DNA of 64,000 nucleotides, from IMG/VR virus record IMGVR_UViG_3300042806_000299, positions 1 to 64,000 of that record; one strand, written 5' to 3'. The DNA comes from a virus. The translations under genes were made by a program, and so were the position numbers. This document shows, one piece after another, positions 1 to 64,000 of the stretch (within the stretch, counting starts at the first letter, position 1; each line of letters opens with the position of its first letter). Below the pieces are notes generated by a model that was not told the DNA's origin, did no database searches, and worked only from the letters and a program-made list of their open reading frames with translations.

Positions 1-133
1 ATTAGCCACTTCCTTTCTTTATTTTCTTACTATGTAAGTTTAACAGATTTAGCAGAGATTTTCAAGTTACTAACCAGTAATTCCAAATAATGAGACGCTC
101 AAATTATGTGAGAAAAATCACATCGTACGTAAG

Positions 134-142
134 TTATCCACA
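134..142 (+). promoter_or_regulatory. DnaA-box-like site 1
   Basis: The 9-mer TTATCCACA is a perfect match to the classical DnaA box. Two more copies lie in inverted orientation at 1187 and 1229, on the other side of the leftward operon. An 11-mer CGACACGCCGT follows at 153 and recurs at 1271. In a phage such sites may serve as a host-DnaA-dependent origin or titrate DnaA; function is inferred. Confidence 0.5.
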
Positions 143-176
143 GGCTGTGAACGACACGCCGTCTGCGCCAGCCAAA

Positions 177-211
177 TTTTACAGAGTTTTTATTTCTGTA
201 AAACTTTTTTA
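177..211. terminator. Hairpin terminator left of the leftward operon
   Basis: Perfect 9-bp stem (177-185 with 195-203), 9-nt loop, then a T run on the plus strand at 205-210. It lies just beyond the last leftward gene. The U-tract is better for rightward transcription, but A/T flanks make two-way action possible. Confidence 0.6.
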
Positions 212-212
212 T

Positions 213-320
213 TTATTTGGAATCTTTTAAAATATTTTCTAATAAACTAATTTCATCATTTGTTAAATGATCTAATTGAATTGCTTTTTCAAATCCAAAA
301 ATATCTTTATTGTTTTCCAT
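213..320 (-). CDS. 35-residue hypothetical protein
   Basis: Small acidic ORF starting MENNKDIFG and ending LKDSK. It overlaps the 3' end of the preceding leftward gene by 14 nt and ends right before the terminator. No clear Shine-Dalgarno; translation would depend on coupling. No recognised family. Its helical, acidic character resembles other small phage early proteins, but function is unknown. Support is position and packing only. Confidence 0.4.
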   Translation of the reverse strand: MENNKDIFGFEKAIQLDHLTNDEISLLENILKDSK

Positions 321-432
321 TTTTATGTTTTACTTTTCTAGTATATTTCTTTTTATTTGGAATTGGTGTCGCAGCATTACTACGACGCAATTCTTGAATG
401 CGAATAATTTTGTTTTTTATTTCTTTTAACAT
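307..432 (-). CDS. 41-residue basic hypothetical protein
   Basis: Starts MLKEIKNKI immediately after the stop of the upstream leftward gene (TAA then ATG), with an AGAGGGG ribosome-binding site inside that gene's end. Very basic (many Lys/Arg, C-terminus KVKHKNGKQ), consistent with nucleic-acid or host-factor binding, but no family recognised. Fifth gene of the leftward operon. Confidence 0.5.
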   Translation of the reverse strand: MLKEIKNKIIRIQELRRSNAATPIPNKKKYTRKVKHKNGKQ

Positions 433-624
433 TTATTCCCCTCTACTTTCTGAATCTGCTTCCCAATCAGATAACCAAACACGATAAGCAATTGGGTCGC
501 AATCTTTTACAATTTGAGAAGGATAAAAAGTTATTCCACCAATTTCTGTAGTAGGATAACATTCATCAAGCATTTCATTAAATTCATTTTCTAAATCTTG
601 TTGAATTTCAAAGTCTGTTTTCAT
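433..624 (-). CDS. 63-residue acidic hypothetical protein
   Basis: Starts MKTDFEIQQDL with GGAGAA seven bases upstream on the minus strand. Rich in Asp/Glu and aromatics (YRVWLSDWEAD near the C-terminus). Start and stop abut both neighbours, so it sits in a tightly coupled operon. Small acidic early proteins in phages often bind host proteins, but nothing here identifies the target. Confidence 0.65.
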   Translation of the reverse strand: MKTDFEIQQDLENEFNEMLDECYPTTEIGGITFYPSQIVKDCDPIAYRVWLSDWEADSESRGE

Positions 625-771
625 TTATTTATTCTCCATAACTGATTTGATAATTTCTAATTGTTGAATTGTGAGAAGCGCAGAAGCACTACCCCACATT
701 TTAGGATAGTTATTTTCTGATAACTCGCTAATTTCTTTTAGCATTTGATTTTTTATTTCAAAGTCATTCAT
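625..771 (-). CDS. 48-residue hypothetical protein
   Basis: Starts MNDFEIKNQM with a strong AAAGGAG site; ends one base before the next gene's ATG and shares one base with the upstream stop (TAATG). Two predicted helices around a KMWGSASAL turn. Family not recognised. The ribosome-binding site and coupling at both ends support a real gene. Confidence 0.6.
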   Translation of the reverse strand: MNDFEIKNQMLKEISELSENNYPKMWGSASALLTIQQLEIIKSVMENK

Positions 772-881
772 TATTTGTATTCTCCTTTCAGGATAAGTTC
801 ATCTAACCTTTTGGCTAGAGGGTCTATCTCTTCATCTGAGAGATAGTTTTCTAATTCTAATTGTTTAACAAAGTCTATCAT
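771..881 (-). CDS. 36-residue acidic hypothetical protein
   Basis: Starts MIDFVKQLELEN; its ATG overlaps the stop of the upstream gene as ATGA, and its TAA overlaps the next ATG. Acidic and helical, with a DEEIDPLAKRLDELI segment that could form a short coiled coil. The next gene's Shine-Dalgarno lies inside its last codons. No function can be assigned. Confidence 0.55.
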   Translation of the reverse strand: MIDFVKQLELENYLSDEEIDPLAKRLDELILKGEYK

Positions 882-1060
882 TTAGACACCTGCCAAGATG
901 TCCACATTGGTAGACGCTCAGGGTCGGTATCGTTATACCAACGCTCAATGTTATTTTCGCAAACTTCACAAAAAGTGAATTGCTCATCATTAACGTCTGA
1001 GATAGCAGACTTATTTGGAACGTGTGATTTACACACTTGGATTATTACATTTGAATTCAT
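878..1060 (-). CDS. 60-residue zinc-finger-like small protein
   Basis: First gene of the leftward operon. Contains CKSH near residue 10 and FCEVCENN near residue 31, a Cys/His spacing that could bind one zinc ion. GAAAGGA lies about seven bases before ATG at 1060, and an extended -10 promoter lies 51 bp upstream. The opposite strand also has an open frame here, rejected because it lacks a ribosome-binding site and coupling. Likely a small early regulatory or host-interaction protein (inference). Confidence 0.65.
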   Translation of the reverse strand: MNSNVIIQVCKSHVPNKSAISDVNDEQFTFCEVCENNIERWYNDTDPERLPMWTSWQVSK

Positions 1061-1110
1061 TTGAATTCCTTTCTAGTTCAGAAACCTTTTCTGACTTTCT
1101 TTATACTAGA

Positions 1111-1119
1111 AGTATAACA
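1111..1119 (-). promoter_or_regulatory. Promoter of the leftward small-gene operon
   Basis: On the minus strand reads TGTTATACT, an extended -10 element about 50 bp before the first leftward start. No good -35 is visible, as expected for an extended -10 promoter. Confidence 0.55.
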
Positions 1120-1173
1120 GGTACCACTGACATTTACTGAGTAGTAACCAGGACAAAACGGACATTTGGGATT

Positions 1174-1237
1174 GTGATGTACGTCATGTGGATAACTTGA
1201 GCGTAAATTCGTAGTGTGATCTACATCATGTGGATAA
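1174..1237. repeat. Paired 22-bp repeats, each ending in a DnaA box
   Basis: Two copies of GTGATsTACrTCATGTGGATAA at 1174-1195 and 1216-1237, exactly 42 bp apart (about four helical turns). Each holds a near-palindrome TGATsTACrTCA and ends in TGTGGATAA, the reverse complement of the DnaA box. Helical phasing suggests cooperative binding of DnaA or a phage protein. Origin or operator function is inferred. Confidence 0.55.
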
Positions 1238-1270
1238 GTGGCTGGCCACCTAGTGTGGGCTAAATCACAT

Positions 1271-1319
1271 GCGACACGCCGTGTTAGGACTTGACTTTTG
1301 GACTTATCTCTGCTATAAT
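1271..1319 (+). promoter_or_regulatory. Strong promoter P1 with palindrome at its -35
   Basis: TTGACT (1291-1296), 17-bp spacer, TATAAT (1314-1319) with TGC in front: near-consensus. Just upstream is the palindrome ACACGCCGTGT, related to sites at 153 and 1421, so a repressor or activator may act here. The transcript would begin near 1326 and run into the first repeat-bearing RNA structure. Confidence 0.75.
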
Positions 1320-1346
1320 TCCATTATACAAAAAAATAAAGAAGCA

Positions 1347-1404
1347 GGTCACGAGCCTAGCGAATAAGCCTCAAGTAGAGGATGAGCCTAGCGAATAAGT
1401 GACC
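1347..1404 (+). ncRNA. Candidate structured RNA element 1
   Basis: Symmetric layout: outer stem GGTCAC (1347-1352) with GTGACC (1399-1404), two identical 15-16-nt copies of GAGCCTAGCGAATAA on the inner sides, and an apical hairpin CCTC-AAGTA-GAGG. It lies about 20 nt after the P1 start. A second element of the same layout but different stem sequence follows at 1495. No known RNA family recognised; the repeats could alternatively be DNA iterons. Confidence 0.45.
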
Positions 1405-1420
1405 TAAATCACATAGAAAA

Positions 1421-1463
1421 GACAGCGTGTCGCCTTGACTTTTCAGGGTATCTATGATAGGAT
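1421..1463 (+). promoter_or_regulatory. Promoter P2 with palindrome at its -35
   Basis: TTGACT (1435-1440), 17-bp spacer, TAGGAT (1458-1463) preceded by TGA. Immediately upstream is GACAGCGTGTC, a near-palindrome matching the P1 site in inverted orientation. P1 and P2 also share TTGACTTTT. P2 drives the leader and the genes from 1621. Confidence 0.65.
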
Positions 1464-1494
1464 ACTCCTATAACAATTAAATAGTAAGACAAAT

Positions 1495-1568
1495 CCTAGT
1501 GAGCCTCTGAGCCTACCAAATAAACCGCCTAGCGGGTGAGCGTAGCAAATAAGAGCAAATAACCTAGG
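1495..1568 (+). ncRNA. Candidate structured RNA element 2 (leader)
   Basis: Same layout as element 1: outer stem CCTAG (1495-1499) with CTAGG (1564-1568), inner copies GAGCCTACCAAATAA and GAGCGTAGCAAATAA, and a central hairpin CCGC-CTA-GCGG. The stems differ from element 1 but pairing is kept, which suggests selected structure. It lies in the P2 leader of the 1621 gene. Confidence 0.45.
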
Positions 1569-1579
1569 TCAGCAAAAAG

Positions 1580-1596
1580 GTTAGCAAATCGCTAAC
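1580..1596 (+). promoter_or_regulatory. Leader hairpin before the 71-residue gene
   Basis: GTTAGC-AAATC-GCTAAC, perfect 6-bp stem whose loop side again carries the AGCAAAT motif. It lies 24 nt before the ATG and just upstream of the AAAGG ribosome-binding site, so it could affect translation. Confidence 0.4.
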
Positions 1597-1620
1597 TAGA
1601 TTAAAAGAAAGGTAGTTAAA

Positions 1621-1836
1621 ATGACTACACTAAATACAATAACCTTAGAGCCTAACCATGTTATGGCTTCATCTAATACAGGAAGCCCTATGGTCTTTCG
1701 CAATACAGTAGGAAACTACATTAGCCGCAAGGCATACTTAGAAATGCTTGCTACTAAGCAAGGTGTGGTATCACACCGCTATCTATCACCTAACGAAAGC
1801 CGTTGGGTTATGAATAACACGAAGGTAGGAAACTAA
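1621..1836 (+). CDS. 71-residue hypothetical protein, first gene after P2
   Basis: Starts MTTLNTITLEPNHVM with AGAAAGG upstream. Mixed alpha/beta composition, basic C-terminus (SPNESRWVMNNTKVGN). No family recognised. It follows two near-consensus promoters and a long structured leader, so it heads what is probably a strongly expressed early operon with the next three small genes. Confidence 0.65.
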   Translation: MTTLNTITLEPNHVMASSNTGSPMVFRNTVGNYISRKAYLEMLATKQGVVSHRYLSPNESRWVMNNTKVGN

Positions 1837-1838
1837 CC

Positions 1839-1931
1839 ATGACTAACCTAGATAAGATTAACGAAGCCATAGAGGCTTTACAAAATGCTAACAAAGCGTT
1901 AGTAGAAATGTTCGGAGAGGACACAGAATAA
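1839..1931 (+). CDS. 30-residue helical micro-protein
   Basis: MTNLDKINEAIEALQNANKA pattern with heptad-like hydrophobics: one amphipathic helix or short coiled coil. Starts 2 nt after the previous gene, with GGTAGGA upstream, and its stop touches the next ATG. Function unknown; tight packing and helix pattern favour translation. Confidence 0.5.
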   Translation: MTNLDKINEAIEALQNANKALVEMFGEDTE

Positions 1932-2093
1932 ATGGAGTTCTACGCAGACTTAGACTTTATCTCTCTATACATTGAGAGCATTAGTTTAGCAATAGAAATA
2001 CCTACATGGTTGCTAGTTGGCACTATTGCGTTTATTTATTCTATTAGATTAATTAGGAGAGACAATGATAAAAGTAAAACTAACAACAGTTAA
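1932..2093 (+). CDS. 53-residue single-pass membrane protein
   Basis: Acidic N-terminus (MEFYADLDF), one hydrophobic segment around residues 24-41 (WLLVGTIAFIYSIRLI), then a basic tail (RRDNDKSK). The charge layout predicts N-out/C-in insertion in the inner membrane. ATG follows the preceding TAA directly; the 3' end overlaps the next gene by 29 nt. Could be an early membrane effector; holin is less likely because a better candidate lies at 3721. Confidence 0.5.
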   Translation: MEFYADLDFISLYIESISLAIEIPTWLLVGTIAFIYSIRLIRRDNDKSKTNNS

Positions 2094-2259
2094 CGGCTCA
2101 GTGGCAGTGATGCCATTTACAAGCAAGGAAAAAATACTAGAGTTTATTGACCAATACTCTAACGCATTGCCTATCGGCACAGCGGTAAACATTGATGCGC
2201 CACTAGTTGGTATACATAGTGGGTGGATACAGGGTAAAGCAAAGCCCGTAGTAGTGTAA
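2065..2259 (+). CDS. 64-residue hypothetical protein
   Basis: Starts MIKVKLTTVNGSVAV with AGGAGA five bases upstream inside the previous gene. Predicted beta-rich (VKLTTVNGSVAVMPF, then GTAVNIDAPLVGIHSGW). No family recognised. Last gene before a terminator hairpin, so it closes the P1/P2 operon. Confidence 0.6.
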   Translation: MIKVKLTTVNGSVAVMPFTSKEKILEFIDQYSNALPIGTAVNIDAPLVGIHSGWIQGKAKPVVV

Positions 2260-2267
2260 CAAGGTAG

Positions 2268-2308
2268 TAGTGGGTATGTAGAAATATGTGCTCACTATAT
2301 TTTTTGTT
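2268..2308 (+). terminator. Terminator of the first rightward operon
   Basis: Stem TAGTGGGTA (2268-2276) with TGCTCACTA (2289-2297), 9 bp including two G-T pairs, 12-nt loop, then a T-rich tract. It lies just after the 64-residue gene. Confidence 0.7.
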
Positions 2309-2375
2309 TTTTATCTCACAGATCACGTATCATACATCTGGTAAAAATATTCAGATTTTACAAAAATGAAATTTT

Positions 2376-2765
2376 TCAGATTTTAGGAAATGATCCACTA
2401 TCTTCTAAAACAAAACCATTCTCTCTATCAAATAACTGATAGTCAAGGTTTATTACATTAAAGGTTTCTCCAAGAGCAAGAAGTACTTCAGCAAGATCTA
2501 ATTTTCCGCAGGTATACAAATCAAACTGCAATAACGATGGATCCTCTTCATCCCATATATGAAACGCTATATGGCTAGTCTCAATCATTACAATAGCAGT
2601 GAGTCCCCTATTTCCTGGTTTGTCAACATAAGATGCAAAAGGTCCTTTAATAATTTTCATATCTATGCGATTAACTAATTTCTCTAAGAAGGATATTGCC
2701 TCTTCTTCACTGCTTATAGGCTTCTCAACTTTGGCATTGATCAGCAGGTGCTTGTGAAATAACAT
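2376..2765 (-). CDS. speD: S-adenosylmethionine decarboxylase-like protein
   Basis: Small class 1B AdoMet decarboxylase family: pyruvoyl enzymes that make decarboxylated AdoMet for spermidine synthesis. 129 residues, close to bacterial SpeD. The core ETSHIAFHIW gives Ser64 (pyruvoyl precursor), His65 and His69, and FDLYTCG gives Cys86, matching the Ser/His/Cys set of the family. Oddities: Thr replaces the usual Glu just before the processing Ser, and about two extra residues separate it from Cys. Whether it self-processes is open. Own promoter at 2788 and GGAGA before the ATG. No spermidine synthase is visible, so it would use host enzymes. Confidence 0.75.
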   Translation of the reverse strand: MLFHKHLLINAKVEKPISSEEEAISFLEKLVNRIDMKIIKGPFASYVDKPGNRGLTAIVMIETSHIAFHIWDEEDPSLLQFDLYTCGKLDLAEVLLALGETFNVINLDYQLFDRENGFVLEDSGSFPKI

Positions 2766-2787
2766 ATTTTCTCCAATCTAGTTTTCT

Positions 2788-2816
2788 AGTATACACTATT
2801 TGACAGGGTAGATCAA
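2788..2816 (-). promoter_or_regulatory. Promoter of the speD-like gene
   Basis: On the minus strand: TTGATC, 17-bp spacer, TATACT, ending 22 nt before the start codon. It overlaps the upstream part of a divergent rightward promoter, so the two may compete. Confidence 0.65.
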
Positions 2817-2819
2817 GTA

Positions 2820-2828
2820 TGCTAGAAT
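2820..2828 (+). promoter_or_regulatory. Leaderless-type promoter for the 46-residue gene
   Basis: TGCTAGAAT extended -10; the hexamer ends 6 nt before ATG 2835, placing the transcript start at the start codon. Divergent from the speD promoter. Confidence 0.55.
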
Positions 2829-2834
2829 ATATAT

Positions 2835-2975
2835 ATGCATTTACTAGGAATAGAAATTCGGAAAGACCGTAGAGAGAAGAAATACTCTATGAGGTCTTGT
2901 TACCATTGCGGTAGAATAATATGGGTAACACAAGAAAATATGAGAGCAGATAACTACTGTAGTTCTTGCGAATGA
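2835..2975 (+). CDS. 46-residue zinc-ribbon micro-protein
   Basis: Starts MHLLGIEIRKDRRE; the C-terminal half has SCYHCG and YCSSCE, two CxxC knuckles about 20 residues apart, a textbook zinc ribbon. Basic N-terminus suggests nucleic-acid contact. No ribosome-binding site; the extended -10 at 2820 predicts a leaderless message. Similar CxxC micro-proteins occur at 54806 and 63391. Confidence 0.65.
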   Translation: MHLLGIEIRKDRREKKYSMRSCYHCGRIIWVTQENMRADNYCSSCE

Positions 2976-3034
2976 AACAAAGAATACTTCTCTCTATCAT
3001 CATAATTGGTTTGGCAGCGCTATGTTTACTGTAG
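2972..3034 (+). CDS. Possible 20-residue hydrophobic peptide
   Basis: Starts MKQRILLSIIII, overlapping the previous stop as ATGA, and is almost entirely a membrane helix. Too short for statistical support; kept because of the coupled start and its signal-peptide/transmembrane character. Confidence 0.25.
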   Translation: MKQRILLSIIIIGLAALCLL

Positions 3035-3153
3035 ACAATAAAGTAAAAATATCGAGGGTATCAAAAGCCATCGAACTACATCTTTTAATATCAACACTAT
3101 ATACAGTAACAGCAATACATGAATTTTTTTGGAGATCCTATGGAGGACATTAA
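3022..3153 (+). CDS. Possible 43-residue membrane-associated protein
   Basis: Starts MFTVDNKVKISRVSK, with a hydrophobic central part (ELHLLISTLYTVTAIHEFFW) that could be a membrane helix. Overlaps the preceding ORF by 13 nt; the ribosome-binding site for the next gene (GGAGGA) is in its last codons. No strong site of its own. Support is tiling between neighbours. Confidence 0.35.
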   Translation: MFTVDNKVKISRVSKAIELHLLISTLYTVTAIHEFFWRSYGGH

Positions 3154-3156
3154 CCA

Positions 3157-3357
3157 ATGGGAATATTAGACAATTTTGAAAATGCTTGGGATTATGATTT
3201 CCAATTTGAATCAAAACCTATATCTGAAAAAGATGCAATTGGTAGAGAAAAATTTTGGGAAGATTTGGGTAGACCAATTTCATCTGATGTAGAAAACGAC
3301 GGTCTAGCATTAAAAATCTTTAAAGATCAATGCTGTGACCAGTGTAATTGCAATTAA
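3157..3357 (+). CDS. 66-residue acidic protein with Cys-rich tail
   Basis: Starts MGILDNFENAWDYDFQFE with GGAGGA eight bases upstream. Acidic and aromatic-rich, ending in DQCCDQCNCN with four cysteines, which could bind metal or form disulfides. Family not recognised. It converges with the next minus-strand gene, their stops overlapping by 4 nt. Confidence 0.65.
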   Translation: MGILDNFENAWDYDFQFESKPISEKDAIGREKFWEDLGRPISSDVENDGLALKIFKDQCCDQCNCN

Positions 3358-3539
3358 GCAAGAGCCCCATTTTCTTTGAGCACATCATATAAAATACCAT
3401 TAACTACTCTAAACTGAGGTCTAGATATCTCAACCATTTGATCAATTTCATCTTGAGACATTTCTTTTTGTTTGGCCAAACCAATATTTAAATTTATAAT
3501 TGTTTCTGTCATTAGTTCTACTACTTGTTCTTTATCCAT
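3354..3539 (-). CDS. 61-residue helical hypothetical protein
   Basis: I chose the internal ATG (MDKEQVVELM) because GGTGAG precedes it; a start 12 nt upstream (MVSDMDKE) is also possible. Predicted two or three amphipathic helices (VVELMTETIINLNIG, QDEIDQMVEI). No known domain. Isolated on the minus strand with its own promoter-like TGGTATTAT (plus 3587-3595), a palindrome GACATATGTC lying in the leader. Confidence 0.55.
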   Translation of the reverse strand: MDKEQVVELMTETIINLNIGLAKQKEMSQDEIDQMVEISRPQFRVVNGILYDVLKENGALA

Positions 3540-3703
3540 ATCACTCACCATTTTCTTATAAGAATTGTCTTTGCAGACATATGTCTATAATACCATAACT
3601 TGCTCATATCTGTCAATGTTTGTCATACTAGAGCATATAGTGGTTTGGATAACTTCTATTCCGCCGACGAATTAAATACCGTTTCAAAAAATAAAAAACG
3701 CTA

Positions 3704-3711
3704 TGTATAAT
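3704..3711 (+). promoter_or_regulatory. Promoter of the holin-like gene
   Basis: TGTATAAT; the hexamer 3706-3711 ends 9 nt before ATG 3721. It overlaps an in-frame ATG at 3703, which is why 3721 is taken as the start. Confidence 0.55.
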
Positions 3712-3720
3712 AATCTAGTT

Positions 3721-3987
3721 ATGACAATACAGGACTGGGCTTCTTTAATAGTTGCAATACTTACAATTACATCCACTATTGCTTTTGGAATTAAATGGCT
3801 TGTAAAGCATTATCTCGTCGAACTTAAACCCAATTCTGGATCATCGATGAAGGACCAAATTTCGAGATTAGAAACCGCTTTGAATGAACAAAAACATGCA
3901 TCCGAAAAATCAAGAGATCGCCAAGAAAAAAAACTTGATGACATGTACGAAATTTTAATTAACCATATAGCCGATTTGAATAAATAA
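3721..3987 (+). CDS. Holin-like membrane protein
   Basis: 88 residues from MTIQDWASLIVAIL. One hydrophobic segment (about residues 6-26), then VKHYLVELKPNSGSSMKDQI and a charged coiled-coil tail (LETALNEQ, RDRQEKKLDDMYEIL). The KPNxGSSMKDQ motif after one or two membrane helices followed by a charged helix is typical of actinophage holins (family knowledge). A holin would form membrane lesions so an endolysin reaches the wall. The putative lysin is not adjacent (14533-15093). An upstream ATG at 3703 lies within the promoter and is less likely. Confidence 0.65.
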   Translation: MTIQDWASLIVAILTITSTIAFGIKWLVKHYLVELKPNSGSSMKDQISRLETALNEQKHASEKSRDRQEKKLDDMYEILINHIADLNK

Positions 3988-4196
3988 CCTAATTTGCCTA
4001 TTTGCTATATATATAATATATAAGATATATAAATATTAAACTTTAAAGATAGTTCTTTTTTCTTATATATATTTAAGTATACACTATCCCTAACTCTGAC
4101 AATCTATGACTTAATAGTACAAAATGGACATTTCCTATTGTTACAATTTGGTAAACTTTTTATAACCTGATTAAATATGTCTGAATTATACCTATA
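3988..4196. other. AT-rich non-coding stretch
   Basis: No ORF with start and ribosome-binding site on either strand. Contains alternating TA runs (about 4003-4035 and 4063-4085), likely easily melted or bent, and then a promoter followed at once by a terminator. No tRNA-like or direct-repeat structure seen. Confidence 0.5.
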
Positions 4197-4262
4197 TGAT
4201 ATAATTTTATAAAGGCACTTAGGATAGTCTCTTCATACCCACCTATCCTGAGTGTTTTTTTT
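4197..4262 (+). ncRNA. Promoter fused to a terminator: possible ~50-nt RNA
   Basis: Extended -10 TGATATAAT (4197-4205) would start RNA near 4212; four nt later a 12-bp stem begins (4216-4227 with 4243-4254, one G-T pair), loop of 15 nt, then eight T. The predicted product is nearly all hairpin. The hairpin also insulates the fibre operon from upstream transcription. Confidence 0.5.
4216..4262 (+). terminator. Strong intrinsic terminator
   Basis: 12-bp stem CACTTAGGATAG with CTATCCTGAGTG, followed by a run of T. It separates the early/holin area from the fibre genes. Confidence 0.85.
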
Positions 4263-4268
4263 ATTTTA

Positions 4269-4277
4269 TGGTATAAT
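4269..4277 (+). promoter_or_regulatory. Promoter of the first fibre-block gene
   Basis: TGGTATAAT directly after the terminator; the hexamer ends 10 nt before ATG 4288, allowing only a 3-4-nt leader. Confidence 0.65.
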
Positions 4278-4287
4278 CAAAGATATT

Positions 4288-4668
4288 ATGAACATATGTG
4301 GACCTGAAGTATTTGGAGCAGACCCTGCTCGTATTAAATGGAGCGTTGTTAGAGGAGATACTTCCCCATTACGTGTTGAATTTTTACAAGATGATGAAGT
4401 AACATATTTTGATACTTCTGATTGGACTTATGAGGCCACTTCTTATGATCCTCAATCTGACGCTCTTGATTCCCTGGAAGTTACTGCAGGAGAAGGATAT
4501 GTAGATATTATGGCACCATCATCTATTACTGAACTATGGGGTACTGGCTATAAATCAATTGTTACAGAATTAACTTTTGATCTTCAAGTAACTATTGATG
4601 AAGATACAATTTGGACACCACTGATTGGAACTATCTCTGTAATTGGAGATATTACAGGTAGCCTATAA
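4288..4668 (+). CDS. Virion-associated 'RGDT' domain protein 1
   Basis: 126 residues from MNICGPEVFGADPARIKW. The segment IKWSVVRGDTSPLRVEFLQDD resembles VIWTVVRGDTSGFKVYV in the gene at 15747 and YKGDTYEFRIY in the gene at 6325. This is a beta-sandwich type found at the N-terminus of baseplate/fibre proteins (BppU-like), which docks receptor-binding modules. The start is set by the promoter at 4269; an upstream in-frame start would lie inside the terminator. Likely a small structural protein of the fibre or tail-tip apparatus. Confidence 0.6.
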   Translation: MNICGPEVFGADPARIKWSVVRGDTSPLRVEFLQDDEVTYFDTSDWTYEATSYDPQSDALDSLEVTAGEGYVDIMAPSSITELWGTGYKSIVTELTFDLQVTIDEDTIWTPLIGTISVIGDITGSL

Positions 4669-4754
4669 TGGCAGTAGTAAAAGTTACAACTCCTAGACCT
4701 GAGTTGCCACCAGTCATTAAAATCAAAAATAAAATATTTAAAGTAAATAAGTGA
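4668..4754 (+). CDS. 28-residue basic Pro-rich peptide
   Basis: MAVVKVTTPRPELPPV then a lysine-rich tail; start overlaps the previous stop (TAATG), and its stop TGA is part of the next promoter's TGATATAAT. Too short for a family call. Similar micro-ORFs fill other gaps in the fibre block (7729-7854). Confidence 0.45.
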   Translation: MAVVKVTTPRPELPPVIKIKNKIFKVNK

Positions 4755-4760
4755 TATAAT
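4752..4760 (+). promoter_or_regulatory. Leaderless-type promoter
   Basis: TGATATAAT; the hexamer ends 6 nt before ATG 4767. Its TGA is the stop codon of the 28-residue ORF. Confidence 0.7.
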
Positions 4761-4766
4761 CTAAAT

Positions 4767-5039
4767 ATGACAACTCATTCTCTTACAACTCTTAGTAACA
4801 CTTCTGCTACACGTTTAACTCCAAACGGACTTCACTCTGGAATGGATATCACAATTCAAAATGTAGATTCTTCTGCATACGTATTTCTTGGAGGAGAAGG
4901 AGTAACAGCATCTGATTACGGATATAGACTTGCTCCTGGTTCAGCATGGTCTGTTGAATTACCTGGACTAGATGCAATATACGCAATTACAGACATAAAC
5001 AATTCTAAAGTTGCATTATTAAAAACGGGACTTGAGTAA
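4767..5039 (+). CDS. 90-residue beta-rich virion protein
   Basis: MTTHSLTTLSNTSATRLTPNG, then GMDITIQNVDSSAYVFLGGEGV and YGYRLAPGSAWSVELPGLDAIYAI. This resembles small beta-sandwich proteins in phage fibre operons with the 'itiqN...aYvylG.egVt...yGyrl.pg.s...elp..d.lYai' pattern. Function is probably decoration or tip assembly. No ribosome-binding site; leaderless promoter. Confidence 0.6.
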   Translation: MTTHSLTTLSNTSATRLTPNGLHSGMDITIQNVDSSAYVFLGGEGVTASDYGYRLAPGSAWSVELPGLDAIYAITDINNSKVALLKTGLE

Positions 5040-5041
5040 TT

Positions 5042-5584
5042 ATGGCACGTTTTACTACAACAGTTGGTAGTGGAGAAGGAACACCAGGACCACAGGGTCC
5101 AGCAGGAGAAAACGGAACTAATGGAGCAGATGCTCTTTGGAACTTTGAAGGTGAATGGGTAAATGGAGTTGACTATGCTCCTGGATCTGTAGTTCAATTT
5201 GAAGGATCATCTTACTATCACCCAAATGGTCAGTTTTCATCATATGCTCCTCCAGGATACGGATGGCTATTAATATCTGCTAAGGGTGATGCTGGAGAAA
5301 ATGGTAACGATGGTGCTCCAGGAGCAACTGGTAGCCAAGGATTATACTACTTAGGAAATTATGTTTCAGGTAATGGATATGTTGCAAACCTTGCTGTTGT
5401 AAAAGGAAGCGATAACAATCTATACATTGCAAAATCAAGTGGTGGATTAGGTGATCCAGTTGGAAATAGTGCAGAGTGGGATGTTTTTCTTCCAGGGTTT
5501 TTAGGTGGAGCAACAGGAACATTTACTTCTCAAGATAACAAAACAGTAACAGTAACTAACGGAATTATTACAAGCATAATTTAA
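5042..5584 (+). CDS. Collagen-like fibre protein with carbohydrate-binding-type modules
   Basis: 180 residues. After ten N-terminal residues there is a GTPGPQGPAGENGTNG collagen-like stalk, then WNFEGEWVNGVDYAPGSVV and SSYYHPNG, resembling the W-x-Y-x-G-x-V-x-Y fold of chitin/carbohydrate-binding type 5/12 domains. A second stalk (GDAGENGNDGAPGATGSQG) precedes a similar module (YLGNYVSGNGYVANLAVV). C-terminus is beta-rich (TFTSQDNKTVTVTNG). Gly-X-Y repeats trimerise in phage fibres. Probably a receptor-binding fibre. Start 2 nt after the previous stop, without a clear ribosome-binding site. Confidence 0.75.
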   Translation: MARFTTTVGSGEGTPGPQGPAGENGTNGADALWNFEGEWVNGVDYAPGSVVQFEGSSYYHPNGQFSSYAPPGYGWLLISAKGDAGENGNDGAPGATGSQGLYYLGNYVSGNGYVANLAVVKGSDNNLYIAKSSGGLGDPVGNSAEWDVFLPGFLGGATGTFTSQDNKTVTVTNGIITSII

Positions 5585-5591
5585 AAAACCG

Positions 5592-5600
5592 TGAGATAAT
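5592..5600 (+). promoter_or_regulatory. Leaderless-type promoter
   Basis: TGAGATAAT; the hexamer GATAAT ends 6 nt before ATG 5607. Confidence 0.55.
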
Positions 5601-5606
5601 CTTATC

Positions 5607-6317
5607 ATGGCTACCTCTAAATCTATGGACTTTCCAGGTGCAAACAAATCTTCTTACGCTGCACAAGTTCAACAAAGCGGTTATTCTGATAAAGGCAATA
5701 CTTCATCATCATTCTTGCCAGTTCCTGGCCCAGAAGGGCCCCCAGGCCCTCAAGGACCTGCTGGAAGAAATGGTAAAGACGGTGAACAAGGACCACCTGG
5801 ACCAAAAGGAGATCGTGGACTAAATGGTAAAAGTTCTTTATCTCCATCTGGGCAAACACCAGGATGGGCTTCTTATCATAATGGAATAGAAAAATCTTTT
5901 GGCCTTGGAATTTCAAAAGGAGATGATGGATGGGTAACAACCTATGTATTATCTGAAAACATGTCAAACGAAAAATACTTACCAGAAAACTGTGCATCAC
6001 TATGGAATGATCACGCAAGAGCATTTAATTTTAAAGGATTAAAAGAAGGCGCTCAGGTATTTATAACCTATAGTTTTGAATTAACAACATATAGTAGCAA
6101 TACAGAGGCATGGATAAGAACATATTCACCAAACAGTGATTTGGATATTTCTCAATTTATAGGATCTATGAAATATCAACATACTTACCCAATAACTGTT
6201 ACTCAACAAATTTTTATAGAAAATCAAAAAATTTGGGGTAATGGAGCAGTTCCTCAAATTAGAACAGACTATGATGCATCAGTAGTTATGAAATCTATAT
6301 ACGTCAGCGTGGTATAA
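5607..6317 (+). CDS. Collagen-like fibre protein with globular tip
   Basis: 236 residues. N-terminal 35 residues, then an uninterrupted Gly-X-Y stalk beginning PGPEGPPGPQGPAG and running through GEQGPPGPKGDRG (about residues 38-75), and a C-terminal domain of about 150 residues, predicted beta-rich, ending SIYVSVV. The fold resembles trimeric collagen-plus-head fibres, but I do not recognise the head family. The last three codons GTG GTA TAA form part of the next promoter. Confidence 0.75.
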   Translation: MATSKSMDFPGANKSSYAAQVQQSGYSDKGNTSSSFLPVPGPEGPPGPQGPAGRNGKDGEQGPPGPKGDRGLNGKSSLSPSGQTPGWASYHNGIEKSFGLGISKGDDGWVTTYVLSENMSNEKYLPENCASLWNDHARAFNFKGLKEGAQVFITYSFELTTYSSNTEAWIRTYSPNSDLDISQFIGSMKYQHTYPITVTQQIFIENQKIWGNGAVPQIRTDYDASVVMKSIYVSVV

Positions 6318-6318
6318 T
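6310..6318 (+). promoter_or_regulatory. Leaderless-type promoter embedded in a stop codon
   Basis: TGGTATAAT; the hexamer ends 6 nt before ATG 6325 and contains the upstream TAA stop. Confidence 0.7.
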
Positions 6319-6324
6319 AAAACT

Positions 6325-6720
6325 ATGGCATTTCCAGGTACATTAAATATTAACTATTATAAAGGCGACACCTATGAGTTTCGTATTTACCCAAAGACCT
6401 CACTTGGAGCATCTTTTGATTTAACTGGTTATGGTCAAATTGTAAATGGTCTTCAAACTGCAAAGTTTACTATTTCTACATCCCGTGGATCTTCTGGAGT
6501 TTCTGGAAAGATTGAATGTCTTGCAGTAATAACAAGCGGAGTTTATGGAAATTATGTAACATGCACAATTAGACCTGAAGATTCTTTAACAATGAACGCT
6601 GCAACACAATATGTTTATGACGTAGAAATAACAAAAACAGCATCGCCGTATAATTACGTGTATACATTGTTAACTGGATCAGTAACAGTCACGGATCACA
6701 TTGCTGGGGCAATAGTTTAA
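6325..6720 (+). CDS. Virion-associated 'RGDT'-like domain protein 2
   Basis: 131 residues: MAFPGTLNINYYKGDTYEFRIYP, with KGDT in place of RGDT, then beta strands to a C-terminal YVYTLLTGSVTVTDHI. Same layout as the proteins at 4288 and 15747 (short N-terminus, polar GDT turn, about 120-residue beta sandwich ending in an 'LxGSxxVxxD' type strand). Likely a docking component of a fibre. Confidence 0.6.
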   Translation: MAFPGTLNINYYKGDTYEFRIYPKTSLGASFDLTGYGQIVNGLQTAKFTISTSRGSSGVSGKIECLAVITSGVYGNYVTCTIRPEDSLTMNAATQYVYDVEITKTASPYNYVYTLLTGSVTVTDHIAGAIV

Positions 6721-7295
6721 TGGCAGCAGATGTTCTTTTAACAACAGATGATCTAACTGTTCTTGGTGGTCCATCTAGTTTAAATTTAGAAATTGATTTC
6801 GGCCCAAAAGGTGATAGAGGAAGTCAAATATTTGTAAATCTTGGAAAACCAACAAATTCATTTGCTCCAGGAGCACAACTTTTTGATTTATATATTAATA
6901 TACTAAGTTCAGATGATGAGTATCAATATGTTTATCAGTTTCAAAATATATTAGGCACAAACACATGGGTAAAACTCTTTAAATTAGTTTCAAATATTTA
7001 TAGCAAAAACTACACTACTACAAGTTTTATAAATGGTGTTTGGTCAAAAAATATTCCAGTATCTGAAATCCTTCCTGCCGAGTTTGTAGGGACTGCTTCG
7101 GCATCTGACTTTAACGTTCAATATAGCGTACTCAACGATAGCCCTTTGGCCTCATCTATATCTGTTGGAGAAATTGTATCAGTAAATGGAACCCTTTCTT
7201 TGCCAGTTACAATAAAAGCCACAGAATTTGACGGTACCAATTGGACTAATTTAAGTACTATTAAAGCAGTACATTTATTTATTACTGTGGTATAA
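6720..7295 (+). CDS. 191-residue fibre-associated protein
   Basis: Start overlaps the previous stop (TAATG), so translation is coupled. N-terminus LDLSLN-like (SSLNLEIDFGPKGDRGSQIF) carries a two-turn collagen-like remnant (GPKGDRG); the rest is beta-rich (FDLYINILSSDDEYQYVYQF) and ends LFITVV. Common in phage fibre operons as a short adhesin module; exact role unknown. Confidence 0.6.
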   Translation: MAADVLLTTDDLTVLGGPSSLNLEIDFGPKGDRGSQIFVNLGKPTNSFAPGAQLFDLYINILSSDDEYQYVYQFQNILGTNTWVKLFKLVSNIYSKNYTTTSFINGVWSKNIPVSEILPAEFVGTASASDFNVQYSVLNDSPLASSISVGEIVSVNGTLSLPVTIKATEFDGTNWTNLSTIKAVHLFITVV

Positions 7296-7296
7296 T
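7288..7296 (+). promoter_or_regulatory. Leaderless-type promoter embedded in a stop codon
   Basis: TGGTATAAT; the hexamer contains the upstream TAA and ends 7 nt before ATG 7304. The upstream protein again ends Val-Val. Confidence 0.7.
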
Positions 7297-7303
7297 CTAA
7301 AGT

Positions 7304-7729
7304 ATGGCTTCTGAAAATATCGGATCAATTTATCCAACAAAAATACCAGGCTATGAGGATGCTGCAGATATCCAAGCAGCCCTAAAGTTATATCATTACG
7401 GAACATCTAATGATATTACAAACGAATCTGAAATTATTCCAAACTCAGTTGTTGGCCATATTAAAGCACTAGATACACGAATAGATTCAATTGAAACAAA
7501 CGGTATTGGTTCTGCAGTTTTATCATCTATGCCAACAGGAATAGATAATGGTTATATTTGGGTAGACTCAACTGCATCAATAACAACAGATATTCGATAC
7601 GCTATAGCATCATATCAAACATCACAGCCTACAAGTCCAACAACAGGTGCAATTTGGGTTGATTCGGATTCATCTCCATTAAAAATGTATGTGTGGTCAG
7701 GTTCTGCCTGGAGAGAGATTGGTGCATAA
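7304..7729 (+). CDS. 141-residue fibre/attachment protein
   Basis: MASENIGSIYPTKIPGYEDAADIQAAL then a helix (VVGHIKALDTRIDSIE) and two 'GxIWVDS' modules (NGYIWVDSTAS and TGAIWVDSDSS) ending MYVWSGSAWREIGA. The IWVDS...W.g..W..ig motif is frequent at fibre and tail-spike hinges. Probably links a stalk to the tip. Followed directly by a 41-residue ORF (TAATG). Confidence 0.65.
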   Translation: MASENIGSIYPTKIPGYEDAADIQAALKLYHYGTSNDITNESEIIPNSVVGHIKALDTRIDSIETNGIGSAVLSSMPTGIDNGYIWVDSTASITTDIRYAIASYQTSQPTSPTTGAIWVDSDSSPLKMYVWSGSAWREIGA

Positions 7730-7854
7730 TGCCTAAAGCAAAAACAACAGAAGAACAACTTCGTGAAAGCGGCATTGCAAAATTAGTTTTATCAACTGGA
7801 ATTACAGAAGCAGAATTAAGAGCATTGGGGATAACATCAGATGGCAACAATTAA
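7729..7854 (+). CDS. 41-residue helical linker-like protein
   Basis: MPKAKTTEEQLRESGIAKLV, then a turn and TEAELRALGITSDGNN. Two short helices, the second like a helix-hairpin-helix edge. Start overlaps the previous stop and its end overlaps the next gene by 14 nt. Confidence 0.5.
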   Translation: MPKAKTTEEQLRESGIAKLVLSTGITEAELRALGITSDGNN

Positions 7855-8470
7855 TTCAGATGGAAAAGTAGCATATATATATAACGAAACAAATGATACT
7901 TGGTATGCTATAGGTGGAGCAGTAAATACTAATGCTGAGTACACTTGGAATGCAGATCAGGAATTTAACTCTGTTGTAACTTTTGATACCGTTGTAAATG
8001 CAAAAGCAGGAATAAATAATTATCAAAATCCAACGGCAAGAAATACTGCTATTCCATCACCAACAAATGGTATTGTATGTTTTGTTAGACAAGAAGATTC
8101 TGGAACAGTTATTAATCAACTTCAATATTATTATAATGGTGAGTGGAGATTTATTAATGACTCAGTTGATTTTCTTGCAAAAACAGCAGATTATACAATT
8201 GCAAAAGCAGATGCTGGAAAAACTATATCTGTTACATCTTTAACTGATGTAGTAATTACAATACCAACAAATAGTACAACTCCATTTGTTATTGGTCAAA
8301 AAATTGAAATACTTAGAAATGGTTCTGGAAATGTTAGTGTTGCAGGAGCAGTTGGAGTTATTCTTAATAGCAAAAATTCAAATAAAAAAATTGCAGCACA
8401 ATACTCAGGTGCAGTAATTTCAAAAATAGATACCAACACCTGGATTCTTATTGGCGATTTGACGGAGTAG
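7841..8470 (+). CDS. Tail fibre protein with conserved C-terminal tip domain
   Basis: 209 residues. N-terminal SDGKVAYIYNETNDTWYAIGG motif, central FNSVVTFDTVVNAKAGINNY (fibre beta-helix type), and a C-terminal domain from about residue 115 (KTADYTIAKADAGKTISV ... NTWILIGDLTE) that matches the C-terminus of the 407-residue fibre at 19266 (KTTSYTLSSLTERDDLIE ... NTWVVFGDLTA). The shared domain is a widespread phage fibre module. It probably caps one fibre type. Confidence 0.7.
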   Translation: MATINSDGKVAYIYNETNDTWYAIGGAVNTNAEYTWNADQEFNSVVTFDTVVNAKAGINNYQNPTARNTAIPSPTNGIVCFVRQEDSGTVINQLQYYYNGEWRFINDSVDFLAKTADYTIAKADAGKTISVTSLTDVVITIPTNSTTPFVIGQKIEILRNGSGNVSVAGAVGVILNSKNSNKKIAAQYSGAVISKIDTNTWILIGDLTE

Positions 8471-8477
8471 GTTCCAA

Positions 8478-9338
8478 ATGTTAAATTTTGGCCTATGGTC
8501 TTCTTCAAAAGGTATGGTCAAAGTACCAAATCTATCAACTTTAACTATGGAAGAAGCGGTGCCTTTATTAGAAAGCATTGGATTATTTTCTGCAATTATA
8601 TCAACACCAGTTACAACAAATGATCAAAGTTTAAATAATAAAATAGCCTATCAATCAATTTCTGCTGAAACTTTAGTTAGTTATGAAACTGTTATAAGTA
8701 TTCAGTCTTATTCTTATGTTGTTACACCTACCCCAGTAGCGCCTACACCAGTACCAACACCAGCACCTACTCCAGCACCTACACCTACTCCAACACCCAC
8801 ACCTACTCCAGTAGCATGTGACTACCTTGATGCTCCTACATATTGTTTAAATGTTGATGCTCAAGGATACGGAGATTCTTATCAAACATCTTGGACACCT
8901 GGATGCCCAGATGTTTATCTAGGAAGAAGTTTTTGTGGAATTCCTGCACCAACACCAGTAGCACCTACTCCAGTACCTACTCCAGCACCTACTCCAGCAC
9001 CTACTCCAGTGGCATCATATTGTGTGGACGACGACGCAACCAGTTGTATAGGATATGATTTATATCAAAATAGATACGACGCAACATATCAAGGCGCTAA
9101 TTGCCCACCAAGACTTATAGAAACTAATTCTGTAAACTGTGGATATGTAGCACCAACACCAGCACCTACACCAGTAGCGCCTACACCAGTACCAACACCA
9201 GCACCTACTCCAGCACCTACACCTACTCCAGTAGCACAAAATTGTAGTGGCACCTACTATGTTTATGATGAGCCACGGTGCGGTGGTTATGCAAGTATTT
9301 ACAATACTTGTGGAGTATTCCTTGGATGTAATGACTAG
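8478..9338 (+). CDS. PASTA and Pro/Thr-repeat protein with Cys-rich modules
   Basis: 286 residues. Residues 15-77 form a PASTA-like unit (VKVPNLSTLTMEEAVPLLES ... IGLF), a fold known to bind peptidoglycan or stem peptides. Then three Pro/Thr/Ala/Val tracts (PTPAPTPVAPTPVP type) separate three Cys-rich modules, each with about four cysteines: CDYLDAPTYC...C...C, YCVDDDATSC...C...C, NCSGTYYVY...C...C...C. The P-T tracts would be stiff and extended. The same DNA repeat recurs (8725-8815, 8948-9012, 9150-9236), so recombination could change module number. Probably a wall-contacting fibre; exact role unknown. Confidence 0.65.
   Translation: MLNFGLWSSSKGMVKVPNLSTLTMEEAVPLLESIGLFSAIISTPVTTNDQSLNNKIAYQSISAETLVSYETVISIQSYSYVVTPTPVAPTPVPTPAPTPAPTPTPTPTPTPVACDYLDAPTYCLNVDAQGYGDSYQTSWTPGCPDVYLGRSFCGIPAPTPVAPTPVPTPAPTPAPTPVASYCVDDDATSCIGYDLYQNRYDATYQGANCPPRLIETNSVNCGYVAPTPAPTPVAPTPVPTPAPTPAPTPTPVAQNCSGTYYVYDEPRCGGYASIYNTCGVFLGCND
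8725..9236. repeat. Three Pro/Thr-coding repeat tracts
   Basis: Near-identical arrays of CCTAC(A/T)CCAG(T/C)(A)-type hexamer/nonamer units at about 8725-8815, 8948-9012 and 9150-9236. The first and third share a long stretch with the same order of PTPVAPTPVPTPAPTPAPTP codons. Such arrays are prone to slippage or unequal recombination. Confidence 0.7.
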
Positions 9339-9346
9339 AGATAAGG

Positions 9347-9352
9347 TATACT
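9347..9352 (+). promoter_or_regulatory. Leaderless-type promoter
   Basis: TATACT ending 7 nt before ATG 9360; no TG extension. Confidence 0.5.
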
Positions 9353-9359
9353 AATTACT

Positions 9360-9752
9360 ATGAGAAAAGATTTTTTTGCTAATATAGATGGAGATAAAAT
9401 AAAGTTTTTTTCTATTGAGTTAGATGCTGATGGAACTGTTATAGATGATTTACAAGACGATAAAGACTATGCACTTTCAAACAATCCAACCGCTTTAAAT
9501 ATAACTCATTTAAATTATTTTCCAGCAAGAAAAAGTGTTTGGGATGGATCATCTTTTATTGCCCCAGAAGGTGAAGACCACAAACCTGCATGTAATCCAT
9601 TAGATCTTTGTGTAGATGGTTGTGAATCTATTGCTTTTATTGTTAATAATGTTTATTATGGCGGTATAGGATATTGCGTAGGAGTGGCCACTAATGATAT
9701 GCTTATTGCTGCATTAAGTAGTAATCCCGAAATAACTTTTGAAATAGTTTAG
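9360..9752 (+). CDS. 130-residue hypothetical protein
   Basis: MRKDFFANIDGDKIKFFSIEL, an Asp-rich alternating segment (DADGTVIDDLQDDKDYAL) and two Cys pairs in a hydrophobic C-terminal part (CNPLDLCVDGC and GYCVGV). Beta-rich. The phrase 'LNYFPARKSVWDGSSF' recalls fibre-associated proteins that report on residue windows at tips. Family not recognised. It follows the PASTA gene and precedes the sugar-enzyme block. Confidence 0.5.
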   Translation: MRKDFFANIDGDKIKFFSIELDADGTVIDDLQDDKDYALSNNPTALNITHLNYFPARKSVWDGSSFIAPEGEDHKPACNPLDLCVDGCESIAFIVNNVYYGGIGYCVGVATNDMLIAALSSNPEITFEIV

Positions 9753-9761
9753 GAGTTTGGT

Positions 9762-10004
9762 ATGGTAGAAGAAAATTTATCCCCTTATCAAAAATGGAAA
9801 AAAAATCTTGGAGAAACAAGACCTTGGGATCTTGCAAATCCTAATGCAGAATGGGCAGACGAAAAAAAAGCAACAGATAGATACTCCATATGTAAGTCTT
9901 GTCCAGAACTTATTAAACTAACAAAGCAGTGTAAAAAGTGTGGATGTCTAATGCATTTAAAAACAAAACTAGAAAAAGCAGTATGTCCATTAGGTAAGTG
10001 GTAA
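9762..10004 (+). CDS. 80-residue zinc-binding protein
   Basis: C-terminal half has YSICKSCPELIKLTKQCKKCGC then VCPLGKW: six Cys in a CxxC...CxxCxC...C array typical of a small zinc protein widespread in environmental T4-like and siphophages. AGGAG lies seven bases before ATG. Located before the oxygenase gene with a two-base gap. Function unknown; family knowledge says it is conserved near tail or sugar genes. Confidence 0.65.
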   Translation: MVEENLSPYQKWKKNLGETRPWDLANPNAEWADEKKATDRYSICKSCPELIKLTKQCKKCGCLMHLKTKLEKAVCPLGKW

Positions 10005-10005
10005 A

Positions 10006-10596
10006 ATGAAAACTCCTTATTTATTAAAAACAGTATTTCCACCAGCAGAACATTTAGAGTTGCAAAATCTAGCAATGAACTTATGGTCAACAGACAAGAG
10101 TACTTATGATGAATCGTTTGGTAGACACCAATGGACAATTTGGGACAATACTCACGGTACAAATATAGAGCCACTTAGAAAGTTTCATGAAATGTTATTA
10201 CCTTTGGCAAGAGAAGAATTTGAATCAGAAACTTTATTGCCATCATGGTGTGTGCTAAGTATTTATGAAGGTGATAAAGCAAAACTTTGGAAACACAAAG
10301 ACGACAACGCTTGTACATATCATATAAACTACACGATTTTTCATAAAACACCTTGGGATTTTTATGTTGAGGGTATAAAGTTTGAAGCAGAAGAAAATGA
10401 TGCAGTTATATCATATGGCAATGATCAACAACATTGGAGAGAAGATTTTCCAAATCCAAAAACTAATTTGGTTGCCAATGCATTCTTTTTTTATACAGAG
10501 CCAGATCACTGGTTTTTTAAACATGGTCCTCAATATTTATACACAGACATTAGAAAAACAAATACTAAAGAAAAGCCCAAAATAGAAACTATGTAA
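10006..10596 (+). CDS. 2-oxoglutarate/Fe(II) dioxygenase-like protein
   Basis: 196 residues. The core KLWKHKDDNACTYHINYTIF has an HxD metal pair (His-Lys-Asp), and SYGNDQQHWREDF supplies the distal His, with beta strands between, as in the double-stranded beta-helix of 2OG oxygenases (prolyl-hydroxylase type). Such enzymes hydroxylate proteins, sugars or small metabolites. Aromatic-rich (W, F, Y) throughout. First of a run of tailoring enzymes (oxygenase, glycosyltransferase, SGNH, epimerase, sulfotransferase). Substrate unknown. Alternative: a non-catalytic cupin-fold protein. Confidence 0.6.
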   Translation: MKTPYLLKTVFPPAEHLELQNLAMNLWSTDKSTYDESFGRHQWTIWDNTHGTNIEPLRKFHEMLLPLAREEFESETLLPSWCVLSIYEGDKAKLWKHKDDNACTYHINYTIFHKTPWDFYVEGIKFEAEENDAVISYGNDQQHWREDFPNPKTNLVANAFFFYTEPDHWFFKHGPQYLYTDIRKTNTKEKPKIETM

Positions 10597-11628
10597 ATGG
10601 ATAAGTTATTTTTTCAACTATATAATCCTACAGGCTTAATAAATCAGGTAATGAGTCTTGAATTAGCAACTGGACTATCTCATGAATTAAATGTGCCAGC
10701 AATAATTCACTATACACAATATACTGCAGACAAAAAACTTTATAATACTGACAATATTCCAATTTATACTCCTAGTAGATTTCACAATAAGCAAAGAGAG
10801 GGTTTTACAAATCCAGATCAGTATCCTCACTTGCTAGATCTTATGGATTTTGATTCAAACTTAGTTTTTATTAATGAAAAAATAGATAGTTTTAAACAAG
10901 AAGAGTTAGTTATTGATGATATTTTAAATAATTTTTATTATAGTAGTCATCAAGATTTTTCTGATGATGAAAAGTATTTTGCAGAGGGAAGAAAAAGACT
11001 TCCACTAGACAAAATACTTCACCTAAAACTAACTCTAGGATGGTATTCAAGATTTTTTTACAAAAGAAGCAACAGTCTTAACAAAGCAATATCTTCAGTT
11101 AAATTTAAACAAGAATACTTTGATTTAGCAAATAAAATATATCACTCAATAGGACATTTTCAAGGAATGCATTTAAGGCTTTCAGATCATGTTAAAATGT
11201 TTGAAACAAAGCAAGAAATGTTTGAGTCATGGCTAGATAAGTTTGCACAAAACAATCTTCCAATAGTTGTAACAACATGTCAGCCAGGACACAAAATGAT
11301 TCAAGACAACAAGCACAGGTTTATATTGCTAGATGAATACATTGTAAATAATTTTAGAGATGAATTTATGTCTTTGCCATTTCAAGACGAAGTTGTGTTT
11401 GGTATTATTTGTAATCTAGTAATGCATAATGCTACAAATTTTGTTGGTACATCAGGAAGCACATACACTGCCTATATACATAGAAATAGAAATCAGAAAG
11501 GAAATGAAACCTGGGACTTTTTTGACAATCCTCAAAAAGCAACAGGACAACCATATTCTTGGAATAACCATGAACTTGAGAATGGAAGAAAAATGTGGTG
11601 GAGAGAGTGGGCAGAATCAAAATGCTAA
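10597..11628 (+). CDS. O-fucosyltransferase-like glycosyltransferase
   Basis: 343 residues. N-terminus QLYNPTGLINQVMSLELATG resembles the GGxGNQ...A..lA motif I of GDP-fucose transferases (GT11/GT23/GT65). IGHFQGMHLRLSDH supplies the conserved H-x-R donor-binding motif, and NFVGTSGSTYTAYIHRNR matches the C-terminal 'GS.SS....i...R' motif. The fold transfers L-fucose, or related GDP-sugars, to glycans or proteins. Together with the neighbouring epimerase, the donor may be GDP-L-galactose. Start adjoins the previous stop. Confidence 0.65.
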   Translation: MDKLFFQLYNPTGLINQVMSLELATGLSHELNVPAIIHYTQYTADKKLYNTDNIPIYTPSRFHNKQREGFTNPDQYPHLLDLMDFDSNLVFINEKIDSFKQEELVIDDILNNFYYSSHQDFSDDEKYFAEGRKRLPLDKILHLKLTLGWYSRFFYKRSNSLNKAISSVKFKQEYFDLANKIYHSIGHFQGMHLRLSDHVKMFETKQEMFESWLDKFAQNNLPIVVTTCQPGHKMIQDNKHRFILLDEYIVNNFRDEFMSLPFQDEVVFGIICNLVMHNATNFVGTSGSTYTAYIHRNRNQKGNETWDFFDNPQKATGQPYSWNNHELENGRKMWWREWAESKC

Positions 11629-11699
11629 AAAGAATTGTTTATAAATTTAGAATGTGGAAAAAATACAGAAAAATTAAAAAAGGTGGGTACACATACTAA
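11622..11699 (+). CDS. 25-residue highly basic micro-peptide
   Basis: MLKRIVYKFRMWKKYRKIKK followed by GGYTY; ten or more Lys/Arg. ATG overlaps the end of the glycosyltransferase gene by 7 nt and its TAA overlaps the next ATG. Comparable lysine-rich micro-ORFs with a 'KxxPxxY'-type tail are seen between sugar genes in marine phages. Probably translated, function unknown. Confidence 0.4.
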   Translation: MLKRIVYKFRMWKKYRKIKKGGYTY

Positions 11700-12646
11700 T
11701 GCTGTTTGATATATTTAACCCAAGAGTTATTCCTTATTGTGGAATCAATAGAAAATATCCTAACACAAATTATTCTGCTACTAATGCAGTATTAGCATCA
11801 CATTCAGAAATAGAAAGACCAGAATATAATTATGTATGGAATAGTGACGGACTAAGATCTGTAGAATTTTCTACAAATCCAGAAGTTGTAGTTTTAGGAT
11901 GCTCATTGACATTAGGACAGGGAATGCCAGAAAACCTTAGATGGTCTAATATTCTTTCAAACAAAATTAATAAACCTATTGGAAACATATCTTATTCTGG
12001 AGCATCTGCAAATCTATTGGTGTCAAGTTTTTTTGGAATGATTCATCAGTACAAATATAAACCAAAAGTAGTCCTTGCACATTTTGCTAACTTTGAAAGA
12101 TTTTATTTTATTAGTCAAGATGCTAATTCAATGCATATGTGGCACATTGATCATAAAGAGAAAAAAACAAAAGCATCGGCTCCTTGGGACTATGAAGAAA
12201 TTTTGCCATATGAGTGGGTCTATTATCAAAATCTAGATCATATTAAAATGCTAGAGGCTTTTTGTGAATCTAATGATATTAAATTAATTTGGACTACATG
12301 GTCAAATAGATTAACAGAAAAAGAAGAAAAATTTTTAAAAAATAATTTTAGACATTACGTTACAGACACAACAAAAACACAATTTCCTACAGCCTTTGAG
12401 TTTGGATGTAATCCAGAAAATATATCTGGATTGCCTCTTTATTTTGAAATGATAAATTGGCAGGGATGCCATAAAGAATATAAAGATAAATATCCAGACA
12501 TATTTGAACACGCATATGACTACCATAAAATCCCCTATAACTATGGACGGCTAAAAGGTCCTGGAGCACATTGGCCACATCCTGGACTACACAGACATTT
12601 ACATGTTTCTGAGTTTTGGGAAAAACAAATATCTGGTTTAGTTTAA
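11699..12646 (+). CDS. SGNH/GDSL-like hydrolase family protein
   Basis: 315 residues. Near residue 65, VVVLGCSLTLGQGMPENLRW matches the SGNH block I pattern (G-x-S, here GCSLT in place of GDSxT), so the nucleophile Ser is present while the preceding Asp is Cys. WSNILSNKINKPIGNISYSG and VLAHFANFERFYFIS fit later blocks. C-terminal HWPHPGLHRHLHVSEF may provide the catalytic His (GxH). Family members deacetylate or acylate glycans. Predicted to trim or modify the polysaccharide handled by its neighbours. Confidence 0.6.
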   Translation: MLFDIFNPRVIPYCGINRKYPNTNYSATNAVLASHSEIERPEYNYVWNSDGLRSVEFSTNPEVVVLGCSLTLGQGMPENLRWSNILSNKINKPIGNISYSGASANLLVSSFFGMIHQYKYKPKVVLAHFANFERFYFISQDANSMHMWHIDHKEKKTKASAPWDYEEILPYEWVYYQNLDHIKMLEAFCESNDIKLIWTTWSNRLTEKEEKFLKNNFRHYVTDTTKTQFPTAFEFGCNPENISGLPLYFEMINWQGCHKEYKDKYPDIFEHAYDYHKIPYNYGRLKGPGAHWPHPGLHRHLHVSEFWEKQISGLV

Positions 12647-12656
12647 AATATTGCCA

Positions 12657-12662
12657 TATACT
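12657..12662 (+). promoter_or_regulatory. Candidate promoter of the epimerase gene
   Basis: TATACT about 27 nt before ATG 12689, with GAGGAAG as the ribosome-binding site in between. Weak -35; moderate support. Confidence 0.4.
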
Positions 12663-12688
12663 TTAGTTAAGGTTATTGTGAGGAAGTA

Positions 12689-13723
12689 ATGAAAACAGCC
12701 CTAGTGTTTGGTGCAGGTGGTTTTATTGGTAGCCATATGGTTAATAGACTTAAGTCTGAAGGATATTGGGTTCGTGGTGTTGATTTAAAATTTCCAGATT
12801 TTTCAGAAACAAAAGCAGATGAATTTATTAAAAAAGATTTATCTGTCTATGAAAATATTGAAAGCGTTATACATCCCGTGGGCACAATAGCATTTGATGA
12901 AATATACCAATTTGCTGCAGATATGGGTGGAGCAGGATATATTTTTACTGGCATAAATGATTCTCAAATTATGGAAAATTCTGCACTTATAAATCTTAAT
13001 CTTTTAAGGGCTCAATCAAGATTAAACGCAAAACACGATATTAATAAAACCAAAATATTTTATTCAAGTTCTGCTTGCATGTATCCTGACTATAAGCAGT
13101 TAGATGTAAATAATCCTGGCCTTAAAGAGTCTGATGCATACCCTGCAGATCCTGACAGCGAATATGGTTGGGAAAAACTGTTTAGCGAGAGAATGTTTTT
13201 AGCCTTTAATAGAAACAATAAAATTCCTGTAGCCATTGCCAGATATCACAATATTTATGGCCCAGAAGGAACTTGGGATGGTGGAAAAGAAAAGGCCCCT
13301 GCTGCAATATGTCGTAAAGTTATACAAGCAAAAGATTCTGTAGAAATTTGGGGTGATGGAGAACAAACCCGCTCATTCTTATACATAGATGAATGCATAG
13401 AGGCAACAAGAAGACTTATGCAATCAGATTTTATTGGACCAGTTAATATTGGTTCTGAAGAAATAGTCACTATCAATCAGTTAGTAGATATTGCCTGTAG
13501 TGTTGAAGGCAAGGTTTTAAGTAAAATGCATATCTCTGGACCATTGGGTGTTAGGGGTAGAAATTCCAACAATAATCTGATTAGAGAAAAGTTAGACTGG
13601 GACTATTCTATGTCTCTTAAGAGTGGAATTGAAAAAACTTATTTTTGGATTAAAAATCAAACAGAAAAAAACCATAATTATTATAATTTTTTAGATAAAA
13701 CTAGATCAGAAACTACTATTTAA
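12689..13723 (+). CDS. gme: GDP-mannose 3,5-epimerase
   Basis: 344-residue extended short-chain dehydrogenase. N-terminal Rossmann motif FGAGGFIGSHM binds NAD. SSSACMYP (Cys130), EYGWEKL (Tyr159, Lys163) and GGKEKAPAAICRK (Lys202) match the catalytic Cys, Tyr-x3-Lys and Lys of plant GDP-D-mannose 3',5'-epimerase, which converts GDP-D-mannose to GDP-L-galactose or GDP-L-gulose. RFHNIYGP-like ARYHNIYGP and GDGEQTRSFLYIDEC also match. GAGGAAG ribosome-binding site. Partner genes are the fucosyltransferase-like and sulfotransferase genes. The high similarity of motifs makes this the best identified enzyme of the block. Confidence 0.85.
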   Translation: MKTALVFGAGGFIGSHMVNRLKSEGYWVRGVDLKFPDFSETKADEFIKKDLSVYENIESVIHPVGTIAFDEIYQFAADMGGAGYIFTGINDSQIMENSALINLNLLRAQSRLNAKHDINKTKIFYSSSACMYPDYKQLDVNNPGLKESDAYPADPDSEYGWEKLFSERMFLAFNRNNKIPVAIARYHNIYGPEGTWDGGKEKAPAAICRKVIQAKDSVEIWGDGEQTRSFLYIDECIEATRRLMQSDFIGPVNIGSEEIVTINQLVDIACSVEGKVLSKMHISGPLGVRGRNSNNNLIREKLDWDYSMSLKSGIEKTYFWIKNQTEKNHNYYNFLDKTRSETTI

Positions 13724-14515
13724 ATGAATAAAAAATTATATTTTTTGCATATACCAAAAACTGGTGGAACATCAGTAAATAAACAACTTTTAGATAGTTT
13801 TGATAAAACTGAAATAAAAAAATATCCTCCATCACAACCACCACACAAAGACAATATGGATGAATACTCTTATATTACTGGTCATCTTGGAAGATACCCT
13901 ATTGAAAAAATAAAAGACGTAGATGTTGCATGTTTATTTAGAGAACCTGTAAACAGATCTATTAGCACATTTCTTTATATCTATGATAGATTTTTATTTG
14001 CATCACCTGAGTATTCAAAAATTGATAATTTTATAGATAAAGCAAGATATTATTTGTTTAAAGACGAAAGGTTTGTTAATCATAGAAATCTTCAGACACT
14101 GTTTATTTCTTCTACCCCTAAAATGATTACTTCAATAGACAAAGATGGTGATAATACTTTGAGAAAAGAATTTAATACTACGTGGGGTTTTGAGGATTCC
14201 GTTTTAGATTTAGATGTAGCAAAAAAACATATAGATAGTTTTAAAATTATTGGCACTTTAGAAAAACATTCTGAATTTATGCAAGAAATAAATGCTTGGT
14301 TTTTAAAAAATTATGAAGTAGATCTAGGTGTTAACAAAAAAAATCAAGTTTTTAATAAGACGCTTGTTGAGCATAATGGAGAAAAATATACTCCAAAAAT
14401 AATAATGGAAATGCTTACAAAACAAGAATTAGAAAAAATATTAGAGTTAAACAGTATTGATTTTGAAATTTACAACTATGTTCTTTCTAAAAAAAATAGC
14501 CCCACCCATAATTGA
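13724..14515 (+). CDS. Sulfotransferase family protein
   Basis: 263 residues. Starts MNKKLYFLHIPKTGGTSV: the IPKTGGTS loop binds the 5'-phosphosulfate of PAPS. ACLFREPVNRSISTFLYI supplies the 3'-phosphate-binding Arg/Ser motif. This identifies the carbohydrate sulfotransferase (Sulfotransfer_2) family. Likely adds sulfate to a glycan made or edited by the neighbouring enzymes, with PAPS from the host. ATG follows the epimerase stop directly. Its TGA lies in the loop/arm of the minus-strand terminator. Confidence 0.75.
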   Translation: MNKKLYFLHIPKTGGTSVNKQLLDSFDKTEIKKYPPSQPPHKDNMDEYSYITGHLGRYPIEKIKDVDVACLFREPVNRSISTFLYIYDRFLFASPEYSKIDNFIDKARYYLFKDERFVNHRNLQTLFISSTPKMITSIDKDGDNTLRKEFNTTWGFEDSVLDLDVAKKHIDSFKIIGTLEKHSEFMQEINAWFLKNYEVDLGVNKKNQVFNKTLVEHNGEKYTPKIIMEMLTKQELEKILELNSIDFEIYNYVLSKKNSPTHN

Positions 14516-14522
14516 GTGAGGC
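14489..14522 (-). terminator. Terminator of the minus-strand lysozyme gene
   Basis: On the minus strand, stem GCCTCACTC with GGGTGGGGC (9 bp, two G-U pairs), 6-nt loop, then a U-rich tract. On the plus strand the same bases give C-A mismatches, so it works mainly leftward. It overlaps the last codons of the sulfotransferase gene. Confidence 0.75.
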
Positions 14523-14532
14523 ATATTTTTTA

Positions 14533-15093
14533 TTATTTAGGAAATTTATTCATCCACATTTGGGTCTTTGGAGTTATGCCTTTCCAAGAAGACCAATCAT
14601 CTCCACCCTTTGTCATATAATATGCAATCTCTGCATTTTTTACGGGATTAAATAGTTCAGCATTAGAGTCAAGATCAAACTTTTCTCTACGGTCTGGACC
14701 AAGGGAATCAATCATATTAATTTGAAACATGCCATAAGATGAATCACCAGTTTCATGGTTGCCGTTAAAAGCCAATGGTCTTCCATTAGACTCTTTTTTA
14801 GCAACTGCCCAAGCAACAACAAGGTCTTTGCCCTTGAAGCCTACTAGTGAAAGCAGTTCCTTTAGTTCTAAATCAGTAAGAGAAACCTTGTTTTCAAAAC
14901 TCTCTAGTTTTTTTGCCTTAGAAACCAAAAAAACCTCTTTCGAGGTAGTTTCCGATGTCTGGGCCTGTTTCAGGCTAAGGTTGTTTTTAGTATCAAAATC
15001 TGAAGAAGCATTAGCGTTAGAGGTAACCGCTAATAACAATACGATACTGAGTGTGCTAATGATCTCTTTGTTTCTTTCGATAAATTTAATCAT
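14533..15093 (-). CDS. Secreted lysozyme/transglycosylase-like protein
   Basis: 186 residues from MIKFIERNKEI; the start is set by AAGGAGG six bases upstream. N-terminal signal peptide with a hydrophobic core (about residues 10-22) and an ANA-S cleavage site. A spacer with many Ser/Thr/Lys follows, then a lysozyme-like domain: WAVAKKESNGRP holds the catalytic Glu (101), GDSSYGMFQINM and FNPVKNAEIAYYM complete the SLT motifs. Similar to actinobacterial resuscitation/SLT domain proteins. It is the only gene on the minus strand in the fibre region, with own promoter, leader hairpin and terminator. May act as signal-exported endolysin, or as a wall-remodelling protein acquired from a host. Confidence 0.75.
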   Translation of the reverse strand: MIKFIERNKEIISTLSIVLLLAVTSNANASSDFDTKNNLSLKQAQTSETTSKEVFLVSKAKKLESFENKVSLTDLELKELLSLVGFKGKDLVVAWAVAKKESNGRPLAFNGNHETGDSSYGMFQINMIDSLGPDRREKFDLDSNAELFNPVKNAEIAYYMTKGGDDWSSWKGITPKTQMWMNKFPK

Positions 15094-15115
15094 AGTTTCC
15101 TCCTTAGAAAACAAT

Positions 15116-15133
15116 AACACCTTGGTAGGTGTT
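15116..15133 (-). promoter_or_regulatory. 5'-terminal hairpin of the lysozyme mRNA
   Basis: Perfect 7-bp stem AACACCT/AGGTGTT with a 4-nt loop, positioned right at the predicted transcript start (about 15134). A 5' hairpin can protect mRNA from 5'-dependent decay or serve as a regulator site. Confidence 0.5.
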
Positions 15134-15140
15134 ACTACTA

Positions 15141-15169
15141 AGTATATCATGAGATTTTTCAAAAAGCAA
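15141..15169 (-). promoter_or_regulatory. Promoter of the minus-strand lysozyme gene
   Basis: On the minus strand: TTGCTT, 17-bp spacer, TATACT with TGA in front. Divergent from the plus-strand promoter at 15180. Confidence 0.7.
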
Positions 15170-15179
15170 CTTTATGACA

Positions 15180-15188
15180 TGGTATAAT
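15180..15188 (+). promoter_or_regulatory. Promoter of the second fibre block
   Basis: TGGTATAAT; the hexamer ends 9 nt before ATG 15198. The longer in-frame start at 15174 would lie upstream of the transcript start. Confidence 0.65.
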
Positions 15189-15197
15189 AAAATTACT

Positions 15198-15728
15198 ATG
15201 GCATCAGGCAATACAAATGACGGTATATTTAATTTACCATTTCCAGTACTAGACGATCCAGTAAATGTTCACAAGGATATTGAGGCACTTGCTGATAGAC
15301 TAAAAATTGTGCTGCCACCACTGGGAATATCAGCATTTCAGTTGGGCGTGATAAATAAAAGCGGTCAATCATTAAACGCAGGACATCCTGTATATATAAC
15401 TGGATATTCAACAAAACCAGAAATATCTTATGCCACACAATCAACAGTTGGTCCAATTTTAGGTTTATTAAAACAACCACTTGCAAACAATGCTGAAGGA
15501 ATAGTTGTAGTTGCTGGAGTTATGGAAAATATTAACTTAAGTTCTGGTAGTTATGTAAATGGCAATCCAGTTTATGTTGGAGTATCTGGTGGCCTTACTG
15601 GAACTAGACCTGCTACTGGAAATGCCACCGCTGTTGGAGTTGTTGCAGCAACTGGGGCTAATGGAATTTTAATTGTTCAAGCAAAAGGTAACGGAACTTG
15701 GCAAGCACTTAAAGACGGAATGTCTTAA
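15198..15728 (+). CDS. 176-residue fibre-block virion protein
   Basis: MASGNTNDGIFNLPFPVLDDPVNVHKDI, a helix (IEALADRLKIVLPP), then a beta-rich half with KSGQSLNAGHPVYITGYS, GVMENINLSSGSYVNGNPVYV and GVSGGLTGTRPAT. The repeated 'aG.pVyi..y' strands resemble small fibre-tip/decoration proteins. Receptor or structural role is inferred from its place at the head of the second fibre block. Confidence 0.6.
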   Translation: MASGNTNDGIFNLPFPVLDDPVNVHKDIEALADRLKIVLPPLGISAFQLGVINKSGQSLNAGHPVYITGYSTKPEISYATQSTVGPILGLLKQPLANNAEGIVVVAGVMENINLSSGSYVNGNPVYVGVSGGLTGTRPATGNATAVGVVAATGANGILIVQAKGNGTWQALKDGMS

Positions 15729-15731
15729 GCG

Positions 15732-15740
15732 TGGTATAAT
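15732..15740 (+). promoter_or_regulatory. Leaderless-type promoter
   Basis: TGGTATAAT; the hexamer ends 6 nt before ATG 15747. Confidence 0.7.
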
Positions 15741-15746
15741 TTTACA

Positions 15747-16157
15747 ATGGCAACTCTAAGAGGATCTCAAACATCATACGACATAGGAAACAAACCTCCT
15801 ACAGTTATTTGGACTGTTGTCCGTGGAGATACTTCTGGTTTTAAAGTTTATGTAACTGATGATGCTAAAGTGCCTTTGATTTTAAAGGGTCCTGGATCTG
15901 AATGGGATATTGCTATGAAGATTAAAAGACCAACCTCAACCCCTGGAGTTATTACAGATGCTGCTACAACAATTATGGCATTACAACCAAGAGCAGATGA
16001 AGATGATCTTGTAGGAGAGTTTACAGTTTGGCTTACAGCAGAAGAATCCAATGTCTTGCAGACAGGAGACATCTTTGATATTCAGGTTAGCGATCCATCA
16101 AGAGTTTGGACAGTTTGCCAGGGCAGCATGAAGATTCTTGAAGATGTAACAGACTAA
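15747..16157 (+). CDS. Virion-associated 'RGDT' domain protein 3
   Basis: 136 residues; VIWTVVRGDTSGFKVYVTDD aligns with the gene at 4288. Beta sandwich with EWDIAMKIKRP, GEFTVWLTAEESNVL and FDIQVSDPSRVWTVCQGS. Same N-terminal docking domain class as BppU-type baseplate proteins. Its stop overlaps the next ATG (TAATG). One of three paralogs spread over both fibre blocks, suggesting repeated use of one docking solution. Confidence 0.65.
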   Translation: MATLRGSQTSYDIGNKPPTVIWTVVRGDTSGFKVYVTDDAKVPLILKGPGSEWDIAMKIKRPTSTPGVITDAATTIMALQPRADEDDLVGEFTVWLTAEESNVLQTGDIFDIQVSDPSRVWTVCQGSMKILEDVTD

Positions 16158-16381
16158 TGGCAACATCAGTAATACTTGATAGCCTACAAAACAAAACAGA
16201 AAAAATATTTCCAATAGACTATCCATTAGTTCAAATAGAAAATTTTACAAGAAACACTTTAGTTACAGACATACTTCCTTTTAGAGTTAAGTTTTCAGCA
16301 ATTCAAATTGTGGCTATTGGTCTTGGAAATACTCCAGGAATTCCGCTACAAGTTATTGGATATAGCAACTACATTCTCTAA
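16157..16381 (+). CDS. 74-residue hypothetical protein
   Basis: MATSVILDSLQNKTEKIFPI then beta strands ending GIPLQVIGYSNYIL. Coupled to the previous stop. A small beta protein of the fibre block; family not recognised. An overlapping frame (16308-16490) is a shadow and was ignored. Confidence 0.55.
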   Translation: MATSVILDSLQNKTEKIFPIDYPLVQIENFTRNTLVTDILPFRVKFSAIQIVAIGLGNTPGIPLQVIGYSNYIL

Positions 16382-16399
16382 TAAATTTATTAAAATAGG

Positions 16400-16408
16400 T
16401 GTTATAAT
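16400..16408 (+). promoter_or_regulatory. Leaderless-type promoter
   Basis: TGTTATAAT; the hexamer ends 6 nt before ATG 16415. Confidence 0.7.
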
Positions 16409-16414
16409 TACCAC

Positions 16415-16861
16415 ATGGCTAAAATATCAATCGCAGGAGTTAAAAGTCTATTTCAAACAGGTGATAGACCAACTCAAGAAAATTACGTAGATTTAATCGA
16501 TACCACATCTGCCCAATCAACAGACTTAGGTTCTGCAGGTAATAATGAAATCACAATCAACGGAATTGAGAACGTAACTGTTATTGATGACTTTGATGCA
16601 ACAGCATGGCGCATGGTTAAGTATATTGTTTCAATATCAAAAACCACTGCAGGGCAAAACAAATTTTATGCAACAGAATTAACAGTTCTTGTTGACGGTA
16701 CAAATCTAAATGTTACCGAATATGGAACTATCGACAATGATGGGAATATTGGCACCATTAATGTCTCCCGCACTGGAAATACCGTGGCCTTAACAGTCAC
16801 TCCAGTAAGCGGTATTACACCTATAACAGTTCGTTATGCACGAATTGGATTAAAGGCTTAA
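16415..16861 (+). CDS. 148-residue short fibre protein
   Basis: N-terminus MAKISIAGVKSLFQTGDRPTQENYVDL is the short 'GDxPTxxDF' type element common in phage fibres. C-terminal 95 residues (KYIVSISKTTAGQNKFYATE ... NVTEYG ... ARIGLKA) resemble the C-terminus of the next, much longer fibre (EFLVRVGAGANTEMSKVLLT ... AITEYG). Probably the same tip domain on a short and a long stalk. Confidence 0.65.
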   Translation: MAKISIAGVKSLFQTGDRPTQENYVDLIDTTSAQSTDLGSAGNNEITINGIENVTVIDDFDATAWRMVKYIVSISKTTAGQNKFYATELTVLVDGTNLNVTEYGTIDNDGNIGTINVSRTGNTVALTVTPVSGITPITVRYARIGLKA

Positions 16862-16874
16862 GGAGATATAAAAA

Positions 16875-18719
16875 ATGGCAACAGTAAATAAAAATTTCAA
16901 GGTAAAAAATGGCCTTGTCGTTGAAGGTTCAACAGCAACCGTCAATGGAAACAACGTACTTGTAGAAACAGCGTCAGATCAATACATTATTGATTTAATT
17001 GGTGGAGAAACACTTGTTACCTCCGTTGAATCAACACAGATGGAAGTTATTTCTGGCGAACTAAATATTAAGTCAGGCGTATTTGATGTATCAGGAGCAG
17101 CAGCAGCAGCACAGTCTGCAGCAGCATCAGACGCTACTACAAAAGCAGCAAATGCTAAGTCAGAGGCAATCTCTGCAGCAGCAGCAGATGCAACAAGCAA
17201 AGCAAACGCAGCACAAGCAGCAGCAGAAGGAACAGCAGCATCAGCACTTAGTTCTGCAATTAGCACAGAGGTTTCAAACCGTAATACAGCAATTTCAACT
17301 GCAGTAAGTACATTAGTAGACGGTGCACCAGACCTTCTTAATACATTAAATGAATTAGCAGCAGCAATTAATGACGATGCTAATTACACAACAACACTTA
17401 CATCAGCATTAGCAACAAAGGCACCACTTGCTTCTCCAGAACTTACTGGAGTTCCAACAGCACCTACTGCAGCAGCAAACACTAATACAACTCAGATTGC
17501 AACTACAGCATTTGCTAAGGCAGAAGCAGATGCAGCAGAGGCTGCAGCAATTGCACACGCAGATGCTCTAACAACATCTGATGTAGCAGAAGGAACATCA
17601 CAATATTTCACAGATGCTCGTGCTAAGTCTTCAGCAGCAGACCTTTTGGTTGGTGCAACAAAGACTAACATTACAATTACAGGAACAGGTTCAGGACTTA
17701 CTATTACCGCAGAAAACGGTGTAGCAGATTCTACAACATCTGACTTAGCAGAAGGTTCAAATCTTTACTTTACAAATGCTCGTGCAATATCTGCAACAGC
17801 AGCATCATACGATGTATTAGGTGCAGCATCAGCAGCACAATCTGCAGCAGCAACAGACGCTACTAATAAGGTAGCAGCAGAAGCAGCACTTAGAATATCA
17901 GGAGATGCAGCATCAGTTGCAACAGCAGCAGCAGATGCAACTACTAAGGCAAACAATGCAGCATCAGCAGCAAACAGTTACACAGATGGAAAAATTGCAA
18001 CAGAAGTTACAGATCGTAATAATGCTATTTCATCTGCAATCTCAACAGAAGTTTCAAATCGTAATACAGCAATTAGTACAGCAGTATCAGGTCTTGTAGA
18101 TGGAGCACCAGCACTTCTAGACACTCTTAATGAGTTGGCTTTAGCACTTGGTGATTCACCAGACACAATTACAAGTCTTACAACTCTTGTTGGAACTAAG
18201 GCTCCATTAGCATCACCAGAATTGACTGGCGTACCTACAGCCCCAACAGCAGCAGCAGATACAAGTACAACCCAGATTGCTACTACAGCATTTGCTAAAG
18301 CAGAGGCTGATGCAGCCCAAGCAGCAGCAGAAGCAACTGCAGCAGCAGCCAACACAGCACAAGAAAATGGTACAACACCATTTACAGCATTAAATATTAA
18401 TTCAGTTGCTAAGCAAGTTGCAGCAACACTATCAGTACCAACAGCAGGAGTTCAGACAGCCTATTCATGGGCTAAGGCTGATTTCCGTTCAGCAGAATTC
18501 CTTGTAAGAGTTGGCGCTGGAGCAAATACTGAGATGTCAAAGGTACTTTTGACACTTGACACTTCAGATAACATTGCAATCACAGAGTACGGAATTGTGT
18601 CAACAAATGTTGCACTATCAACAGTTTCTGCAGCAATATCAGGAAGTAATGTTGAATTAAAGGTAACAACTTTAAACAATACTTCAGTGATTACTGTTAT
18701 GGGAACATTGATTAAGTAG
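16875..18719 (+). CDS. Long Ala-rich tail fibre protein
   Basis: 614 residues; AGGAGAT ribosome-binding site. N-terminal VNKNFKVKNGLVVEGSTA is an oligomerisation motif shared with the gene at 18754. Two internal near-copies follow, each with an Ala-rich coiled segment (AAAAQSAAASDATTKAANAK), STEVSNRNTAISTAVS, APDLLNTLNELAAAI and SPELTGVPTAPTAAANTNT. The C-terminal tip domain is shared with the 148-residue protein. Alternating coiled coil and 'ELTG.P.aPT' units are typical of long side-fibre stalks. The second copy begins near residue 310. Confidence 0.75.
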   Translation: MATVNKNFKVKNGLVVEGSTATVNGNNVLVETASDQYIIDLIGGETLVTSVESTQMEVISGELNIKSGVFDVSGAAAAAQSAAASDATTKAANAKSEAISAAAADATSKANAAQAAAEGTAASALSSAISTEVSNRNTAISTAVSTLVDGAPDLLNTLNELAAAINDDANYTTTLTSALATKAPLASPELTGVPTAPTAAANTNTTQIATTAFAKAEADAAEAAAIAHADALTTSDVAEGTSQYFTDARAKSSAADLLVGATKTNITITGTGSGLTITAENGVADSTTSDLAEGSNLYFTNARAISATAASYDVLGAASAAQSAAATDATNKVAAEAALRISGDAASVATAAADATTKANNAASAANSYTDGKIATEVTDRNNAISSAISTEVSNRNTAISTAVSGLVDGAPALLDTLNELALALGDSPDTITSLTTLVGTKAPLASPELTGVPTAPTAAADTSTTQIATTAFAKAEADAAQAAAEATAAAANTAQENGTTPFTALNINSVAKQVAATLSVPTAGVQTAYSWAKADFRSAEFLVRVGAGANTEMSKVLLTLDTSDNIAITEYGIVSTNVALSTVSAAISGSNVELKVTTLNNTSVITVMGTLIK

Positions 18720-18753
18720 TAAAAAATAAAATAGTTTGAAAAAGGAGCAGTAA

Positions 18754-19209
18754 ATGGCAACAGATAACAAAGACTTTAAGGTCAAGAATGGACTAGCCGT
18801 AGCAAACGGCGGTATATTCGGTGGTACTGTAACAGTAGCCGCTCCTACTCAAAACACACATGCAGCAACAAAACAATATGTAGATGAAAAAGAAATATTA
18901 GTTGCTACAGAAAGTTCAGCACCTGAATCAGCAGTAAATGGTCAACTGTATATTGACACTGTCTCTCAGAGACTTGCTTTTTATATAGATGGAACATGGC
19001 ATACACTGACAACATTTAATGATATACAAGATATTCCACAACACATTCACGATACAGCAATCGATGGAACTGGATTCATAGTAAGCCAATACCAAGATGC
19101 TGGTTATTATAATGATGCAAGCAGTACACCAGTTGACGCTGGAAACTACAATACCAATTCATGGACAGTAACATGGGATGGCGGATTAGCAGTAGATAAC
19201 TTCAATTAA
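18754..19209 (+). CDS. 151-residue fibre protein
   Basis: MATDNKDFKVKNGLAVANGG matches the N-terminus of the long fibre at 16875, then THAATKQYVDEKE (a common fibre helix), NGQLYIDTVSQRLAFYIDGT and a C-terminal aromatic-rich DAGYYNDASSTPVDAGNYN. AAAGGAG ribosome-binding site. Probably a short fibre or adaptor that shares the docking domain with the long fibre. Confidence 0.65.
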   Translation: MATDNKDFKVKNGLAVANGGIFGGTVTVAAPTQNTHAATKQYVDEKEILVATESSAPESAVNGQLYIDTVSQRLAFYIDGTWHTLTTFNDIQDIPQHIHDTAIDGTGFIVSQYQDAGYYNDASSTPVDAGNYNTNSWTVTWDGGLAVDNFN

Positions 19210-19215
19210 AAATGA

Positions 19216-19224
19216 TGTTATAAT
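19216..19224 (+). promoter_or_regulatory. Extended -10 promoter
   Basis: TGTTATAAT, 41 nt before ATG 19266, with an AAGGAG ribosome-binding site in the leader. Confidence 0.6.
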
Positions 19225-19265
19225 AAGATAAGTAATTGGGCAGCCCCCATAAGGAGAAATAAAAT

Positions 19266-20489
19266 ATGGCAACAAGAATGCAACAGCGCAGAGGTACTGC
19301 AGCACAATGGACATCAGCAGATCCAATTTTGGCAGCAGGAGAAATTGGTTTTGAGTCCGATACTGGACAATTTAAAATTGGTGATGGAGTCAACCACTGG
19401 GAAGAACTGTCATATTTTAAAAACTTAGAAGACCTTGGCGGATCACTTGAGGACTATATTTTAGTAACTTCAAGAGCACAGGCAAATGGTGTAGCAACAC
19501 TTGACGCAGCAGGAAAAATCCCTGTAGCACAACTAGGAAACCTAATTGATGGAGCACCAGATGCTCTAAACACTTTAAATGAATTAGCAGCAGCAATTTC
19601 AGATGATGCAACATTTGCATCAACCATGGTGTCTGCTTTAGCACAAAAGGCTTCATCAGCATCAGTAGATAGCCACACTAACGCAACAACAGGAATTCAC
19701 GGTATTCCAGACACAGCACTATTAGCAACAAAGACTTATGCAGATACTGCAGTAAGTAACCATGAAGCAGATACAACATCAGTTCACGGAATTGCAGATA
19801 CATCAGCACTAGCAACAAAAAATTATGCAGATTCAGCAGTATCAACACACAACTCAGACACAACAGATGTTCATGGAATTGCAGATACTTCACTCCTAGC
19901 ACTAAAGTCAGAGGTTGCAGCAGTAACAGCAACTACACTTGGTCTTGGAAACGTAAATAATACAGCAGATGCATCAAAGCCAGTATCTACAGCACAGGCT
20001 GCAGCAATCGCAACTGCTAAGTCAGAAGCAATTGCAGATGCAACAGCACAGGTAACCGCAGTAATTGCATCAGCACCAGGAGCACTTGATACTCTTGACG
20101 AACTAGCAGCAGCCCTTGGAGATGACGCAAACTTTGCATCATCAGTAACAACTAGCCTTGGGTTAAAAGTAGATTCTTTAACACCAATTTCACAGAAGAC
20201 AACATCATACACACTTTCATCACTAACCGAAAGAGACGATCTAATTGAAATGGGTTCAGCATCAGCAATGACTCTTACAATCCCAACAGATGCAACTCTA
20301 AACTTCCCAATTGGAACTTCTATTGATATTCTTCAAACTGGAGCGGGACAAGTAACAATTGCCCCAGTATCAGGAACAGTTACAGTTAATGCAACCCCTG
20401 GCTTGAAACTTCGTACACAATGGTCATCTGCAACTCTCTTAAAGAGAGCAGAAAATACATGGGTTGTGTTCGGCGACTTGACAGCGTAA
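19266..20489 (+). CDS. Tail fibre protein with RxQxRRGTAAQW N-terminus
   Basis: 407 residues. N-terminal MATRMQQRRGTAAQWTSADP plus LAAGEIGFESDTGQFKIGDG is a well-known phage fibre/tropism-protein N-terminal domain. The middle repeats HxxxTTxVHGIxDTxALATK about four times (residues 135-210, coiled-coil stalk), then GNVNNTADASKPVSTAQAAA and LDTLDELAAALGDDANF. C-terminal tip domain (residues 315-407) is shared with the fibre at 7841. AAGGAG ribosome-binding site. No reverse transcriptase or template repeat is present, so it is not a diversity-generating target. Confidence 0.8.
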   Translation: MATRMQQRRGTAAQWTSADPILAAGEIGFESDTGQFKIGDGVNHWEELSYFKNLEDLGGSLEDYILVTSRAQANGVATLDAAGKIPVAQLGNLIDGAPDALNTLNELAAAISDDATFASTMVSALAQKASSASVDSHTNATTGIHGIPDTALLATKTYADTAVSNHEADTTSVHGIADTSALATKNYADSAVSTHNSDTTDVHGIADTSLLALKSEVAAVTATTLGLGNVNNTADASKPVSTAQAAAIATAKSEAIADATAQVTAVIASAPGALDTLDELAAALGDDANFASSVTTSLGLKVDSLTPISQKTTSYTLSSLTERDDLIEMGSASAMTLTIPTDATLNFPIGTSIDILQTGAGQVTIAPVSGTVTVNATPGLKLRTQWSSATLLKRAENTWVVFGDLTA

Positions 20490-20523
20490 TACAAAATTTA
20501 ACAAGAAATTAGGAGATTAAAAA

Positions 20524-21726
20524 ATGGCAGCAGGAAAAAGAATAGGTAAGAAGTCCCAAGCGTCAAATGACCACTTGGCACCATTAGCACCAACAATTAC
20601 TTCAATAACAGATGTTGGCGCAAGACCATTTGGTAGCGGTGCATTAGTAGTTAATTTTACTCCTAATCCAAACGGTAATGCTGCAACATCATATACAGCA
20701 GCAGGCTTTTGCAGTGTACACAATACTATCCACTCTGCAACTGGCTCAAGTTCTCCTTTAACAATTACTGGCTGGGGTTCAAATATTACTTCAACTATTA
20801 CAGTTACTGCAACTAATAGCGCAGGAACATCACCAGCATCAGAAGGAGTACTTTCACCATTAATTACAACAAGACCAGATAAACCTGCTGCACCTACTGC
20901 AACTACTCCTTCAGCAGGAGTTGATCGGATTACATGGTCTGCTCCAGCAAATGGTGGTAAGGCAATAACTAGTTATAACTGGGCATCTTCTGACGGTAAG
21001 TCTGGATCAACAGCATCAACATCTGTTGACGTTGCACAAGAACAAGGATCTGCTCAGACATACACAGTTACAGCAACTAATGCTAATGGAACATCTCAAA
21101 CATCTAATCCATCAAACAACGTAACTACAACATTCTCATTTGCTCCATTCGGTGCATTCGGTGCATTCGGTGCTTTTGGTGCATTCGGTGCATTTGGTGC
21201 ATTTGGATTTAGTTTTTCATTAAACATAAATACAGAAGTTCTTATGTCAACAGTTGCAGGTGAACCACAAGCATCAAAACCTGCTGGACAACTTCAAGTT
21301 GGAGATAAATTGTTAGCCTTAGATCTTGGAGACGAGGCTGATGACAATTCTCCAGCATATTGGCAAAATTGGACATTGCCTTCAAATTTCACTCTATCAA
21401 ATGAAAACGTTGTTGAAACTACAATTACATCAATTGGTATTGTCCCAGAAACAGAGTTCATTTATATTGATGGAGATATGTTTTCTCCTACACACTGGAT
21501 TTTGACTAAAAAAGATGGCATTGTAAAATTTGTTCAGTCATCAGAAATAGATACAACATATCAAAGATATTCATATACAGAAAATTCATTTGTTGATATT
21601 GTTCTTGTTGAAACTCTAGAGTTAAATATGCAAAAAGTTGCTATAAACTGTGAGCCACACGATAACTTCTTTACTAAGCAAATGCTTGTAAAAGACTTTA
21701 CGCCAAACAAAATACCGCCTGCTTAA
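20524..21726 (+). CDS. Fn3-like, GAF-repeat and Hint-domain virion protein
   Basis: 400 residues. Two Fn3-like beta sandwiches (about residues 18-115 and 118-205), a tandem Gly-Ala-Phe linker (207-227), then a Hint-like domain (about 230-390). Hint signs: SLNINTEVLM aligns with C-x4-T-x-V-L-M of inteins with Ser at the nucleophile position; LQVGDKLLALD; SPTHWILTKKDG (block B His); INCEPHDNFFTKQMLV (block F, 'pH.Nffa..iLV'). The terminal His-Asn is replaced by Lys-Asp, so splicing is unlikely but N-terminal cleavage, as in hedgehog-type Hint, is possible. AGGAG site. Last gene of the fibre block. Confidence 0.65.
   Translation: MAAGKRIGKKSQASNDHLAPLAPTITSITDVGARPFGSGALVVNFTPNPNGNAATSYTAAGFCSVHNTIHSATGSSSPLTITGWGSNITSTITVTATNSAGTSPASEGVLSPLITTRPDKPAAPTATTPSAGVDRITWSAPANGGKAITSYNWASSDGKSGSTASTSVDVAQEQGSAQTYTVTATNANGTSQTSNPSNNVTTTFSFAPFGAFGAFGAFGAFGAFGAFGFSFSLNINTEVLMSTVAGEPQASKPAGQLQVGDKLLALDLGDEADDNSPAYWQNWTLPSNFTLSNENVVETTITSIGIVPETEFIYIDGDMFSPTHWILTKKDGIVKFVQSSEIDTTYQRYSYTENSFVDIVLVETLELNMQKVAINCEPHDNFFTKQMLVKDFTPNKIPPA
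21142..21204 (+). repeat. Seven 9-bp tandem repeats (Gly-Ala-Phe)
   Basis: Units of GGTGCATTC with minor variants, in frame, coding Gly-Ala-Phe. Links the Fn3 and Hint parts of the preceding protein. Copy number could change by slippage without a frameshift. Confidence 0.85.
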
Positions 21727-21755
21727 TATAACAGATTTATCTAATTTAATTGTTG

Positions 21756-21764
21756 TGATATACT
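21756..21764 (+). promoter_or_regulatory. Leaderless-type promoter
   Basis: TGATATACT; the hexamer ends 6 nt before ATG 21771. Confidence 0.65.
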
Positions 21765-21770
21765 GTTAAT

Positions 21771-22517
21771 ATGAAAAAAAACAAGCCTTCAACGGTTAGG
21801 TTTATTAACACTTTTCCAAAAATGAAAAATGTTTTTCCTACTCCAGAACCTGCTGCAAAAAATATACCAACTTGGTATAAAAAACTTGAAAGTTTTTATG
21901 ATAATGACACAACGCCAGTAAACGGTCATCAACAAATAACTGTTAAAAGGTGTGTTGCATTTTTAGATATGCTTTCAAGTGGATATATAATAAAAACACC
22001 ATTTGATATATATATAGACACAACTGGAGATACACCACAATTTGATATTCCAGAAACAATGAAAGTATTTGTTAGTCTTGGAAACAAGGCTTTAACTGGA
22101 AGTCATGATCTTAAACAAGTTGCTGGATACCCATTTGATAATGACAAATACATAGAATATCTATTTAGAGTAAATGTTGTTTGGACTGTTGAAACCGATC
22201 CTGGATATAGCACACTTTTTATACAGCCACAGCATCAAGAAGTTTCTCCACTATTTGCAATATCAGCAATAATTGATACAGACACTTATCCATCCGATGG
22301 TTTGATGTCTTTTTTAGTAAAAAAGAATTTTAAAGGTGTTCTTCCAAAAGGAACTCCTTTGTTACAAATAATTCCATTTAAAAGAGAAGAGTATAAATCA
22401 GAATATATAGAAACACAAGAAAAAGTTTCTCAAGTTAAAAACATAGGTTTACAAGTAAGAAGTGTTTTTAACTCTGGATATAAAAAATTTTTGTGGCACA
22501 AAAAGTCTTATAGGTAA
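21771..22517 (+). CDS. Conserved phage protein of unknown function
   Basis: 248 residues: PAAKNIPTWYKKLESFY, QITVKRCVAFLDMLSSGYII, ETDPGYSTLFIQPQHQ, SAIIDTDTYP and GTPLLQIIPFKREEY. This 'iP.Wyk ... tvK.C.pflDa...Gyii ... TP.GYS.Lf..P ... vDTD ... G.p..qiiPfkR' pattern is a widespread family in aquatic phages (similar to T4-like structural or DNA-modification neighbours), with no established function that I know of. Alone between a leaderless promoter and a terminator. Confidence 0.6.
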   Translation: MKKNKPSTVRFINTFPKMKNVFPTPEPAAKNIPTWYKKLESFYDNDTTPVNGHQQITVKRCVAFLDMLSSGYIIKTPFDIYIDTTGDTPQFDIPETMKVFVSLGNKALTGSHDLKQVAGYPFDNDKYIEYLFRVNVVWTVETDPGYSTLFIQPQHQEVSPLFAISAIIDTDTYPSDGLMSFLVKKNFKGVLPKGTPLLQIIPFKREEYKSEYIETQEKVSQVKNIGLQVRSVFNSGYKKFLWHKKSYR

Positions 22518-22527
22518 TTTTTTTTAT

Positions 22528-22566
22528 AAACTCTATACTATAACTTTAGGTAGAGTTTTGTTTTTT
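22528..22566 (+). terminator. Terminator before the B12 operon
   Basis: Perfect 8-bp stem AAACTCTA with TAGAGTTT, 15-nt loop, then a T-rich tract. It isolates the ribonucleotide-reductase operon from upstream transcription. Confidence 0.75.
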
Positions 22567-22584
22567 ATAAAACTCTGCTATAAT
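22558..22584 (+). promoter_or_regulatory. Promoter of the B12/ribonucleotide reductase operon
   Basis: TGCTATAAT (hexamer 22579-22584) with a TTGTTT-like -35 15 bp upstream; the transcript carries about 28 nt of leader with GAAAGGAC before ATG 22619. No cobalamin riboswitch can fit this short leader. Confidence 0.6.
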
Positions 22585-22618
22585 TAACACTTAATCCGTT
22601 TTTGAAAGGACGATACAA

Positions 22619-24649
22619 ATGTCAGATTTTTTTAGTTTTAAACTTCCAGAAGAATTTATAGAAAAGTACAAAGTGCAAGATAGCCCATTTGGTTTTAAAG
22701 ATGCAGCAGAAAACTCACTTGGAGAAATTACTTTTATTCGTACATATTCTAGAATGAAGGAAGATGGAACTAAAGAAAGATGGCACGAGGTTTGTCGTCG
22801 AGTAATTGAAGGTATGTATTCAGTACAAAAGAATCATGCTAAAGAAAATCGCTTACCTTGGAATGACTATAAGGCACAGAAGTCTGCACAAGAAGCATTC
22901 CAAAGAATGTTTGAACTAAAGTGGACACCACCAGGACGAGGCATGTGGGCATTTGGAACTCCTATGACTATGGAAAAGAAAAACTCAGCAGCACTACAAA
23001 ACTGTGCAATGGTATCCACCAAGGACCTTGATAAGAATGATCCAGGAGCATTATTTGCTTGGGTTATGGATGCTCTTATGCTTGGTATTGGCGTAGGGTT
23101 TGATACAGTAGGACAGGATAAGAATTTCTCAATCTATACCCCAACAGAACCAGAAGAGATATTTGAAATTCCAGACACTCGTGAAGGTTGGGTAGAGTCA
23201 GTTAGAATTCTTATTAATTCATACCTAAGACCAAACCAAAGTATTCAGAAGTTTAACTATGATTTGATCAGACCTCTTGGAGCACCTATTAAGGGCTTTG
23301 GAGGCGTTGCATCAGGACCTGCACCACTTATTAAGTTGCATGACCAGATAGACCGTGTAATTGGCTCCAGAGGCGGAGAAACCCTAGACTCTCGTGCTAT
23401 TGTAGACCTTGTAAACCTTATTGGTACTTGTGTAGTATCAGGAAATGTTCGTAGATCAGCAACCCTTGCTTTGGGTAATGCAGGAGATGAAACATTTATG
23501 AATCTAAAGAACTCAGAGATGTTTCCAGAGCGTAACTCATTTGATCCAGAAAATCCAGGTTGGGCTTGGATGTCTAACAATTCTATTTCAGCAGAAGTAG
23601 GAACAAAGTATGAAGATTATGTAGATTTAATTACAGAAAACGGAGAACCAGGTTTTATCTGGCTTGATGTTGCTCGTAATTATGGACGACTAAAGGATGC
23701 GCCAGACGGCAAGGATTACCGTGTGATGGGATTTAACCCATGTGCGGAGCAGCCATTAGAATCATACGAATTGTGCACACTTGTAGAAGTGCATTTAAAT
23801 CGTCATGAGTCTAAGGAGGACTTTCTGCGTACCCTAAAGTTTGCATACCTTTATGGAAAGACTGTAACACTTGTTCCAACACACTGGCCACAAACAAACG
23901 GTATCATGCAACGTAATCGTCGTATCGGTACATCATTAACAGGTATTGCATCATTTGCAGATCAAAATGGTTTGCCAACTGTTCGTGAGTGGATGGATGA
24001 AGGATATACAACAATTCGTAAATATGATCACTCTTACTCAGAATGGCTATGTGTTCGTGAATCAATTCGTGTAACAACAGTTAAGCCATCAGGATCAGTT
24101 TCAATTCTTTCTGGTGCAACTCCTGGAGTTCACTGGGGTCCTGGAGGAAACTTCTTTCTTCGTGCAGTTCGATTTGGAAATACAGATCCAATGATGCACT
24201 TGTTCAAAGCAGCAGGGTACACAATTGAAGATGACGTAGTGTCAGCAAATACATCAGTAGTTTACTTCCCAATCAAGTCAGGTCATCCAAGATCTGAAAA
24301 GGATGTAACATTATTTGAAAAGATTGCACTTGCTGCAACTGCCCAGAAGTACTGGTCTGATAATGGTGTTTCTGTAACACTTTCATTTGATAAGGAAACA
24401 GAATCAAAGCATGTTGTCCCAGCACTTCATATGTATGAGGGACAACTAAAAGCAGTTTCATTCCTACCAATGGGAAACACTGTTTATCCTCAGCAACCAT
24501 ATACTCAGATCACTGAAGAACAATATGAGTCCTATATCGGCAAGTTAAAACATATTGACTTTAGTGCAATTTATGATGGTGTAGATAATCTTGAGGCACA
24601 AGGCGAAATGTATTGCACTACCGATTATTGTGAAATAAAAACCAACTAA
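22619..24649 (+). CDS. nrdJ: Class II adenosylcobalamin-dependent ribonucleotide reductase
   Basis: 676 residues, monomeric RTPR type (Lactobacillus leichmannii-like): reduces ribonucleotides to deoxyribonucleotides with a B12 radical and no oxygen requirement. Key residues visible: Cys129 in LQNCAMVST, Asn373-Pro-Cys375-Ala-Glu377 in GFNPCAEQPLE, Cys386 in YELCTL (11 residues after Cys375, as in RTPR Cys408/Cys419), and tail pair Cys666/Cys671 in YCTTDYCE, which relays electrons from thioredoxin or a substitute. GNVRRSATLALG and TVKPSGSVSILSGATPG are typical active-site loops. First of a four-gene operon that also makes its cofactor; it provides dNTPs for phage replication. Confidence 0.92.
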   Translation: MSDFFSFKLPEEFIEKYKVQDSPFGFKDAAENSLGEITFIRTYSRMKEDGTKERWHEVCRRVIEGMYSVQKNHAKENRLPWNDYKAQKSAQEAFQRMFELKWTPPGRGMWAFGTPMTMEKKNSAALQNCAMVSTKDLDKNDPGALFAWVMDALMLGIGVGFDTVGQDKNFSIYTPTEPEEIFEIPDTREGWVESVRILINSYLRPNQSIQKFNYDLIRPLGAPIKGFGGVASGPAPLIKLHDQIDRVIGSRGGETLDSRAIVDLVNLIGTCVVSGNVRRSATLALGNAGDETFMNLKNSEMFPERNSFDPENPGWAWMSNNSISAEVGTKYEDYVDLITENGEPGFIWLDVARNYGRLKDAPDGKDYRVMGFNPCAEQPLESYELCTLVEVHLNRHESKEDFLRTLKFAYLYGKTVTLVPTHWPQTNGIMQRNRRIGTSLTGIASFADQNGLPTVREWMDEGYTTIRKYDHSYSEWLCVRESIRVTTVKPSGSVSILSGATPGVHWGPGGNFFLRAVRFGNTDPMMHLFKAAGYTIEDDVVSANTSVVYFPIKSGHPRSEKDVTLFEKIALAATAQKYWSDNGVSVTLSFDKETESKHVVPALHMYEGQLKAVSFLPMGNTVYPQQPYTQITEEQYESYIGKLKHIDFSAIYDGVDNLEAQGEMYCTTDYCEIKTN

Positions 24650-24657
24650 GGAGAAAA

Positions 24658-25110
24658 ATGAAAAGAGTATTAGCGTCACTAGCAATTATTTTATTTGCTT
24701 TTGTTGGACTACAAGGCATAGATAAATCAAAAGATAGTTGTATCAATTTGTATGTTGATTATGGTCCACTAGATGGCGGTACAAAAATAACAAAGTGTGT
24801 TGATGCATCTACCAAGACAATTGCGTTAGAAGTTTTAAAAAAGGCTAATCTTGAAATAGAAGGCACTAAGAAATATGGTTTAGCAGTTGTTTGTAGAGTT
24901 AACAATTTGCCAAACAAAAAGGTAGAGTCTTGTGAATCAATGCCATCAGAAAAGGCATACTGGGCAATCATTATTAAAGAAAAGAAATTAATTCCTTTCC
25001 CTAAAAGTGAGTGGGGTTGGGGACAACTTGCAATAGATCAACAACTTTTAAGTCCAGGAGATTCAATAGGTTTGGTTTGGGCTAATAATGGAAAAGTAGT
25101 ATTCCCATGA
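24658..25110 (+). CDS. Secreted DUF4430/transcobalamin-C-like protein
   Basis: 150 residues; AAGGAG site. N-terminal signal or anchor (MKRVLASLAIILFAFVGLQG). Then VDYGPLDGG, TIALEVLKKANLEIEG, YGLAVVCRVNNLPN, KAYWAIIIKEKKLIPFP, WGWGQLAID and LSPGDSIGLVWANN: the order of the small DUF4430 fold that is related to the C-terminal beta domain of transcobalamin and intrinsic factor and appears in actinobacterial proteins next to cobalamin transporters. Four Cys may form disulfides. Placed between the B12-dependent reductase and the B12 adenosyltransferase, it is a good candidate for extracellular cobalamin capture. Binding itself is inferred. Confidence 0.6.
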   Translation: MKRVLASLAIILFAFVGLQGIDKSKDSCINLYVDYGPLDGGTKITKCVDASTKTIALEVLKKANLEIEGTKKYGLAVVCRVNNLPNKKVESCESMPSEKAYWAIIIKEKKLIPFPKSEWGWGQLAIDQQLLSPGDSIGLVWANNGKVVFP

Positions 25111-25241
25111 AACTATTAGATAAACACGTAGATCAAAAATCTTCTTATAAAATAATTGTTCAGTTTGCACTGACCTTGCTTTGTTTGCATATAGCCAATA
25201 TTAAAACAATAGATATTTGGCGTTCTTTGACAGGACACTAA
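25107..25241 (+). CDS. 44-residue membrane peptide of the B12 operon
   Basis: MKLLDKHVDQKSSYKIIVQF then ALTLLCLHIANI, one membrane helix with a basic cytoplasmic side, and a short tail ending SLTGH. ATG overlaps the previous stop (ATGA) and its TAA overlaps the next ATG (TAATG), so it is translated as part of the operon. May anchor or couple the secreted neighbour to a transporter; function unknown. Confidence 0.55.
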   Translation: MKLLDKHVDQKSSYKIIVQFALTLLCLHIANIKTIDIWRSLTGH

Positions 25242-25735
25242 TGGTACATCTAACTCGTATTTATACGAAAACTGGTGATAACGGTCAGACATCAACTGCC
25301 ACCAATGAAAGAATACACAAGGGAAGTGATTTGATTGAGGCAATTGGGTCGGTAGATGAAGCAAACTCTGCCATAGGAATGGCAACTGATTTTCATAACG
25401 ATATTATAGATAGAATACAGAGTGACTTGTTTGATCTTGGTGCAGAACTATCTGGTGCCCCAACAATAACAATATCAGAAGATAGAGTTACCTATTTAGA
25501 AAATATAATTGATGACTATAACGAATACCTAGAGCCACTGCATTCTTTTGTTCTACCTACTGGCCCACTTCATAATGCAAGAACAATTGTGAGAAGGGCA
25601 GAGCGTGAGGTTTGGAAGGTAGAAGGTTTAAATATAAATATTGCAAAGTATTTAAACAGGCTCTCAGATTTACTATTCGTAATGGCAAGATATCACAATA
25701 AAGGCAATGAAAAGTTATGGATTCCCAGAAATTAA
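25241..25735 (+). CDS. pduO: ATP:cob(I)alamin adenosyltransferase, PduO type
   Basis: 164 residues from MVHLTRIYTKTGDNG; a longer in-frame start is less likely because ATG 25241 overlaps the upstream stop. TKTGDNGQTS is the signature ATP-binding motif. IEAIGSVDEANSAIGMA, NARTIVRRAEREVW (Arg-Arg-x-Glu) and YLNRLSDLLFVMAR complete the five-helix PduO fold. Adds the 5'-deoxyadenosyl group to cob(I)alamin, giving the adenosylcobalamin cofactor required by the nrdJ product three genes upstream. The reductant for Co(II) must come from the host. Confidence 0.9.
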   Translation: MVHLTRIYTKTGDNGQTSTATNERIHKGSDLIEAIGSVDEANSAIGMATDFHNDIIDRIQSDLFDLGAELSGAPTITISEDRVTYLENIIDDYNEYLEPLHSFVLPTGPLHNARTIVRRAEREVWKVEGLNINIAKYLNRLSDLLFVMARYHNKGNEKLWIPRN

Positions 25736-25744
25736 TTTTTACCC

Positions 25745-25753
25745 TGCTATAAT
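25745..25753 (+). promoter_or_regulatory. Promoter of the large LamG-like gene
   Basis: TGCTATAAT flanked by CCCT and AGGG, followed by TAGGAGA before ATG 25771. Confidence 0.6.
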
Positions 25754-25770
25754 AGGGAAATAGGAGAAAA

Positions 25771-28700
25771 ATGTCTAGTCCATCAAATTTATATGCAGAA
25801 AAGGTGTTTGCAGAGCACCCAACTGTGTTGTGGGCACTAGATGATAAAGCAGACTATATCTCTCTTATATCTGAGGAACAAAGATCCGTATATTCTTGGG
25901 ATATTTCTGGTGGAACGGCAAGCAATTTTACAGAGGCTATAGATGAACCATTTACCAATAGTTCTGTTACAAAAATTCTAGGTAATTTAACTACAGAAGA
26001 TTTTGGTGAGATTGTATGTATAAGCAATGACCTAGTAAACTTTTCAGAATTAAATTCTTACATGTCAACATTTTCTGTAGGAGCATACATTTATTCAATT
26101 AGTTCTTATATTTCTAGCATTGAAATTGGATACGAATATTATGACACAACAACAGGAACAAATATTCAAAAATTAAAAAACTACAACACATCTGTCTCTA
26201 ATAATTGGATGTTTGTATCTGAAACATTTGATATACCAGATGAAAATACAACCTTTAGAGTTGTGTTAAAAATAAGATATCTTGGTAATGCATCATCTAC
26301 AGATGATTATGCTTTTTTGTTTAATGGGGTTAGTGTTGGTCAATGGTCAGAAGAGTTTCATTCTTCATCACTTGGCATATCAAAAATATCTTTACCAACA
26401 TCAATACCGCTAACAGCAACATCTGCTATAGAGGCCAAGTCTTATGGACTAAAACAAACTCCTGGCTACTACTTCATTTCAAACAATGCGTTAGTAGCAA
26501 AAAATTCTGGAATACCTCTTGTTTATGGGTCAGGTAACACAACAGTTCTTGTCGAAAATGTAAATTCTCCATCATTAATTCTTCCTGGCTTTGGTTTTTT
26601 AAATGAGGATGGGAAGTTTAAAGAGTATACCCTAGAAATGTGGATGAGAATAAACTCAGATTCACCAACCAAAAAAAGAATTTGTGGTCCAATTAAATCT
26701 AACGACGGAATATATGTTGACGGTCCTTTTATAACATTAAAGATTGGTAAAAACTATTCTTCTCACTATGTTGGAGAATGGACAAGGCCAATGCTTATGC
26801 ACATAAGAATAACTAATAATTCTGCAAGTTTATTAATAAATGGAGAACAGGTAATATCTTTAAATTTTATAACAGATGAACTATCTTTTCCAGAAAAATA
26901 TGACGAAGATGGTAAAAATCAAGATTGGATAGGATTTTATGCGTATGAGGATGTATATCCAATAGAAATTGATTGCGTTGCAATATATCCTTATCAAGTT
27001 CCAGCATTGGTAGCAAAAAGAAGATTTGTTTATGGCCAAGGAGTAGAAGTTCCAGAAAACATTAATGCATCTTACAGCGGGACATCTATGTTTATTGATT
27101 ATGCTTTTGCTGATTATACAAAAAATTATTCTTATCCAGATCTAGTTAAATGGTCAGACGCTTCTATAGATAACCTTAATACTTCATCAAACTATTTGTC
27201 ATGCCCAGACTATTATTTACCAGAATTATTTTTTAGCAATAAAACTAGCCAAGATTTTTATAATGATTCATATCTTTTGCCAAACGAAAGTAACCTTTAT
27301 GTAAAAATGAGACCGTCTGCTTCCTGGAATGACACAAACGGATATATACTTTTTGATAAGTTAAATGTGACTAACAATGAAATTAAGTGTTTTTACGGCG
27401 TGTTTAAAATATTATCTACTCCAACATCAAATCAAACCTTTTTCAAAATAGAAGACGAATCAACAAATAATAGTTTTTCAATTGAGTTAAAACCAAACTT
27501 AGAAATTGAATATAAGTTAAAATTTAATACATTAGAAGAGGTTATATATAAAACAATTATAGCAAGAGTTGGAGAAGAACTCACAGTAGGGCTTGATATT
27601 TCTAAATTTACAGAAAACTATGGAAGCAGTGCTAGTTTATTTTTTGGAAATCGTGCATCTTTAAAATTATATGTTGGTGGAAGCAAAGAGTTAGATAAAA
27701 CATTTACTGGTAATATATACAAGGTTGGATTTTCTACAGAAAGAAACTATTCTTACATAGCAGAACTGTTTAATGAATCTGGTGTGCCAGTACAATTTGA
27801 AGATGTGTTTGATAAGTTTGGACAATATATTGATTATGACGCTGGTGACTACCAGGGAGCAAGTCCAGATTTTTGGAACTACGTTTTAGATGGAGGATCA
27901 CCTGCTCAATATTCTTCTGTTAAATTGATTAACCATATTGCAAGTTATACACTAAGCCCAAAAAAATATTTTGAAACATTTACTTTAGATATAGATATAG
28001 ACGGATATTGGGAAGATAAAGTTGCTCTTAGACATTTTGCTCAGTATGTATTAGATGCCAAAGGCAATGAACAATATGACTTAGATTTTCTTCAATTTAA
28101 TATAAACTATCCATCTCCATCAAAATATACAGAGCAAGAAACTTCATCTGAATTGGGATGGAGTTATCAAGAATTACAAGCAGAATATCAAAGCCCAATT
28201 CAAAGAGGTTATGACTCTTTAGATAATCAACTATATACAGGATATAACGACTACCAAGACCTTGCAAATAAATCTACAAAAAGTTATAAGTACGATACCT
28301 CAAATTCTCTTGTAAAATCCTATGTAACATTTCAATACCTTGAAAATACATCTACTAACACAGAGTCATTTTTTACAACAACAGAACTTGCACCTAAAAA
28401 CGGTATCGTAAATCCAGTAGGTAATTGGATTAATACAAAATATGAAGTAGTTGATGGAATGTTAATTTATCCTCCAACTGGAATAGATTTTAATGACCTG
28501 TATGTTGTTCTTCACTTAAACTTTAAAGTTCTTGGAATATTAAATAAGCCTATTAACATTAGAAGTTTACAACTTGCTTCTCAAGCATACAATGATTCTT
28601 CTGCTAATCCTATTGGAACTAGATTTGGTGTTCCTGTTTATCCATACAGGAAGTCTGGAATTTACTATGATTATAAAGGAGTTAATCCATACACAATTTA

Positions 28701-29469
28701 TAAGGGTACATCTCCGTACCTTTACTTAACAAAAAATTCTGGATTACAAATAAAGGGAACCTATGATCCGCTTATAGACCGTGGATTAGCAATTCCAATT
28801 AATTCAAATCAGTCTAGCAATTATAAGGTAATGGCTATGCAAGCAGCAATTAGATACGATCAAGATTTTTTTCCTTTTGCTCCAACACAAATTTTTGAAA
28901 TAGAAAGTAAAGGCAATAGACTAAAAATATTTATGGTTGCAAATCATCCAGAAGGAAAGAGAGCAAAAATCTATGCAGTAAATGCAAACACTGGTCAAAT
29001 TGAAGATGGTATTGGCTTTTATTGGAATGGAAATATTGTTAAAGAACCAAATATTACAGTACGTGAATGGGGAATGTTAGGTATTTCGTTTTCAAGCCTA
29101 TTAGATTTTTCAAATTATGTTGGATCAATTAAGATAACTGGCCCAATCTTAGTTAATCTAGTTTCACATTATAAGTCAACAAATCTGCAAGAAGTCCAAA
29201 ATATTACAGTGCGACCATGGTTTAAAATAAAATTTAACGGTCCCTTAACCTTAGATTGGGAATACTGGAATCCAGCATATATTTGGCAAGGGGTTTTAAT
29301 CTTATCAACAACCTCTTATTATGGAGTAAATCCAGGAGATATTTATAAGAGTTACGCTGGAACAAACAAGTTTATAATTGATGATACAAGGCTTTTTAGG
29401 TTAAATAATTACCAATATTCTTTTGATACAGAAATATCTTGGCAGTCATCAACCGAAAATGCCATCTAA
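25771..29469 (+). CDS. Large virion protein with lectin-like (LamG) domains
   Basis: 1232 residues; TAGGAGA ribosome-binding site. N-terminus MSSPSNLYAEKVFAEHPTVL. Around residues 285-415 there is a concanavalin-A/LamG-like module (LEMWMRINSD, HIRITNNSASLLINGEQ, IEIDCVAIYPYQVPALVAKR). Tyr/Phe/Ser/Asn-rich and beta-rich throughout, with IDIDGYWEDKVAL and a second sandwich near 520-680. The same layout, repeated lectin-like units in one very long protein just before the head genes, is common in actinophages and environmental siphophages and is taken as a virion surface protein. Host-surface adhesion is plausible. Confidence 0.7.
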   Translation: MSSPSNLYAEKVFAEHPTVLWALDDKADYISLISEEQRSVYSWDISGGTASNFTEAIDEPFTNSSVTKILGNLTTEDFGEIVCISNDLVNFSELNSYMSTFSVGAYIYSISSYISSIEIGYEYYDTTTGTNIQKLKNYNTSVSNNWMFVSETFDIPDENTTFRVVLKIRYLGNASSTDDYAFLFNGVSVGQWSEEFHSSSLGISKISLPTSIPLTATSAIEAKSYGLKQTPGYYFISNNALVAKNSGIPLVYGSGNTTVLVENVNSPSLILPGFGFLNEDGKFKEYTLEMWMRINSDSPTKKRICGPIKSNDGIYVDGPFITLKIGKNYSSHYVGEWTRPMLMHIRITNNSASLLINGEQVISLNFITDELSFPEKYDEDGKNQDWIGFYAYEDVYPIEIDCVAIYPYQVPALVAKRRFVYGQGVEVPENINASYSGTSMFIDYAFADYTKNYSYPDLVKWSDASIDNLNTSSNYLSCPDYYLPELFFSNKTSQDFYNDSYLLPNESNLYVKMRPSASWNDTNGYILFDKLNVTNNEIKCFYGVFKILSTPTSNQTFFKIEDESTNNSFSIELKPNLEIEYKLKFNTLEEVIYKTIIARVGEELTVGLDISKFTENYGSSASLFFGNRASLKLYVGGSKELDKTFTGNIYKVGFSTERNYSYIAELFNESGVPVQFEDVFDKFGQYIDYDAGDYQGASPDFWNYVLDGGSPAQYSSVKLINHIASYTLSPKKYFETFTLDIDIDGYWEDKVALRHFAQYVLDAKGNEQYDLDFLQFNINYPSPSKYTEQETSSELGWSYQELQAEYQSPIQRGYDSLDNQLYTGYNDYQDLANKSTKSYKYDTSNSLVKSYVTFQYLENTSTNTESFFTTTELAPKNGIVNPVGNWINTKYEVVDGMLIYPPTGIDFNDLYVVLHLNFKVLGILNKPINIRSLQLASQAYNDSSANPIGTRFGVPVYPYRKSGIYYDYKGVNPYTIYKGTSPYLYLTKNSGLQIKGTYDPLIDRGLAIPINSNQSSNYKVMAMQAAIRYDQDFFPFAPTQIFEIESKGNRLKIFMVANHPEGKRAKIYAVNANTGQIEDGIGFYWNGNIVKEPNITVREWGMLGISFSSLLDFSNYVGSIKITGPILVNLVSHYKSTNLQEVQNITVRPWFKIKFNGPLTLDWEYWNPAYIWQGVLILSTTSYYGVNPGDIYKSYAGTNKFIIDDTRLFRLNNYQYSFDTEISWQSSTENAI

Positions 29470-29471
29470 TA

Positions 29472-29480
29472 TGGTATACT
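29472..29480 (+). promoter_or_regulatory. Leaderless-type promoter at the head module
   Basis: TGGTATACT; the hexamer ends 7 nt before ATG 29488. Confidence 0.65.
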
Positions 29481-29487
29481 TGTTGAC

Positions 29488-29892
29488 ATGAATAACCAAG
29501 ATACAAAGAAAAAGCGTAAAGCATTGCCACGAATGAAAGGGCAAGTAGGAGAATCCCGTGTAAAAGTTATTGAAAAAAATTACGAGTGGGGTCTTTATGT
29601 ATACAAAAAGGCTAATGGAAAATGGTTTACAGATGGTAATGGCTCTGTTCTTAACATTGAATCAATGAAGGGTGACATTATGCAGATATCTAAACTTAAA
29701 GATGCTGCTAAATATTACGGGGATGAAGGAGATGGGACTTGCGTATTTGTTCCAGGACTAACAAGAATCTCAGAAGAAGAATACTCTGAGCAAAAACAGA
29801 GGCTATCAGAAGGATTAATTCCTTCAATGAATGATCTTGGTGCAGTTCAGGCAGCCAAAGACACTATTGCAAAATATGGAAATGACGACTAA
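29488..29892 (+). CDS. 134-residue protein upstream of portal
   Basis: Starts MNNQDTKKKRKALPRMKGQV: strongly basic first 20 residues, then a compact alpha/beta segment (WGLYVYKKANGKWFTDGNGS, ISKLKDAAKYYGD) and acidic tail. It lies just before the portal gene, its TAA overlapping the portal ATG. Not a recognisable terminase subunit. Probably a minor head or packaging-accessory protein. Confidence 0.55.
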   Translation: MNNQDTKKKRKALPRMKGQVGESRVKVIEKNYEWGLYVYKKANGKWFTDGNGSVLNIESMKGDIMQISKLKDAAKYYGDEGDGTCVFVPGLTRISEEEYSEQKQRLSEGLIPSMNDLGAVQAAKDTIAKYGNDD

Positions 29893-31502
29893 TGAGTGAA
29901 GACAAAGATTTTATTATAAGAGCAAAAACTGATAATCTTTTGCCAGAAGATGATACTTTTACAAAACAAGATCCATTTAATCAAACATGGGATATTGTTA
30001 AAGATTTACAGGGTTTAGACAATAACTTTAAAAGAAGAACTTCTAGACTAGTAAAAGCAGAAGCATCACAAACATATCTTAATAGTTCAAGAGCAGAAAG
30101 CGTTGGAATAAACGGAGCAAGATCTAAAGAAATTAATTCAGGAACTGTTTACAGAAATGCGTATGGATTATTTGATGTTATTACTCCACCATGGAATTTA
30201 TATGAACTTGCAAGTTTTTATGATACTTCGTTTGCAAACCATGCTGCAATTGATGCAAAGGTTGAAAACATTGTTGGTCTTGGTTATGAGTTTAAAATTT
30301 CAAAAAGAACTATGCTTAAGTTGGAAGCATCTGAACCAAAGACTTCTGAAAATGCAAGAAAAAGAATTGAAAGAGCAAAAATTGAAATAACTGATTGGCT
30401 TGAATCTTTAAATGATGAAGATTCTTTTACTACAACAATGGAAAAAGTTTTTACTGACCTTCAATCAACAGGAAATGGTTACCTTGAAATTGGAAGAACT
30501 ACTCGTGGAGAGATTGGTTATGTTGGTCATATTCCATCAACGACTATGAGAGTACGCAGACTTCGTGATGGCTTTGTTCAAGTAATTGCAAACAAAGTTG
30601 TTTACTTTCGTAATTTTGGAGCAAATAATTCAAACCCACTTGGAACAGATCCAAGACCAAATGAGATTATTCATTTTAAAGAATACTCTCCACTAAATAC
30701 TTTTTATGGAGTGCCAGACATAATGTCTGCAATTGGGTCATTGCATGGAGATCAACTTGCATCACAATATAATATTGATTATTTTCAAAACAAAGCAACA
30801 CCAAGATATGTTGTAACTCTTAAGGGCGCCAAGTTATCTGCAGAAGCAGAAGACAAAATGTTTAGATTTTTGCAGACAGGACTTAAAGGCCAAAACCACA
30901 GAACTCTTTATATTCCATTGCCAGGAGACTCTGACACCAACAAGGTAGAGTTTAAAATGGATCCAGTTGAAAATGGTGTGCAAGAGGCATCATTTAAAGA
31001 ATATAGAAAACAAAATCGTGACGACATTCTTGTTGCACACCAGGTACCACTTTCTAAAATTGGTGGATCTGATTCGTCTGCAATCGCTGCTGCGCTTTCT
31101 CAAGATCGTACATTCAAAGAGCAGGTTGCTAGACCAGCACAAAGAAATCTTGAAAAAATGATCAATAAGATCATAAAAGAAAAGACAGATATTCTTGAAT
31201 TTAAGTTTAATGAGTTAACCCTTACTGATGAAATTGCTCAGTCACAAATTATTGAAAGACTTGTAAAGACACAGGTTATGATGCCCAATGAGGGTAGAGA
31301 ACTTCTTGGTCTGCCACAGATAGAAGGTGGTAATGAGCCTTTTGATCCAAAGCCTCAAGATACAGCAAATGATAATGCAAATAGGGCACGAGATACTGAA
31401 AGAACTAATAACCAATCCGATGGAGTAGCCACTGTAAGTGGAAGAAATCCAAAAGGCGAAGGTAGAAAATTTGACGACATGGTCGAATTGTCCGATTTGT
31501 AA
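29892..31502 (+). CDS. Portal protein
   Basis: 536 residues, normal size for a siphophage portal. VITPPWNLYELASFYDTSFA, AAIDAKVENIVGLGYEF, STGNGYLEIGRT, FKEYSPLNTFYGVPDIMSAI, GDQLASQYNIDYFQNKATPR and VPLSKIGG form the phage portal family sequence order (clip/stem helices, DNA-facing). Dodecamer at one vertex, DNA entry and tail joint. Start overlaps the previous stop. C-terminus is Asn/Asp-rich and disordered. Confidence 0.9.
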   Translation: MSEDKDFIIRAKTDNLLPEDDTFTKQDPFNQTWDIVKDLQGLDNNFKRRTSRLVKAEASQTYLNSSRAESVGINGARSKEINSGTVYRNAYGLFDVITPPWNLYELASFYDTSFANHAAIDAKVENIVGLGYEFKISKRTMLKLEASEPKTSENARKRIERAKIEITDWLESLNDEDSFTTTMEKVFTDLQSTGNGYLEIGRTTRGEIGYVGHIPSTTMRVRRLRDGFVQVIANKVVYFRNFGANNSNPLGTDPRPNEIIHFKEYSPLNTFYGVPDIMSAIGSLHGDQLASQYNIDYFQNKATPRYVVTLKGAKLSAEAEDKMFRFLQTGLKGQNHRTLYIPLPGDSDTNKVEFKMDPVENGVQEASFKEYRKQNRDDILVAHQVPLSKIGGSDSSAIAAALSQDRTFKEQVARPAQRNLEKMINKIIKEKTDILEFKFNELTLTDEIAQSQIIERLVKTQVMMPNEGRELLGLPQIEGGNEPFDPKPQDTANDNANRARDTERTNNQSDGVATVSGRNPKGEGRKFDDMVELSDL

Positions 31503-31520
31503 TATATTACTAAAAACGGG

Positions 31521-31528
31521 TATATAAT
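31521..31528 (+). promoter_or_regulatory. Candidate promoter at the protease gene
   Basis: TATATAAT; TATAAT 31523-31528 ends 3 nt before ATG 31532. Spacing is too short for an ATG at the transcript start, so either TATATA serves as the -10 or GTG 31535 is the true start. Confidence 0.35.
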
Positions 31529-31531
31529 ATA

Positions 31532-32818
31532 ATGGTGATTAATATATCCAAAGCCCATTGGAATTCAGATGGGGACAATCTTCGTTTGTCAATGCCTTTT
31601 AGTAAGGTAGACAAAGAACGTAGAATCGTATCTGGATTTGCATCTTTAGATAATGTTGATAAACAAGATGACATTGTAACAGCAGAAGCATCAATGGAAG
31701 CGTTTGCAAAATTTCGTGGCAACATTAGAGAAATGCATCAGCCATTAGCAGTAGGCAAGATGGTAAACTTTAAAGCAGAAAAATATTTTGATCCAGAATC
31801 AAAAAAATTTTATAATGGAGTGTTTGTATCTGCATATGTTTCAAAAGGTGCCCAAGATACTTGGGAAAAAGTTCTAGATGGAACCCTTGCTGGTTTTTCT
31901 ATTGGTGGAAAAATGAACAAGTGGGACGATGGTTATGATGAAAAGTTAGACAAACAAATTAGAATTATTAAGCAATATGATTTAGTTGAGTTGAGTCTTG
32001 TAGATTCCCCAGCAAATCAGTTTGCAAACATTGTATCTGTTGAAAAGGTTGATGGAGTAAATATTATTAAAGGTGATGAAACAATTTTAGAAAATGTTTT
32101 TTATGATAAGGAATCAGGTATTGTAATGGTTTCAGAAAATGAATCAGAGGTAAGTCCGACCACTGGTGAACAAATGGCAAATATAGGTTTCGTTGAAAAA
32201 ACAGATAACGAAAAAGTAACAATGATAAAATTCTTAGTTGATAGTGCTAAAGGCATTAATACTTCTAAGATTAACAAGGAGGAAAAACCTATGACAAAAA
32301 ACACAGAAGCAGTTGCAGAAGTTATCGAAACAGAAGCAGCAGTAGAAGTAACAAAGTCAGAGGTCGCTCCAGAGGTTGATGCCATTGTTGAAACACCTAC
32401 AGAAGAAGTTGCAAAGTCTGAAGAGACTCCTGCAGTTGATGTAGTTGAAGAAACAATAGAGGTATCTAAATCAGATGAAACAACTGTTAATTCAGTTGAA
32501 GAAATCAAGAATACCCTAGAATCAGCCTTTAGCGATCTAGTTTCAAAGGTCAACTCTTTGCAGGCAGAAGTAGAAATGCTTAAGTCTTCAAAGGTAGATG
32601 TTGAAACAGCAAAACAATCATTTGAGGCAGTTGCAAAAGATATTGCAGCAGCAACAAATACATTTAACGAATTTGGTAAGCGTGTGGAACTTGTAGAGCA
32701 AGACACTGCTTTCCGAAAGTCTGGCGATCTCGGCGAGATAGTACAGAATCAGCCTGAAACGGTTGAAAAATCCCTATGGGGCGGTAGTTTCCTCAAAACA
32801 GCCGATCTATTCATTTAG
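31532..32818 (+). CDS. Prohead protease fused to a scaffold-like domain
   Basis: 428 residues. N-terminal 170 residues: HK97-type prohead protease. RLSMPFSKVDKERRIVSGFA, FRGNIREMHQPLAVGKM (His) and DGTLAGFSIGGKM (Ser) give the catalytic pair, with VELSLVDSPAN the conserved end. From about residue 250 the chain is Glu/Val/Ala/Thr-rich with repeated EVxKSEE units, then coiled coil (VSKVNSLQAEVEMLKSS), as in a scaffold. This is a known arrangement: protease and scaffold in one polypeptide, cleaved during maturation. The strong AGGAGGTGA for the capsid gene follows 12 bp downstream. Confidence 0.85.
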   Translation: MVINISKAHWNSDGDNLRLSMPFSKVDKERRIVSGFASLDNVDKQDDIVTAEASMEAFAKFRGNIREMHQPLAVGKMVNFKAEKYFDPESKKFYNGVFVSAYVSKGAQDTWEKVLDGTLAGFSIGGKMNKWDDGYDEKLDKQIRIIKQYDLVELSLVDSPANQFANIVSVEKVDGVNIIKGDETILENVFYDKESGIVMVSENESEVSPTTGEQMANIGFVEKTDNEKVTMIKFLVDSAKGINTSKINKEEKPMTKNTEAVAEVIETEAAVEVTKSEVAPEVDAIVETPTEEVAKSEETPAVDVVEETIEVSKSDETTVNSVEEIKNTLESAFSDLVSKVNSLQAEVEMLKSSKVDVETAKQSFEAVAKDIAAATNTFNEFGKRVELVEQDTAFRKSGDLGEIVQNQPETVEKSLWGGSFLKTADLFI

Positions 32819-32841
32819 AAAAAATCACAGGAGGTGACAAT

Positions 32842-33990
32842 ATGTCGGAACAAATTATAGAAAAGAACCAGCCAGGTACTTCAGGTAACCTAGGCGGAAC
32901 CACACCAGGTTTGTATCAAGGACAAGGAGCATTTGCTTCAGGTTCAGATGCAGGTTCAAACGTACCAGGTAATTATACTGATGGTGGTGTATTGGGTAAT
33001 ATCCCAACAGCACTAGCAGGATCAAACGCTGGAGCAAACGCAGTAAATCCTTCAGGTGAGGCTGGATCAGGTATCCTACGTCCAGAGCAAGCACGTCGTT
33101 TTATTGACTACGTGTGGGATGCTACCATTCTCGCCCAAGATGGCCGTCGTGTTACTATGAGAGCCAATACAATGGAACTCGAAAAGGTAAACGTTGGAGA
33201 GCGTGTAATTCGTGCAGCAGCGCAAGCAGTTGGCGACTACACAAACGCAGGTGCATCATTCTCAAAGGTTGAATTGACTACAAAGAAAATTCGTCTTGAC
33301 TGGGAAGTATCTGCAGAAGCACTAGAAGATAACATCGAAGGTGCACAATTAGAAGATCACATCGTTCGCTTGATGACAAACGCTTTCGGTAATGATATCG
33401 AAGACCTTGCAATCAACGGAACAGGTACAGGATCAGACGCATTCCTTTCAATTATGGAAGGTTTCGTAAACCGTGTTAAGACTGATGGATTTGCAAATGA
33501 AGCAGTTGTAACAGTTGCAGATAACACATGGTCAACAGACGCAATGCAGAAGATCATTCTTGCAATGCCACGTAAGTACCGTGCACTTAAGTCAAACCTT
33601 AAGTTCTACGCAGGTACAGATGCATTCCAAGGAATCATCAAGAACAACGGTACACTTGCAGACGCAGTAGCAGAAGCATTTGCTAACCGTCCAGCAGGTA
33701 CTGCTGCAAACCGTCAAGCATACCTTGATGGCGCTGGACAGACATTCGGTGGAGCACGTACAACACGTGTTCTAGGAATTGACGTTCAGGAAGTTCCATA
33801 CTACCCTGCAGGATATGTCGACTTGACATTCCCTCAGAACCGTGTATGGGGATTCCAAAGAGATATCACTGTTAACCGTGAATACAAGCCAAAGAAAGAC
33901 ACTGTAGAATATACAGTCTTCGTTCGCTTCGGTATTCAATGGGAAGAACAAGATGCTGTCTCATGGGCAGACGCTGCAGAAGATGCATAA
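32842..33990 (+). CDS. Major capsid protein
   Basis: 382 residues, HK97-fold size. Perfect AGGAGGTGA site for very high translation. N-terminal 75 residues are Gly/Ala/Asn-rich (GNLGGTTPGLYQGQGAFASG), probably removed by the protease. ILRPEQARRFIDYVWDATIL, TMELEKVNVGERVIRAAAQA, TTKKIRLDWEVSAEALEDN and the Ile-rich C-terminal part fit the HK97-like family. Codon use here is the most G/C-rich of the window, consistent with high expression. Followed by a strong terminator. Confidence 0.9.
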   Translation: MSEQIIEKNQPGTSGNLGGTTPGLYQGQGAFASGSDAGSNVPGNYTDGGVLGNIPTALAGSNAGANAVNPSGEAGSGILRPEQARRFIDYVWDATILAQDGRRVTMRANTMELEKVNVGERVIRAAAQAVGDYTNAGASFSKVELTTKKIRLDWEVSAEALEDNIEGAQLEDHIVRLMTNAFGNDIEDLAINGTGTGSDAFLSIMEGFVNRVKTDGFANEAVVTVADNTWSTDAMQKIILAMPRKYRALKSNLKFYAGTDAFQGIIKNNGTLADAVAEAFANRPAGTAANRQAYLDGAGQTFGGARTTRVLGIDVQEVPYYPAGYVDLTFPQNRVWGFQRDITVNREYKPKKDTVEYTVFVRFGIQWEEQDAVSWADAAEDA

Positions 33991-34011
33991 TCTGTAAACA
34001 GTAAAAATTAG

Positions 34012-34051
34012 GGGGAGTAGGAGTTAACGCTCTTACTCCCCTTTATTACTT
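34012..34051 (+). terminator. Terminator after the major capsid gene
   Basis: 12-bp stem GGGGAGTAGGAG with CTCTTACTCCCC (one G-T), 6-nt loop, then TTTATTACTT. One of the strongest hairpins in the window; it would dampen read-through into neck genes. Confidence 0.9.
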
Positions 34052-34055
34052 ATAA

Positions 34056-34064
34056 TGATATAAT
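34056..34064 (+). promoter_or_regulatory. Promoter of the neck module
   Basis: TGATATAAT right after the terminator; AAGGAGG follows as the ribosome-binding site of ATG 34082. Confidence 0.65.
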
Positions 34065-34081
34065 ACTAACAAGGAGGAATT

Positions 34082-34513
34082 ATGGAAAACATTAATGAAA
34101 ATCCAATTGTAGAAGAAACAATATATGAAGCACCAGTTTTTGAAACACCAGTTGTTGAAGAGCCAGTTGCAGAACCTATTGTAGAAACTCCAATTGCAGA
34201 AGAAGTTCAAGCAGTAGTTGAGGCACCTGCATATGAGGCACCTGAAGAAGTTCAGGCACTTGGCGCAGTAGAAGAGGGAGTTATTGGAGCAACAACAGCA
34301 CCAAAGGCATCCCCAAAAAAGAAGAGTGCAAAGGCTACTGAAGTTAAAGAAAAAGTAGCAATTTACTCAACAAAAAATGTTACATGGTCAGAAGTAGGCA
34401 AGGTTTACCGTGGCTATAATATAGTTGAAAAAAATGCAGCAGAAAAATGGCTTACTCGTTCACACATTCGCATAGCAACCCCAGAAGAGGTCGCTAAGGA
34501 ATTCGGGAAGTAA
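34082..34513 (+). CDS. Acidic-linker head protein
   Basis: 143 residues. First 60 are Glu/Pro/Val-rich repeats (VFETPVVEEPVAEPIVETP), then a Lys stretch (ASPKKKSAKATEVKEK), and a compact 45-residue C-terminal domain VAIYSTKNVTWSEVGKVYRG ... HIRIATPEEVAKEF. The C-terminal domain type is seen in actinophage head operons right after the capsid gene. Likely head decoration or head-tail joining. AAGGAGG site. Confidence 0.6.
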   Translation: MENINENPIVEETIYEAPVFETPVVEEPVAEPIVETPIAEEVQAVVEAPAYEAPEEVQALGAVEEGVIGATTAPKASPKKKSAKATEVKEKVAIYSTKNVTWSEVGKVYRGYNIVEKNAAEKWLTRSHIRIATPEEVAKEFGK

Positions 34514-34516
34514 TTC

Positions 34517-35434
34517 ATGGAAATATTGAGAGTTCCGCCATATGAAACAATTGCAGTAAACTTTGTTGTACCATCAGGGTATAACGATGTAGACATCTAT
34601 GCAAGAGTTACAGATATGGCGGATCTTTCAGTACAAGATATAGAGTTTTTAGATTCATCTACAGGAGATAATTTAGAAATTTCTCTTCCTGGAAAATATG
34701 ACAATAATTATAGAGTAGAACTTTTTAAAATTGTTAGCAATACAGAAGTTTTAATCTACGAAGAGTTTTATGAACTAATTAGGCCATACGTAGATCCAAA
34801 TACATTAGGAACAACTGCATCTGAAATTGCTGAATACACAAAATTAGAATTAGTTGCAAGATCAATAATTGACACATTTGTACCAGAAGGATTTTATAAT
34901 AAAAAAGTAACAGTAGTTGGAACTGGAAATGGTTCAGATTACTTCCCACTATGGGAAAAAGTTTACAGAGTGTTTAAAGTATATGAGAATAACGAACTAG
35001 TTTATGACAGATCGACTCCAGATACAAATAAATATGAGTATGTAATTACAGCAGATAAAACTGCAATTCAAAAAATTTATGCTGGACAAATGAACAGATA
35101 CGAATCAACTGCCCCAAACCTTCCAATAGGAAGAGGAGATCTTGGATACTATGGATATGAGGGTGTTGGCTTTCCTCAAGGATACGACTACACATTTGTT
35201 GTTGACTATGGGTATATTACAGTTCCAGCAGACATTGAGTATGCACAAAAACTTTTAATAGAAGACTTAAAGTGTGGAAAGTTAGATTACTACAAAAGAT
35301 ATGTAACGGCCTACAACACTGATCAATTTAAAATTCAGTTTGACAAAACAATGTTTGACGGTACTGGCAATTTCTTGGTAGATAAAATACTAGAAAAATA
35401 TGTTAAGACCATTGTAAAGCCAGGGATAATTTAA
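34517..35434 (+). CDS. Head-tail connector/adaptor protein
   Basis: 305 residues, ATG 4 nt after the previous stop. N-terminal beta sandwich (RVPPYETIAVNFVVPSGYND), then around residue 110 a helical adaptor type segment (EYTKLELVARSIIDTFVP). C-terminal DIEYAQKLLIEDLKCGKLDY is typical for head-tail connector proteins after the capsid gene. Next genes overlap by one base (TAATG), as usual in neck operons. Confidence 0.65.
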   Translation: MEILRVPPYETIAVNFVVPSGYNDVDIYARVTDMADLSVQDIEFLDSSTGDNLEISLPGKYDNNYRVELFKIVSNTEVLIYEEFYELIRPYVDPNTLGTTASEIAEYTKLELVARSIIDTFVPEGFYNKKVTVVGTGNGSDYFPLWEKVYRVFKVYENNELVYDRSTPDTNKYEYVITADKTAIQKIYAGQMNRYESTAPNLPIGRGDLGYYGYEGVGFPQGYDYTFVVDYGYITVPADIEYAQKLLIEDLKCGKLDYYKRYVTAYNTDQFKIQFDKTMFDGTGNFLVDKILEKYVKTIVKPGII

Positions 35435-35880
35435 TGATATGCGAAGAGCCAGATTTTATATTTCCAATGCAAGCGGACATTTATTATCCAAATGTTGAGC
35501 AAGGCACATATGGAAATGTTAAAAAAACATGGATTTTAGATAAAACTATTGCTGCTAATTTTAATGCTGCAGGAACAGCAGGGAATGAAGAAGTAAAGCC
35601 AAATGTAAATATTACACAAAAAACAACTCTTATTGGTAGAGTAAAAACAGACATAAGAATTTCAAGTTTAGATGCTCCTCATTCAATAACTAACATTATT
35701 TTAACAAACGTTCGTGATAAAAATTGTAATTATATTTATACAGAAACAGCAGGACCACGAGCAGGAAAATCTACAATCTTTGAAATTGCAACACAAGAAC
35801 CATTTGTAGGACCCTTCGGTGGCATTGAGTATTACAATTTAGTAGTACGTAGATCTGAAAATCAGGCGGTAGATGTATGA
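35434..35880 (+). CDS. 148-residue neck protein (head closure type)
   Basis: MICEEPDFIFPMQADIYYPN: short N-terminus then strands in the order of head-tail stopper proteins (ADIYYPNVEQGTYGNVKKTW, TTLIGRVKTDIRISS, TIFEIATQEPFVGPFGGIEY, NLVVRRSENQ). Placed between the adaptor and the tail-completion genes, the normal position of the head closure protein. Start and stop overlap with both neighbours. Confidence 0.65.
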   Translation: MICEEPDFIFPMQADIYYPNVEQGTYGNVKKTWILDKTIAANFNAAGTAGNEEVKPNVNITQKTTLIGRVKTDIRISSLDAPHSITNIILTNVRDKNCNYIYTETAGPRAGKSTIFEIATQEPFVGPFGGIEYYNLVVRRSENQAVDV

Positions 35881-36548
35881 GAGTAAAATTTGACGACAAG
35901 GCATTTATTAAAGACATGGACAATATTATTAAATATTCTTATGGATTTCTTGAAGGAGTTCAAACAGGTAAGCGCAAACTTTATGAAAGACTTGGACCAG
36001 AAATTGTAGAACTTGCTTCACAGTATGTTGATGTAAATGCAAGAGTAACACCAGAACTGCTTCACCATATATATGAATGGGGTAAGTCAGGAAGTCCAAA
36101 AGCAAGATTGTTTGACATAGATTACAAAATAAACAATCTTGGAATAACATTTAGTACAGCATTAAAACAGTCATCTTCTATTAAAGATGGATCTAATGTG
36201 CCATTTTATGATAAAGCAACAATAATGGAAAAGGGTGTTTCTGTAACTATTCTTCCTAAAAAGGCTAATGCACTTAGGTTTGAAATAAATGGTGAAGAGT
36301 TTTATTCTAAAGATGGTGTCGTAGTTGATAGTCCTGGAGGACAGACTAAGGGCCAGTTTGAAAAAGTTATAGATGAGTTTTTTGGAATATATTTTAAGCA
36401 ATCATTTTTAAGATCAAGTGGATTACAAGATCACTTTAAAAAACCACAAGTGTTTAAGAAAAATATTAAAGCGGGTAAAAGAGGTGGAAGAAGTCTTGGC
36501 AGAAAAATCGGTCATGACTGGGTAGCAAATGCAGGGGCTGTATCATAA
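35877..36548 (+). CDS. 223-residue neck/tail-completion protein
   Basis: Start overlaps the previous stop (ATGA). MRVKFDDKAFIKDMDNIIKY then KYSYGFLEGVQTGKRKLYER helix, EYASQYVDVNARV-like segment (ELASQYVDVNARVTPELLHH) and a basic C-terminus (GKRGGRSLGRKIGHDWVANA). Position fits HK97 gp10-like/tail completion; families differ in sequence, so assignment rests mostly on order. Confidence 0.55.
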   Translation: MRVKFDDKAFIKDMDNIIKYSYGFLEGVQTGKRKLYERLGPEIVELASQYVDVNARVTPELLHHIYEWGKSGSPKARLFDIDYKINNLGITFSTALKQSSSIKDGSNVPFYDKATIMEKGVSVTILPKKANALRFEINGEEFYSKDGVVVDSPGGQTKGQFEKVIDEFFGIYFKQSFLRSSGLQDHFKKPQVFKKNIKAGKRGGRSLGRKIGHDWVANAGAVS

Positions 36549-37090
36549 TGGCAGAATCAACATCAACATTTAATACTCCAGTTTTATGGATTAATAAATA
36601 TCTTCAGGAAAAAATTATTGAATTAGCAGAAGTTCCAATGCCATTTTTTCCTTCTAGGCCAACATCTATAGACGAGTTAACCGAACAATGGATTGTAGTA
36701 AATGATGAAAGATATTCGTATGCTGGTGTTATGGCAACATGGGATAGACTTGTTCGTATGCGTAGGTCATCTTTTCCACACATAAAGCAAGAGCAACTTC
36801 TTTATTATTTTTACGCAACAGCAGAAGGTGTCACAGAGCAAATGATTCGTGTTCAAGAAGCAGTATTGCGCTTGATGGATCGTGAAGATGAAACGGCAGA
36901 AGAGATTAATAAGTGGGCAAAGTCCAAAGGTCAAATAGACGGAATGGACTGCAAGTTCTTCTTCCACAGATTTAGAGTATATCAACTTGAAGAAGTAAGA
37001 GATATTATTGACTTTGGCACAGCCCGTACCTATGGCGGTAACAAGATAATCATTGATTTTGAGTATCACCAAGACACAAGTATTGTATAA
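36548..37090 (+). CDS. 180-residue tail terminator-like protein
   Basis: Coupled to the previous stop (TAATG). MAESTSTFNTPVLWINKYLQ, then ATWDRLVRMRRSSFPHIKQE, TEQMIRVQEAVLRLMDREDE and EYHQDTSIV at the C-terminus. It sits directly before the major tail gene, the standard position of a tail terminator, which caps the growing tail tube and joins the neck. Sequence alone is not conclusive. Confidence 0.6.
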   Translation: MAESTSTFNTPVLWINKYLQEKIIELAEVPMPFFPSRPTSIDELTEQWIVVNDERYSYAGVMATWDRLVRMRRSSFPHIKQEQLLYYFYATAEGVTEQMIRVQEAVLRLMDREDETAEEINKWAKSKGQIDGMDCKFFFHRFRVYQLEEVRDIIDFGTARTYGGNKIIIDFEYHQDTSIV

Positions 37091-37096
37091 AAGGGT

Positions 37097-37104
37097 TGTA
37101 TAAT
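37097..37104 (+). promoter_or_regulatory. Promoter of the major tail gene
   Basis: TGTATAAT 54 nt before ATG 37158. It lies in the loop of a long inverted repeat (AAAGGGTTG 37090-37098 with CAAGCCCTTT 37119-37128, one bulge), so read-through RNA can fold differently from RNA started here. Confidence 0.55.
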
Positions 37105-37157
37105 TACAGATGAGGAAACAAGCCCTTTAATCTATAAAGAAAAAAGAGGTGAAATAT

Positions 37158-37775
37158 ATGGCATATACACGTGGTAGTTCAAACGATATTATCGTTGGAG
37201 CAGCAGCACTCTTCACATATGAAGAAGGCGCACTTGCAGACGCAGACATGCCAGCATACGTAACAGGCGACTCATACAAGGATACCCTTGCAGATGACGC
37301 AGACTTCCGTAATGTTGGATATACAATGAATGGTTTGGAAATTCAATTCCAACCAGATTTCGGCGAGGTAGCAGTAGACCAGGTACTTGACGTTGCTAAG
37401 TTATTTAAGCAAGGCATGCAGGTAAACCTAAATACTACATTCGCAGAATCAACACTAGAAAATCTTCTATTTTCCTTAGCAGGAAAAGGAACTGATCTAG
37501 AAATAGTTTCAACAAACCCAACCCTTAGACTTTCAGCAGGTGACATCGGAGATGTCCCAGTTGAGCGTGGTTTAGTAGCAGTTGGTCCAGGAACTGGAGA
37601 CGCTTCCATTACTGCTGAGCGTATCTATGTTGCATACCGTGCACTTTCAATTGAAAATGTTACAGTAGCAGCAAAGCGTGACGAAGCAACAATGTTCGAA
37701 GTATCATTCCGCCTTCTTCCAAATGATAACGCATCATACGGAAAGATCGTAGATCGTACTTACGTACCAGCGTAA
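37158..37775 (+). CDS. Major tail tube protein
   Basis: 205 residues from ATG 37158 (MAYTRGSSNDIIVGAAALFT) with AGAGGTG seven bases before it; a GTG at 37149 is part of this site and less likely. PDFGEVAVDQVLDVAKLFKQ, NLNTTFAESTLENLLFSLAG and EATMFEVSFRLLPNDN match the tail tube proteins of actinophages (N-terminal FTYEEG segment, beta-barrel). Polymerises to the hollow tube around the tape measure. Codon use is as biased as the capsid gene. A strong terminator follows. Confidence 0.85.
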   Translation: MAYTRGSSNDIIVGAAALFTYEEGALADADMPAYVTGDSYKDTLADDADFRNVGYTMNGLEIQFQPDFGEVAVDQVLDVAKLFKQGMQVNLNTTFAESTLENLLFSLAGKGTDLEIVSTNPTLRLSAGDIGDVPVERGLVAVGPGTGDASITAERIYVAYRALSIENVTVAAKRDEATMFEVSFRLLPNDNASYGKIVDRTYVPA

Positions 37776-37794
37776 TACAACTTAATATATGAGA

Positions 37795-37821
37795 GGCTCA
37801 ATCCTTCGGGGTTGGGCCTTT
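37795..37821 (+). terminator. Terminator after the major tail gene
   Basis: 10-bp stem GGCTCAATCC with GGGTTGGGCC closed by a TTCG tetraloop (two G-T pairs), followed by TTTCTGTTT. Confidence 0.9.
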
Positions 37822-37826
37822 CTGTT

Positions 37827-37835
37827 TGGTATACT
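37827..37835 (+). promoter_or_regulatory. Leaderless-type promoter
   Basis: TGGTATACT; the hexamer ends 6 nt before ATG 37842, just after the terminator. Confidence 0.7.
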
Positions 37836-37841
37836 ATATAA

Positions 37842-38525
37842 ATGGCTACAGAAGTATATCAGAGTGATTATTTAACTCTTATAGATGGTACAGAGTTATT
37901 TATTACACCATTAAAAATAAAATATCTAAGACAGTTTATGGTTGCTTTTGAGTATGTGAAATTAGCAAAAAATGATGATGAAGCAATTGATGCTTTAGTT
38001 GAGTGTGCCCGAATATGCATGAAACAATATTATCCAAAAATTTCATTATCAAAAGAATTAGTTGAAGACAATTTTACATTAAAAGATATTTATCACCTTT
38101 TAGATATTGCAGCAGGAATTAAGGTAAATGAAAAATCTAAAGAGCCAGTAAAAAAACAAGCAACGGATAGTGGATCAACTTGGGAAACACTAGACTTAGC
38201 AAAACTTGAGTCAGAAGCGTTTTTGCTTGGTATTTGGAAAGACTATGAAGAATTAGAAGAATCTATGTCTATGCCAGAAATAACGTCAACTCTATCTGTT
38301 AAAAGAGAGTTAGATTATGCAGAAAAAAAATTCCTTGCAGCAATGCAAGGTGTAGATCTAGATAAACAATCTGGAAAACAAGATGAGTGGGAGGCCATGA
38401 AAGCAAGGGTATATAGCAAAGGAGCAACTCAAAACCCTAATGATATACTTGCATTACAAGGACAAAACGCTGCAAATAAAGGTTTTGGAATTGGTATGGG
38501 TCTAACCTATGAAAAAATTGACTAG
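37842..38525 (+). CDS. Tail assembly chaperone, long paralog
   Basis: 227 residues. The first 100 (YLTLIDGTELFITPLKIKYL, DALVECARICMKQYYPKIS, FTLKDIYHLLDIAAGI) are paralogous to the shorter protein at 38576 (TVTLVDGTTLQVQPLKISLL, VLLDCVQIAMKQYKPEL). The C-terminal 120 residues (ESEAFLLGIWKDYEELEES ... KFLAAMQGVDLDKQSG) correspond to the T-extension of classic G/GT chaperones. They coat the tape measure before tube growth. Leaderless promoter; no ribosome-binding site. Here long and short forms are separate genes, not frameshift products. Confidence 0.75.
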   Translation: MATEVYQSDYLTLIDGTELFITPLKIKYLRQFMVAFEYVKLAKNDDEAIDALVECARICMKQYYPKISLSKELVEDNFTLKDIYHLLDIAAGIKVNEKSKEPVKKQATDSGSTWETLDLAKLESEAFLLGIWKDYEELEESMSMPEITSTLSVKRELDYAEKKFLAAMQGVDLDKQSGKQDEWEAMKARVYSKGATQNPNDILALQGQNAANKGFGIGMGLTYEKID

Positions 38526-38542
38526 TTTAATAGACTAGTTTG

Positions 38543-38551
38543 TGATATAAT
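38543..38551 (+). promoter_or_regulatory. Promoter of the short chaperone gene
   Basis: TGATATAAT; AGGGGGA lies before ATG 38576. Two ACTAGT palindromes (38521 and 38534) lie directly upstream. Confidence 0.6.
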
Positions 38552-38575
38552 AAACTAACTAAACCAGGGGGAATA

Positions 38576-38899
38576 ATGGCTGAAAAAGCAAATAGAAAGA
38601 CAGTTACACTAGTAGACGGAACCACATTACAGGTTCAACCACTAAAGATTTCACTACTTCGTCCATTTGTAAAACGATTTAGCGATCTAGCACTTGTTGC
38701 AGATGATAACGACAAGTCAATGGACGTATTGCTTGACTGCGTACAAATCGCAATGAAACAATACAAACCAGAACTTTCAGAAAATAAGGAATCACTAGAA
38801 GACCTTCTAGACCTTCCAACAGTATACGAGATCATTGAAGCCGCATCAGGAAGCGATGTTGCCACAAACAATAATCTTATTGCAACAATCAGCAAGTAG
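38576..38899 (+). CDS. Tail assembly chaperone, short paralog
   Basis: 107 residues, homologous to the N-terminal half of the gene at 37842. MAEKANRKTVTLVDGTTLQV, then LRPFVKRFSDLALVADD and VYEIIEAASGSD. Better ribosome-binding site (GGGGGA) and own promoter suggest it is made in excess over the long form, the ratio that frameshifting creates in other phages. Ends 25 nt before the tape measure start. I saw no slippery heptamer. Confidence 0.75.
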   Translation: MAEKANRKTVTLVDGTTLQVQPLKISLLRPFVKRFSDLALVADDNDKSMDVLLDCVQIAMKQYKPELSENKESLEDLLDLPTVYEIIEAASGSDVATNNNLIATISK

Positions 38900-38924
38900 T
38901 TTGTAGGGGGAGGTGTTATGAAAA

Positions 38925-41900
38925 TTGTCAGACGTAAATGCTAATATAGGCATAAATTTTAATACGGCTGACGCCTTAGCACAACTAAGAACACTTCAGG
39001 CTGGTTTAAGCAAGTTTCATCAAACGCTTGCCCAGGGAAACCTTGCAGCAACAAATGCACAAAAAGGTCTTAATGCACAACTTATCCAGTCAGTTAATGC
39101 AACTGGAAAGTTTGCTGCATCTCAAGCAAAAGTAGCAACAAGTACTCAATCATTTACATCTGCTCTTGAAAAAAATAAGTTAAGCATGGGCCAGTACTTT
39201 AGGTACACGGCTGCTGCTGCTACGGCAAACACAAAATCACTAACCAACATGTTTGCTCAAGAACGAGAAATTATTAACCGTGCACGTAGAGACAGAGTAA
39301 AAGCCTTACAGACACAATACATTCAATTGCAAAAAGCAAATGGTGGTTTTGCTGATGCAATAAGAATTATGCCAAAAACTTTAATGATGGCAAACGGCCA
39401 ATTTACCGAACTTGGAACAAGAATTCAATATGCTGCACAAAGACAGCAATTCCTAAATCAGTTGCTTAAACAAGGATCAACACAACTTCTAAACTTTGGT
39501 AAAAACACTCAGTGGGCTGGTCGCCAGTTAATGGTTGGACTTACAATCCCTCTAGGAATGCTTGCTTCATATGCTGCAAGAGCATTTAAAGAAATGGAAG
39601 CAGCAACAATAAAGTTCCAACGTGTATATGGAGATGCCTTTACTGATAATGCAACAACAGACATAGCAGTTGAAAATATTAAACGAATTGGTATGGAATA
39701 TACTAAATTTGGTATTGCAGTTAAAGATACAATGGAAATGGCAGCAACCGCTGCAGCAGCAGGCTTTCAAGGAGCAGCACTTGACGCACAGGTAAAAGAG
39801 GCAAACAAACTTGCAGTTCTTGGACAGGTAGAACAACAGCAAGCACTAGAAACAACTATATCTTTACAAAATGCATTTGGACTGTCAACAGAAGATCTTG
39901 CAAAGAAAATTGATTTCCTTAACGCAGTTGAAAACCAGACTGTTCTTTCTATTGAAGATTTAACAATTGCAATTCCTAAAGCAGCACCAGTTGTAAGACA
40001 ACTTGGTGGAGATGTAGAAGACCTTGCCTTTTTTATGACTGCTATGAAAGAAGGCGGAATTAATGCATCAGAAGGTGCTAACGCATTAAAGTCTGGTCTT
40101 GCATCTATGATTAACCCAACAAAGAAAACATCTGAAATGCTTGCAGCAATGGGCATAAATATCAAGGGTATTGTAGAAGGAAATGCTGGAGATCTAAAAG
40201 GAACCGTAGTAGGATTAGCAAGAGCCCTAGATGAGTTAGACCCACTAAACCGTGCAAGAGCAATTGAGCAATTGTTTGGTAAGTTCCAGTTTTCAAGAAT
40301 ATCAACATTATTTCAAAACGTAGTAAAAGAAGGAAGCCAAGCCTCAAGAGCCCTTCAACTATCTGGTGCTTCACTTGAAGAGTTAGCCATTATTTCTGAG
40401 CGAGAAATGGGAAAGATTGAAGATTCAGTTGGAGTTAAGTTTCAAGCAGCAGTAGAACAATTTAAACAAACTATTATGCCAATAGGAAAACAATTCTTAC
40501 AAGCATTAACACCAGTTGTTGAATTTATTGGTAAACTATTTGAAAAGTTTAATAACTTATCTGATGGAACTAAAAAGTTTGTAACAATTCTTACAGCAGT
40601 CGTTGCTGGAATTGGTCCAATATTCTTGATGACATTTGGTTTGCTTGCAAACGGTCTTGCAAATTTAATTAAGTTATTTGCATTAATTAGAGGTGGAATG
40701 GCAAAATTAAATGGTCAAAATAAAGTTTTAGGTGGGGGCTTTGATTATTTAACACAACAAGAAATTGAAAACCTATCATCATCTAATGCGTTACATGGTG
40801 CACATTCAAAACTTATTCAGGTATTTAATGTTGAAAGCATTGCACTTCAAAAATTAGCAAACTCATATGCAAATGCAGGATCACAAGCCAGAGCCCTTGC
40901 AGCATCTTCTCCTGGACTATTTGCATCACCAGGCGCTGCTGCAGCAGTTTCAAAATTACCTGGTGGACAAGGTAGACCAGTTAAACGATATGCAAAAGGA
41001 GTATTGCAAGTACCTGGTCCAAAAGGTGCGGGAGATGTACAGGCAGCATTTCTTGCTCCAGGAGAAGCAGTTTTACCAGCAGATGTAACCGCAAAAAATA
41101 TTGATTTCTTACATGCAATGATGGCTGGAAAGACTCCTGGATATATGGCAGGTTCTATTCCAGAACTATCTCCAGCAGCAAAGAGTCAGTCACAAGTTGA
41201 AATGCAAAAGTTCTTTGATTGGGCAGATGATCAAATAAAATCTTCAAACCTAGCCCCACAACTTAAAGGACGATGGAAGAAGTCAGCAGGTCCAGCATTT
41301 AGACAAAGTTTAATGGAAAAGATGATTTATGATCCAAGCAGCAAAACATTCTGGACAAACATGGGTGGAACAAATGGAGTCAACCTTGAGCGAATGCAAG
41401 AAAGATTTAATTACAGATTTGGAATTGCACCTGATCCACAAACTGGTAAATATGCAAGATCAAACCTATTTAATATTAGTAAATTTTTAAATAACGTTAC
41501 ATCTGGTGGTCAGTCAAAACGTGCTGGAGATATTTCTGCTAATAACCCAAAGGCTAAAAAAGTTTGGGATGAAATAAAAGTAGCAGCATCAAACCCTGCT
41601 GGCATTAAGTCAGATAAAACAATTAGAAAGTATACAGATTTCCTTGCTAACATGAAAGACGGATTAGGAAATGACACACAATTAGCAAAAGATTTAAAGT
41701 CTAACTCTCCATTAACAAGAAAAACTGCAATGGAATCGGTTGATAAAATGTTTAAACTTGATGCGTCCCATGCTCAAGCAGTAAAAGTATATGATAGTTT
41801 AGAAGATGCACAATCAGGAAAATCAAGACCAGCATCAAAAAATGAAAAATATTCTCTTGGTCAAATAGGTCCAGATTACAGAGTTGTAAATGAATTTGTT

Positions 41901-44900
41901 AAAACAAATGACCCAGGAAATAAATCTAGATTTGAAAAAATATTAGAATGGAATAATAAAAGTGGAAACCCGCTTGCAATTGATGCTACACAAAACAAAA
42001 ATCTCCAGTCTGCAATTCAATCAATTATTAAACAGGGAAATCATCCATTCGACCCACAAAATCAAAAACATGTAAAGGCTCTTGCAGAACTTGAAATAAA
42101 AGCAAGAGATTTAATGACAGTCAATCCATCTAAAGCAAAAGGCTTGTCGTTTTTAAGCAAGTCCCCTAGTGCATATATAAATGCAAGACTTACAGACAAC
42201 ATAATGTCTGATAGAATTTCAGACTCTAATTGGTTTAAGAAGATGAATGAAAATAAGATGTTTATGAACACATCTGTTCTTGATGATCAAGGTAGACCAG
42301 TAAGAGGCGGACTCGAAACAGTTAGAAAATCTGAGTATTACTTTGATTCAAAGACTGGTAGATTTATACCTTACACTGGACAAAACACTTCTGCTGTTGC
42401 AACTGGTAGAGTAACTGGCAAAGGAACAGAAACAAGAACTCCAGACGTTAATAAAACTGGAGGGCAGCCAACAGCAACAAGATCTCAGGCAACAGCCTTT
42501 GCTGCAAGGCGTGATGCTGGTGACCCAAGATTCCAGGGACTTGGAACTGAGTCTCCACTAAGCAAGAATGCACAAGGAAGAATTACAAATGCTATGCAGG
42601 AGCAGGCACGTTTATTAAAACTAAGAAACAACTTATCATCAAGAGAAATAGAACAAGCGCTATCTCAATACAGAAGAAGACTTGTAGTTGCAGAAACAGA
42701 AAAAGCAAACGCTCTAATACAAAAACAAACAATGCGTGAGCAGGCAAAAATTGATTCTGAAAGAGTTGTAAATTCTAGGGCTATAGCAAAGCAAGAACGA
42801 GCACAAAGACGAATGGCTCTTCAGGAAAAAGTTGGAAGATACTCTGGAGGAGCATCTGCAGCAATGGGTGGAGTTGCTATGGGTGCGATGATGATGGGAG
42901 CAGACTCTAAGGTCACTGGTGGCCTATTTGGGGCCTCTGCACTGGCTGGTATGGCTCCAATGCTAACAAACCCATATATTGCTGCAGGAACGGCTGTAGT
43001 GGCTTTGGCTGGATCTTTATGGATGCTTGACAAATCTGCCAAAAAAGCAGCAGAAGCACAATCAAAATTAGTTGATTCAACTTCGGCAACAAGTGAAAAA
43101 ATGAAGTCTATTGGAGAACTTACTGGTAAGGTTGGTGCTTCAGAAATATATGCACGTAGACGTTCAACCTCAGTATCAGACAGATACACAACTGGGTTTG
43201 AAAGAGGAAAGCAACAGTTTGGTTCTACATTCTTAGAAAGCGAAACTGGAAAAGGTGTAATGTCTGGATTTACAGAAAGCATGAAATCTGGAACAGATAT
43301 TGCTGCCAAACAAATGGCACTACAACTTTCTGCTTACGTTTCAGATGGAATAATGACAGCAGAACAAGCGCATAGTGTTGCAAAACAAATTGGAATTAAC
43401 TTAAACAATCAAACACTTACTTCTCAAATAAGTGGGCAGTTGTTAGATCTTATAGGTCCATCTGGAGAAGACTTACTAAAAAATCCATTAGAAATAAGAG
43501 TAAGACTAGTCGAAGAGCAAAGAGGTCTTTCTAAACAAATTGGATCTATGTTTAAAAAAGAAATGGCAAATCCAACTGATGAGTTTACAGATTTTACTGC
43601 AAATGATAATGCAAAAAAGATGGCAGGACAGGTGGCTGCATACGGTGCACAAAACCTAGAATTTAATCAAGCACAAATTGATTCACTAAATGTTCAATAT
43701 GATAAAGAACTAAAGATACTTGAAACTCAAAAAGCGGCAACTACAGACGCTGCAAAAAGAAAATTAATAGATGATCAAATTGTTGCTTTAGAAAATAAAA
43801 GAGAAGCAAGCGTTCAGACTTTAAGAAAAGCAAACAGTGAAATACTTAAAGATCAAATTGCTGCATTTAGGATTGCACAAGAAAAAAGTAATGTAGAAAA
43901 TGCATTCTTTGATTCTCTTAAAGATCAGGTAAGAACAAAATATAAGGGTACAGCCCAAGAAGCGTTTGTTGATCCATTACTGAAGTCCACTGCAGATCTA
44001 AAGAGCAAAGAACTAGAGGTTAAGATAAATACAATAGTTGCATCTGGACAAATGCCTCCTGCAACAGCAACCACATTATTAGATATGTTTTCTGGAGATG
44101 AAGCAGAACTAAATAAATTTATTAACATAACAGCAAAATTACAAGATCCAGGAAAAGTTTCTGAACTGGTAAACTCGCTTGGTGGAATAAAAAATAAAAA
44201 AGTTGTAAAAGCAATACTTACAAAAATTTCTTCAACAAATCCAAAAGAAGCAGACAAGTTAATGTCAACAATTGCTCTTATGCAAAAGATGGCTGGTAAA
44301 GAAATTAATATTGAGGCATTCTTTGAACAAAAAGACGCTATGGCACAACTGCAAGCATTGCAGACAAAACTTGAAGAAGTTGAAGGTATGCCAAATCCAA
44401 TTACAAAAGAAGCAATTGCTCTTATAAATACAGATGGAAACTCATCAACACAAGATATGACAGCACTTCTTGCAGTTTGGGATAAATGGGGAAATCTGCC
44501 AGATGAAACTAAAAAGACAGTTATACAAGAATACATAACTCTTTACAAAACAATTGATGATGAGTCGGCACTTGCAAGCATAAAGGCCAGAAACCCAAGA
44601 GCAAGAAAAATTACACAAGCACAAATTAATGCTGAAAAAGGAAGAATTGCAGCCGAAGAAACTATGCAAGCAACAAAGCAAGACATTGCATCTGCAAAAG
44701 TTGGTAAGTCTCAAGACGGTCTTTCTGATGGTTCAAAAAAGGCTGACCCACTAGACTTCCTTGACTCACTTGCAATGAGAATTAAAAATGTTCGTAATGC
44801 AGCCTTTGATGCAACAGCCCCACTAAAATCTATGATTGCAGCATTTAGCGGAAAACAGGCTCAAAAAGATGCTTCAAAGATGTTTTCTTTATTTGATGGC

Positions 44901-47285
44901 TTACAACAAAAAATGGTTAAACTTGGTGTTCCAAAAGAATTTAGAGATATGATTTCTGGAATGAATGCAGATGATTTTAATAAGTTTGCATCATTGCCAA
45001 AGGGCAAAAATATGTTTACTTATGAAAATAATAAACCAAAAACAAAAGCAAACATTACTGGATTAACAAAAGAAGGCCAGGCTGTTATGCAAACATACCG
45101 TGAAGCAGTAATTGGAGAATTCAATGTTGCACAAAAAGAAGTTTTAGAAACAACAAAAAATCAAGATGAAGCATTTAAAATTCTTATTGCTTCTGGAATG
45201 AGCACATCCGATGCACTAAAAACTGTAGAAGATTCTGCAGTAGCAGCAGGCATTGCATCAGGTGCACTTGGCAAAAATGGTTCTGAAGAAATGAAAAAAT
45301 TTATTGCAGATATTCAGGCAGCATCTGACGAAACATCAAGACTTAACGCACTAACAAAAGCAAGGCAATCAAACTCAGATTTTGCTATTTCAAAAAATGC
45401 TCCAGGACTAGCAAAATCTATGAAGGAAGCGGGATACAGTGCTGATCAAATTAATGAGGCCTTGTCAGATCCTGATATTGCAAAGGAATTAATTAAAGAT
45501 CTTAAAGATGGAAAAATTGAAGCAGGAGATATAAAAGATTACATTGATTCAATAGCAGAAAAGAAATCAATTGATATTCGTGTAAAACTTGCAATGGGAG
45601 ATTTTGCAGGGGCAGCAGAAGAAGGCAGACAACTAGTAAATGAAATGTTTTCTGTACAAGAAGCACTAATTACAACTGGCCCACTTGGACAACAATTAGA
45701 CGCAAATAATCAAAAGATTGCAGATTACCAGACAGAACTACTTCCATTCCAAAAACAAATTGATGGTATTAATCAGTCAATATCTGATGCCCAAAGAAAC
45801 ATTGAGATCGCATATACAAGACCAATAGGGGCCCTTCAAACTGAAATAGAATCATTAGATAGACAACTTGACACAAGTCCAATATTTGGAAATCGGGCAA
45901 TAAAAACAATTCAGGATGAAAACATAATTTATGGAAATGATCTTGCTATTATTTCTCATCAAGCAGATGCTGTTAATAAATCTTATGACGAACAAGTAAA
46001 AAACCTCAATGAGGTAAAGGCAATTAATGATCAAATAATTGCTCAACAAGGTAGACAACTTGGTCTTGCTGATGCACTAACTCAAGGTGATATTGCTGCA
46101 GCAGCAAAGGCTGCACAGGAAATGAGACAGGCAAATGCTGATCAATATGCTACATCGCAAATTGATGTTATTGAACAAGCAAGGCAAAATGCTTTAGGAA
46201 ATCTAAAGGGGCCACAGTCTGGTTTGACACAAATTCAAATTCAAGAAAAACAATATCAAAATGCTCAAAAACTTTATGCAATGGAAAATGATCCAGCAAG
46301 GCTTAAAATAATTGCAGACATTCAAAAGAAGCAAGATGAAATTTATAACTTGCAACAACTTCAAAATGTAGAACTTGCTAAAATTAAAACAAAAGAAGAT
46401 GAAATTTACAATATTGAAAATACCAAGATTCGTCCAATTCAAACAAACATAGATGCACTAACATACCAAAACACTGTTTTACAAACTCAAATAGATAAAC
46501 AAGTTTCCTCATTAAAAGTAATGGGACAAACTCGTGGAGAATGGGATTTAACATTTGCAAAGATTGATGCATCTGCACTTGCATCAAAGAATTTAGATAC
46601 AGCATTTGGTGCACTATTAACATCTGCAGCAGCAATTGATAAGATGTGGACGTCAATTTTATCAAAGATTCAAGCGTATGCTGCAGGAGTTCCAGCAAGT
46701 GTTACAGCACAGCAACAAAGTATTACAGCGCCAGTTACTAAAACAGATACACCACCACAAACAGGTACAGCGGCTACTGGGACTGCAGGGTCTGCAAAAA
46801 CAACTGGCACACCATTTGGACAAGCAAGTTCAACTGTAACGGTTAAATCTGGTAATACCCTAAGTGGAATCGCAGCAACTGCAAGAGTAAAACTTGCAGA
46901 TGTTATTAAGGCTAATCCACAAATTTCAAATCCAAACTTAATTAGACCAGGACAAGTTATAAAAATACCATCTTCTGCATTATATAGAGCAAAAGGTGGT
47001 ATTGTTCCTAATTACTTTACAGCAGGAGGATTTGCAAGAGGAACGGATACTGTTCCAGCAATGTTAACTCCAGGAGAATTTGTTATGAGCAAATATGCTG
47101 TAGACTCTTACGGAGTAGATAGAATGAAAGCAATTAATTCTGGATCAGACAAATCATCTTCAGTGTATAATTATGAGTTAGTAGTAAATGTTAAATCAGA
47201 CGCCAATGCAAATGATATTGCAAACACAGTAATGGCTAAGATTAAGCAGGTAGACAATATGAGATTAAAGGGGAATAGATTTTAA
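38925..47285 (+). CDS. Tail tape measure protein
   Basis: 2786 residues, TTG start (in-frame stop at 38919; next Met is residue 88) with GGGGGAGGTG 10 nt upstream. Sets tail length and is expelled into the host. N-terminal coiled coil and LGTRIQYAAQRQQFLNQLLK; classic phage tail tape-measure core TLMMAN...AATAAAAGFQG and GGDVEDLAFFMTAMKEGGIN (about residues 130-480). Hydrophobic segments near 545-590 and 1310-1365. Near residue 700 GPKGAGDVQAAFLAPGEAVL and near 2700 GTDTVPAMLTPGEFVMSKYA are the two PGE motifs common in tape measures. A LysM domain (VKSGNTLSGIAATARVKLAD ... NLIRPGQVIKIP) lies at about 2637-2685, implying wall binding. Ala/Lys/Gln-rich helices fill the rest. Confidence 0.9.
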   Translation: MSDVNANIGINFNTADALAQLRTLQAGLSKFHQTLAQGNLAATNAQKGLNAQLIQSVNATGKFAASQAKVATSTQSFTSALEKNKLSMGQYFRYTAAAATANTKSLTNMFAQEREIINRARRDRVKALQTQYIQLQKANGGFADAIRIMPKTLMMANGQFTELGTRIQYAAQRQQFLNQLLKQGSTQLLNFGKNTQWAGRQLMVGLTIPLGMLASYAARAFKEMEAATIKFQRVYGDAFTDNATTDIAVENIKRIGMEYTKFGIAVKDTMEMAATAAAAGFQGAALDAQVKEANKLAVLGQVEQQQALETTISLQNAFGLSTEDLAKKIDFLNAVENQTVLSIEDLTIAIPKAAPVVRQLGGDVEDLAFFMTAMKEGGINASEGANALKSGLASMINPTKKTSEMLAAMGINIKGIVEGNAGDLKGTVVGLARALDELDPLNRARAIEQLFGKFQFSRISTLFQNVVKEGSQASRALQLSGASLEELAIISEREMGKIEDSVGVKFQAAVEQFKQTIMPIGKQFLQALTPVVEFIGKLFEKFNNLSDGTKKFVTILTAVVAGIGPIFLMTFGLLANGLANLIKLFALIRGGMAKLNGQNKVLGGGFDYLTQQEIENLSSSNALHGAHSKLIQVFNVESIALQKLANSYANAGSQARALAASSPGLFASPGAAAAVSKLPGGQGRPVKRYAKGVLQVPGPKGAGDVQAAFLAPGEAVLPADVTAKNIDFLHAMMAGKTPGYMAGSIPELSPAAKSQSQVEMQKFFDWADDQIKSSNLAPQLKGRWKKSAGPAFRQSLMEKMIYDPSSKTFWTNMGGTNGVNLERMQERFNYRFGIAPDPQTGKYARSNLFNISKFLNNVTSGGQSKRAGDISANNPKAKKVWDEIKVAASNPAGIKSDKTIRKYTDFLANMKDGLGNDTQLAKDLKSNSPLTRKTAMESVDKMFKLDASHAQAVKVYDSLEDAQSGKSRPASKNEKYSLGQIGPDYRVVNEFVKTNDPGNKSRFEKILEWNNKSGNPLAIDATQNKNLQSAIQSIIKQGNHPFDPQNQKHVKALAELEIKARDLMTVNPSKAKGLSFLSKSPSAYINARLTDNIMSDRISDSNWFKKMNENKMFMNTSVLDDQGRPVRGGLETVRKSEYYFDSKTGRFIPYTGQNTSAVATGRVTGKGTETRTPDVNKTGGQPTATRSQATAFAARRDAGDPRFQGLGTESPLSKNAQGRITNAMQEQARLLKLRNNLSSREIEQALSQYRRRLVVAETEKANALIQKQTMREQAKIDSERVVNSRAIAKQERAQRRMALQEKVGRYSGGASAAMGGVAMGAMMMGADSKVTGGLFGASALAGMAPMLTNPYIAAGTAVVALAGSLWMLDKSAKKAAEAQSKLVDSTSATSEKMKSIGELTGKVGASEIYARRRSTSVSDRYTTGFERGKQQFGSTFLESETGKGVMSGFTESMKSGTDIAAKQMALQLSAYVSDGIMTAEQAHSVAKQIGINLNNQTLTSQISGQLLDLIGPSGEDLLKNPLEIRVRLVEEQRGLSKQIGSMFKKEMANPTDEFTDFTANDNAKKMAGQVAAYGAQNLEFNQAQIDSLNVQYDKELKILETQKAATTDAAKRKLIDDQIVALENKREASVQTLRKANSEILKDQIAAFRIAQEKSNVENAFFDSLKDQVRTKYKGTAQEAFVDPLLKSTADLKSKELEVKINTIVASGQMPPATATTLLDMFSGDEAELNKFINITAKLQDPGKVSELVNSLGGIKNKKVVKAILTKISSTNPKEADKLMSTIALMQKMAGKEINIEAFFEQKDAMAQLQALQTKLEEVEGMPNPITKEAIALINTDGNSSTQDMTALLAVWDKWGNLPDETKKTVIQEYITLYKTIDDESALASIKARNPRARKITQAQINAEKGRIAAEETMQATKQDIASAKVGKSQDGLSDGSKKADPLDFLDSLAMRIKNVRNAAFDATAPLKSMIAAFSGKQAQKDASKMFSLFDGLQQKMVKLGVPKEFRDMISGMNADDFNKFASLPKGKNMFTYENNKPKTKANITGLTKEGQAVMQTYREAVIGEFNVAQKEVLETTKNQDEAFKILIASGMSTSDALKTVEDSAVAAGIASGALGKNGSEEMKKFIADIQAASDETSRLNALTKARQSNSDFAISKNAPGLAKSMKEAGYSADQINEALSDPDIAKELIKDLKDGKIEAGDIKDYIDSIAEKKSIDIRVKLAMGDFAGAAEEGRQLVNEMFSVQEALITTGPLGQQLDANNQKIADYQTELLPFQKQIDGINQSISDAQRNIEIAYTRPIGALQTEIESLDRQLDTSPIFGNRAIKTIQDENIIYGNDLAIISHQADAVNKSYDEQVKNLNEVKAINDQIIAQQGRQLGLADALTQGDIAAAAKAAQEMRQANADQYATSQIDVIEQARQNALGNLKGPQSGLTQIQIQEKQYQNAQKLYAMENDPARLKIIADIQKKQDEIYNLQQLQNVELAKIKTKEDEIYNIENTKIRPIQTNIDALTYQNTVLQTQIDKQVSSLKVMGQTRGEWDLTFAKIDASALASKNLDTAFGALLTSAAAIDKMWTSILSKIQAYAAGVPASVTAQQQSITAPVTKTDTPPQTGTAATGTAGSAKTTGTPFGQASSTVTVKSGNTLSGIAATARVKLADVIKANPQISNPNLIRPGQVIKIPSSALYRAKGGIVPNYFTAGGFARGTDTVPAMLTPGEFVMSKYAVDSYGVDRMKAINSGSDKSSSVYNYELVVNVKSDANANDIANTVMAKIKQVDNMRLKGNRF

Positions 47286-47956
47286 TGGCCACAAATCCTA
47301 ATGCTGTTCCATATATGGCGGGTAGAAAGAAATATGGAAGACCACAAGCAATGCTTTGGTCAGAAAACTCTGGAACCCTATCTAATGGCCTATACGTTCC
47401 AAATGGTTATGAAATAGGTGCAGAGATAGGAACACAAGTAGATAATGAGTCATTAAACCAATTTTTAATATTATCTGATGATAATAGATCAGAAATAGCC
47501 ATAGACCAAGATAGAATTGAAAAACGTGAAAGAATGATTAATGGAAGGATGAGGTCTTATCATATCGCTGATAAACTAACAATTTCTACATCTTGGAACA
47601 TGTTGCCATCACGAGCATATGCCTTATCACCAGACTTTAATTCATCAAATGGTTTATCTAATTACAATGACTCTTATGGAAAACCTACAGGCGCAGATAG
47701 TCAGTATACTTCTGACGGAGGCGCAGGCGGAGTCGAAATGCTTGACTGGTATGAAAACCATAAAGGTTCATTTTGGGTTTATCTTGCATATGATAAGTAT
47801 TCTAATTTTGGCAAGAATGATGCAGCATACGGTCATTTGTCACAATACAATCAAGTAATTGAAATGTTCTTTTCTTCATTTCAATATACTGTTGTTAAGC
47901 GTGGAAACTCAAACTATGATTTTTGGAATGTCTCAGTAACACTGGAAGAAGCGTAG
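47285..47956 (+). CDS. Distal tail protein-like
   Basis: 223 residues; ATG overlaps the tape measure stop. RKKYGRPQAMLWSENSGTLS, EIGTQVDNESLNQFLILSDD, ADKLTISTSWNMLPSRAYAL and an aromatic-rich DFWNVSVTLEEA end. It lies between tape measure and the large tail protein, the normal position of Dit. It would form the ring joining tube to tip. Family-level sequence identity cannot be confirmed here. Confidence 0.65.
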   Translation: MATNPNAVPYMAGRKKYGRPQAMLWSENSGTLSNGLYVPNGYEIGAEIGTQVDNESLNQFLILSDDNRSEIAIDQDRIEKRERMINGRMRSYHIADKLTISTSWNMLPSRAYALSPDFNSSNGLSNYNDSYGKPTGADSQYTSDGGAGGVEMLDWYENHKGSFWVYLAYDKYSNFGKNDAAYGHLSQYNQVIEMFFSSFQYTVVKRGNSNYDFWNVSVTLEEA

Positions 47957-47957
47957 T

Positions 47958-50900
47958 ATGTTTCAGAATGATGAATTAAAAAATCACCTGGAAACTTCTT
48001 CAGTAATTAGAACACAATCAGCAGTTATTGCTGAGTGGAATATGAATATTCCCAATAATATTAAAAAGATTGGCAACTACAGATATAGGCCAGCAGAACC
48101 AGCATCTATTTATAACAGTTTAATAAATAGTTTTGACATGAACGAAAATGAATTTTCTGCTGTTAAATTTTATCATGGTGCAACTGATGCTGATATTAGT
48201 TTAGACGGTGGTGTTGATGATTTAAATCAACCAATTACTCTAACTCCAAAGAAAGACAAAGTAAAACTTTTTTATTCTTTAGAAAATTGTTTTTCTAAGT
48301 TTAGACCTAGATCTGGTATTAATAAGGCTAAATATTTAAGAAACTCATACATACACCATACCAATACTAACATGGCCGATAGACCAAGATATTACATGCC
48401 AGATAAAGATGACTACTTTAAATATTGGACATCTTATAGAACAGAAGAGGGCATTGAGTATGGAATATCAAACAAAGTAATAAACGGTCAGCACTATATT
48501 TCAGATGCAGCCCCTTTTGTTGTTTATGAAAATAAAGTTCCTACAAATCGTGTAATTGTAAAGATGCAAACCCATATTGGATCTGTTGATCTTGGTCCAT
48601 TTTCAAAGTCAAGCGGATCTTTTTTAGATCCATTTTATGGGGACTTTAACAAAAGAACTCCTGTTAGTTGGAAGATCCAATCATTAAAAGATAATAATTG
48701 GATAGACATAAAATCATTCAATGCATCAACAACAAGAAGAGATGGAACACCATTAATCTCAGAAGATGGCTACTTAGAGTTATCTTATGGATTGATAGTT
48801 CCAAACAGATATAGAGATGTTTTTATAAAATCAGAAGAGTATTCATCTACTAACTTTCTTCCAGAAAAAAGCATTAATGGTTATGCATATTTAATTAAGG
48901 AAAATGATTTAGATCTTGGTGTTTATCATATATGGTTTGAAAATAGATATGAAACCTTTATACCAACTTATGGTTGGGATGTTGCAGATGAATCGGTAGA
49001 TAGACTTACAAATTTTGTTACAGATTTAACATCACCAATAATATACTCAAGTCCTACTGATGGTAAAAATGTTTACAGAGAATTTGAATACATTGAAGGG
49101 CTTCGAGTTGTTGTAGAAACAATGACAAAATCAGACTCAACTTTTGACTTAATCGAGTTATCTCCAAGACTAGTTGTAGATCTTTCAGATAAAACTGTTG
49201 ACTTTTCAATTACAAAGACTGCATCTGATCTTGGCTTGTCAGGTCTTCCAGTTGGTCAATTACTTGCATCAAACGGTACGCTAAATTTGTTTGATTATGA
49301 TCAAGCATTTAATATTAATAATAATTCAAGCATAGTAAAAAACTATATAAGTAAAAATATTCAAATTAAATTTTATGAAATTATTATTAATGTAAATGGT
49401 AATGACTATTTTGTACCAATTAAAACAATGTACACAGAAGGTTTCCCTGAAGTTGATAATGAAAATAGACAGGTATCTTTAAAATTGAGAGATATGTTTT
49501 TTTATTTTGAATCAATAACTGCTCCACAAACTCTTGCAACTAGTGCATCTCTTAGTTATGCAGTTGCTATGATTCTTGATTCTATTGGTTTTTCTAACTA
49601 CATTTTTAAGAGAACACCAGGAGAGCCTGATCCGATAATTCCATACTTCTTTATATCTCCAGATACAACAGTCGCAGAAGTTTTAAATGAACTTGCTGTA
49701 TCAACTCAAACAGCAATGTTTTTTGATGAATACAATAATTTTGTTATGATGAGCAAAAACTATATTCTTCCAACTGTAGACGAAAGAGTTACAGATTTTG
49801 AGTTATACGGATCTAAAGATTTTATCAAAGATGGAGTGTTACAAAACAAGGCAAGTAAAAATAAACTGGCAAACATAATATCTGTTTCTTCTCAAAATAA
49901 TGATATTTTTAATGACGGCAGTATTAATTATAAAACAAGGTACATACAAAAAACATACGGATCTCTTAAGCAAGCAAGCCTTATAGACCAAGAAAAAACA
50001 TGGATTTACAAGCCAGTACTTTTATGGGAGGTAACTGGTGATCAAAATGCAAAATCGGCTAATGATCAATCAAACAATCAATCCAGTTATACTCTTGCAG
50101 CAATTCCTCTTAATTCAAATTTGTCTACCACTGTCCCATATGTTGCAAACAATACTTTGCTTAACAACGTGATGGATCTTGGAGAAGGAATTTACTGGCT
50201 ATCTAGATATAATGGATACTTTTATTCAAATGGAGAAGTTATTAAGTTTGATGCAGTAGAATATAGCATAACTGGATATGGCAATGTTTGGATTAACAAC
50301 GTACTTGAATATCAGAATTATTTTTCTAAATTAACTCATAATGGTAAAATATATCCAACTGGCCTAGTAAGAATTTATTCTGTTCCAAATTATCAAAATA
50401 TTAATGGTATTACAAAACTTAAAAATGGCCCAGTCGCAAAACATGGTAGGGGTCAGTTTGGAACACAAATTGTATCGCACAATGCTGGGTTAGACCCTTA
50501 TTGGACATCAAACGATTCTGTTCGTGGTTGTACTATGAAATCAGAACTATTGTTTAGTCTTGCAGATCAGTCATCTATTGATGCTAAAATAAAAGAATTT
50601 ACCTTAGACACACAGGCAGCAGGCGTTTCAAACTCATTAGCACAACAATCTGTTAGAACTGGAATTATTAAAAACTTTCTTTCACAATATTATGGAACAG
50701 AAACAGATCTTAATAAATTAAAAACAACACAGAGTGGAACTATTCAGTCTTCTGCTTTTATATTAAATGGTCCATCTTTTACAACAACACAGAGTGGTAT
50801 TGACTTTGTTTCTTATGTACACAAGCCACTAACAAATAAGTTTAAACATTTTGGAACACGAATGAGAATTATTGGTAAAATTGAAAATAATGAAAATCGT

Positions 50901-52277
50901 GGCCAAACTCCAATTGGCAGCGATACATACTTTGTTGTAACTGGTAATTCACCAGAACAAAATATTAATATTAGCGCAGGTTCTGGCGGTCTAGCAGTAA
51001 TGTTAAACCCATCAACTAACGTTGGCTACTATTTTGAAATATTAGCACTAACTGAAAACAATGTTAATAGTTATAGTAATTCTGCAGAAAATCTAGACAA
51101 TGTAATTTTTTACAAAGTAATGAGAGATTCGGTTACATCAAACGCTATTCCAGTAAAATTGTGGGGCGGACTAACAAATATTATTGTTGATGACGGAAAA
51201 TTTACGGGTCAGTCAAGGATGGTTGGAGAAGAAAATCCAACAGTATATGATATAGCAGTAGAATATCAAGACCTTGGAAACATAAGACGATTTTATCTAT
51301 ACATAAACAACAGGTTAGTATCTACAGTAGATGATACATCTCCACTTCCAATCTATAATAATATGGCTATGTTTGTTCGTGGATCTGCAAGATGTATGTT
51401 TGAAAACCTTTATGCACTAACTAATAACTATAGTCAAAACACAACTTTTGCACTAGATACCCCAGTGATGTCAGCAGTTAGCGACCAAGAAATTGATGTA
51501 AATGAATCATTTAGAAAGTACGCTATGAGTGGAATAGTTCAGTCAACCTATCTATCAGGAATAAGCGCATCACAACCACCAGAGTATAATATGTACTTTG
51601 AAGAGTTTGGTTGTATTATGAGAGAGGCAGCATACTTTAATATCAGATATGATAAAGCATATCCCGCTCTTTATGCAAAACTTTCACCAACATTTAATAA
51701 AATAAAAGGATATGTTGTTTCTGGATTTAGAGCAGGTTCATATGGAGCAGAGTTTTTAATTTTTAATTCAACAGATACTGCCATTAGCCTTGACGAAACA
51801 ACTGGAAATTATTTAAGAATTCAGGGCGTAACATTTACACAAGAATCCCAGCACGAGTTAACTATGGATGAATATTTTAGTAAAAATAGTGATTTTTCAA
51901 ATCCAGATATTTCAGGTTCAAATTTAATTAAATCTCCAATTAAGTACGACAATGACTTTAAAGATATAAAAGTTAGCAGAATGACATACGGCAAAAAAGA
52001 TTTTTCATTAGAAACTCCTTATATTCAAACACAGGATGACGCTAATAGTTTAATGGAATGGATTGTTAATAAAGTGATTAAGCCTAGAAGATCTGTAGGC
52101 TTAAAAATTTTTGCAACTCCAACCTTACAACTAGGAGATATTGTTACTATTGACTATAAAGATAATGACCTAGTTGATCAAGTTTCTGGTGTTTCAAGTA
52201 GGTTTGTAGTATATAATATAGAGTATGCAAAAAACTCAGAAGGTCCAGATATGAATATATATTTGAGTGAGGTATAA
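47958..52277 (+). CDS. Large minor tail protein (tail-tip hub type)
   Basis: 1439 residues. Start 1 nt after the Dit stop. N-terminal region AEWNMNIPNNIKKIGNYRYR, beta-rich; residues 460-650 (IQIKFYEIIINVNGNDYFVP, VSLKLRDMFFYFESITAPQT, AVAMILDSIGFSNYIFKR, DTTVAEVLNELAVSTQTAMF) resemble hub/Tal-type domains. A lectin-like part near 1020-1170 (GTRMRIIGKIENN, LYINNRLVSTVDDTSPLPIY) and a C-terminal LKIFATPTLQLGDIVTIDY ... MNIYLSEV segment common to tail-tip proteins of actinophages follow. Probably binds the next small proteins and the host. Confidence 0.7.
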   Translation: MFQNDELKNHLETSSVIRTQSAVIAEWNMNIPNNIKKIGNYRYRPAEPASIYNSLINSFDMNENEFSAVKFYHGATDADISLDGGVDDLNQPITLTPKKDKVKLFYSLENCFSKFRPRSGINKAKYLRNSYIHHTNTNMADRPRYYMPDKDDYFKYWTSYRTEEGIEYGISNKVINGQHYISDAAPFVVYENKVPTNRVIVKMQTHIGSVDLGPFSKSSGSFLDPFYGDFNKRTPVSWKIQSLKDNNWIDIKSFNASTTRRDGTPLISEDGYLELSYGLIVPNRYRDVFIKSEEYSSTNFLPEKSINGYAYLIKENDLDLGVYHIWFENRYETFIPTYGWDVADESVDRLTNFVTDLTSPIIYSSPTDGKNVYREFEYIEGLRVVVETMTKSDSTFDLIELSPRLVVDLSDKTVDFSITKTASDLGLSGLPVGQLLASNGTLNLFDYDQAFNINNNSSIVKNYISKNIQIKFYEIIINVNGNDYFVPIKTMYTEGFPEVDNENRQVSLKLRDMFFYFESITAPQTLATSASLSYAVAMILDSIGFSNYIFKRTPGEPDPIIPYFFISPDTTVAEVLNELAVSTQTAMFFDEYNNFVMMSKNYILPTVDERVTDFELYGSKDFIKDGVLQNKASKNKLANIISVSSQNNDIFNDGSINYKTRYIQKTYGSLKQASLIDQEKTWIYKPVLLWEVTGDQNAKSANDQSNNQSSYTLAAIPLNSNLSTTVPYVANNTLLNNVMDLGEGIYWLSRYNGYFYSNGEVIKFDAVEYSITGYGNVWINNVLEYQNYFSKLTHNGKIYPTGLVRIYSVPNYQNINGITKLKNGPVAKHGRGQFGTQIVSHNAGLDPYWTSNDSVRGCTMKSELLFSLADQSSIDAKIKEFTLDTQAAGVSNSLAQQSVRTGIIKNFLSQYYGTETDLNKLKTTQSGTIQSSAFILNGPSFTTTQSGIDFVSYVHKPLTNKFKHFGTRMRIIGKIENNENRGQTPIGSDTYFVVTGNSPEQNINISAGSGGLAVMLNPSTNVGYYFEILALTENNVNSYSNSAENLDNVIFYKVMRDSVTSNAIPVKLWGGLTNIIVDDGKFTGQSRMVGEENPTVYDIAVEYQDLGNIRRFYLYINNRLVSTVDDTSPLPIYNNMAMFVRGSARCMFENLYALTNNYSQNTTFALDTPVMSAVSDQEIDVNESFRKYAMSGIVQSTYLSGISASQPPEYNMYFEEFGCIMREAAYFNIRYDKAYPALYAKLSPTFNKIKGYVVSGFRAGSYGAEFLIFNSTDTAISLDETTGNYLRIQGVTFTQESQHELTMDEYFSKNSDFSNPDISGSNLIKSPIKYDNDFKDIKVSRMTYGKKDFSLETPYIQTQDDANSLMEWIVNKVIKPRRSVGLKIFATPTLQLGDIVTIDYKDNDLVDQVSGVSSRFVVYNIEYAKNSEGPDMNIYLSEV

Positions 52278-52278
52278 G

Positions 52279-52767
52279 ATGGTTGAAGCAACACCAAATC
52301 TGCCAATACCTAATGCATCTACTGCATCAGAAGGTGTTCTTGCAGCATCTAAAGATATTTTTGTTATAACAGATGAGTCACTTCCAATAGAAATAATGAC
52401 TGATCTTGTTTTTGAAGACATAGGTGGGCAAGAAATTATTAATATATCAAGATCAGATATTGTCAGTGGTCAAAATGTTATTTATCAACCAATCAAAAAC
52501 CTGACATTATTAAACTATCAATACAATCCGCAAAATATTATTTCATTACAAGATACTTTAGAGAGTTATTTTAAAAAATTTCCAATACAACTAGATAAAA
52601 AAATACCTACAGTCGGAACTGGTGGAAACAATGAAACAGCATATATTGACTCCGATACGGGAAATTTAATAATAAATGTAGTTAACTTAGAAAAAGATGA
52701 GCAAGTAGAGGTACAAATCCTTAATGGTGGGGATATATTTAATGATACAATATATGAGGTGAATTAA
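52279..52767 (+). CDS. 162-residue tail-tip protein
   Basis: MVEATPNLPIPNASTASEGV; ATG 52279 is preferred over GTG 52267 because GAGG lies six bases before it. Contains a central LTLLNYQYNPQNIISLQDTL helix and a C-terminal GNNETAYIDSDTGNLIINVV strand pair. Follows the tail hub by one base. Family not recognised; small tail-tip component by position. Confidence 0.55.
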   Translation: MVEATPNLPIPNASTASEGVLAASKDIFVITDESLPIEIMTDLVFEDIGGQEIINISRSDIVSGQNVIYQPIKNLTLLNYQYNPQNIISLQDTLESYFKKFPIQLDKKIPTVGTGGNNETAYIDSDTGNLIINVVNLEKDEQVEVQILNGGDIFNDTIYEVN

Positions 52768-53901
52768 ATGATTACTAATACTGGAAAAAATATTTTAGCA
52801 AAATACCTACTAGGACAGGCTCCAGCCTATGCCTCATATATTGCCCTTGGCTGTGGAGCAAAGCCATTAGCATCAGATGGCGTTCTTGGTGACTATTCTA
52901 ACAAGGAAAGACTTAATTTTGAAATGTTTCGTGTTCCAATTATTTCTCGTGGTTATGTCTCTGAAGATAATATAACAAAACTTGTTTTTACGGGAGAACT
53001 TCCATCAGAAGAAAGATATGAAATAACAGAGGTTGGTATATTTTCTGCGGGATCAAATACTTCTACAGGAGCATATGACAGTAAGTCAATTTATGCATTT
53101 ACTCAAGATGAGAACTGGGAATATCATACTACAACTACAGCAACATCTATTCCAATAATATACGAACCACTAGATGGAGATTTACAAAACAACGTTATAA
53201 ATGTATCAAATCGTGTGTTTCAAACAAATGCCGATAATCGTATTTTTACAAATCAAAACAGATATTTAAGATATGAAAGGTGCAGGTTCTTTAATAACAT
53301 TGTTGTTCTTAGAGGAGACCTGTCAAGCATATCAACTGATATTAATAATCGCCTTGTTATTAATGCTGGATCTGAACACCTTCATTTAACTGGAGCAGAA
53401 TTAGACTTTAACAGAAATGCTCCAACTGATGAAATTAAATTGGCCTTTACTGTAATCAATAAAAATGGAGAATCTACCGCCGTTCCAGACAATGTAAAAA
53501 TTATTGTTGAGTTTGCGTCATCAGACATTCATAATTCTGGAGAATGGGCAAGGTTTGAAATAAACTTAAATAATGGAACGGGAGTAGGTCAGCATGACTT
53601 TAGTACAAATAGATATGTAGTTGCAACAAAACAATTACAAGAACTGTACAAAAGTTCTGGTTTTACATGGAGTCAAGTTGACGTAGTTAAAATTCTTGCT
53701 TCTGTAACAGATAATGGTTCGGTAACAGATAATTTTTATATATGCCTTGATGCAATTAGATTGGAAAACAATAGCACTGCAAATCCACTGTATGGAATGA
53801 GTGGTTATTCTATTATTAAAAATATAGGAGCACAGCCTATAATTAAATTAGCAAACACAACAAACTATATTGAGTTTAGGTTTGCTTTGGATGTTCAATA
53901 A
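52768..53901 (+). CDS. 377-residue baseplate/tail-tip protein
   Basis: MITNTGKNILAKYLLGQAPA YASYIALGCG-type N-terminus, then ERLNFEMFRVPIISRGYVSE, LPSEERYEITEVGIFSAGSN: a conserved structural motif of phage tail proteins that attach fibres. Second half carries LHLTGAELDFNRNAPTDEIK and FYICLDAIRLE, lectin-like (carbohydrate-binding) strands. GAGGTGA site in the preceding gene. Likely receptor-binding or fibre-attachment protein. Confidence 0.65.
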   Translation: MITNTGKNILAKYLLGQAPAYASYIALGCGAKPLASDGVLGDYSNKERLNFEMFRVPIISRGYVSEDNITKLVFTGELPSEERYEITEVGIFSAGSNTSTGAYDSKSIYAFTQDENWEYHTTTTATSIPIIYEPLDGDLQNNVINVSNRVFQTNADNRIFTNQNRYLRYERCRFFNNIVVLRGDLSSISTDINNRLVINAGSEHLHLTGAELDFNRNAPTDEIKLAFTVINKNGESTAVPDNVKIIVEFASSDIHNSGEWARFEINLNNGTGVGQHDFSTNRYVVATKQLQELYKSSGFTWSQVDVVKILASVTDNGSVTDNFYICLDAIRLENNSTANPLYGMSGYSIIKNIGAQPIIKLANTTNYIEFRFALDVQ

Positions 53902-54341
53902 TGGCATTGCCAGATAACGGTATTAAAAAAGTAATAATCCCAAAATCTTCTTTGCCACAGAGATCTGGAGAGAATAAAGACTATGCCTTCAGATTTAGAG
54001 TTGTATCAGAAGATAAAAATAGAAGTTCTCACTGGTCAATTAAGTATAACGTTGCTCTTCCAGATGTAACTGTTATAGATTATAGAATTGCGATAGATTC
54101 GACAAACGAGGTAGTTACCGCAGTGTGGGTTCCAGAGGCTGGGACAAAGTCTGAATTTGATGTTTATATAAAATGGGATAATGAACCATGGCAGTTTGTT
54201 TCTACTGTTTTTACAACAACATATTCTACAGTTATTAAGTCTAGTGCAAATAAGGTACAGATTGCTGTACAAGTACCAACATTTCCAAAACAAAGATATA
54301 CAGGCTCAACCCTTTTTGAGTCAACACAGGAAAATGTTTGA
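53901..54341 (+). CDS. 146-residue Fn3-like tail protein
   Basis: ATG overlaps the previous stop. KDYAFRFRVVSEDKNRSSHW and YKWDNEPW-like strands (DVYIKWDNEPWQFVSTVFT) form a single Fn3-like beta sandwich. Such modules follow baseplate genes in actinophages. Ends with TGA 4 nt before the next extended -10. Confidence 0.6.
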   Translation: MALPDNGIKKVIIPKSSLPQRSGENKDYAFRFRVVSEDKNRSSHWSIKYNVALPDVTVIDYRIAIDSTNEVVTAVWVPEAGTKSEFDVYIKWDNEPWQFVSTVFTTTYSTVIKSSANKVQIAVQVPTFPKQRYTGSTLFESTQENV

Positions 54342-54350
54342 TGGTATAAT
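54342..54350 (+). promoter_or_regulatory. Promoter of the last tail gene
   Basis: TGGTATAAT; the hexamer ends 9 nt before ATG 54360. Confidence 0.65.
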
Positions 54351-54359
54351 AGATATATT

Positions 54360-54803
54360 ATGGCAAAACTACCACTACCAGAGCGAGGCCAACCACTAGA
54401 TGTTTCTTATATCTATCAGTTGGCTACAGCAATAAATGATTTATCTTCACAAATATCTCCAGCAGTATACAAGTATGTAACAATAGACACACAAGGGGTT
54501 GGAAAACAAAGTGTAAAGGCTTCTGAGGCTAGAATTATTGGTGGATATGTGAGCGTTGTAAACAGTTCTACACGAAATGCTGGAACAGAAGTTGCGTTTT
54601 CTTATGATTTTCCAACTGATTTTAAATATGCACCAATTGCTACTGCAACACCAATTAATATCGGTGGCACAGATGCTGGTAAAAATGTTTCAGTAGTTTT
54701 AAAAACCGTTACAACATCTAAAGTTGAAGGAATTGTTAGATTCGGAACAACTGGAGATATGTCTGTTGATGTTAATCTTATTATAATTGGAATTCCAAAT
54801 TAA
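54360..54803 (+). CDS. 147-residue minor tail protein
   Basis: LPLPERGQPLDVSYIYQLAT helix, then SVKASEARIIGGYVSVVNSS, FKYAPIATATPINIGG, VSVVLKTVTTSKVEGIVRFG: a single beta-sandwich of the fibre/tail-tip type with conserved 'y.P...aTp.n' strand. Last structural gene before the replication block. Confidence 0.6.
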   Translation: MAKLPLPERGQPLDVSYIYQLATAINDLSSQISPAVYKYVTIDTQGVGKQSVKASEARIIGGYVSVVNSSTRNAGTEVAFSYDFPTDFKYAPIATATPINIGGTDAGKNVSVVLKTVTTSKVEGIVRFGTTGDMSVDVNLIIIGIPN

Positions 54804-54805
54804 GA

Positions 54806-54997
54806 ATGATAAAATGTATAAAATGTACACGGAAAATGTTCATAGACAGACAGTACAGCAAAATTGATCATTTAGAAATTTATTGCATATACTGTGGATC
54901 ACGCAGATTTTTCCATCCACCTACAGAAACAGCAGAGGGACAATGGCTACTAAAAAAGGAAGTATTGAGAGCGAAGGCTACAATGAGTCCCCTATAA
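54806..54997 (+). CDS. 63-residue zinc-ribbon protein
   Basis: MIKCIKCTRKMFIDRQYSK with CxxC at residues 4-7 and YCIYCG at residues 27-30: a zinc ribbon of the kind seen in phage transcription or replication accessories. Overlaps the next gene by 55 nt in another frame; ends MSPL. Two nt after the previous stop; no strong ribosome-binding site. Confidence 0.6.
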   Translation: MIKCIKCTRKMFIDRQYSKIDHLEIYCIYCGSRRFFHPPTETAEGQWLLKKEVLRAKATMSPL

Positions 54998-55485
54998 TAC
55001 AGGGGAATAAAAAGGTTTGGTTTCTCAATAAAGATCTTGTTAGAATTTATCATATAAATAGATCCAATGGAATAATGTCTGTTTATAACATTACACAAGA
55101 TAGAATTGAAAGTTGTTTAGTTAGTGATTTTAAAAATAAAAGAGAAAGAGCATACACCGTTGGCCAGACTGCTGATTTAGTTAATCGTCATAAAAAATAT
55201 ATGCCATCATTAATGAAACGAGGAGTCATTCCTTTTCCAACTGGATCACAGAAAGGTGGAGCAAGAGGATTTCAAGTTAGATCATATTACTCAGAATCAC
55301 AAGTAAAAGAGATTCGTGATATACTTGCTTCATACCATATTGGTAGACCAAGAAAAGATAATTTAATAACAAACGACATTACACCATCGCAGCAAGAGTT
55401 GACACGCAGGATGGGAGACGGTATACTTACATATAGAAGAACTGAAGATGGAAGGTTTATTCCAGTGTGGAATGAGTCTATTTAA
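54943..55485 (+). CDS. MerR/excisionase-like DNA-binding protein
   Basis: 180 residues from MATKKGSIESEG; GAGGGA precedes this ATG closely, and a longer frame start at 54883 would overlap the zinc-ribbon gene fully. Central AYTVGQTADLVNRHKKYMPS ... RGVIPFPTGSQKGGARGFQV resembles a helix-turn-helix plus wing of MerR/Xis-type proteins, with a following YYSESQVKEIRDILAS helix. Possibly a late-to-early switch or replication regulator. Sits at the head of the replication block. Confidence 0.6.
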   Translation: MATKKGSIESEGYNESPIIQGNKKVWFLNKDLVRIYHINRSNGIMSVYNITQDRIESCLVSDFKNKRERAYTVGQTADLVNRHKKYMPSLMKRGVIPFPTGSQKGGARGFQVRSYYSESQVKEIRDILASYHIGRPRKDNLITNDITPSQQELTRRMGDGILTYRRTEDGRFIPVWNESI

Positions 55486-55498
55486 CGAAGGGTATGAA

Positions 55499-55705
55499 AT
55501 GGAAAACGAAGACACAAAGGTATCTGTTACATTAGGATACACACTTAATCTTGGCAACTTTCAATCACTAAGAATTGATCTTGGAATTGTTGATTCACGT
55601 AAAAATGGAGAAAATATAAATCAAGCATTTGATCGTGTCTATCAGTTTGTTGAAAACAGACTAACTGAAAAAATTAACGAAGCAAAGGCTGAGATTAACG
55701 AATAA
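55499..55705 (+). CDS. 68-residue hypothetical protein
   Basis: MENEDTKVSVTLGYTLNLGN; chosen over earlier in-frame Met codons because GAAGGG lies seven bases upstream. Strands then an amphipathic helix (FDRVYQFVENRLTEKINEAK). Its stop overlaps the next start. Small replication-block protein, role unknown. Confidence 0.55.
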   Translation: MENEDTKVSVTLGYTLNLGNFQSLRIDLGIVDSRKNGENINQAFDRVYQFVENRLTEKINEAKAEINE

Positions 55706-56013
55706 TGGCCGAACGCAAAGACCGAATGGCTTTGCTTTCAAGATACAGCAAGCATCATACTGCAAAGTATGAAAAAAAGCCATCATTAAATTTAAATGTA
55801 GAACAATGGGCTTCAGATGCTCTTATTGAGTCATATGGAATAGGACAGTGCTATGATATTCTTGAGTATTACTTTAACGTTTCTTTGTCTCCTTCTTGGA
55901 GTTACTTTGCTTACAATGCGGAAAAAATATTACAAGCAAAATTAGATAAAGATCAAGATAATAAAGAAAGAGCAGAAAGAAGAAGAATGGCAAAGGAGTG
56001 GCTAAGTGAATAA
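55705..56013 (+). CDS. 102-residue helicase-adjacent protein
   Basis: MAERKDRMALLSRYSKHHTA; basic N-terminus, central SDALIESYGIGQCYDILEYY and a highly charged C-terminal helix (KDQDNKERAERRRMAKEWLS). Start overlaps the previous stop and its end overlaps the DnaB gene by 8 nt. Position directly before a DnaB-type helicase makes a helicase loader or adaptor possible, but no loader motif is visible. Confidence 0.55.
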   Translation: MAERKDRMALLSRYSKHHTAKYEKKPSLNLNVEQWASDALIESYGIGQCYDILEYYFNVSLSPSWSYFAYNAEKILQAKLDKDQDNKERAERRRMAKEWLSE

Positions 56014-57232
56014 TACAGAAGCAAAAGTAATTTCAGCAGTCCTAAATGATAAGCAGGTGCATGTACTTCTTCAGGCAAACATCGATAACCTTCTTAGAAC
56101 TCACAATGATGTTTGGGAGTTTATAAGAAATTATTTTGAGCACAATAGTTCTGTTCCACCAATCAATCTTGTTGTAGATAAATTTAGAGACTTCCAACCA
56201 ATAGAAGGCGTTGGAGCAACAAAACATCATCTTGAAGAATTGCAAACAGAATATTTAACTGACAGCCTAAAAGATATTTTAAGATCTGCTGCTGGAGATG
56301 TTCAGCAGGGCGAAGGTAACAAGGCATTAGATAACCTAATTACACAAACATCAGAATTAAAAAAGAACACGTCTGCAATTCGTGACATTGATGTAACAGA
56401 TCTAGAATCTGCAGTTGCTTATTTTGAAAATCTTAAAGTACAACAGGCTGCAGGCCATGTTGGTATTAAAACTGGACTACCAGGATTTGATAACTATCTT
56501 CCTTCAGGAATCATGCCAGGGCAGTTAGGGGTCTTCCTTGCATATCCAGGTATTGGAAAGTCTTGGCTTGCTCTTTACTTTGCCGTACAGGCCTGGAAAC
56601 AGGGTAAGACGCCTCTTATAATTTCACTTGAGATGTCAGAAACAGAAGTTCGTAATCGTGTATTTACTATTATGGGTGAAGGTCTTTGGTCCCACAGAAA
56701 ATTAAGTAACGGAAATGTAGAGTTGGATACCCTTAAGGCTTGGCATGCTAAACATCTACAGGGTAAGCCAGAGTTTCATATTATCTCAAATGATCAAGGT
56801 GGAGAAATTAATCCATCAGTTCTTCGTGGAAAGATTGACCAGTATAAGCCAGACTTTGTTATTGTTGACTATCTTCAGTTAATGTCTCCAAATCAAAAAT
56901 CAGAAAATGAAACGGTACGAATGAAAAACCTTTCAAGAGAACTTAAACTAATGGCTATTGGTGAAGAAGTTCCTATTATTGCTATCTCTTCTGCTACACC
57001 AGATGATGCAAATGATTTAACAAGCGTCCCTACTTTAGGACAAACTTCCTGGTCAAGACAGATTGCATATGATGCTGACTGGGTAATTGCACTTGGTCGT
57101 GCACAAAATAGCGATGTTATTGAGTGTGCATTTAGAAAGAATCGTAACGGATTTATGGGAGATTTTCTTGTTCAGGTTGATTTTGACAAAGGATACTATA
57201 GATATAAAGATTTTGAAGATAAGTCGGTATAA
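56006..57232 (+). CDS. dnaB: Replicative DNA helicase, DnaB type
   Basis: 408 residues, GTG start with AAGGAG six bases before it. N-terminal primase-interaction part; RecA-like core with Walker A AYPGIGKSW (Gly-x4-Gly-Lys-Ser), PLIISLEMSETEVRNR, Walker B PDFVIVDYLQLMSPN and the C-terminal FRKNRNGFMGDF arginine-finger segment. Hexameric 5'-3' unwinding at the fork, paired with the primase gene after the next. The last codons GTA TAA overlap the next promoter. Confidence 0.9.
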   Translation: MNNTEAKVISAVLNDKQVHVLLQANIDNLLRTHNDVWEFIRNYFEHNSSVPPINLVVDKFRDFQPIEGVGATKHHLEELQTEYLTDSLKDILRSAAGDVQQGEGNKALDNLITQTSELKKNTSAIRDIDVTDLESAVAYFENLKVQQAAGHVGIKTGLPGFDNYLPSGIMPGQLGVFLAYPGIGKSWLALYFAVQAWKQGKTPLIISLEMSETEVRNRVFTIMGEGLWSHRKLSNGNVELDTLKAWHAKHLQGKPEFHIISNDQGGEINPSVLRGKIDQYKPDFVIVDYLQLMSPNQKSENETVRMKNLSRELKLMAIGEEVPIIAISSATPDDANDLTSVPTLGQTSWSRQIAYDADWVIALGRAQNSDVIECAFRKNRNGFMGDFLVQVDFDKGYYRYKDFEDKSV

Positions 57233-57233
57233 T
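57228..57233 (+). promoter_or_regulatory. Leaderless-type promoter embedded in a stop codon
   Basis: TATAAT made of GTA-TAA-T at the end of dnaB; ends 7 nt before ATG 57241. No TG extension. Confidence 0.5.
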
Positions 57234-57240
57234 ATGTTAC

Positions 57241-57585
57241 ATGGCGAACTATCATCACAAACCTATAAAAAGGTTCAATTTAAGTGGAGTAATCTACGAT
57301 GAGTCAGCAATTGGGCGACTTAAAAATGAATACACTAGACTTATTGAGTCTGAAATGCGTTTATCTGGATATGTGCCTAGACTTGATATTGACATAGATT
57401 TTACAATAGACTATAATGAGAAAAAGAAATATTTTGAATTTGAAATAACAATATATGGGATACGTACAGGGAGAAAGCAAAGCGAATGGATAAATGGAAT
57501 AGACGGAAACAAAGCAATTTATACACTAAAGAACAAATTAAAAGAGTCATCACAGGCTCAGGTATCACAGTCGAATCAGAAATAG
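57241..57585 (+). CDS. 114-residue hypothetical replication-block protein
   Basis: Basic MANYHHKPIKRFNLSGVIYD, then RLKNEYTRLIESEMRLSGYV helix and a beta hairpin (LDIDIDFTIDYNEKKKYFEF), ending in a Ser/Gln-rich tail. The last 100 nt overlap the primase gene in another frame. Not recognised; conserved in its place in some actinophages. Confidence 0.55.
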   Translation: MANYHHKPIKRFNLSGVIYDESAIGRLKNEYTRLIESEMRLSGYVPRLDIDIDFTIDYNEKKKYFEFEITIYGIRTGRKQSEWINGIDGNKAIYTLKNKLKESSQAQVSQSNQK

Positions 57586-58430
57586 ATTCTGACTACATAA
57601 TCTTTTGTCCATTTCATAATAATAATCGTACACCTGCTGGTGAAATTGATAAGTATAACGGAACATTTTTTTGTTTTTCTTGCCATCACGTTGCTAGTCT
57701 TGTTGAGTTTGTAATGCACACATCTGGACGAACATATTTTGAGTCGGCTCGTTTTATTAAAAGTAAAGAAACAGAGCAAGATTTAGAGCGTGATATAAAT
57801 CAAAAACTAGTTTTAAGGCCAGAGTTTGTACCATTTGATGAACTTATATTAAAACGTTTACATAACAACCTGCTTGCATCAGATAGGGCAAAAGATTATT
57901 TTAAATATCGTAAAATAGAAAACACATCTTGGACAAAGTTTTCTTTAGGGTATTCAGAAAAACAAGATATGGTAACTGTCCCAGTTCATAGTCCAGATGG
58001 CTTGCCAGTTGGGTTTGTTGGCAGATCTATTGAAGGAAAAGAATTTAAGAATACTCCAGGGCTTCCAAAAGCCAAAACATTATTTAATCTAAACCGTATT
58101 AAAACTGCAGACAGGGTTTACGTAGTTGAATCATCCTTTGATGCCATAAGGCTTGATCAGGTTGGTCTTCCAGCAGTAGCAACGCTTGGGTCAAATGTAT
58201 CAAATATACAAATAGAATTGCTTCAAAAATATTTTAATAACATTATTGTTGTTGCTGATAATGATGAGGCAGGAGGAAACATGAAAGATAAGATAATTGA
58301 AAAACTTGGATCTCGTGTTTCTGTTATACAACTAAATAAAGAATATAAAGATATTGGTGATATGCCAGATGAAAATATCAAAAAATTGGAAGTTTCATTT
58401 GACAAAGACATTACCTCTATGCTAAACTAA
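57486..58430 (+). CDS. DNA primase (DnaG type)
   Basis: 314 residues. N-terminal CHC2-type zinc finger (FCPFHNNNRTP and FFCFSCHH give Cys, His, Cys, Cys). Central RNA-polymerase domain, with TOPRIM around residues 215-290: VYVVESSFDAIRL (catalytic Glu), IIVVADNDEAGG (Asp-x-Asp). Lacks the C-terminal helicase-binding domain of bacterial DnaG, so it is a short phage form. Start is inside the preceding gene; a stronger site was not found. Confidence 0.85.
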   Translation: MDKWNRRKQSNLYTKEQIKRVITGSGITVESEIDSDYIIFCPFHNNNRTPAGEIDKYNGTFFCFSCHHVASLVEFVMHTSGRTYFESARFIKSKETEQDLERDINQKLVLRPEFVPFDELILKRLHNNLLASDRAKDYFKYRKIENTSWTKFSLGYSEKQDMVTVPVHSPDGLPVGFVGRSIEGKEFKNTPGLPKAKTLFNLNRIKTADRVYVVESSFDAIRLDQVGLPAVATLGSNVSNIQIELLQKYFNNIIVVADNDEAGGNMKDKIIEKLGSRVSVIQLNKEYKDIGDMPDENIKKLEVSFDKDITSMLN

Positions 58431-58453
58431 TATAACAAACAAAGGAGAAATAT

Positions 58454-59107
58454 ATGAGCGTAATTAAGGGATTAAAAGATATCAACGCCCTGCTCGAAAA
58501 ACCAAAATACGAAGGAACAGGACAAAAAGTTCGTTGGGTTAAACTTGCGGATGGGCAATCAGCAAAGGTTCGTTTTGTTGAAGAACTAGACGTTGACTCA
58601 GCAAACTATTCAGAGACTCGTGGTCTTTCTGTAGTAGTTTCAGAACACACAAATCCAAAAGATTACAAGCGCAAGGCAGCATGTACTCAGGACTCTGAGG
58701 GACGTTGTTTTGGATGCGAAATGGCACGTAAGGAACCAAAGTCAGGTTGGAGAGCACGTTTGCGTTTCTATTGCAACGTTCTAATGAATGACGGACTTGA
58801 AGATCCATACATTGCTGTTTGGTCCCAAGGAATTTCTAAACAATCAGCATTTAATAACATTCGTGAATATGCACTTGATACAGGTAGCATTTCAAATCTT
58901 GAGTGGAAGTTAAAGCGTAATGGTCAGGGAACTGAAACCAATTACACACTTCTACCTTCAAAGCCAGATGCAGAACCATTTGCATGGGAAGGTTTTGAAT
59001 TCTTCAACCTAGAAAAGGTTGTTCGTGAGGTTCCATATCCAGAGCAAGAAGCATTCTACTTTGGATTTGACACTCCATCTGTTACCAGCACTAATATCGA
59101 CTGGTAG
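58454..59107 (+). CDS. Single-stranded DNA-binding protein
   Basis: 217 residues; AAAGGAG site. N-terminal SVIKGLKDINALLEKPKYEG, OB-like core with basic/aromatic strands (WRARLRFYCNVLMNDGLEDP, YIAVWSQGI) and a Cys pair loop CTQDSEGRCFGCEM that could bind zinc, as gp32-type proteins do. Acidic residues near the C-terminus (PYPEQEAFYFGF). Fits the gp32/T7 SSB role next to primase and polymerase; family not certain. Confidence 0.7.
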   Translation: MSVIKGLKDINALLEKPKYEGTGQKVRWVKLADGQSAKVRFVEELDVDSANYSETRGLSVVVSEHTNPKDYKRKAACTQDSEGRCFGCEMARKEPKSGWRARLRFYCNVLMNDGLEDPYIAVWSQGISKQSAFNNIREYALDTGSISNLEWKLKRNGQGTETNYTLLPSKPDAEPFAWEGFEFFNLEKVVREVPYPEQEAFYFGFDTPSVTSTNIDW

Positions 59108-59110
59108 TAG

Positions 59111-62100
59111 ATGTCTTACGTAGGCTTACACGTACATACCCATTACTCGTTATTTGACGGGATTGCTACTCCAGAAGAATATGTTGACCGTGCAGTTGAG
59201 TTAGGGATGCCAGCAATTGCCATCACTGACCACGGTACTTTATCTGGGCATAGGGAACTGCACCGTATTGCAAAAGCAAAGGGTATTAAGCCTATACTTG
59301 GCGTAGAAGGCTATATGTGTAAAGATAGATTTGACACTAGAGATAAGTCTGAAAGAGACGGAGATCTAGATCTAGTCTATAACCATATAGTTCTTCTCGC
59401 CAAGAATCAAATTGGTTTAGAGAATTTAAATAAAATTAGTGAAATATCTTGGACAGAAGGATACTTTAAAAAGCCAAGATTTGACTTTGAAATACTTGAA
59501 AAGTATTCTGAAGGAATTATTGTAACATCTGCATGCCCAAGTAGTGTGCTAGTTAAAGCACTTGAGAATAATGAATTTGCTGTAGCAAAAGATTATATTG
59601 CATGGTTTAAGCGTGTATTCAATGATGACTATTATGTTGAGGTAATGCCACATAACACTTCAGAAATAAACAAACAGTTAATTGCTCTAGCCGATGAGTA
59701 TAACGTAAAAGTTGTTGTAACACCAGACTGTCATCACAGCCATACAGATCAAAAAGAAATTCAAGAATTTAAATTACTTCTTAATACACATGTAAAAATT
59801 GACAAAGAGCATACATTTGAAAAGTCAAAAAAGCAACCAGACATGATGAAGCGCTTAGACTATCTTTATGGCAAAGATCGACAAATTACATTTAACAAGT
59901 TTGATATCCATTTACTTTCATATGAAGAGATAAAATCTGCAATGGAGGCTCAGGGGATTGATCGTCCAGACATTTATTCAAACACTTTAGAGGTTGCAGA
60001 AAAAATTGGGGACTATGGAATCCAAGAAGGACTAGATTTGTTACCAGCACAATACAAGAATCCAGATAAAGAATTAGCAGAACTTGCCTTTGCTGCTTTA
60101 GAAGAAAAAAGATTAAACTCTAACTGGCTTGGTAATGACATCTACGAACAAAGGCTTGATGAAGAGTTGTTTATTATTAGAGATAAAAAGTTTGCACCAT
60201 ACTTTCTTGTTGTAAGCAATATGATTAACTGGGCTAAGAAAGAAGATATTATGGTTGGTCCAGGAAGAGGTTCTTCTGCTGGATCCCTTCTTTGTTATCT
60301 ATTAGGAATTACTGAGATTGATCCGATTGAGCACGGACTTTTGTTCTTTCGTTTTATTAATCCAGATCGTAATGACTTCCCTGATATTGATACAGATATT
60401 CAGGACACTCGTCGTGAAGAAGTAAAAGACTATCTTGTTAGACAGTATCGACACGTTGCTTCTATTGCTACTTTTCTTGAGTTTACAGGAAAAGGAATTG
60501 TTAGAGATGTTTCAAGAGTACTTAATATTCCGTTGTCAGATGTTAATAAGGTTTTAAAGACAGTAGACTCATGGGACGACTACTGTACCTCAAAGTCAAC
60601 AATAGAGTTCCGTGAAAAATATCCAGAAGTAGAAATATACGGAGAGCAACTTCGTGGTCGTATTCGTGGTACAGGAATCCATGCAGCAGGTGTAGTAACA
60701 AGTAAAGAACCAATCTTTAGATATGCACCATTAGAAACAAGATCTTCTCCTGGATCGGATGAAAGAATTCCTGTGGTTGGCGTTGATATGGAAGAAGCCG
60801 AAAGAATTGGTCTAATTAAAATTGATGCATTGGGTCTTAAAACTTTATCCGTTCTTAAGAATACAATTGATATAATTAAAGAACGAGATGGCAAAAAAAT
60901 AGATCTTCTTAAGATTAAAATGGATGATGCAAATGTTTACCAGATGCTTTCAGATGGACATACAAAAGGAGTGTTTCAATGTGAAGCAGCACCATATACA
61001 AATCTTATTGTTAAGATGGGTGTAAAGAATCTAAATGAACTTGCAGCATCAAATGCTCTTGTTCGTCCAGGTGCAATGAATACTATTGGAAAAGACTATG
61101 TTGATCGTAAGCATGGTCGTCAAAACATATCTTACACACACCAAGTCCTAAAAGAATTTACGGAAGACACTTATGGCTGTATTCTTTACCAGGAACAAGT
61201 TATGCAAGCATGCGTACACCTTGGCGGTATGTCAATGTCAGAAGCAGATAAAGTTAGAAAAATTATTGGAAAGAAAAAAGATGCTAAAGAGTTTGATCAG
61301 TTTAAAGAAAAGTTTGTAGAGGGAGCATCTAAGTTTATTACTCCTAATGCTGCTCGTGATCTATGGCATGACTTTGAGGCTCACGCAGGTTATTCATTTA
61401 ACAAGTCTCACGCAGTAGCATATTCGACACTATCTTATTGGACTGCATGGCTAAAGTATTATTACCCACTTGAGTTTATGTACTCAGTATTAAAAAATGA
61501 AAAGGACAAAGATGCAAGAACTGAATATCTTATTGAAGCAAAAAGAATGGGCATTAGCGTTAAGTTACCTCACATTAACGATTCGGATATTGATTTTAAA
61601 ATTGAGGGTAAAGGTATTAGGTTTGGACTCAGTGCTATCAAGTTCATATCTGACAAGATTGGCGAAAGATACATATCTGCACGACCATTCAATTCGTACA
61701 AAGAACTTGAAGAATTTACATTTACTAAAGGAAACGGAGTAAACAGTCGTGCACTGCAAGCACTAAGAGTAACTGGTGCTGCAACCTTTAATGATAATCC
61801 TAGAAATGATCAGGAGATTAAAGAGAACCTGTATGAGTATTTAAATCTTCCAGAGTTTAATATTTCTATACCTTCTCATTATTACGCATTTATTCAGGAC
61901 ATTGTTGACTTTGAAGAAAAGGGATCATACATTTTTATGGGTATGGTAAAATCAATTAAGCGAGGAACAGGATGGTCACGAGTTGAAGTTTTGGACAAAA
62001 CTGGCAGTGTCGGTATATTTGATGATGAAAATACGACTATTGAGACAGGTCGTTCTTATTTGGTCTTGTGTAATGATAATAGGATTGTGTCTTTCATACC

Positions 62101-62398
62101 TTCAGACGAGATAAAAGAATCATCTAATGCACTTGTAAAATTTTTAAGTTATAAGCAACTACCATATACAGATGAAGAAATGTTTGTAGTCTCCTTTAAA
62201 CCAAGAATTACAAAGACAGGAAAGAAGATGGCATCTCTTACGCTTGCTGATACAAGGAGAGACCTTCACTCCATTACTGTATTTCCTACATCATTTGCAA
62301 AGGCATATATGAATATTGAAGAAGGAAAGTCATACAAGTTTGATTTTGGAAAAACAAAAGACGGAACAGTCACATTGGAGGATGTACATGTCGGTTAG
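59111..62398 (+). CDS. dnaE: DNA polymerase III alpha subunit (DnaE type)
   Basis: 1095 residues. PHP domain at the N-terminus (HVHTHYSLFDG, ITDHGTLSGHREL, CHHSHTDQKE) with the His/Asp metal residues kept, so proofreading or pyrophosphatase activity is possible. Catalytic core contains PGRGSSAGSLLCYLLGITEI and FPDIDTDIQDTRR (the PDxD motif Asp residues), VRPGAMNTIGKDYVDRKHGR, YQEQVMQA and FNKSHAVAYS. A C-terminal OB fold (GMVKSIKRGTGWSRVEVLDK) follows. Family C polymerase as in actinophages. ATG lies 4 nt after the SSB stop; the RecA start overlaps by 11 nt. Confidence 0.95.
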   Translation: MSYVGLHVHTHYSLFDGIATPEEYVDRAVELGMPAIAITDHGTLSGHRELHRIAKAKGIKPILGVEGYMCKDRFDTRDKSERDGDLDLVYNHIVLLAKNQIGLENLNKISEISWTEGYFKKPRFDFEILEKYSEGIIVTSACPSSVLVKALENNEFAVAKDYIAWFKRVFNDDYYVEVMPHNTSEINKQLIALADEYNVKVVVTPDCHHSHTDQKEIQEFKLLLNTHVKIDKEHTFEKSKKQPDMMKRLDYLYGKDRQITFNKFDIHLLSYEEIKSAMEAQGIDRPDIYSNTLEVAEKIGDYGIQEGLDLLPAQYKNPDKELAELAFAALEEKRLNSNWLGNDIYEQRLDEELFIIRDKKFAPYFLVVSNMINWAKKEDIMVGPGRGSSAGSLLCYLLGITEIDPIEHGLLFFRFINPDRNDFPDIDTDIQDTRREEVKDYLVRQYRHVASIATFLEFTGKGIVRDVSRVLNIPLSDVNKVLKTVDSWDDYCTSKSTIEFREKYPEVEIYGEQLRGRIRGTGIHAAGVVTSKEPIFRYAPLETRSSPGSDERIPVVGVDMEEAERIGLIKIDALGLKTLSVLKNTIDIIKERDGKKIDLLKIKMDDANVYQMLSDGHTKGVFQCEAAPYTNLIVKMGVKNLNELAASNALVRPGAMNTIGKDYVDRKHGRQNISYTHQVLKEFTEDTYGCILYQEQVMQACVHLGGMSMSEADKVRKIIGKKKDAKEFDQFKEKFVEGASKFITPNAARDLWHDFEAHAGYSFNKSHAVAYSTLSYWTAWLKYYYPLEFMYSVLKNEKDKDARTEYLIEAKRMGISVKLPHINDSDIDFKIEGKGIRFGLSAIKFISDKIGERYISARPFNSYKELEEFTFTKGNGVNSRALQALRVTGAATFNDNPRNDQEIKENLYEYLNLPEFNISIPSHYYAFIQDIVDFEEKGSYIFMGMVKSIKRGTGWSRVEVLDKTGSVGIFDDENTTIETGRSYLVLCNDNRIVSFIPSDEIKESSNALVKFLSYKQLPYTDEEMFVVSFKPRITKTGKKMASLTLADTRRDLHSITVFPTSFAKAYMNIEEGKSYKFDFGKTKDGTVTLEDVHVG

Positions 62399-63398
62399 TA
62401 TAGAAGAAGCATTAGCACAACTTGATCCCAAGTTGAGAAAGAAATTAGGTAGCGGAGTAGGCGTTAATTATGAATATCAACCTACACCTAGTTTTGGTTT
62501 AAACCGTGCCCTAGGAGGTGGTTTGCCTTACGGTAGACAAGTCCTTATATGGGGCTCAAAGTCCTCTGCAAAGTCTTCTATGTGCCTTCAAATGATTGCT
62601 TTAGCACAAGCAGAAGGAAAACTTTGTGCATGGATTGATTCAGAGATGTCATACTCAGAGGACTGGGCTAGAACTCTTGGTGTAGATCCAGAAAAACTAA
62701 TCTACTCACAAGCCAGAACTATTAGTGACATGGTTGATGTAGGTGTTGGCTTAATGAATGCAGGAGTTGACTTAATTGTGGTAGACTCTATTACATCAAT
62801 GCTTCCTGCAATCTATTTTGAAAAAGATACAGATGAAATGAAGCCTTTAGAAAATACTAAACAGATTGGAGCAGAGTCTCGTGACTTTAGCAATGCATGG
62901 AAAATGCTTAACTATGCTAATAATAAAGTTAAGCCTACTTTGCTTGTGCTTATTAGCCAGTCTCGTAATAATATTAATGCTATGTATACTAGTCAGCAGC
63001 CTTCTGGTGGTCAGGCTACTAAGTTTTATTCCTCTTGCATTGTTAAACTATTTAGTTCGGAATCAGACAATCAAGCAATTAAAGGCAAGATTCAAGTAGG
63101 GGATAAACTTATTGAAGAAAAGGTTGGAAGAACCATTCGTTGGGAGTTGCAGTTTTCTAAAACTTCTCCAGGATTCCAATCTGGTGAATATGATTTTTAT
63201 TTTAGAGGTGACAACATTGGCCTTGATACAATCGGTGATTTAGTTACTACCGCAGAATTAAATGGTATCGTTGAACGTACAGGTGCTTGGTACATACTTC
63301 CTGATGGTACAAAGGTTCAGGGTAAAGAAGCATTCGTCAATCGTGTAAGAGAAGATCTTGATTTACAAGAATCTATTAAGGCAAGATTAATTGTCTAA
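62388..63398 (+). CDS. recA: RecA/UvsX-like recombinase
   Basis: 336 residues from MSVSIEEALAQLDPKLRKKL; GGAGG six bases upstream sets this start. Walker A is GSKSSAKSS, with Ala where bacterial RecA has Gly, closer to the phage UvsX-type loop (GxSKSxKS). CAWIDSEMSYSEDWARTLGV, VDLIVVDSITSMLP (Walker B) and LLVLISQSRNNIN (L1 region), then KFYSSCIVKLFSSES. Strand exchange and replication restart. The last 8 nt overlap the next small gene. Confidence 0.85.
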   Translation: MSVSIEEALAQLDPKLRKKLGSGVGVNYEYQPTPSFGLNRALGGGLPYGRQVLIWGSKSSAKSSMCLQMIALAQAEGKLCAWIDSEMSYSEDWARTLGVDPEKLIYSQARTISDMVDVGVGLMNAGVDLIVVDSITSMLPAIYFEKDTDEMKPLENTKQIGAESRDFSNAWKMLNYANNKVKPTLLVLISQSRNNINAMYTSQQPSGGQATKFYSSCIVKLFSSESDNQAIKGKIQVGDKLIEEKVGRTIRWELQFSKTSPGFQSGEYDFYFRGDNIGLDTIGDLVTTAELNGIVERTGAWYILPDGTKVQGKEAFVNRVREDLDLQESIKARLIV

Positions 63399-63567
63399 TT
63401 ACACAGTCTATCCAGGAAAGTGGCCATGCCATACATGCAAAGAAGTTGTTTTAACATTGAGATGTTACGCTGAAACTAAAACTCTTACTTGGATGTGCAA
63501 AGAAAAACATTTAACAACGGTTTATCTTGGAAAAAGAAAGAAGAAGGACTTTGACGGAGAAGAGTGA
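63391..63567 (+). CDS. 58-residue zinc-ribbon protein
   Basis: Possible TTG start (MSNYTVYPGKWPCHTCK); Cys13-x2-Cys16, Cys25 and Cys36 with His40 could bind zinc. Basic tail (LGKRKKKDFDGEE). Overlaps RecA stop by 8 nt and the resolvase-like gene by 17 nt. Below usual gene-size cutoffs, but the Cys pattern is conserved in type with the genes at 2835 and 54806. Confidence 0.5.
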   Translation: MSNYTVYPGKWPCHTCKEVVLTLRCYAETKTLTWMCKEKHLTTVYLGKRKKKDFDGEE

Positions 63568-63838
63568 AAGTAAAAGAATAGGTGCTAAACAGCACAAGAA
63601 CTCAGGGCGTGGGACACACAAGGGTGATGCATCTTGGGAAAATTTTACTGTAGACTTTAAAGAAGTTGGAAAGTCTTTTACTTTAAACAAAGAAGTATGG
63701 GCTAAGGCAACAACCGATGCTATAAAAAATGGCAACGATCCAGCAATTGTTGTAGTAATGGGCGAGGGTAACTCTAAAGTTAGACTTGCTGTAATTGAAA
63801 TGAGCATTTTAGAGCAAATTATAGAGGATGGTGTATAA
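63551..63838 (+). CDS. PD-(D/E)XK nuclease, Holliday-junction resolvase type
   Basis: 95 residues if started at TTG 63551 (LTEKSESKRIGAKQ); TTG 63527 is an alternative. HKNSGRGTHKGDASWENF, then FTVDFKEVGKSFTLNKEVW: Asp (KGD), Asp-x-Lys (VDFK) and the SFTL-W helix match the Hjc/VRR-like resolvase family common in aquatic phages. Resolves junctions made by the RecA-like recombinase upstream. Last codons DGV-stop make the next promoter. Confidence 0.6.
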   Translation: MTEKSESKRIGAKQHKNSGRGTHKGDASWENFTVDFKEVGKSFTLNKEVWAKATTDAIKNGNDPAIVVVMGEGNSKVRLAVIEMSILEQIIEDGV

Positions 63839-63839
63839 T
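63832..63839 (+). promoter_or_regulatory. Leaderless-type promoter embedded in a stop codon
   Basis: TGTATAAT; the hexamer includes the upstream TAA and ends 6 nt before ATG 63846. Confidence 0.6.
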
Positions 63840-63845
63840 AGAAAT

Positions 63846-64000
63846 ATGAATACAGGATACGAACCAAAAAATAAAATAGTTCCACAAATTATAAAAGGCT
63901 TTTTTACTAATGAAGAGGTAGAGGTTTTACTTGCAATAGTAAAGTATCAAAAAAAGGCTAAAGATTTAGATGAGTTTTATGCTCCACTAGTTTTGCCAAC
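63846..64000 (+). CDS. Truncated gene at the window edge
   Basis: Starts MNTGYEPKNKIVPQIIKGFF and runs past the window end. 'PQIIKGFFTNEEVEVLL' resembles the entry strand of 2OG/Fe dioxygenases ('i..d.fls.eec..l'), but too little is present for a call. Leaderless promoter. Confidence 0.45.
   Translation, partial: MNTGYEPKNKIVPQIIKGFFTNEEVEVLLAIVKYQKKAKDLDEFYAPLVLP

Follow-up and report, generated by a model that had tools for sequence, protein, structure and literature searches.

The RAT RNA, which is bound by dimers of LicT or SacY, folds into a hairpin whose two internal loops, asymmetric and much alike, face the dimer, and in RAT/CAT antitermination it overlaps and competes with an intrinsic terminator; the nut site of phage lambda combines boxA with a hairpin, boxB, to which an N-type protein binds. 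According to PMC9378689, the put RNA of phage HK022 has two stem-loops of about 60-70 nt, is promoter-proximal in two operons, and binds RNA polymerase to suppress termination without a protein factor. Moreover manA and wcaG, according to PMC2864571, are phage-borne structured RNAs proposed to be cis-regulatory and linked to metabolic genes. The elements reported here are likewise a structured RNA domain carried by phages, with a proposed cis-regulatory role, but manA and wcaG are other families, and the element matches no Rfam family. They resemble put in their size, their promoter-proximal place and, if the analogy holds, their cis action from the leader; unlike put, by its description, the element is a single long hairpin in which one to three copies of the same internal loop break the helix. 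The pair of similar asymmetric loops in one hairpin also resembles RAT, whereas no terminator-like site overlaps positions 1347-1568 on the + strand of the window. The window, the whole stretch of DNA analysed, comprises positions 1 to 64,000 of an IMG/VR virus record of 72,878 bases.

As shown in Table 1, the window carries two such elements ahead of a short operon. What is repeated in them is an internal loop of unequal sides, 5'-UGAGC opposite CRAAUAA-3', closed beside its stem by a purine-purine pair (A.G or G.A) or by a standard pair. In element 1 the outer loop is slightly degenerate, C1352 replacing U and one closing base being absent. The 5' half of element 2 reads CCUAG, UGAGC, CUC, UGAGC, CUAC, CAAAUAA and hairpin, and its 3' half continues with UGAGC, GUAG, CAAAUAA, GAG, CAAAUAA and CUAGG.

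Table 1. Features of the locus; positions are counted from the first letter of the window
Feature	Position	Strand	Remarks
CRP/GlxR-like palindrome TGTGGGCTAAATCACA	1254..1269	.	1 mismatch of 10; centre 52 bp before P1 -10
Promoter P1	1291..1319	+	TTGACT-17-TATAAT, TG before -10, 11/12 matches; sigma-70-like
Element 1, double-loop structured RNA	1347..1404	+	covariance-model match 1346-1406, 71.1 bits
Element 1 outer stem, 5' strand GGUCA	1347..1351	+	pairs with UGACC 1400-1404
Element 1 outer loop, 5' strand (C)GAGC	1352..1356	+	opposite CGAAUAA 1392-1398
Element 1 central helix CUAG	1357..1360	+	pairs with CUAG 1388-1391; covaries (CUAC/GUAG, CUAAG/CUUAG, others)
Element 1 inner loop CGAAUAA	1361..1367	+	opposite UGAGC 1383-1387
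Element 1 apical hairpin CCUC-AAGUA-GAGG	1369..1381	+	
CRP/GlxR-like palindrome AGTGACCTAAATCACA	1398..1413	.	overlaps element 1 3' outer strand; centre 52 bp before P2 -10
Promoter P2	1435..1463	+	TTGACT-17-TAGGAT, TG before -10, 9/12 matches; sigma-70-like
Element 2, triple-loop stack	1495..1568	+	covariance-model match 1501-1560, 59.7 bits
Element 2 extra outer module	UGAGC 1500-1504 / CAAAUAA 1556-1562	+	helix CUC/GAG
Element 2 central helix CUAC	1513..1516	+	pairs with GUAG 1542-1545
Element 2 apical hairpin CCGC-CUA-GCGG	1525..1535	+	
Third hairpin GTTAGC-AAATC-GCTAAC	1579..1597	+	before ribosome-binding site; z -5.1
Shine-Dalgarno-like GAAAGG	1607..1612	+	by eye
First operon gene, 71 aa	1621..1836	+	ORF; downstream of both elements
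Intrinsic-terminator-like hairpin and T tract, end of short operon	2267..2298	+	
S-adenosylmethionine decarboxylase-like phage gene	2376-2765	-	PHROG 3125, E 5.1e-15; convergent with short operon

The initial annotation had noticed two structures of the same layout, with different stems yet kept pairing, and both the sequences and the comparison of relatives bear this out. Its outer stems, repeats and apical hairpins stand, but it had missed that the repeats pair with each other, through CUAG/CUAG in element 1 and CUAC/GUAG in element 2, and in the latter, whose stems are as described, a third loop (the outer module with helix CUC/GAG) had been overlooked. A promoter does lie ahead of each element, as it had proposed (P1, 11/12; P2, 9/12). 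As to the six or more AGC(G/A)AATAA-like motifs that it counted, four are exact (1359, 1390, 1544, 1554) and two are near matches by eye, ACCAAATAA (1515) and AGCAAATCG (1583); since the exact motif occurs 8 times over the full window, where 2.9 would be expected, the count by itself is modest evidence. When each element is folded alone, the outer stem, central helix and apical hairpin appear together. The folding energy by itself, with z values of -2.8 for element 1 and 0.16 for element 2, is weak evidence for these two, and the strong evidence is comparative. The third hairpin, also claimed initially, is confirmed by its z of -5.1 and by a sequence that varies with pairing kept: four differing, fully paired versions occur in 17 of 21 sequences, the other 4 of 21 being without it by strict pairing. 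Lying close to the ribosome-binding site, this hairpin may be an element of its own.

For the comparison, the 71-aa protein was used to find 24 loci without recourse to RNA letters, and the elements in them were then recognised by pattern. Four of the 24 were left out because their upstream sequence was too short, and the 21 sequences having at least 340 nt upstream of the gene (20 loci and the window) carry a double-loop element in 20 cases and a single-loop one in the remaining locus (L087). Moreover one 16-mer search gave 72 stretches, and a search in which the loop letters were fixed and the central ones left open gave at least 119; together these hold at least 162 distinct double-loop elements in at least 260 instances, some of which are one contig entered as two loci. 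Such counts are of sequences rather than independent events, and as the scans used loop letters, loop invariance is partly built in.

In A3, an alignment of 25 non-redundant elements, standard pairs make up 92.3% of the 349 cells and 58.6% when shuffled, 110 cells are changed on both sides against 32.1 in shuffles, and the covariation score is 0.717 against 0.146; when the partners are slid by 1-3 columns, pairing becomes far worse at every offset. The pairs with both-side change and the further pair types show no clear excess, their values being reached by 134 and 80 of 500 shuffles, respectively. A3 omits five short hairpins (TCC...GG or similar) with a one-base register shift, which are kept in A2 and later counts. 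All model matches give a similar outcome (A4, 79 distinct rows, 91.3%; A5, 97 distinct rows, 90.0%), both alignments being fitted to the covariance model and thus leaning towards it.

The central helix tells the same in individual elements. Among the matches listed, the distinct elements have CTAG/CTAG (123), CTAC/GTAG (21), CTAAG/CTTAG (9) or CTTAG/CTAAG (3), and more rarely CTAAT/ATTAG (2), CTAT/ATAG (2), CTAGG/CCTAG (1) or CTCG/CGAG (1), so that helix length also covaries, the variants of 4-5 bp staying paired. The central strands are self-complementary in 260 of the 260 phage instances among the matches listed, without exception; with a longer-spacer pattern three distinct matches of CTAG with CTAC spanned two adjacent elements and were excluded, and the shorter spacer gives none. 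By contrast, a cellular control with one genome per species (84,980 species) yielded 20 stretches with 27 loop-pattern matches, of which 0 of 27 are self-complementary. The stems are free, with 34 outer 4-mers and 19 apical arms in the 162 elements among the matches listed, while the loop letters barely vary. At the closing position X.Y of the inner loop, read in a fixed register among the matches listed, A.G is found in 61/162, G.A in 60/162 and T with G in 31/162, and for 35 elements among them, mostly with T at X, the better register has no Y; the outer loop is closed by A.G (95), G.A (23) or A.A (13) among the matches listed, the rest being mostly standard or wobble pairs.

The covariation suspected at the outset is thus seen as pairing-preserving changes in the outer, central and apical helices of relatives: the stems keep pairing rather than sequence, and no homologue among the matches listed has unpaired central strands. 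A covariance-model search across related phages, which the initial annotation had suggested, matched 18 of the 20 large contigs in one set and all 14 in another, with one or two matches each. Two contigs had none, one ending at the site (G007) and the other having the 16-mer standing alone (G019). In the window the model finds elements 1 and 2 only, and both are also in its seed. Taken together, the structured RNA is almost certainly real, and it forms a compact, very well supported family common to distantly related phage contigs.

Of 26 contigs, 18 have a counterpart of the window's DnaE, with an identity of 53-98%, or of 53-97% where the match is full-length. Of the isolated phages, Streptomyces phages in the Stanwilliamsviridae, Loccivirinae, come nearest, with 54% identity in DnaE and 40% in the major capsid protein; we infer an actinobacterial host. 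Five records of isolated relatives gave no acceptable model match: the match in Circinus, at 19.3 bits, lacks the loop motif and was dismissed as chance, and that in Comrade reaches 11 bits. A blastn search of 50,697 GenBank phage records with the element (E up to 10) returned nothing, and the same was true of the 71-aa protein. With Rfam 15 the whole window gave 0 matches at the gathering threshold and 11 relative loci gave only tRNAs, while the element region at E up to 10 gave one chance snoRNA match on the opposite strand. The letters of the loop motif, searched in open-access full text, led to unrelated papers only among the matches listed. An extensive catalogue of candidate structured RNAs in viruses, phages included, has reportedly been published, and the motif could be an entry in it. 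The elements make up an apparently new family of regulatory RNAs in phages related to the Streptomyces Loccivirinae.

Several observations bear on whether the conserved pairing acts in RNA or in DNA. Among the matches listed, 130 of 157 distinct elements have an upstream promoter on the same strand against 16 of 157 in the opposite direction, a placement comparable with that of put downstream of early promoters provided that the promoters here, as seems probable, are early ones. Of these 130, 106 are sigma-70-like and 24 of the TGTCAG type, and the end of the -10 box is mostly 20-48 nt from the element start (15 to 83 overall) among the matches listed. Among the 27 misses, several have a promoter that can be seen by eye, and a few are truly without one. 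Furthermore, the apical tetraloops among the matches listed are GNRA in 62 of 91 and reverse-complement GNRA in 0 of 91, and this confinement to the transcribed strand points to RNA. In the well-paired stems the wobble counts speak weakly for RNA: the outer helix has 14 G-T and 6 A-C cells, and the apical one has 1 G-T and 0 A-C in 452 cells. Apical wobble pairs are nevertheless rare (1/452), fewer than expected for an RNA helix, which is a point against a leader RNA. In the two model alignments the counts lean the other way, A-C and G-U cells numbering 28 vs 13 and 39 vs 20, partly owing to one mis-registered hairpin class. A leader peptide was considered and rejected as the main function: the first loop often starts with a start-like codon among the matches listed (ATG 100, GTG 35 and TTG 8 of 153), but the reading frame runs from 5 to 80 codons without conserved length and is broken by one-base helix insertions.

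The element is also modular. Besides the double-loop form, at least 22 distinct single-loop elements and at least 19 distinct triple-loop stacks were found; in 14 of the single-loop elements all 54 cells of the inner stem are paired (100%), and both-side changes number 19 against 6.3 shuffled. The site of element 2 is occupied in relatives by a triple stack or a single loop before the same gene. Double elements also stand in tandem (L058, L065), and elements about 1-1.7 kb apart, one per direction, in others (L006, L009, L011, L012, L032 and more), for example at 1474-1540 minus and 2880-2943 plus in L009, which is like the PL/PR layout. The suggestion of a new regulatory RNA pair is therefore right as to a new RNA, given the covariation, the promoter orientation, the GNRA loops and the absence from Rfam, but too narrow as to a pair, since single, double and triple loops occur alone, in tandem or divergently. 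The genes that follow are small ORFs, many and unlike, so the element is linked with expression and not with any single gene. A few copies have no promoter and lie after the stop of a small gene or between genes (L225, L019, L208, L213), and L236 has a single-loop intercistronic copy; such intercistronic copies point to a role at the level of the message. The element at 13051 of L027 has a T tract after its outer stem and may therefore double as an intrinsic terminator.

Many elements share their bases with a CRP/GlxR-like palindrome, TGTGA-N6-TCACA with up to 2 mismatches. Among the matches listed, 43 of 154 elements have it as their apical hairpin, and in 31 of 154 it lies across the 3' strand of the outer stem. 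From the palindrome centre to the start of the -10 box of an upstream promoter the commonest distance among the matches listed is 52 bp (57 of 125 site-promoter pairs), and for a downstream promoter 57 bp (19/48) and 52 bp (17/48), with lesser groups near 41-42, 60-63 and 71-72. These putative operators may be bound by a host CRP or GlxR protein. The apical covariation in palindrome-bearing elements could be due in part to the DNA palindrome; the other hairpins and the outer stems need no such palindrome. The overlap of element and operator offers a clean natural example of one run of bases carrying two codes. A further site of this kind, a perfect TGTGA-N6-TCACA, lies at 107-122 near the left end of the window.

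To account for these features, we favour a cis-acting leader whose loops would bind a trans-acting protein and control the messages of small genes after initiation, and to this mechanism as a whole we would give about an even chance. The nearly invariant loops would be the recognition surface, for a protein coded by phage or host; in the two-loop form identical loops face each other around a helix of 4-5 bp, and this two-fold symmetry would fit a homodimer. Once bound, the protein would govern how stable the downstream messages are, or their translation or elongation. Conserved loops, modular copies and unlike genes fit a recognition site for one factor common to many messages, and a stackable, two-fold symmetric loop predicts one binding unit per loop. 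Inspection by eye of the element contexts and the window showed no alternative pairing able to switch a terminator or ribosome-binding site, and as many elements are far from the start codon, simple ribosome occlusion does not fit all cases. A comparison of gene content gave small proteins that recur in element-bearing contigs and were not found in Streptomyces phage Circinus, one of them, of 49 aa, in 5 of 7 such contigs; all are weak candidates for the partner. The 49-aa protein is encoded at G006 1774 (minus), with relatives in G008, G030, G022 and G001, and gives the impression of a small beta-barrel. The loops offer a route to a new RNA-binding protein, or to an RNA acting on the host gene-expression machinery.

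The latter would be the case if, by analogy with HK022 put, the nascent element bound host RNA polymerase and resisted pausing or termination, which we hold to be unlikely. A size of about 60 nt directly after promoters, the unrelated genes that follow and the divergent operons each with its element, as putL and putR of HK022 (PMC9378689), speak for such an RNA, but the operon in the window is short and ends at a strong terminator-like hairpin facing an opposite-strand gene, so that readthrough there would give antisense RNA only, and some copies are intercistronic. Terminator-like hairpins occur within 3 kb downstream in 57/98 cases, about as often as after random positions (74/122). A bolder version, in which a modular RNA alone would reprogram the actinobacterial polymerase in divergent leaders, with loop number setting the strength and the bases doubling as a CRP-type operator, is distinctly unlikely. 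An aptamer binding a ligand like a riboswitch, in one to three stacked copies, would explain nearly invariant internal loops within variable helices and the tandem copies; it is made improbable by downstream genes that are many and unlike, by the apparent lack (by eye) of a terminator or anti-Shine-Dalgarno alternative beside the element, although a switch acting on translation may have gone unseen, and by an occurrence only in phage contigs, 0 of 27 cellular pattern matches being structured. Similarly improbable is a passive 5' stabiliser shielding phage messages from nucleases with no specific partner: the hairpins are near the expected 5' end in most copies, but passive protection does not need invariant loop letters.

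The two other readings proposed initially fare worse. Repeated identical loops could titrate a protein, as a trans-acting sponge or small RNA would, but large contigs have only one or two model matches, no terminator-like site follows element 1 on the + strand before the gene, and the elements run into genes, the inspected copies being joined to them; a sponge is very improbable. Just as remote is an element acting as DNA, whether as iterons or as a hairpin extruded from DNA. The CRP-like operators inside many elements and the DnaA-box-like words upstream would agree with it, but the stems keep pairing and not sequence, the orientation follows the promoter and GNRA is on one strand only; iterons in particular are not supported by the central strands, self-complementary in the phage loci among the matches listed and in none of the 27 cellular direct repeats sharing their letters.

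Some further features of the locus may be mentioned. The 71-aa product belongs to no PHROGs family and has no Pfam match above cut-off, and its structure is predicted with low confidence (pLDDT 56.9). Upstream of P1, at 134-142, 1187-1195 and 1229-1237, the DnaA-box-like word TTATCCACA occurs three times without mismatch, in this form or as its complement, and such words are also seen before some relatives; a replication origin may lie nearby. A repeated word like GACACGCCG / CGGCGTGTC is found at 153-161, 1273-1281 and 1425-1434, and adjoins many element promoters across the relatives' loci too. Finally, the -10 region together with the bases behind it makes up a short inverted repeat at 1314-1328 (TATAAT-TCC-ATTATA) and at 1457-1471 (ATAGGA-TAC-TCCTAT), possibly an operator.

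Follow-up and report, generated by a model that had tools for sequence, protein, structure and literature searches.

A phage operon linking a class II ribonucleotide reductase and a cobalamin adenosyltransferase to a predicted transcobalamin-like protein and its membrane peptide

Genomic context and operon layout

The window analysed here is a stretch of 64,000 nucleotides from the virus record IMGVR_UViG_3300042806_000299, which counts 72,878 bases and carries tailed-phage portal, protease, head, tape-measure and replication genes. Between the fibre and portal genes, four genes lie on the + strand from position 22619 to 25735, encoding a ribonucleotide reductase (nrdJ), a predicted extracellular protein designated D4430, a membrane peptide (TM) and an adenosyltransferase (ATR) (Table 1). 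The ORF coordinates reproduce the tight packing described in a first-pass annotation of this DNA, with a gap of 8 nt followed by overlaps of 4 and 1 nt. Purifying selection acts on all four genes, with median dN/dS values of 0.09 for nrdJ, 0.26 for D4430, 0.31 for TM and 0.06 for ATR.

A promoter-like extended -10 motif, TGCTATAAT, is located upstream of the operon. Four sites are present in the window against 1.28 expected, and 4 of 100 shuffles also reach four; taken alone, the motif is only weakly above chance and remains no more than suggestive. A second copy ahead of the next gene suggests that the four genes form a single transcription unit. No riboswitch was detected upstream of the window operon, even at a permissive threshold, in line with the earlier remark that the short leader holds no B12 riboswitch. 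Likewise, no cobalamin or adenosylcobalamin (AdoCbl) riboswitch was found upstream of the phage copies, which are thus not to be counted as a riboswitch regulon.

Table 1. Features of the operon and its flanks, in window positions
Feature	Position	Strand	Description	Support
Promoter-like extended -10, TGCTATAAT	22576..22584	+	Upstream of the operon, leader of ~30 nt; suggestive only	
nrdJ	22619..24649	+	Predicted class II AdoCbl-dependent ribonucleotide reductase, RTPR type, 676 aa	PF17975, PF21995, 1l1l
D4430	24658..25110	+	Predicted membrane-anchored extracellular transcobalamin-beta-like domain, 150 aa, four conserved cysteines	Fold matches; context of homologues
TM	25107..25241	+	Single-pass membrane peptide, 44 aa, ending in WRSLTGH	Beside D4430 in 78/78 viral and 14/14 bacterial loci
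ATR	25241..25735	+	Putative PduO-type cob(I)alamin adenosyltransferase, 164 aa from ATG	PF01923, TIGR00636, 2g2d
Second TGCTATAAT	25745..25753	+	Before the next gene (25771); suggestive only	

The reductase and the adenosyltransferase

The product of nrdJ matches the profiles PF17975 (3e-31) and PF21995 (2e-14; 53.9 bits against a cut-off of 27), and scores 338.4 bits against TIGR02505, slightly below the cut-off of 340.05. Its sole solved sequence relative is the adenosylcobalamin-dependent triphosphate reductase RTPR of L. leichmannii (1l1l, E 1e-91). The five class II cysteines listed beforehand (Cys129, Cys375, Cys386, Cys666 and Cys671) are all present and, in the alignment, match those in the active site and tail of this enzyme. 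Judged by its homology, which includes the insertion domain, together with the active-site triad and the C-terminal pair, the protein is classified as an RTPR-type class II reductase, its activity being inferred. It is homologous to other phage class II reductases, such as those of Mycobacterium phage Gaia and Actinomycetia phage DSL-LC01 (60–61% identity) and the RTPRs of marine virioplankton (PMC10547690). Unlike the window operon, DSL-LC01 does not carry D4430, TM and ATR beside its nrdJ.

ATR scores well above the curated cut-offs of PF01923 (E 3e-46; 158 bits against 24) and TIGR00636 (149 bits against 108), and its nearest PDB entry is the ATR of M. tuberculosis (2g2d, E 3e-32). The TKTGDNGQTS motif, from which this identity had been proposed, is present, and the profiles confirm the family. 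Based on these matches, ATR is assigned as a PduO-type cobalamin adenosyltransferase of inferred activity, which differs from the other members in being shorter (164 aa) and in forming a long phage-only branch.

The transcobalamin-like protein D4430

D4430 begins with a hydrophobic helix, without a lipobox or an obvious cleavage site. Therefore, ‘signal anchor’ suits it better than the ‘signal peptide’ of the first-pass annotation. Neither D4430 nor TM has a significant family match. For D4430, no match was found in Pfam, including DUF4430 (up to E = 1), or in NCBIfam, and searches of PHROGs and of PDB sequences gave nothing useful.

The structure of the window protein was predicted using AlphaFold2 together with 15 relatives (pLDDT 79). 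When the window model was compared to the PDB using Foldseek, the top match was 3u7z, a bacterial domain with a putative metal-binding annotation, followed by the human transcobalamin beta domain in its apo and cobalamin-bound forms and next by whole transcobalamins and intrinsic factor. For a second model, that of a homologue 46% identical to the window D4430, the best 14 matches comprise 12 transcobalamin and two 3u7z entries. Although the E-values are modest (0.001–0.1), the assignment is credible since the two models agree and no other folds appear near the top. D4430 can thus credibly be considered a divergent member of the transcobalamin-like clade by predicted fold, not by profile, and its cobalamin binding is inferred. 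The likeness to DUF4430 and the transcobalamin C domain noted earlier holds for the beta fold in both models, but not for the Pfam DUF4430 model itself. In a library of predicted viral structures, no significant match to D4430 was found. Two predicted strands (67–70 and 74–81) follow a helix at 56–62; the coordinates were not superposed on the inserted hairpin of the clade.

As described by Burroughs et al. (PMC1796856), who defined the transcobalamin-like SLBB clade, B12 binding is predicted for bacterial members where the context supports it. With the beta domain of transcobalamin and intrinsic factor and with bacterial DUF4430 proteins, D4430 shares the predicted fold and the extracellular placement, but it lies below Pfam detection, has two extra conserved cysteine pairs and is phage-borne. 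Moreover, it consists of the beta-like domain only, without the alpha/alpha toroid by which transcobalamin encloses B12.

Recurrence in freshwater phages

A scan of 2.9 million viral contigs yielded 94 relatives of ATR and 108 of D4430, and the four genes recur in approximately 100 freshwater viral contigs. Wherever enough sequence is available, TM directly follows D4430 (78/78). This pair is followed by ATR in 75 of 77 testable loci, and the trio is preceded by a recognisable reductase in 51 of 66. These counts are partly non-independent, as some contigs were reached twice via overlapping loci. No D4430 relative was found in 50,697 annotated phage records and, as far as open-licence papers are concerned, transcobalamin-like or B12-uptake genes of phages have not been reported as this gene set.

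The departures from the common order are informative as to its parts. In loci L139 to L154, the trio lies inside the replication module; L070 and L074 carry ATR there without the pair, indicating that D4430 and TM were gained or lost as a unit. Two phages with the trio in the replication module have a class II reductase gene in another part of their genome. In L129 and L130 the adjoining reductase belongs to class II but is distant (27% identity), L135 and L136 keep the pair and lack ATR, and several trio-bearing contigs, all possibly fragments, show no reductase. In the ATR tree, phage sequences form two clades: that of the window, on a long branch (support 100/100), and that of L105, L110 and L129, which falls within freshwater Actinobacteria (99/87 and 100/98). 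The shared gene order was therefore put together with two ATRs that were acquired separately, and from this tree ATR is inferred to have entered at least twice behind the same pair.

The invariant core is thus the D4430-TM pair, not the four-gene set, and the linkage of D4430, TM and ATR is far above chance. The proposed four-gene B12 module is indeed recurrent in viral contigs, but only the pair is conserved throughout. A random choice of nrdJ neighbours, which would have refuted it, is not what is seen: the pair is constant, ATR was apparently acquired at least twice, and the reductase is swapped or unlinked.

Capture of a whole host operon was considered as an origin and rejected, since the host ATR adjoins murA and ATP synthase genes, not D4430.

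Bacterial counterparts and the link to ECF transporters

A scan of genome contigs with D4430 returned no relative, and a genome profile search did detect some. A homologue is found in 6 of the 151 Nanopelagicales genomes drawn, all from one genus that we take to be Ca. Nanopelagicus (acI-B), and in 14 of 25 genomes within that genus. These bacteria are likely relatives of the phage's hosts. Ca. Nanopelagicus are common lake bacteria. In all 14 loci, a D4430 that is 35–46% identical to the window protein is followed by a one-pass peptide of 53–56 aa ending in WR[FLY]W[GA][GA][HC], some with a final Y. Directly upstream of this bacterial pair, an AdoCbl or cobalamin riboswitch is present in 13 of the 14 loci; the fourteenth contig ends there.

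The profile of the bacterial peptide aligns with the phage TM with a score of 19.2, compared to at most 12.6 in 30 column shuffles. The terminal His of TM is conserved (Cys in some bacteria) and predicted to face outward. Both residues are known cobalt ligands in cobalamin-binding proteins (PMC6072759), and we speculate that the C-terminal His or Cys may serve as an axial cobalt ligand. A separate idea, that TM is the remnant first helix of EcfT, was dropped, as its profile score is no better than column shuffles.

At the Nanopelagicus-type D4430 site, no EcfT, EcfA or EcfS is present. The six D4430-bearing genomes contain one clear EcfT and a second, marginal one, no BtuC-type or BacA-type importer, and a class II NrdJ in every case; a BacA-type importer in the hosts was ruled out as a candidate, with none in nine genomes. 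AcI-B is a predicted AdoCbl auxotroph (PMC5574706). In Planktophila-type genomes, the same site (between an aldo/keto reductase gene and gcvT) holds a riboswitch followed by a SCO2322-family secreted protein, EcfT, EcfA and EcfS, which agrees with the ECF module reported behind cobalamin and AdoCbl riboswitches in acI genomes (PMC5301498). The SCO2322-family protein occurs in 99 of the 151 Nanopelagicales genomes, but all six that carry D4430 lack it (P 0.0014, assuming independent genomes). When a circular permutation was considered, only one half of the Planktophila SCO2322-family protein aligned with D4430, weakly (P 0.0015).

Among Actinomycetes, 45 of 395 genomes contain D4430 relatives. 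In the ten other actinobacterial loci that were fetched, a lipobox-bearing D4430 without exception directly precedes EcfT-EcfA-EcfS, with an EcfS 38–48% identical to the riboswitch-controlled one of Planktophila; none of the nine ECF-type loci searched has a riboswitch. Heading these genes at ten of ten loci, D4430 is thus the extracellular component in cobalamin-type ECF operons, the known actinobacterial form of which combines a secreted protein or lipoprotein with EcfT, EcfA and EcfS (PMC5301498). In relatives of the Nanopelagicales genus, such an operon shares the chromosomal site and the riboswitch type with the bacterial D4430-TM locus. At this site the genus itself, to which the phage pair is related, lacks ECF genes but has retained D4430, TM and the riboswitch. 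The B12 role inferred in the first-pass annotation thereby gains cellular evidence, because AdoCbl riboswitches and cobalamin-type ECF operons link D4430-TM, or D4430, to cobalamin.

In contrast to the ECF operons, D4430 adjoins a one-pass peptide instead of EcfT, EcfA and EcfS in both phages and Nanopelagicus-type genomes, and the phage version has no riboswitch and has ATR and nrdJ added. As these three ECF genes are absent from the phage operon, it does not encode an ECF transporter; D4430-TM is placed as related to part of the ECF cobalamin-type system, not as a member of it.

Interpretation

Based on the gene identities, the fold match, the riboswitch and ECF context of the relatives and the conserved and convergent linkage, all of which the analysis shows, we consider that the operon probably serves phage B12 acquisition and use, with D4430-TM capturing the vitamin, ATR activating it and the class II reductase using it. 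Binding, delivery, activity and benefit during infection are inferred. D4430 and TM would together capture cobalamin at the cell surface, as an extracellular unit held in the membrane. The unit has relatives among the extracellular subunits of actinobacterial ECF cobalamin-type transporters and matches a reduced, ECF-less form that appears to be under AdoCbl riboswitch control in a streamlined freshwater actinobacterial genus. Captured B12 would enter the cytoplasm by an unidentified route, after which the phage ATR would turn it into adenosylcobalamin for the phage class II reductase, providing dNTPs for phage DNA. Without a riboswitch and with a leader of only ~30 nt, the phage copy would escape the AdoCbl repression expected of the host copy, and the pair should still be produced under AdoCbl conditions that would silence its host counterpart. 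The sequence of capture, adenylation and use put forward initially is therefore well supported as capture, activation and use, but the chemistry would be adenosylation; that the module is self-contained has not been demonstrated, since no permease is encoded in it.

This explanation is weakened by the lack of binding or uptake data, by the missing import step, by the pair without ATR in L135 and L136 and by the several trio-bearing contigs, all possibly fragments, in which no reductase is seen. The presence of a beta-like domain only, the modest Foldseek E-values and the absence of a Pfam DUF4430 match also count against it. As for translocation, an unrecognised host permease might take over, or the two single-pass proteins might do it themselves. 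It is possible, but doubtful, that D4430 and TM by themselves make up a complete B12 uptake system of a new kind, which is independent of both an ECF module and BtuCD, serves the B12-auxotrophic Ca. Nanopelagicus and was adopted by their phages. BtuM offers a possible functional parallel, acquiring B12 without an ECF module and using Cys as cobalt ligand, where the phage and bacterial TM peptides end in His or Cys; however, BtuM is an S-component-type protein that spans the membrane several times, D4430 and TM cross it only once each, and no homology is shown.

The pair might instead capture B12 as a spare host receptor that sustains uptake during host shut-off without feeding the phage reductase, with ATR and nrdJ alongside through the clustering of metabolic genes. 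The incomplete adjacency of nrdJ (51/66) and the phages whose pair belongs to the replication module, at a distance from nrdJ, would fit this, but chance clustering fails to explain an ATR that follows the pair in 75 of 77 loci and was seemingly acquired twice into the same place, and a class II reductase is still present in the two phages whose trio is unlinked from it; we find it improbable. A ligand other than intact cobalamin, i.e. another tetrapyrrole, a precursor (cobinamide, haem) or cobalt, making the pair a general corrinoid or metal scavenger, has quite a low probability in our view: the superfamily does bind diverse ligands (PMC1796856), putative metal binding is annotated for 3u7z and Nanopelagicales have been described as haem auxotrophs (PMC10202952), yet AdoCbl riboswitches precede the bacterial pair, the conserved phage partner is ATR and transcobalamin is among the top fold matches. 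A role of D4430 in the virion or in adsorption, or as a surface decoy against other phages, with an incidental fold, is scarcely tenable: the position of the window copy between fibre and portal genes and one tail-fibre match (E 0.24) are outweighed by the trio's place in the replication module of other phages, by the bacterial loci, where the pair follows AdoCbl riboswitches or D4430 is part of ECF operons, and by the lack of a significant match among predicted viral structures.

With B12 acquisition and use as the preferred explanation, the finding joins a phage reductase cassette with a relative of the extracellular subunit of ECF cobalamin systems, and suggests that a virus may equip infected cells to gather and activate a scarce vitamin that its replication needs. 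The operon provides concrete genes for the question whether B12-dependent phages raise the B12 uptake of their hosts. Similarly, D4430-TM behind AdoCbl riboswitches is a candidate for the means by which acI-B bacteria obtain B12, since the genus has a B12-dependent reductase and no recognised importer in most of the genomes tested. Two small proteins thus make both questions, i.e. phage-raised host B12 uptake and B12 import in acI-B, testable.

Phage genes

The pair of genes for the membrane-anchored, transcobalamin-beta-like protein D4430 and its one-pass peptide is kept in phages L135 (263-933) and L136 (1084-1754), where no ATR gene (PduO-type cobalamin adenosyltransferase) follows it. In viral locus L105, a gene similar to the S-adenosylmethionine decarboxylase homologue of the window lies directly after the ATR gene. 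The fibre-like protein of the window had no Pfam match at E 0.001; judged by eye, its C-terminal part looks like an intein/hedgehog (Hint) domain.

Coordinates of the features discussed
Feature	Locus	Position	Strand	Remarks
S-adenosylmethionine decarboxylase homologue	window	2376-2765	-	PF02675, E 9.5e-13
Gene similar to the preceding	L105	4989-5369		
Nucleotide-sugar epimerase and sulfotransferase genes, adjoining	window	12689-14515		upstream of fibre genes
Fibre-like protein, Phe-Gly-Ala repeats	window	20524-21726		
SCO2322-family secreted protein, Planktophila ECF operon	L270	4956-5492		also L271, L272
AdoCbl-type riboswitch	L273 (genome G050)	4203-4343		46 bits, below gathering score

Bacterial loci

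The SCO2322-family secreted protein aligns weakly with D4430, and only through its C-terminal half with the N-terminal half of D4430. On this half-length alignment alone, the two may be circularly permuted relatives.

The record CAMCXX010000001.1 (L178, genome G029) is publicly titled 'Bifidobacterium breve'. This title looks wrong, since the record groups with the genus of the D4430-bearing genomes and its ATR context is acI-like.

In genome G050, the riboswitch precedes a class Ib nrdHIEF-like operon, and a class II NrdJ is also present. Therefore, B12 may determine which of the two reductases this bacterium uses.
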